14,709 bases of DNA from Verrucomicrobiota bacterium (GTDB lineage Bacteria > Verrucomicrobiota > Verrucomicrobiia > Opitutales > Seribacteraceae), in contig JACNJI010000309.1 in the NCBI GenBank assembly GCA_014382645.1, positions 1 to 14,709 on the forward strand. The letters are read 5' to 3'. Numbering within the stretch: the stretch's first letter is position 1; each line of letters opens with the position of its first letter. Of this stretch, positions 1-14,709 are shown piece by piece. A program made the position numbers and the translations under genes. The notes under the pieces were generated by a model that was not told where the DNA came from, ran no database searches, and worked only from the letters and a program-made list of their open reading frames with translations.

Positions 1-507
1 GGCAGCTATTCTGGCGGCTTCCTTGAAAGTTTCGACGATGATGGCGGTGTTGGCGCCAGTATCCTCGCGCCACTTCGCCACGCCGAACTCGGCCGAGTCG
101 ATGCGGATCACGCCGTAGTTACGGGCTCCGTGTTCGTTGAAGACCTTCGCAATACGGCAAGCCATCTTAACCGCATCGATAAATTTTCCGCGTTGTTCCG
201 CCGTCCCCATGGCGGAATCGCCCACCGTTCCGGGCCAAACGGGAGCCACTAGCGAGCCGATGGCAAAGCCACGTCCGGTGATGCTATCCGCAATTGCCTT
301 CAACTCATCGTCGGAAGCTTCGGGGTTGGTGTGAGGGAGGAAGAGGAAATAATCGATGCCATCGAACTTTTGGCCATCCACATCGGCTCCTGCGGAAAGA
401 TCGAGCATCCGTTCGAGACTGATGGGGGGCTCTTGCCCTTCATCGCCTCCCTTGCCCACGAGTCCGGGCCACATGGCATTATGAAGTTTTAGAGATGCGT
501 TGCTCAT
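1..507 (-). CDS. Sugar phosphate isomerase/epimerase-like TIM-barrel protein, N-terminal part
   Basis: The reading frame starts at ATG 505-507 and stays open to the left edge, giving 169 residues with the C-terminus missing. An AAAGGA Shine-Dalgarno site lies 7 nt upstream (plus-strand 515-520), which fixes the start. Visible landmarks are MWPGLVGKG at residues 12-20, the segment [14 protein letters not shown] around 43-56, a [10 protein letters not shown] strand and a [11 protein letters not shown] strand. These hydrophobic strands alternating with helices are what I recall of the xylose-isomerase-like (AP endonuclease 2) TIM barrels common in Verrucomicrobia and Planctomycetes. Such proteins act on sugars or inositols, usually with a divalent metal, but the C-terminal metal ligands lie outside the window, so no substrate can be given. 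There is no signal peptide, so it is probably cytoplasmic. A perfect TTGACA (plus-strand complement at 545-550) lies upstream without a good -10. The family is fairly secure, the function is not. Confidence 0.75.
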
Positions 508-612
508 TCCGATTTCCTTTGTGTGTGAGGGTTAGCTTTAAGGGTGTCAAAAAAGATGAACATACATCACCATCAAAAGGAATGCCTCGGGCAAGAAAAA
601 AAAGCGAATCCC

Positions 613-641
613 TTGCTTTCTCGGGACTGTCACTCTATAGA
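613..641 (+). promoter_or_regulatory. Candidate sigma-70-type promoter for the thioredoxin/beta-propeller pair
   Basis: TTGCTT (613-618) and TATAGA (636-641) are separated by exactly 17 nt. This predicts transcription starting near 648, about 60 nt before the ATG at 710. Each hexamer is only a partial match to consensus, so this is a plausible site and not a proven one. It lies in the divergent gap between the TIM-barrel gene and the thioredoxin gene. Confidence 0.35.
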
Positions 642-660
642 TTAATGACAATCATGTAAT

Positions 661-679
661 CCCCGTGAACCTCAAGGGG
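661..679 (+). promoter_or_regulatory. Imperfect palindrome in the leader of the thioredoxin gene
   Basis: CCCC-G-TGA-ACC-TCA-A-GGGG is symmetric apart from one G/A mismatch. It has four outer and three inner pairs and a 3-nt centre. It sits just downstream of the predicted promoter start and about 30 nt before the ATG. It could be an operator or a small mRNA hairpin. It has no U-tract, so it is unlikely to be a terminator. Confidence 0.3.
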
Positions 680-709
680 GAGTAAGAACGACCACAGAAG
701 GAGCGACCG

Positions 710-1861
710 ATGAAAAAAATTATTCTTTGCCTATTTCTTTACTCTACAGTCTGGACCTCGGCTGAAACCCGGACTTGGACGAGTACGGCAGGCACCACCT
801 TGGAAGCGGAATTAATGGAGTACGCCAACCGCACGGTGGTCCTGAAGACCACCGGCGGAAGGAAACTCAACCTACCGCTAGCCAAGCTTGTGCCCGAAGA
901 TCAAGTCCGCATAATGAAGTGGGCCGACGAACAAGAGAAAGTCCAGACCAAGACCGAAAGCGACAGCAACACGGGCACCGAAAAGGATAACAAAGCCACG
1001 CTCGAGGGCGGATTGGCCGATCTGCTTCCTGAAAACTTGCTGGATTCGCATGGCAAAGAAGTTTCTCGAGACCAATTGGCGGGCAAAACCGTGGGTTTTT
1101 ATTTTTCCGCGCACTGGTGCCCGCCTTGCAGAACGTTCACTCCAAATCTCGTTAAATTTCGCGATCAGAACAAAGACGACTTCGAGATCGTCTTTGTCAG
1201 CTCCGACAGAAGTCCACAGGCTCAAATGGGCTACATGGAAGAATCGAACATGAAATGGCTTACATTGCCTCACCGAGGCAAGGCGGCAAATAGTCTTGCG
1301 GCCAAATACGGCGTAAGCGGCATACCGGCACTGATCATTGTTTCACCTGACGGGGAAACCATCACCAAGAACGGTCGCGGCGACGTATCGGGCAACCCGA
1401 AAGGCGCGTTGGCCAAATGGACCAAATCCGGCACCTCCACACCCACCGACACTGCTAATTCAAGCGAGAAGAAAAAGAGGGGGGGATCCGATGCCAAGTG
1501 GCTGACCAACCTCGACGATGCTTTGAAGGAAGCGAAGAAAAGCGACAAGACCGTACTCGTAAACTTCACGGGGAGCGATTGGTGCGGATGGTGCATACGC
1601 CTTAAAAAGGAAGTTTTCTCTCAAGACGAGTTCAAGGATTGGGCCGAGGAAAACGTTGTTCTTCTGGAGGCCGACTTCCCCCGCAGCAAACCGACTTTAG
1701 GCGACGCAAGAGAAATCAAGAAGCGCGTGGGCAGCGACGTTCGCGGTTACCCCACCATTCTGTTTCTCGATGCCGGGGGCAAAGTAAAGGGGAAGAGCGG
1801 ATACATGAAAGGCGGCCCGGGAAACTGGGTCAAGAACGCCGAACGCTTCACGGGATCCTGA
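710..1861 (+). CDS. Exported double-thioredoxin protein with N-terminal SLA1-like (SHD1) domain
   Basis: The 383-residue protein starts at ATG 710 behind an AAGGAG site (698-703) with 6-nt spacing. Residues 1-18 form a signal peptide (MKKIILCLFLYS, then TSA). Residues about 19-72 (RTWTSTAGTTLEAEL through VPEDQ and MKW) match the SLA1 homology 1 pattern often fused to secreted proteins in Verrucomicrobia and Planctomycetes. A charged linker follows. The first thioredoxin-like domain, about 103-235, has WCPPC at 136-140 and the cis-Pro in GIPALI near 206. It resembles nucleoredoxin/TlpA proteins. A Ser/Thr/Lys linker leads to a second thioredoxin-like domain, about 261-383, with WCGWC at 291-295 and GYPTI near 348. 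Both active-site cysteine pairs are intact, so periplasmic disulfide reduction or exchange is likely, with unknown partners. The next gene begins 10 nt downstream and is also exported, so the two are probably cotranscribed. Confidence 0.88.
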   Translation: MKKIILCLFLYSTVWTSAETRTWTSTAGTTLEAELMEYANRTVVLKTTGGRKLNLPLAKLVPEDQVRIMKWADEQEKVQTKTESDSNTGTEKDNKATLEGGLADLLPENLLDSHGKEVSRDQLAGKTVGFYFSAHWCPPCRTFTPNLVKFRDQNKDDFEIVFVSSDRSPQAQMGYMEESNMKWLTLPHRGKAANSLAAKYGVSGIPALIIVSPDGETITKNGRGDVSGNPKGALAKWTKSGTSTPTDTANSSEKKKRGGSDAKWLTNLDDALKEAKKSDKTVLVNFTGSDWCGWCIRLKKEVFSQDEFKDWAEENVVLLEADFPRSKPTLGDAREIKKRVGSDVRGYPTILFLDAGGKVKGKSGYMKGGPGNWVKNAERFTGS

Positions 1862-1871
1862 ACCCAAGACC

Positions 1872-4800
1872 TTGAACCGAGCTTGCCACCCTTTTATCAT
1901 CGCAAGCTTCGGCTTCGCGATAATTGCGAATGCTGCCTTCGCAGTTGGCGAAAATTGGAACCAAGCTTCGATTTGGTTAAAAAAGGGAGACGTGGTCGAG
2001 GTTTCCGCCCCGGCGGAAGCTAAACGGGTTCGTCTCGAAATACGTGATAAAGAAACAGGTGAATGGGACGCAGTAAAGACAGGACACCTTCCAGGGTCGC
2101 GGGCGGGCAAGATTTACTTGGAGATACCTTTCGACGTGGACCGAAGTCGCGTGCGAGTCAGGTGGAACAATTCCGATCCCCTTCCCTATTCCTTTTACGA
2201 AGGTCGTAGCAAATTTGGAGCTAGAGAGGGGGATGCTTCGTCCGCATCCGCTCAATTTCGAACTGCAGAATTAGCCTTTAGCGCAGTGGCAGATAGCGCC
2301 GAAGCTTCGGACGACGGCACGGACAACGTGCAGGAGTCCGATGTTTGGCGACTATCGGGAGACAGGCTCTATTTCTTCAATCAAATGCGAGGGTTGCAGG
2401 TGGTCGACCTCTCCCAACCCAATGATCCAAAGGTGATCGCCCGACACCGGTTACCCGCATCTGGCGAGCAAATGTACGTCACGGATGACGGAGACTATGC
2501 ATTTTTGCTGGCCCGCAAAGCCGATCAAGGCTGGCCATATTCGTCGGAAGTAAGGGTGTTGAAACTGGACGGTTCGGAAATTTCCGAAGTGGCACGCCTT
2601 GACCTCGATGCCAGTTATAAGGAAAGCCGCATGGTCGGGGACAAGCTCTACGTGCTCTCCGAAAAATGGGAAAAAGACAAGATGGCATGGCAAAACTGGT
2701 CCTTCTCCTACAGTACGCGCCTCGCCACTTTCGACCTAAGCGATCCCGACAATCCTCGAAAAATCGATGAGAAAATTCTCGCGGGAGCGCCTCAAGTCAT
2801 CTCCGCCACAAACAGTAACCTGATGGTCGTGACCCGAGACCCCTCTGATTATTACAACAAGCACCTCGTTCACGTATTCGACCTCACGGGCTTTACGGGC
2901 GTCCCCGAACAGGTAACCGAGGTAAAACCCGGTGGTCGCGTACTCGACAAGTTCAAGCTCCGCATCCGCAACGGCATCCTCACCGTCATCTCGCAAGCCT
3001 ACCGTGAGGAAAGTTGGAGAGCCAGATATTCACTGCTGGAGACTTTCAAGCTCTCAACGGGAAAACGCCTCGGCTCAATGGAACTGGCCGAACGGGAAAC
3101 TTTGTACGCCACCCGTTTCGACGGCGACTACGCATACGTCGTAACCTTTCTCCGCACCGATCCCCTCTTCATCATCGATCTGACGAAACCAAAGACACCC
3201 CGCCTAATATCCGAGCTGATCGTTCCCGGTTGGTCCGAATACATCCAGCCCATGGGCGACCAACTTTTCGCCGTGGGCGTGGAAGAAGGACGGGTAACCG
3301 CTTCCCTTTTCGACATTTCCGATAAGGAAAACCCGCGCCTCGCCTATCGGGTGTTCATGGGGAAAGAAGGGGCTTATTCGTGGAGTGAGGCCAACTACGA
3401 CGAAAAGGCTATCGGACAGTTGCCCTCCCAAAACCTTTTCCTGATTCCCTTTCAATCATGGGAAGAAGGAGGATACGTCAAAAAGGTGCAGATCCTCGAA
3501 GTGACGAATACGGGCCTGGTCACAAGAGGCGAAATCACACACCGCTTCCAAGCACGCCGAGCAGCCCCCGATGAAACCGGGATGCACATATTCTCGATTT
3601 CGGGAAACGAGCTCCGGGTGACCGATTTCGCCGACCGTGAAAACCCGAAACCCTTGGCCCAAATGCCTCTCGCATGGAAGGTCGACCGTATCCACCTTTC
3701 AGGCGAACACCTTCTCCAGATCGAAGACCAAGGCGGATACTATTGGGGCTGGGGAATATCTTCGCAGGATGCAAACGCCACGCTACGCGTAACAAAAACG
3801 GCAACTCCCGACGAGCTGATCAGTTCGCTGAACCTCGGCGGGGGCACAATAGCCGGCAGCCTTGTCCATGCGGGGAAGCTTCATCTCGCTCTGGCAAACA
3901 ACGGGAAGCTAGTGGCCGAGGTCTACGATTTGGAAGCCAACGGTTCCGCAATAAGGTTGGCATCCGCCGAGGTAAAACTGAAGAGCGGAACCTACCGCCC
4001 CGAATTGAAGGCCTTCATACTCGATGAAAAAACCGTTTGCTGGGCTACCATCGGCAAAAAGGGTCAAACTTACTTACCTTACGAATACAGGCGATCAAGC
4101 ATTATGATGGACGACGTCATGTACCCCTATCCGAGCTACGGGTCGGCAACCGTCGAGGCGCACACCTTCACCTTCGAGGAAAACTTGGCGGGATCGACCC
4201 TCGTTCACGAAGCCAACGCCAGCATCACTCTCGCGGGCAACGTTCAATGGAGCGAACCCTTCCTGCTGCAGAACCGCATCCTGTACGGGTCCACGGTCAC
4301 CAATCACCTCTACGATTCCAAGGAGACTTGGCGAGTCGTGAACTCGGACGTAAACTCCAGTCTCCACGGATTCGACCTAACTGAGCCGAAGAGCCCCAAG
4401 ATCCTCGCCACGGCGTCACTGCCCGGTCTACTGGCAGGTGTACACCAACTGGAAGAAGGCTCGCAAGAAGCCTACCTTTTCGCGGAAAGCAAGGATACCT
4501 CCATCGGTATTTACCGCCCCATGCCCATCAACCTCGATGACGACTCCGGCGAAAACAAAATCATCCCCGAAACCGAGCGTTATGGTCGCTCCTTGACTGC
4601 TTGCGCCTACGACGGCACCCTCGCCTACTACCTCGATGAACTCGACCTTTCCGGCACCTCGGGCCCGCTCGCCGTTGCAAAAGGCAATGTCTTTGTCGGT
4701 CTGTCGAACTCGCAGTCCCCGGGAGTCGATGGATACCGAATAGACGAGTCGGGCCTCTTTGCCAAGACATCCGGCCTTTTCAAAGGTGAAAACCTAACGG

Positions 4801-5471
4801 CACTGGCAACCGACGGCTCCTACCTCATCGGCCGAACAACCAACGGCGTCCGAGTCGCCGACGTCAACCAAATCGACTCCCCGTACGAGTGGCCCAATGC
4901 TATGCTATCGGGAAACCTCTACCCGACCATCGGGCATTTCGTCTCGTCCCCCGACGGCATTCGCATACCCGTGGGAAACTACGGGGTCGAATACCTGCCC
5001 ATTCCCCCATCCACGGAACGACGAACCCTTAAAGCCCGCCGTTCGGGCACGGTCGAAGACTGGACGGTTCTGGACGAATCCCTATTCCGGGTATTCAAGG
5101 CGGACGAGGTTCCCGTCTCGCTCGCCCACGCCTCCTCGCCCGGTTGGAAATTTCGACCGGCCTCAGCCCTCGACCAAAATGCCACCTCGCTGGAAGCCCA
5201 TTGGAAAAGCCTGCCGTGGTTTGGTTTTTTCCACGCCCGGAGTTACCCGTGGATCTACCATGCCCGCCTTGGCTGGACCTATGTTTCCGAAGGCGAAGAA
5301 AACGCGCTCTGGATCTGGCGAGCAAAGAGCGGTTGGCTCTGGACACGACCCGATCTCTACCCCCACCTTTATCATCACGCGACCACCGCCTGGACCTACC
5401 TCGACCTTCAAGCGGCCTCCGACACCGTCCGCCTCTACGATCGCTCCGCCCAGGACTGGAGAACCGAATAG
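1872..5471 (+). CDS. Large secreted beta-propeller protein with LVIVD-like repeats and Trp/Tyr-rich C-terminus
   Basis: This 1199-residue protein starts at TTG 1872. No ATG occurs for well over 100 codons, and the TTG gives a good signal peptide (residues 1-24, FIIASFGFAIIANAAFA core), so the start is supported although no Shine-Dalgarno site is visible. Repeats of the form hydrophobic-DLS/DLT-x-P-x-x-P recur: VVDLSQPNDP, TFDLSDPDNP, IIDLTKPKTP, FDISDKENP, VTDFADRENP and FDLTEPKSP. Each is followed by strands such as YAYVV. This is the pattern of secreted beta-propeller proteins (Pfam Beta_propel, related to WD40) and LVIVD repeats. The last about 90 residues, from about 1107, are a distinct domain with WIYH, GWTY, WIW, GWLW and WTYL motifs. 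It likely acts outside the cytoplasm as a binding or scaffold protein; no catalytic residues are apparent and the ligand is unknown. It ends 5 nt from the convergent MetK-like gene. Confidence 0.82.
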   Translation: MNRACHPFIIASFGFAIIANAAFAVGENWNQASIWLKKGDVVEVSAPAEAKRVRLEIRDKETGEWDAVKTGHLPGSRAGKIYLEIPFDVDRSRVRVRWNNSDPLPYSFYEGRSKFGAREGDASSASAQFRTAELAFSAVADSAEASDDGTDNVQESDVWRLSGDRLYFFNQMRGLQVVDLSQPNDPKVIARHRLPASGEQMYVTDDGDYAFLLARKADQGWPYSSEVRVLKLDGSEISEVARLDLDASYKESRMVGDKLYVLSEKWEKDKMAWQNWSFSYSTRLATFDLSDPDNPRKIDEKILAGAPQVISATNSNLMVVTRDPSDYYNKHLVHVFDLTGFTGVPEQVTEVKPGGRVLDKFKLRIRNGILTVISQAYREESWRARYSLLETFKLSTGKRLGSMELAERETLYATRFDGDYAYVVTFLRTDPLFIIDLTKPKTPRLISELIVPGWSEYIQPMGDQLFAVGVEEGRVTASLFDISDKENPRLAYRVFMGKEGAYSWSEANYDEKAIGQLPSQNLFLIPFQSWEEGGYVKKVQILEVTNTGLVTRGEITHRFQARRAAPDETGMHIFSISGNELRVTDFADRENPKPLAQMPLAWKVDRIHLSGEHLLQIEDQGGYYWGWGISSQDANATLRVTKTATPDELISSLNLGGGTIAGSLVHAGKLHLALANNGKLVAEVYDLEANGSAIRLASAEVKLKSGTYRPELKAFILDEKTVCWATIGKKGQTYLPYEYRRSSIMMDDVMYPYPSYGSATVEAHTFTFEENLAGSTLVHEANASITLAGNVQWSEPFLLQNRILYGSTVTNHLYDSKETWRVVNSDVNSSLHGFDLTEPKSPKILATASLPGLLAGVHQLEEGSQEAYLFAESKDTSIGIYRPMPINLDDDSGENKIIPETERYGRSLTACAYDGTLAYYLDELDLSGTSGPLAVAKGNVFVGLSNSQSPGVDGYRIDESGLFAKTSGLFKGENLTALATDGSYLIGRTTNGVRVADVNQIDSPYEWPNAMLSGNLYPTIGHFVSSPDGIRIPVGNYGVEYLPIPPSTERRTLKARRSGTVEDWTVLDESLFRVFKADEVPVSLAHASSPGWKFRPASALDQNATSLEAHWKSLPWFGFFHARSYPWIYHARLGWTYVSEGEENALWIWRAKSGWLWTRPDLYPHLYHHATTAWTYLDLQAASDTVRLYDRSAQDWRTE

Positions 5472-5476
5472 GTCTT

Positions 5477-6436
5477 TCAACTTTCCCAAGGCAGGTCGGG
5501 GTTTTGGAAGTAGCCCGACAGAGCCACTTTCGGCCAATCGACGATCCCGAGATCGAGATCCCTGAAAATAACGTCGATGCCGAACCAGTCACGGGGAGGC
5601 AATTGATTGACTGCAAGTTCCTGCCACCCACCGGTAGCCCGCAAATGGGCTTCCACAAGAAAAGGCTCGGCTTCTCCCGGAGACCAGCCAAGTCGCACGC
5701 GCACCGGTTCGCCGTGCGTCTTGCATAGACGCTTGGCAAGTTGGCGGGCTCGCAGTGGACCTACCCGATCTATCTTGTGCGGATCCTTCCCGCAGAGGGC
5801 TCCTCCGCCAATCGGGACCGCCGGACCATAATGGTCCACCACCAGTTTCCTGCCGCTCAGGCCATTGTCGCCCTGGGGCCCGCCTTGGCAAAAGTCACCC
5901 GCGCCGTTGAGATAAAACTTCTCGATCCCAAAGGTGGAGGATAGCCCAGTCAGTTCGGACTGTTTCTCGAGTGCGCTCAAGGTGTCTGCGAGAAAGGGAA
6001 ACCGTTTCCGGTACTGCAGTTCGTAATCGATTCCCTTGCGGTGTTGGAGACTGACCGTGAGACGTTCCCATTCCCAGCTCGTCGACGAACAAGCCCCTAC
6101 CCGTCGTAGAATCGGCAAAACCTTGAGGTCGGGCCCGAAGTCATGGACCCTACGCGAGCGCCAAGCCTCCAGGCAGCTCCCGATTCGATTGGCGAGCCAA
6201 TCAGCAGCGGGCAGGTAATTGGTCTCGGGCGAGTCCTCGGCAAATCCGAGGACAATGTTCTGGTCGTCGGACAGGGAGCGAATTTCATCCTCTTCCTCGG
6301 ACAAGGTCTCTATACAGGTTGAAATCTTAACCTTGAGGACTTCCGGTCCGGGTCCCCAGTGCGCTCCATACCGCGCATCCCGGCCTATGGCCTTGTACCA
6401 CCGTGGCGATCCCCTCGCCCGGTTGGTAACCCGCAC
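5477..6436 (-). CDS. Divergent, N-terminally truncated S-adenosylmethionine synthetase (MetK) homolog
   Basis: The frame runs from GTG 6436 to TGA 5477-5479 (319 residues; MetK is usually about 380-400). Alignment by eye covers MetK from about residue 55 to the end. Matches include a Gly-Phe-Ala strand after SDDQ at 57-60 (MetK GAGDQG...FGYA), LTVSLQH at 126-132, GGPQGDNGLSGRK at 185-197, GGGALCGKDPHKID at 210-223, and a C-terminus ending GYF...LPWES like MetK GHFG...FPWE. The C-terminal active-site Asp, Arg and Lys residues of these motifs (D190, R196, K197, K217, K221, D223) are kept. The first about 50 MetK residues, including HPDK that binds ATP and metal, are absent: an in-frame TAA at 6473-6475 blocks extension and no ATG lies between. 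It is either a decaying paralog or a repurposed protein. There is no frame break within the 319 codons. It stands alone, convergent with the beta-propeller gene. Confidence 0.72.
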   Translation of the reverse strand: MRVTNRARGSPRWYKAIGRDARYGAHWGPGPEVLKVKISTCIETLSEEEDEIRSLSDDQNIVLGFAEDSPETNYLPAADWLANRIGSCLEAWRSRRVHDFGPDLKVLPILRRVGACSSTSWEWERLTVSLQHRKGIDYELQYRKRFPFLADTLSALEKQSELTGLSSTFGIEKFYLNGAGDFCQGGPQGDNGLSGRKLVVDHYGPAVPIGGGALCGKDPHKIDRVGPLRARQLAKRLCKTHGEPVRVRLGWSPGEAEPFLVEAHLRATGGWQELAVNQLPPRDWFGIDVIFRDLDLGIVDWPKVALSGYFQNPDLPWES

Positions 6437-6540
6437 TGAACGGGTTTCTACGGATGCTTGCTTTCGGAGCGCTTAACTACATGCCCTTAAACCTATGAAT
6501 GATAATCTCGATCGCAACCCGTGAGCGTGTCATAATTTCC

Positions 6541-6584
6541 TTAAAGCTTTCAACGTTGTCTTATCCAAGCTTTCCAAGCATAAG
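6541..6584 (+). promoter_or_regulatory. Palindromic and repeated motifs just upstream of the sugar operon
   Basis: Two signals lie within 52 nt of the uxaA-family start. A near palindrome TTAAAGCTTTCAA (6541-6553) has the exact core AAAGCTTT and resembles the A/T-flanked GC-centred operators of sugar-responsive LacI/GntR-type repressors. Then CTTAT (6560-6564) and ATAAG (6580-6584) form an inverted repeat enclosing two direct copies of CCAAGC (6565-6570 and 6574-6579). A CATAAT hexamer at 6531-6536 could be a -10, but no matching -35 is seen. No regulator gene is in the window, so this is only a candidate operator/leader. Confidence 0.3.
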
Positions 6585-6592
6585 ACTCTGCT

Positions 6593-8242
6593 ATGCATTC
6601 GAGCCCCAAAACAGCAATGAAGGTCGCCCGCGAGGACAATCTCGTGGTGGCGTTGCGAGACTTGCATTCGGGCGAGATCGTCGAGGTGGAAGGGGAAACC
6701 TACGAGTTGCCCGACAATGTTTCCGCCAAGCATAAGTTTGCCGACAAGGATTTTGAAAAGGGTGACCTCGCCACCATGTACGGGGTGGTTGTTGGGGAGA
6801 CCACCCAAGCCGTTCCACGCGGTGGCCCCCTCACCACCGAGAACCTCGCCCATCGCTCGGCGGAATATGGCGAACAGACTGAGGAAATATCGTGGAACGC
6901 CCCCGACGTCTCTCGCTGGAAGGACGTAACCTTTAATGGATTCCACCGCAGCGATGGCTCCGTCGGCACCGCCAACCACTGGCTGGTCATCCCCATGGTC
7001 TTCTGCGAAAACGGGAATGTTGAGCTTCTGCGAGAGGCCATGCTTCGAGCACTGGGCTACGAGCGACGCGGTCACTATCAGACATTTGCCCAGGAGCTCG
7101 CCGAAACATGCCGAACGGGTGGCGATCTTTCGCGCGTCAGCCTGCCCGAGGAGGGAGAAATTCGACCTTCCCCCATTTTCCCCAACGTCGATGGAGTGAA
7201 ATTCCTCGTCCACGGCCTTGGTTGTGGAGAGACCCGCGGGATATCTAACGAGCTATGCGGCTTGTTGGCGGGATACGCGAACCACCCGAACGTGGCCGGC
7301 GTCACCATATTGAGCCTTGGCTGTCAACACGCTCAGGTTTCCATTCTGGAGGAGGAAATAGCCAAGAGAAACCCGAGTTTCGACAAACCCCTTCTAGTAT
7401 ACGAACAACAAAAACATCCCTCCGAGCGCGATATGCTCGAACGGGCCATACGCGAAACGTTCGAAGGTCTCCGCAAGGCCAATGAGTGTGAACGTCTACC
7501 TGCCTCTCTCTCCAAGCTTACCCTAGGCATGGAGTGCGGGGCATCCGACGGGTTTTCGGGCATTTCCGCGAACCCCACCCTCGGCCGAGTCGCCGACCTG
7601 ACCGTTGCTCTGGGTGGTCGCGTAATCCTTTCCGAATTTCCTGAGCTTTGCGGAGTTGAACAGGAGTTGGTGAACCGTTGCGCGGAACCGGCCATAGGTC
7701 GACGCTTCATCGACATCATGAGAAACTACGAAGACCGGGCAAAGGAAGCCGGATCCGGTTTTCACATGAACCCCTCACCGGGCAACGTAAAAGACGGCTT
7801 GATCACCGACGCCATAAAGTCGGCGGGGGCTGCTCGAAAAGGCGGCACTTCACCGGTGGTCGATGCCCTAGACTATCCCGGTTGGGTTTCCAAGCCCGGC
7901 CTTTCCTTGCTCTGTACCGCCGGAAACGACGTGGAGTCGACCACCGCAATGGCGGGGGCGGGGGCCAACCTCATGCTCTTCTCCACGGGGCTCGGCACGC
8001 CCACGGGAAACCCCGTAGCCCCGGTCGTCAAAGTGTCCACCAATAGCAAGCTCGCGGAATCCTTCGTAGAATACATAGACTTTGACACTGGCCCTATCAT
8101 CCGAGGGGAAAGCACGGTCGAGGAAAAGGGGGATGAACTGTTCGAATCCGTCATCGCCTATGCAAGCGGAGAAAAAATGACCAAGGCCGTACGCCAGGGA
8201 CGAGACGACTTTCTACCTTGGAAGCGAGGAATGTCTCTGTAG
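6593..8242 (+). CDS. UxaA-family (altronate/galactarate-type) sugar-acid dehydratase, likely L-fuconate dehydratase role
   Basis: The 549-residue product has the full two-part UxaA architecture. An N-terminal SAF-like domain spans about 9-95 (AREDNLVVALRDL, then SAKHKFA and GVVVGE). The large dehydratase domain follows, with GFHRSDGSVGTANHW near 115-129, HGLGCGETRG near 208, LSLGCQHAQ near 240, GMECGASDGFSG near 311-322, SPGN, and a C-terminal STGLGTPTGNPVAPVVKV. The conserved Cys and His residues fit the metal-dependent (iron) water-eliminating family. The family dehydrates aldonic or aldaric acids to 2-keto-3-deoxy acids. The L-fuconate role is inferred from the downstream genes and from my recollection of UxaA homologs in Campylobacter and Veillonella fucose loci. 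ATG 6593 is the first start; ATG 6617 is an alternative that trims eight non-conserved residues. Neither has a clear Shine-Dalgarno. It is the first gene of the operon, with the next start 11 nt after its TAG. Confidence 0.87.
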   Translation: MHSSPKTAMKVAREDNLVVALRDLHSGEIVEVEGETYELPDNVSAKHKFADKDFEKGDLATMYGVVVGETTQAVPRGGPLTTENLAHRSAEYGEQTEEISWNAPDVSRWKDVTFNGFHRSDGSVGTANHWLVIPMVFCENGNVELLREAMLRALGYERRGHYQTFAQELAETCRTGGDLSRVSLPEEGEIRPSPIFPNVDGVKFLVHGLGCGETRGISNELCGLLAGYANHPNVAGVTILSLGCQHAQVSILEEEIAKRNPSFDKPLLVYEQQKHPSERDMLERAIRETFEGLRKANECERLPASLSKLTLGMECGASDGFSGISANPTLGRVADLTVALGGRVILSEFPELCGVEQELVNRCAEPAIGRRFIDIMRNYEDRAKEAGSGFHMNPSPGNVKDGLITDAIKSAGAARKGGTSPVVDALDYPGWVSKPGLSLLCTAGNDVESTTAMAGAGANLMLFSTGLGTPTGNPVAPVVKVSTNSKLAESFVEYIDFDTGPIIRGESTVEEKGDELFESVIAYASGEKMTKAVRQGRDDFLPWKRGMSL

Positions 8243-8253
8243 ATTTAGAAAAC

Positions 8254-9039
8254 ATGAGCTCAATATCTCTCAAAGACAAAGTTGCCGTAGTGACCGGAGG
8301 CGGCAAAGGAATCGGTCAAGCCATAGCCAAAAGGTTTGCCTCTAGCGGGGCAGCCGTAGCGATCTGGGAACTGGATGAAAAAGCAGGCAACGAAACCGTC
8401 GCCGCCATTTGCGATGACGGCGGGACAGCGCAAGCGTTTTCCTGCGACGTGTCAGACCCGGAGAGCGTGCAGAACGCCTCCGAGGAGACGATCGAACAAC
8501 TCGGGCAAGTCTCGATACTTGTCAACAACGCCGGCATCGCTCACATAGGAACGGCCGAGACAACGAGTGAGGAAGACTTCGACCGCATTCTCAAAATAAA
8601 CGCCAAGGGCGTATACAACTGCCTACATCACGTTCTCCCCGGCATGGTCGAGGCAAAGTCAGGCGTCGTGCTCAATCTCGCGTCCATTGCCTCGCGTCTA
8701 GGAATCTCCGAACGGTTCGCCTACTCCGCCAGCAAGGGAGCCGTTCTGGCAATGACCCTGAGCGTGGCCAAGGATTACGTCGACAAGGGAATCCGCTGCA
8801 ATTGCTTGTGCCCGGGGCGCGTCCAAACGCCATTTGTCGACGGATACCTGAAAGAGGATTAGCCCGACGAGGAGAAACGAGCCGGGATGTTCCGGAAACT
8901 TTCCGAGTATCAGCCCATGGGGCGCATGGGGCAACCCGAGGAAATTGCCGCGCTCGCCACTTTCCTCTGCTCCGATGAGGCTGCATTCATCACTGGTTCC
9001 GCCTACGACGTTGATGGTGGCACGATGCTGCTTCGCTGA
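8254..9039 (+). pseudogene. SDR dehydrogenase (2-keto-3-deoxy-L-fuconate dehydrogenase-like), interrupted by in-frame TAG
   Basis: The preferred start is ATG 8254 (MSSISLKDKVAVVTGG), not the TTG at 8218, which overlaps the previous gene. The frame has TGGGKGIG at 14-21 (NAD(P) binding), NNAG at 91-94, and the catalytic Ser144, Tyr157 and Lys161 in YSASK. A TAG at 8860-8862 replaces codon 203. The same frame then continues without shift for 58 codons ([10 protein letters not shown], then [30 protein letters not shown]) to TGA 9037-9039, exactly as intact SDRs do. Relatives usually have Tyr before the Pro-Asp/Glu here, so one base change (TAT or TAC to TAG) explains it. Without repair, the 202-residue product lacks the substrate lid and C-terminal helices. 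In the pathway it would oxidise 2-keto-3-deoxy-L-fuconate to the 2,4-diketo acid. A sequencing or assembly error is a real alternative. An ATG at 8887, with GAGGAG upstream, could restart translation of the last 50 residues. Confidence 0.85.
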
Positions 9040-9086
9040 TCAATTTACGCCGATAGCAACCCTTCAACAACAACTACAAGCAAAGC

Positions 9087-9941
9087 ATGAAATTAATTCG
9101 AAAAGGGGAACCGGGAGAAGAATCACCCGGGCTCATCCTGCCCGACGGTCGCGAGGTCGACGCCTCCGCATTCGACGAAGACTACGACGAAATATTCCTG
9201 GAGACCGACGGTCTCGAACGCCTCGCGGAATGGGCAAGCGAACACGCCGATTCATCTCCTCCCTTTCCTGACGGCGAGCGCTATGGCCCACCTATCAATC
9301 GCCCGAGCAAGATTGTCTGCATCGGTTTGAACTTCGCCGACCATGCCGCCGAATCAGGCATGGAACTGCCCGCCGAACCTGTCATCTTCTTCAAAGCCTC
9401 CTCCGCTTTTTGTGGTCCGAACGACGACTTGATAATTCCTCGCGGGGGAGACAAGACCGACTGGGAAGTCGAACTCGCCTTCGTAATAGGCAAGCGGGCA
9501 AGCTACGTCGACGAAACAGAAGCTCTCGACCACCTCGCCGGCTACGCCCTCCACAACGACTACAGTGAACGAGGCTTCCAACTGGATCGCTGCGGCCAAT
9601 GGGTAAAGGGGAAAAGCTGCGATTCCTTTGCTCCCTTGGGGCCCTTCCTCGCCACGCCCGACGAGATCGGCGACGTAAACAACCTCCGCATGTGGCTCAC
9701 GGTGAATGGAGAGAACAAACAAGAAAGCAACACCTCGAATCTTCACTTCAAGATTCCCTTTCTAATAAGTTATCTCAGCCAGTTCATGACTCTCCTTCCG
9801 GGAGACGTGATCTCGACGGGGACCCCTCCGGGAGTGGGTCTCGGCTTGGACCCTCCACAATACCTGAAACCCGGCGACGTGGTGGAACTGGGCATAGAAG
9901 GTCTCGGCACGTCTAGCCAAACTGCAGTCGCAGCTAAATGA
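9087..9941 (+). CDS. Fumarylacetoacetate hydrolase-family enzyme, likely 2,4-diketo-3-deoxy-L-fuconate hydrolase
   Basis: The 284-residue length is typical for this family. The N-terminal strand-rich domain (about 1-65) precedes the FAH catalytic core. KIVCIGLNFADHAAE is at 75-89. The metal ligands are E127 and E129 in DWEVELAFVIG and D158 in HNDYSER. GKSCDSFAPLGP begins at 175, and GDVISTGTPPGVG lies at 239-251. Together these match bacterial acylpyruvate hydrolases and the 2,4-diketo-3-deoxy-L-fuconate hydrolases, which need Mg or Mn and cleave a C-C bond. In this operon the expected products are pyruvate and L-lactate; with a pentose substrate they would be pyruvate and glycolate. The stop overlaps the next start (ATGA at 9938-9941), so translation is probably coupled. 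The start is 47 nt after the end of the interrupted SDR, without a clear Shine-Dalgarno. The family call is certain; the substrate comes from context. Confidence 0.9.
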   Translation: MKLIRKGEPGEESPGLILPDGREVDASAFDEDYDEIFLETDGLERLAEWASEHADSSPPFPDGERYGPPINRPSKIVCIGLNFADHAAESGMELPAEPVIFFKASSAFCGPNDDLIIPRGGDKTDWEVELAFVIGKRASYVDETEALDHLAGYALHNDYSERGFQLDRCGQWVKGKSCDSFAPLGPFLATPDEIGDVNNLRMWLTVNGENKQESNTSNLHFKIPFLISYLSQFMTLLPGDVISTGTPPGVGLGLDPPQYLKPGDVVELGIEGLGTSSQTAVAAK

Positions 9942-10732
9942 ATCTGGAACTAGAAGGCAAGGTGGTGCTCGTCACGGGCGGGGCAAAAGGCATCGGCGAA
10001 GCGATTGTTCGTTCCTTTGCGAACGAAGGCGCGGTCGTCTCCATCGTCGACCGCAACCCCGACGTCGCCGAACAGCTTATTCAAGACATTGAGTCCTCGG
10101 GAGGGAAAGCCTTCTGCATTCCCACCGAGCTCACGGACGAGGAGGCATGCCGCAACGCCGTCGAACAAACCATCGGCCTAGGCGGAAGTCTCGACGTACT
10201 CGTGCACAATGCGGGAGTGAACGACGGTGTGGGTATCGACTCCTCTCCAAGCGATTTTCTGAGCTCCATTCAAAAGAGCCTTTTTCACGTCTTCGCCCTC
10301 ACCCACTTCGCCCTGGACAAGCTTGTCGAATCGAAGGGAAACGTAATTAACATCGGCTCCAAGGTAGCCGTCACGGGACAAGGAGGAACATCCGGCTACG
10401 CCGCTTGCAAGGGCGCCATGAACGCCCTCACCCGGGAATGGGCTCTTGACCTCGCCGATCGCGGCGTACGCGTCAACGCCGTGATTCCAGCCGAGGTCAT
10501 GACTCCCATGTACAGACGCTGGCTGGACTCTCTCGACAACCCCGAAAAAACCTTGGCATCCATCGAGGAAAACATCCCGCTAGGCAAACGGATGACCACG
10601 GACGCGGAAATCGCGGATGCGGTAGTCTTTCTGGCATCCGCTCGATCGTCTCATACCACGGGCCAAATATTCTACCCCGATGGCGGTTACGTTCACTTCG
10701 ACCGTGCCTACGGAAAAATAAAACTCGACTGA
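9938..10732 (+). CDS. SDR-family L-fucose dehydrogenase
   Basis: The 264-residue protein has TGGAKGIG at 13-20 (cofactor loop), HNAG at 90-93, catalytic Ser141, and Tyr154 and Lys158 in SGYAACKGA. Several segments match, from memory, the Burkholderia L-fucose dehydrogenase of the non-phosphorylating pathway rather than SDRs in general: NAGVNDGVGID at 91-101, SKVAVTGQGGTSGY at 141-154, VNAVIPAEVMTPMYRRW at 179-195, IPLGKRMTT, and GGYVHFDRA at 249-257. It would oxidise the C1 hydroxyl of L-fucopyranose (and often D-arabinose or L-galactose) to the lactone with NAD(P)+. The start overlaps the FAH gene by 4 nt and the next gene begins 8 nt after its stop, so it is inside the operon. The encoded order does not follow pathway order: this first step is the fourth gene. 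A lactonase for its product is not in the window. Confidence 0.88.
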   Translation: MNLELEGKVVLVTGGAKGIGEAIVRSFANEGAVVSIVDRNPDVAEQLIQDIESSGGKAFCIPTELTDEEACRNAVEQTIGLGGSLDVLVHNAGVNDGVGIDSSPSDFLSSIQKSLFHVFALTHFALDKLVESKGNVINIGSKVAVTGQGGTSGYAACKGAMNALTREWALDLADRGVRVNAVIPAEVMTPMYRRWLDSLDNPEKTLASIEENIPLGKRMTTDAEIADAVVFLASARSSHTTGQIFYPDGGYVHFDRAYGKIKLD

Positions 10733-10740
10733 AACCATTC

Positions 10741-11937
10741 GTGAAGTCCGACGTCTGCATTATCGGCGGTGGGATCGTTGGCTTGGCCACGGCTTACCGC
10801 CTTTCCGAAAGCCACCCGGACAAACGAATCGTCGTTCTGGAAAAGGAGGCCCGCGTGGCCGAGCACCAGACGGGTCACAACTCGGGAGTCCTGCATTCCG
10901 GCATTTACTACAAACCCGGCTCTCTCAAGGCGATCAATTGTCGCGCAGGAAAAGTCGCCATGGAATCCTTTTGCGAAAAGGAAAACATCGACCACGATAT
11001 CTGCGGAAAAGTAATCGTGGCCCTCGACGACGAGGAAGTTCCCCGCATGCAAAAGATCTACGAACGTGGACAAGCCAACGGAATTAGCTGTGAACTAATC
11101 TCGAAGGAACGACTCGCGGAGCTCGAACCCCACTCCGCCGGCGTCGCAGCCATTCACGTGCCCGAGTGCGGAATCGTGAATTATCGACAGGTATGCGAAC
11201 GGTTAGCCCGTCGCGTCGATGAAAAAGACGGCAACCAAGTCATCAACGATGCCAAGGTTACCCGGATCAGCAAAACAACGGACGGCCAGGTCGTCCATTC
11301 GACACAAGGAGAAATCGAAACCGCATTCATCGTCAATTGCACGGGCCTTCACTCCGACCGGGTGACCTCCTTGGGCGGAGAAACCCCACCCGCCAAGATC
11401 ATTCCCTTCAAGGGCGAATACTACGAGTTAAAGAAGGAAGCCAGCCACCTCTGTCGCAACCTCATCTACCCGGTGCCCGACCCTCAGTTTCCTTTTCTCG
11501 GCGTCCACTTCACCCGGATGATCGACAACTCAGTCGAATGCGGTCCCAACGCCGTTCTCGCCTTTGGTCGCGAAGCCTACGGCAAGCTCGACCTCAACCT
11601 GCGGGACCTCCTCGAATCCCTGTTCTACCGTGGTTTCCAAAAAATGGCATGGAAACACTGGAAAATGGGCCTCGGTGAAATGTGGCGCTCCTACAACAAG
11701 GCGGCCTTCGTCAAAGCGCTGCGTCGACTCATTCCCGAGATCAACGCCAATCATCTGAAATCCGTACCTGCGGGAATTCGGGCCCAAGCGGTGACCCCCG
11801 ACGGCGGACTCGTCGACGACTTTCTCATTCAGGAAACGGATCGAATCGTAAACGTATGCAACGCCCCGTCTCCCGCCGCCACCGCATCACTCAACATAGG
11901 TAAGCACATCGTCGAAAAACTTGGGGAGAGATTCTAG
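10741..11937 (+). CDS. lhgO: L-2-hydroxyglutarate oxidase/dehydrogenase (LhgO)-like FAD protein
   Basis: The GTG start at 10741 lies 8 nt after the previous stop, and the protein begins directly with the Rossmann motif IIGGGIVGLATAYRL (GGGIVG at 9-14, acidic E34 closing the second strand). HNSGVLHSGIYYKPGSLKA at 46-64 and LGVHFTRMIDNSVECGPNAVLAF (from about residue 253, in two halves here) are signatures of LhgO in the DAO flavoprotein family. The length of 398 matches known LhgO proteins. LhgO oxidises L-2-hydroxyglutarate to 2-oxoglutarate and passes electrons to quinones at the membrane face. No transmembrane segment is seen. As the last gene of a fucose-type operon whose hydrolase should release L-lactate, it may accept that or another L-2-hydroxy acid; this is inference. 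Hydroxyglutarate repair is the alternative. A 7-bp hairpin follows the stop. Confidence 0.85.
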   Translation: MKSDVCIIGGGIVGLATAYRLSESHPDKRIVVLEKEARVAEHQTGHNSGVLHSGIYYKPGSLKAINCRAGKVAMESFCEKENIDHDICGKVIVALDDEEVPRMQKIYERGQANGISCELISKERLAELEPHSAGVAAIHVPECGIVNYRQVCERLARRVDEKDGNQVINDAKVTRISKTTDGQVVHSTQGEIETAFIVNCTGLHSDRVTSLGGETPPAKIIPFKGEYYELKKEASHLCRNLIYPVPDPQFPFLGVHFTRMIDNSVECGPNAVLAFGREAYGKLDLNLRDLLESLFYRGFQKMAWKHWKMGLGEMWRSYNKAAFVKALRRLIPEINANHLKSVPAGIRAQAVTPDGGLVDDFLIQETDRIVNVCNAPSPAATASLNIGKHIVEKLGERF

Positions 11938-11950
11938 CCCAGTCGGAACG

Positions 11951-11975
11951 GATCCGGAAAAATCGGCCCCGGATC
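11951..11975. terminator. Hairpin between convergent genes, candidate bidirectional terminator
   Basis: GATCCGG (11951-11957) pairs perfectly with CCGGATC (11969-11975) around an 11-nt loop. It lies 13 nt after the LhgO-like stop and overlaps the stop codon of the opposite gene (11974-11976). No U-run follows on either strand, so it is not a classical intrinsic terminator. Its position in the only gap between converging units supports a termination role. Confidence 0.4.
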
Positions 11976-12888
11976 AGGGCGAAAGCTTCAGAGGATAACC
12001 CGTCTTGGCGGGATCCCGACGGAATATGGGACCCACCTCGACCTCGACCTTGCCCCCCCCCCCACGCCCCCTTGCGCACGCTGGACTTCCCGCGGTTCCG
12101 CTCGAAGGATGATACGCTCGAGCACTGGCAAGCTTTGGCTTTTTCCCGTTAAGGAGTGGGTAACCAAAAGTAACTTTCACCTTGGGGATACCTGACCTAG
12201 GAATCTTGGTGGTCGCATACACCTCGACAAAAGCCGAATGATTTCCCCAAAAGGAAAAGTTCGTACCCTCGAAAAGAAGTCCTCCCACGTCGAAAGTCTT
12301 TCCCGTGTCCTTGGAGCGTACTGTGCAATCGAACCAAGTGGAATCCCCCTTCGCGGAACCCTTCTTTATGGAGAATACGAAAGTGCCCTTGCCCCACTTG
12401 AAAGGCCGTCGAACGCTGCAAAAGGAACCCTCGTAACCTGCGCTCTCGCAAAGCCCACCATCCACCTTCCGCACGTGATCCAAACCGATCGGGGTCCGCT
12501 TGTCACGCGACCAGCGAGAAAAGATGCCACCCATCCCGGGATGCACGCGAGTTCTCTTCTTCCCCGAGACCCACCCATTAACGTTGGTCTGGATGCCTCC
12601 GTAGAAATCCAGACCATTTATCCGGGCAAGGCCCACCGGAGCCACGTACAGGTTGTAGGTGTCGGGCACGTCGCGATCGATGGACACCTCGACCTCGAGG
12701 CTCTCGAAGTTTTCCACGGGCTTTTCGAATTTCCACCATACGTCGGCCAAGTGCCATGGTCTGGGCGGCAACTTCACGCCAAGTTCGGACGCCATTTTCT
12801 CAGGGGATGGCTGCTCCGGCGAAAGTTTCACTTCTCCAGACAACGGAGAAAAAAAGAACAAGGACAAAAGGAATGAACGCAATATCAT
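11974..12888 (-). CDS. Exported DUF3472-like protein with G-tract near the C-terminus
   Basis: The 304-residue protein starts at ATG 12888 with a clear signal peptide (MILRSFLLSLFFFSPLSG). The body is strand-rich and Trp-rich. PWHLADVWWKF lies near residue 43, DTYNLYVAPVG near 76, FYGGIQTN near 94-101, IFSRWSRD near 121, YEGSFCSVRRPFKW near 151, and a TWFDC strand and SFWGNHSAFVEVY further on. Order and spacing recall DUF3472 (GIQVNSP, FSVW, GxGGQSY, PWKxGxTYRF), a presumed carbohydrate-related beta-sandwich in secreted proteins of Bacteroidetes and Verrucomicrobia. The match is by pattern only. After PKLASARAY the sequence becomes low-complexity (SSGTAGSPACARGRGGGG), encoded partly by an 11-G run, then returns to ordinary sequence (KVEVEVGPIFRRD). 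No Shine-Dalgarno is seen. It converges on the fucose-type operon and has its own transcription. Confidence 0.65.
   Translation of the reverse strand: MILRSFLLSLFFFSPLSGEVKLSPEQPSPEKMASELGVKLPPRPWHLADVWWKFEKPVENFESLEVEVSIDRDVPDTYNLYVAPVGLARINGLDFYGGIQTNVNGWVSGKKRTRVHPGMGGIFSRWSRDKRTPIGLDHVRKVDGGLCESAGYEGSFCSVRRPFKWGKGTFVFSIKKGSAKGDSTWFDCTVRSKDTGKTFDVGGLLFEGTNFSFWGNHSAFVEVYATTKIPRSGIPKVKVTFGYPLLNGKKPKLASARAYHPSSGTAGSPACARGRGGGGKVEVEVGPIFRRDPAKTGYPLKLSP
12053..12063 (-). repeat. 11-base G homopolymer inside a coding sequence
   Basis: The plus strand carries 11 consecutive C, so the minus-strand gene has 11 G read as Gly codons. A change of one base would shift the frame of the last about 25 codons; one alternative frame runs on past the normal stop into the antisense of the upstream operon. 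Such tracts are prone to polymerase slippage and to sequencing error. Confidence 0.95.
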
Positions 12889-13055
12889 GAAATCAATAGT
12901 AGATCAGCGTACGGTTTTGCCCATCCTAAAACCCTACCACAAAAGAGATTTTCAAGAAAACCTTGAGCCAACTGTGCATTTCTCACCACGAACAACAAAG
13001 GATTTGCCAAAAATCTCATCCGTCGGCAAGGTGTCGAACATTCTGCTCCCACTTT

Positions 13056-13142
13056 GCCCGGATGGCGGAATTGGTAGACGCGCCGGATTCAAAATCCGGT
13101 TCCCGCAAGGGAGTGAGGGTTCGATCCCCTCTCCGGGCACCA
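13056..13142 (+). tRNA. tRNA-Leu, anticodon CAA
   Basis: The acceptor arm GCCCGGA (13056-13062) pairs with TCCGGGC (13132-13138), followed by A73 and an encoded CCA (13140-13142). The D-arm holds GGCGGAATTGGTAGACGC. The anticodon stem CCGGA/TCCGG encloses the loop TTCAAAA, so the anticodon is CAA (reads UUG). A variable arm with stem TCCCG-CAAG-GGGA type pairing marks it as class II leucine. The T-arm is GAGGG-TTCGATC-CCCTC. The 87-nt length including CCA is normal. It is a single tRNA gene, and base composition drops immediately on its 3' side. Confidence 0.96.
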
Positions 13143-13164
13143 TCTCGTTTTAAAATACACTTTG

Positions 13165-13181
13165 AAGTCTTAAGCAGACTT
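13165..13181. terminator. Small inverted repeat 3' of the tRNA
   Basis: AAGTCT (13165-13170) and AGACTT (13176-13181) form a 6-bp stem with a 5-nt loop. It lies between the tRNA 3' end and the convergent small gene ending at 13205. It is a weak stem without a strong U-run, so it is only a candidate terminator for either transcript. Confidence 0.3.
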
Positions 13182-13204
13182 AAAGCTTTGTACGACAAAG
13201 AGAA

Positions 13205-13357
13205 TCACTTTGGGGTCGATCTTTTCTGTTTTTCGGGGAAATAGATGCGGCTCATTTCGCGGAGAATTTCTTCCAGGCGTTCGTAGTATTCCTCGTCCTT
13301 GAGCTTTGTCTTGCGGGCTAACTCGAGCTCGAGGGCATCGCGCTCGGCCCGTTGCAT
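13205..13357 (-). CDS. Small charged helical protein or C-terminal remnant of a larger gene (50 aa)
   Basis: ATG 13355-13357 opens a 50-codon frame ending at TGA 13205-13207; an in-frame TGA lies three codons upstream of the ATG. The product (MQRAERDALELELARKT, then DEEYYERLEEILREMSRIYF) is an almost continuous amphipathic helix rich in Glu, Arg and Leu. The frame uses G/C-ending codons more than its neighbours do. The pattern of a charged helix ending in ..YYERLEEIL..L..IY resembles C-terminal tails of larger Verrucomicrobial exported proteins that I recall only vaguely. It begins 12 nt after the stop of the DUF4258-like gene on the same strand, so it could be a second gene of that unit or a relic of an older gene beside the tRNA. 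No function can be given. Confidence 0.45.
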   Translation of the reverse strand: MQRAERDALELELARKTKLKDEEYYERLEEILREMSRIYFPEKQKRSTPK

Positions 13358-13369
13358 TAAAATTCACAG

Positions 13370-13873
13370 TCAAGCGACCATTTGAAAATTCCAGTCCTCG
13401 TCGGCGAAAATACGGTTCTTGATTCTTGCCCAGTTGAAGGGTTTCCCCTCTTGGAGTTTGATTCCCGGGCTTGATCCGGATCGGTTCTGGTCGTCGAACT
13501 TCTGGTAGGTGGTTATGCAAAACGCACCTCGAACCAGCACCTGTACGCTTTCGGCCCAAGACAGGTCGATTCCCCGGACTTTCCACTTTCTTATTATACC
13601 CGGGCTAAGCCAGAAGCAGGTTGCCTCTCTGTCTTTTTCCTTTCTTCCGAACTCAATGGCGGCATTCATGGCCGATAGGCAAATGCCTCGTTCCTTCATG
13701 CGTTTCTTTGCGTGTTCGCTTATGATGGCATATCTTCTGCGGAGCCTTTTCCCATGGAGGAAGGACGAGCTTCTTTTTCTCTTGAAGATCTTTCTCAGGC
13801 AAACGGTCAATTTACCTTCGTTGCTCGTTTGCTTCTCTTCGAAGGGTGGTTTGTTTGTTTTTGTTGTTTTCAT
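13370..13873 (-). CDS. DUF4258-like small basic protein
   Basis: The 167-residue frame starts at ATG 13873. Residues 1-50 are very basic and low in complexity (KRKRSSSFLHGKRLRRR near 31-47). A compact domain follows: SEHAKKRMKERGI at 52-64, a helix AMNAAIEFGRKEKDRE, and a terminal strand VQVLVRGAFCITTYQ at 110-124. The order HA-x-x-RM-x-ERGI, helix, then VLV..G..I.T.Y matches the DUF4258 pattern, a small domain of unknown function often found beside mobile or toxin-like genes. The last about 40 residues (after KFDDQ) show no recognisable domain. The arginine/lysine-rich N-terminus could bind nucleic acid. It is divergent from the right-edge gene over a 130-nt gap, and only 12 nt separate it from the small gene downstream. 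The domain match is by eye. Confidence 0.6.
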   Translation of the reverse strand: MKTTKTNKPPFEEKQTSNEGKLTVCLRKIFKRKRSSSFLHGKRLRRRYAIISEHAKKRMKERGICLSAMNAAIEFGRKEKDREATCFWLSPGIIRKWKVRGIDLSWAESVQVLVRGAFCITTYQKFDDQNRSGSSPGIKLQEGKPFNWARIKNRIFADEDWNFQMVA

Positions 13874-14003
13874 ATCAACTAAAAGGAAACCGAATTATCG
13901 CTTTTCAAAAATCGACAGGTTCGTCCCTCCTGTCCTTTATAAATCATTTGACTTTCCAACCGATTTATTGGGTGATCTGCCCCTCCTCCTGCTTGAAACC
14001 CCA

Positions 14004-14709
14004 ATGAGTCCCCACGAATACACCTACGGAGAACTAAGAAGCCTTTTCGATAAAGGTGCCTTGGAGGAACTGTTCAAATGGGTATGTGAAATTGGACATG
14101 AAAAGGGAATTGAACAAAAATGGACAGCGGAATGGATTAAGTACAATTCCAATGAGAAAGACCACGACGCTCCGGCAAAAGCGCTTTCGGATATCGCTGA
14201 CTGGTTCCTAGGAAAAGAGACTGAGGATAAATGCGAAGGATTTTGGAAACAAGCCTTCGGTAAAACGACCAATCTCGAGCAGTTGGAAAAAAAAATCCAT
14301 TGGAAGGTCCGTGAGATTTTCAGGTCTACTTATCTAAGTGGGGGTATGCACAAAAACGAAAGCTCTCGTCTCGTTCGGATGTGCCGTGAACAGATGCAGG
14401 CGGATGACAAATGCTTCCGGAGGGAATCCTTTAAAGAAAGAGACTATTACGGGTTGCTTTCTTGGCCTGGAATTGGTGAGAAGCCAACTTTGATGGTTGG
14501 TGAACCCCCTGATTTGCCAAAAAGAAATTATGTTCGGGCAAATGTCGTCGACGGGGGGAAAAGAACGTCGCCTTTTCGGGATGAAGATGTTCGCGAAGCT
14601 TGTCAAAAAGCTTTGCAGCACCTTGATGCATACTGTCTTGTCGTGCAATTGAAGGAAGCTTTGGTGAAGAACGGGTGGTTTGTCGTTCACCGTAGTTTAA
14701 TGGTAGATG
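14004..14709 (+). CDS. Unrecognised protein, N-terminal 235 residues, runs off right edge
   Basis: From ATG 14004 the frame MSPHEYTYGELRSLFDKGALEELF stays open, with 235 complete codons, to the window end. It uses AT-richer codons than the operon genes. The first about 130 residues look helical and rich in Trp, Lys and Glu (FKWVCEIG, WTAEWIKYN, FWKQAFGKTTNLEQLEKKIHWKVREIF). A middle segment has SWPGIGEKPTLMVGEPPDLP, and a later helix reads VREACQKALQHLDAYCLVVQLKEAL. There is no signal peptide, so it is probably cytoplasmic. No Shine-Dalgarno is visible; an in-frame TTG at 13968 is an alternative start. I do not recognise a family, and no catalytic motif stands out. It could be a regulatory or sigma-like helical protein, but nothing seen proves that. 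Its divergent neighbour is the DUF4258-like gene. Confidence 0.7.
   Translation, partial: MSPHEYTYGELRSLFDKGALEELFKWVCEIGHEKGIEQKWTAEWIKYNSNEKDHDAPAKALSDIADWFLGKETEDKCEGFWKQAFGKTTNLEQLEKKIHWKVREIFRSTYLSGGMHKNESSRLVRMCREQMQADDKCFRRESFKERDYYGLLSWPGIGEKPTLMVGEPPDLPKRNYVRANVVDGGKRTSPFRDEDVREACQKALQHLDAYCLVVQLKEALVKNGWFVVHRSLMVD

Follow-up and report, generated by a model that had tools for sequence, protein, structure and literature searches.

An L-fucose-type operon with a split second gene

The window, a stretch of 14,709 nucleotides from a Verrucomicrobiota bacterium, is contig C399 of a MAG (here G000) that comprises 3.79 Mb in 557 contigs and is 88% complete. Between positions 6593 and 11937, it carries a five-gene operon of the L-fucose type in the order dehydratase, SDR, hydrolase, L-fucose dehydrogenase, and FAD oxidoreductase (Table 1). 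The same order was found in six of the nine stretches fetched from relatives, all six of which include the L-2-hydroxyglutarate-oxidase-type gene as fifth member, while two of the remaining stretches are cut by a contig end inside the fourth gene and one holds the SDR gene only. The five-gene order was not found in eight more distant loci examined.

The second gene of the operon is interrupted. Its first-pass annotation had described an SDR gene split by a TAG with the frame kept across it, as both the coordinates and the Pfam matches confirm. The piece before the TAG matches adh_short (E 2.5e-54), and past the TAG the frame stays open for 58 codons until the TGA at 9037-9039, this second piece matching the final stretch of adh_short_C2 (profile 189-235 of 236, E 4e-13). 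Since both pieces match Pfam SDR domains, they represent one split gene and no chance open run. The cofactor motif TGGGKGIG lies at residue 14 and is followed by the triad Ser144, Tyr157, and Lys161, as required of an L-2-keto-3-deoxyfuconate 4-dehydrogenase (L-KDFDH), while the C-terminal part has PMGRMGQ at 221 and an 11-residue tail motif at 246. Here, the translation reproduces the residue numbers and tail motifs given previously, and TAG is indeed the stop of the three neighbors named with them (5469-5471, 8240-8242, and 11935-11937). Two features had been missed, namely that codon 202 is also altered, encoding Asp where the orthologs described below have Tyr or, in three cases, Phe, His, and Thr, and that further in-frame stops occur in other genes of the same genome.

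Table 1. Features of the operon in the window and sulfatase genes with two or more lesions on other contigs of G000.
Feature	Position	Strand	Evidence or content
Sugar-acid dehydratase, UxaA/GarD family (GD_AH domains), TAG stop	6593..8242	+	Pfam; galactarate dehydratase model 244 bits, below cut-off 731
Split SDR gene, 261 codons + TGA	8254..9039	+	Pfam on both pieces, full-length orthologs, operon context
N-terminal piece, 202 codons (cofactor motif, NNAG, catalytic Ser144/Tyr157/Lys161)	8254..8859	+	Translation, motif positions
Codon 202 (Asp), second private change, adjoins stop	8857..8859	+	Tyr in 16/19 orthologs, P0001, and P0002
In-frame TAG, codon 203 of the SDR frame	8860..8862	+	Tyrosine column in 19/19 orthologs
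C-terminal piece, 58 codons, conserved frame and sequence	8863..9036	+	1 amino-acid-changing vs 18 silent differences to G003
ATG, candidate restart, 50-residue product	8887..8889	+	Same Met internal in intact G003 protein
FAA-family hydrolase, like 2,4-didehydro-3-deoxy-L-rhamnonate hydrolase	9087..9941	+	PF01557; NF053535 334 bits, below cut-off 500
L-fucose dehydrogenase	9938..10732	+	NF052481 365 bits, above cut-off 300
FAD oxidoreductase, L-2-hydroxyglutarate oxidase family, TAG stop	10741..11937	+	NF008726 560 bits, above cut-off 299
C37 sulfatase			TAG, second frame, 27-base tandem repeat
C421 sulfatase			TAG and frame change
C494 sulfatase			TAA and pieces in three frames
C295 sulfatase			Two TGA
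C502 sulfatase		+	Two TAA

Judging by operon context and family, the SDR is probably an L-KDFDH. The fucose-type pathway proposed at first pass is supported by the match of the fourth gene to the L-fucose dehydrogenase model NF052481, providing the gene context expected of this enzyme. In addition, the SDR fold, the cofactor motif, the Ser-Tyr-Lys triad, and an L-fucose-type operon are shared with the L-KDFDH (EC 1.1.1.434) of Herbaspirillum huttiense, PDB entry 8Y11. When the stop was read as X, 8Y11 was matched at E 1.5e-44 as the eighth PDB entry in the list; it is thus distant in sequence and outside the five best matches, and it further differs in that the gene here is cut at codon 203. 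The complete C-terminal pocket expected of an L-KDFDH is missing, as the stop follows residue 202. By counting from the catalytic Tyr alone, Arg154, Arg189, and Tyr198 (Tyr or Phe at this position) may resemble the R-R-F-T pattern given as type 4 in passages of PMC11199699, the fourth position lying after the stop. Passages of the same paper report that the H. huttiense mutant R214A is inactive and that F211A and W252A have strongly reduced activity (PMC11199699). By the same count, the equivalents of F211, R214, and W252 would fall after the SDR stop.

The tyrosine codon in related genomes

The ortholog search covered 57 genomes including G000, and 19 of them besides G000 had a match of nearly full length with at least 56% identity. 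Two codons with unread bases in ortholog L017 are not stops, and a piece in G022 that ends at residue 158 was excluded from the set. Comparison with the orthologous locus, which had been suggested as a check, found a tyrosine codon at column 203 in all 19 orthologs and a stop, TAG or other, in none, supporting the proposal that the TAG arose from a tyrosine codon. Protein hits give a similar picture, as no short protein was found among the best 120 of 7,996, all of them having 256-275 residues, with the limit that clustering of the list at 90% could conceal a shortened one. Thirty of the 120 were aligned and have tyrosine at residues 202 and 203 throughout, and the closest hits listed, P0001 and P0002, are intact and 95 and 92% identical to the SDR.

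The ortholog in the Opitutia MAG G003, the closest related genome that carries it, encodes a protein 93% identical to the SDR within the same operon order and, unlike the SDR here, has no stop and a full 261 residues. G000 and G003 are the two of the five genomes of the genus in which an SDR ortholog was found (the three without it being 84, 51, and 69% complete), so that the fucose-type pathway may be dispensable in the genus. No close SDR paralog was found in the G000 assembly, where the next best matches reach at most 37% identity.

Compared with G003, the SDR shows 59 silent and 16 amino-acid-changing differences in codons 1-202, and 18 and 1, respectively, in codons 204-261. These counts indicate that purifying selection acted on the part behind the TAG until very recently. 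Among the four close sequences, private changes number four in G000 (codons 202 and 203 account for two), six in G003, four in P0001, and 11 in P0002. In the other four operon genes there is no stop, and of 670 columns invariant in the rest, two carry a private change, conservative in both cases. A clustering of differences around the TAG was considered and dropped, as a spot at least as dense as the densest one in the gene arose in 442 of 1000 shuffles. Taken together, the conserved tail, the few private changes, and the intact operon imply that the lesion is either very young or absent from the organism. Young nonsense pseudogenes of bacteria typically have a frame that is conserved apart from a single stop, while their relatives lack this stop, and the SDR gene resembles them in each respect. 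Its inactivating lesion has no counterpart in relatives, as expected of a nonsense pseudogene, whereas the relaxed selection or further lesions also expected of one were not found in the gene.

The main rival possibility, that a sequencing or consensus error in an assembled metagenome produced the stop and that the gene is intact in the living population, is less likely than a recent mutation but suits several of these observations. The MAG lies in 557 contigs, the remainder of the SDR gene and of the operon is intact and conserved, intact proteins of 95 and 92% identity are present among the database hits, and the private changes in the adjacent codons 202 and 203 resemble one bad spot. Moreover, a base error rate of 0.1% would place a stop in 2.7% of 261-codon genes, so that some such genes are expected per genome. 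Some of these points also count directly against a recent mutation, since neither the rest of the SDR gene nor the four other operon genes show decay, and since local base errors could equally have caused the adjacent changes at codons 202 and 203.

Decoding of the TAG and restart of translation

The first-pass annotation had offered four explanations for the stop, and the comparison supports inactivation or sequence error and disfavors readthrough and restart. It had also argued from the use of TAG as a stop against general recoding, which the genome corroborates. RF1 is present in G000 with a score over the cut-off, no CUA anticodon occurs among the 30 tRNAs read with ARAGORN, of 31 tRNA matches in this 88% complete genome, and TAG ends 47 of the 166 ORFs in a 205-kb sample, the split SDR included. 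The loss of RF1 or the TAG-reading tRNA expected of recoding is thus not seen, nor is the stop conserved at the site in any of the 19 orthologs, as would be expected of readthrough or recoding. Recoding of TAG was rejected on RF1, the tRNAs, the use of TAG as a stop, and the relatives, and is regarded as very unlikely. The 31st tRNA match, at C539 272-353 (-), is weak (29.4 bits), has a CAU-like loop, and was not called by ARAGORN; it is perhaps decayed or misread.

Readthrough of the TAG by a suppressor tRNA, or as a programmed event, would yield the full protein and could account for the conservation of frame and sequence past the stop. Another in-frame TAG of the genome, likewise followed by conserved sequence, might also point that way. 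It is found in a sulfatase with EF-hand-like repeats at C361 6803-8602 (-), which ends in TAG while a further repeat continues in frame, the preceding repeat having Trp at the TAG position. Yet the homologous residues differ between the two sites, Tyr in the SDR and Trp in the sulfatase, in-frame TAA and TGA occur in the genome as well, and selA is absent from G000, with matches obtained in control genomes including E. coli. With RF1 present, no CUA anticodon among the tRNAs read, TAG in ordinary use as a stop, and no stop at the site in any ortholog, readthrough is highly improbable.

A restart at the ATG at 8887, by which the two pieces would form a working split enzyme, is barely credible. 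In its favor, the ATG is found 24 bases past the TAG and has AGGAG upstream at 8870-8874, but the intact G003 gene has the same Met and AGGAG as part of its normal coding sequence. Furthermore, the 50-residue product is probably too short for a fold of its own, and the gene is unbroken at this point in all 19 orthologs. Most likely, the stop in the SDR gene is an ordinary kind of event that involves no new decoding.

Other broken genes and the origin of the stop

In-frame stops are found in 9 of the 112 sulfatase matches of G000, at eight places, and these 11 stops comprise four TAA, five TGA, and two TAG. As all three kinds of stop turn up in genes of G000, TAG does not stand out, and some of its genes appear to decay. 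In contrast, none of the 104 sulfatase matches of G003 has an in-frame stop (Fisher p 0.002 vs G000), while G001 and G006 together have 224 sulfatase matches with at least one stop (in G006) among the matches listed. Within G000, no stop was found in 37 ABC and 31 GFO_IDH matches; the contrast between 9/112 sulfatases and 0/68 of these matches (p 0.012) is weakened by a sulfatase profile more than twice as long. A TGA inside FabG-like matches was also considered as a lesion, and in L003, the one examined, it is the gene's own end. The partial rpoB of G000 has no stop, and a comparison of 14 genomes showed no change private to it at the 496 columns that are invariant in the others, G007 (split match) and G001 (covering the other end) having been left out of the 16 genomes matched.

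Two or more lesions are present at five of the broken sulfatase places (Table 1). The exact 27-base tandem repeat in the C37 gene lies within 5563-6111 of its contig. In two sulfatases, C502:4337-5305 (-) and C295:4358-5389 (+), the TGA falls exactly at the active-site Cys. The active-site motif of sulfatases is C-x-P-S-R, and aligned paralogs have Cys at this position. Selenocysteine was considered for these TGA codons and rejected on the absence of selA, so that both are probably dead genes or errors.

These observations bear on the error explanation. A uniform high error rate is unsupported, as rpoB, the ABC and GFO_IDH matches, and the neighboring operon genes are clean, the last with the two private changes at 670 columns noted above, and several sulfatases broken more than once are hard to reconcile with a uniform low rate. 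The multi-lesion sulfatases thus favor true decay of certain genes over errors at a uniform rate, though a few poor contigs could have the same effect. The sulfatase lesions could partly be assembly faults, which, like the 557 contigs and 88% completeness of the MAG, tells against a recent mutation in the SDR gene.

On balance, we consider it fairly likely that a very young nonsense mutation broke the L-KDFDH gene and removed the end of its substrate pocket. Translation would then stop after residue 202, leaving a product that retains its NAD-binding half and its catalytic triad and loses the last 58 residues. The lost residues should include the last strand of the SDR fold and some of the substrate pocket, so that the product would be inactive. 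In cells with the TAG allele, the pathway would be halted at 2-keto-3-deoxy-L-fuconate, and the similar, partly multiple lesions in other genes, sulfatases included, would reflect ongoing gene decay in the lineage. Verrucomicrobiota are described in passages of PMC8857213 as sulfatase-rich and as using methyl pentoses via isomerases and microcompartments. Given such isomerase use, loss of the fucose-type route would not necessarily be costly.

If the mutation is real, the locus provides a small, clear case of a sugar pathway at the first step of its loss in a marine verrucomicrobial lineage, and this loss stands beside a partly decaying set of sulfatases. If it is an error, it serves as a warning to seek read support for any single in-frame stop in a MAG, and in either case knowledge of the genetic code is unchanged. 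It could be speculated that the lineage is giving up sulfated methyl pentoses as a set, as L-KDFDH and about eight of some 100 sulfatase genes would have been broken within a short time while the sister genome G003 has no stops, and we find this doubtful. Regarding a fucosidase link, G000 and G003 have a single GH29 match each, low-scoring though over the cut-off.

Elsewhere in the window, a MetK-like gene at 5477-6436 (-) is without its N-terminal part, its form in G003 having 383 residues. Between the MetK-like gene and the dehydratase, G003 has about 4 kb of extra sequence in which genes of the AAA ATPase and VWA types were recognized by eye in the translation. The flanks near 6361-6380 meet at around 20 bases that can be aligned to either of the two G003 sites, which makes a deletion in the lineage likely.
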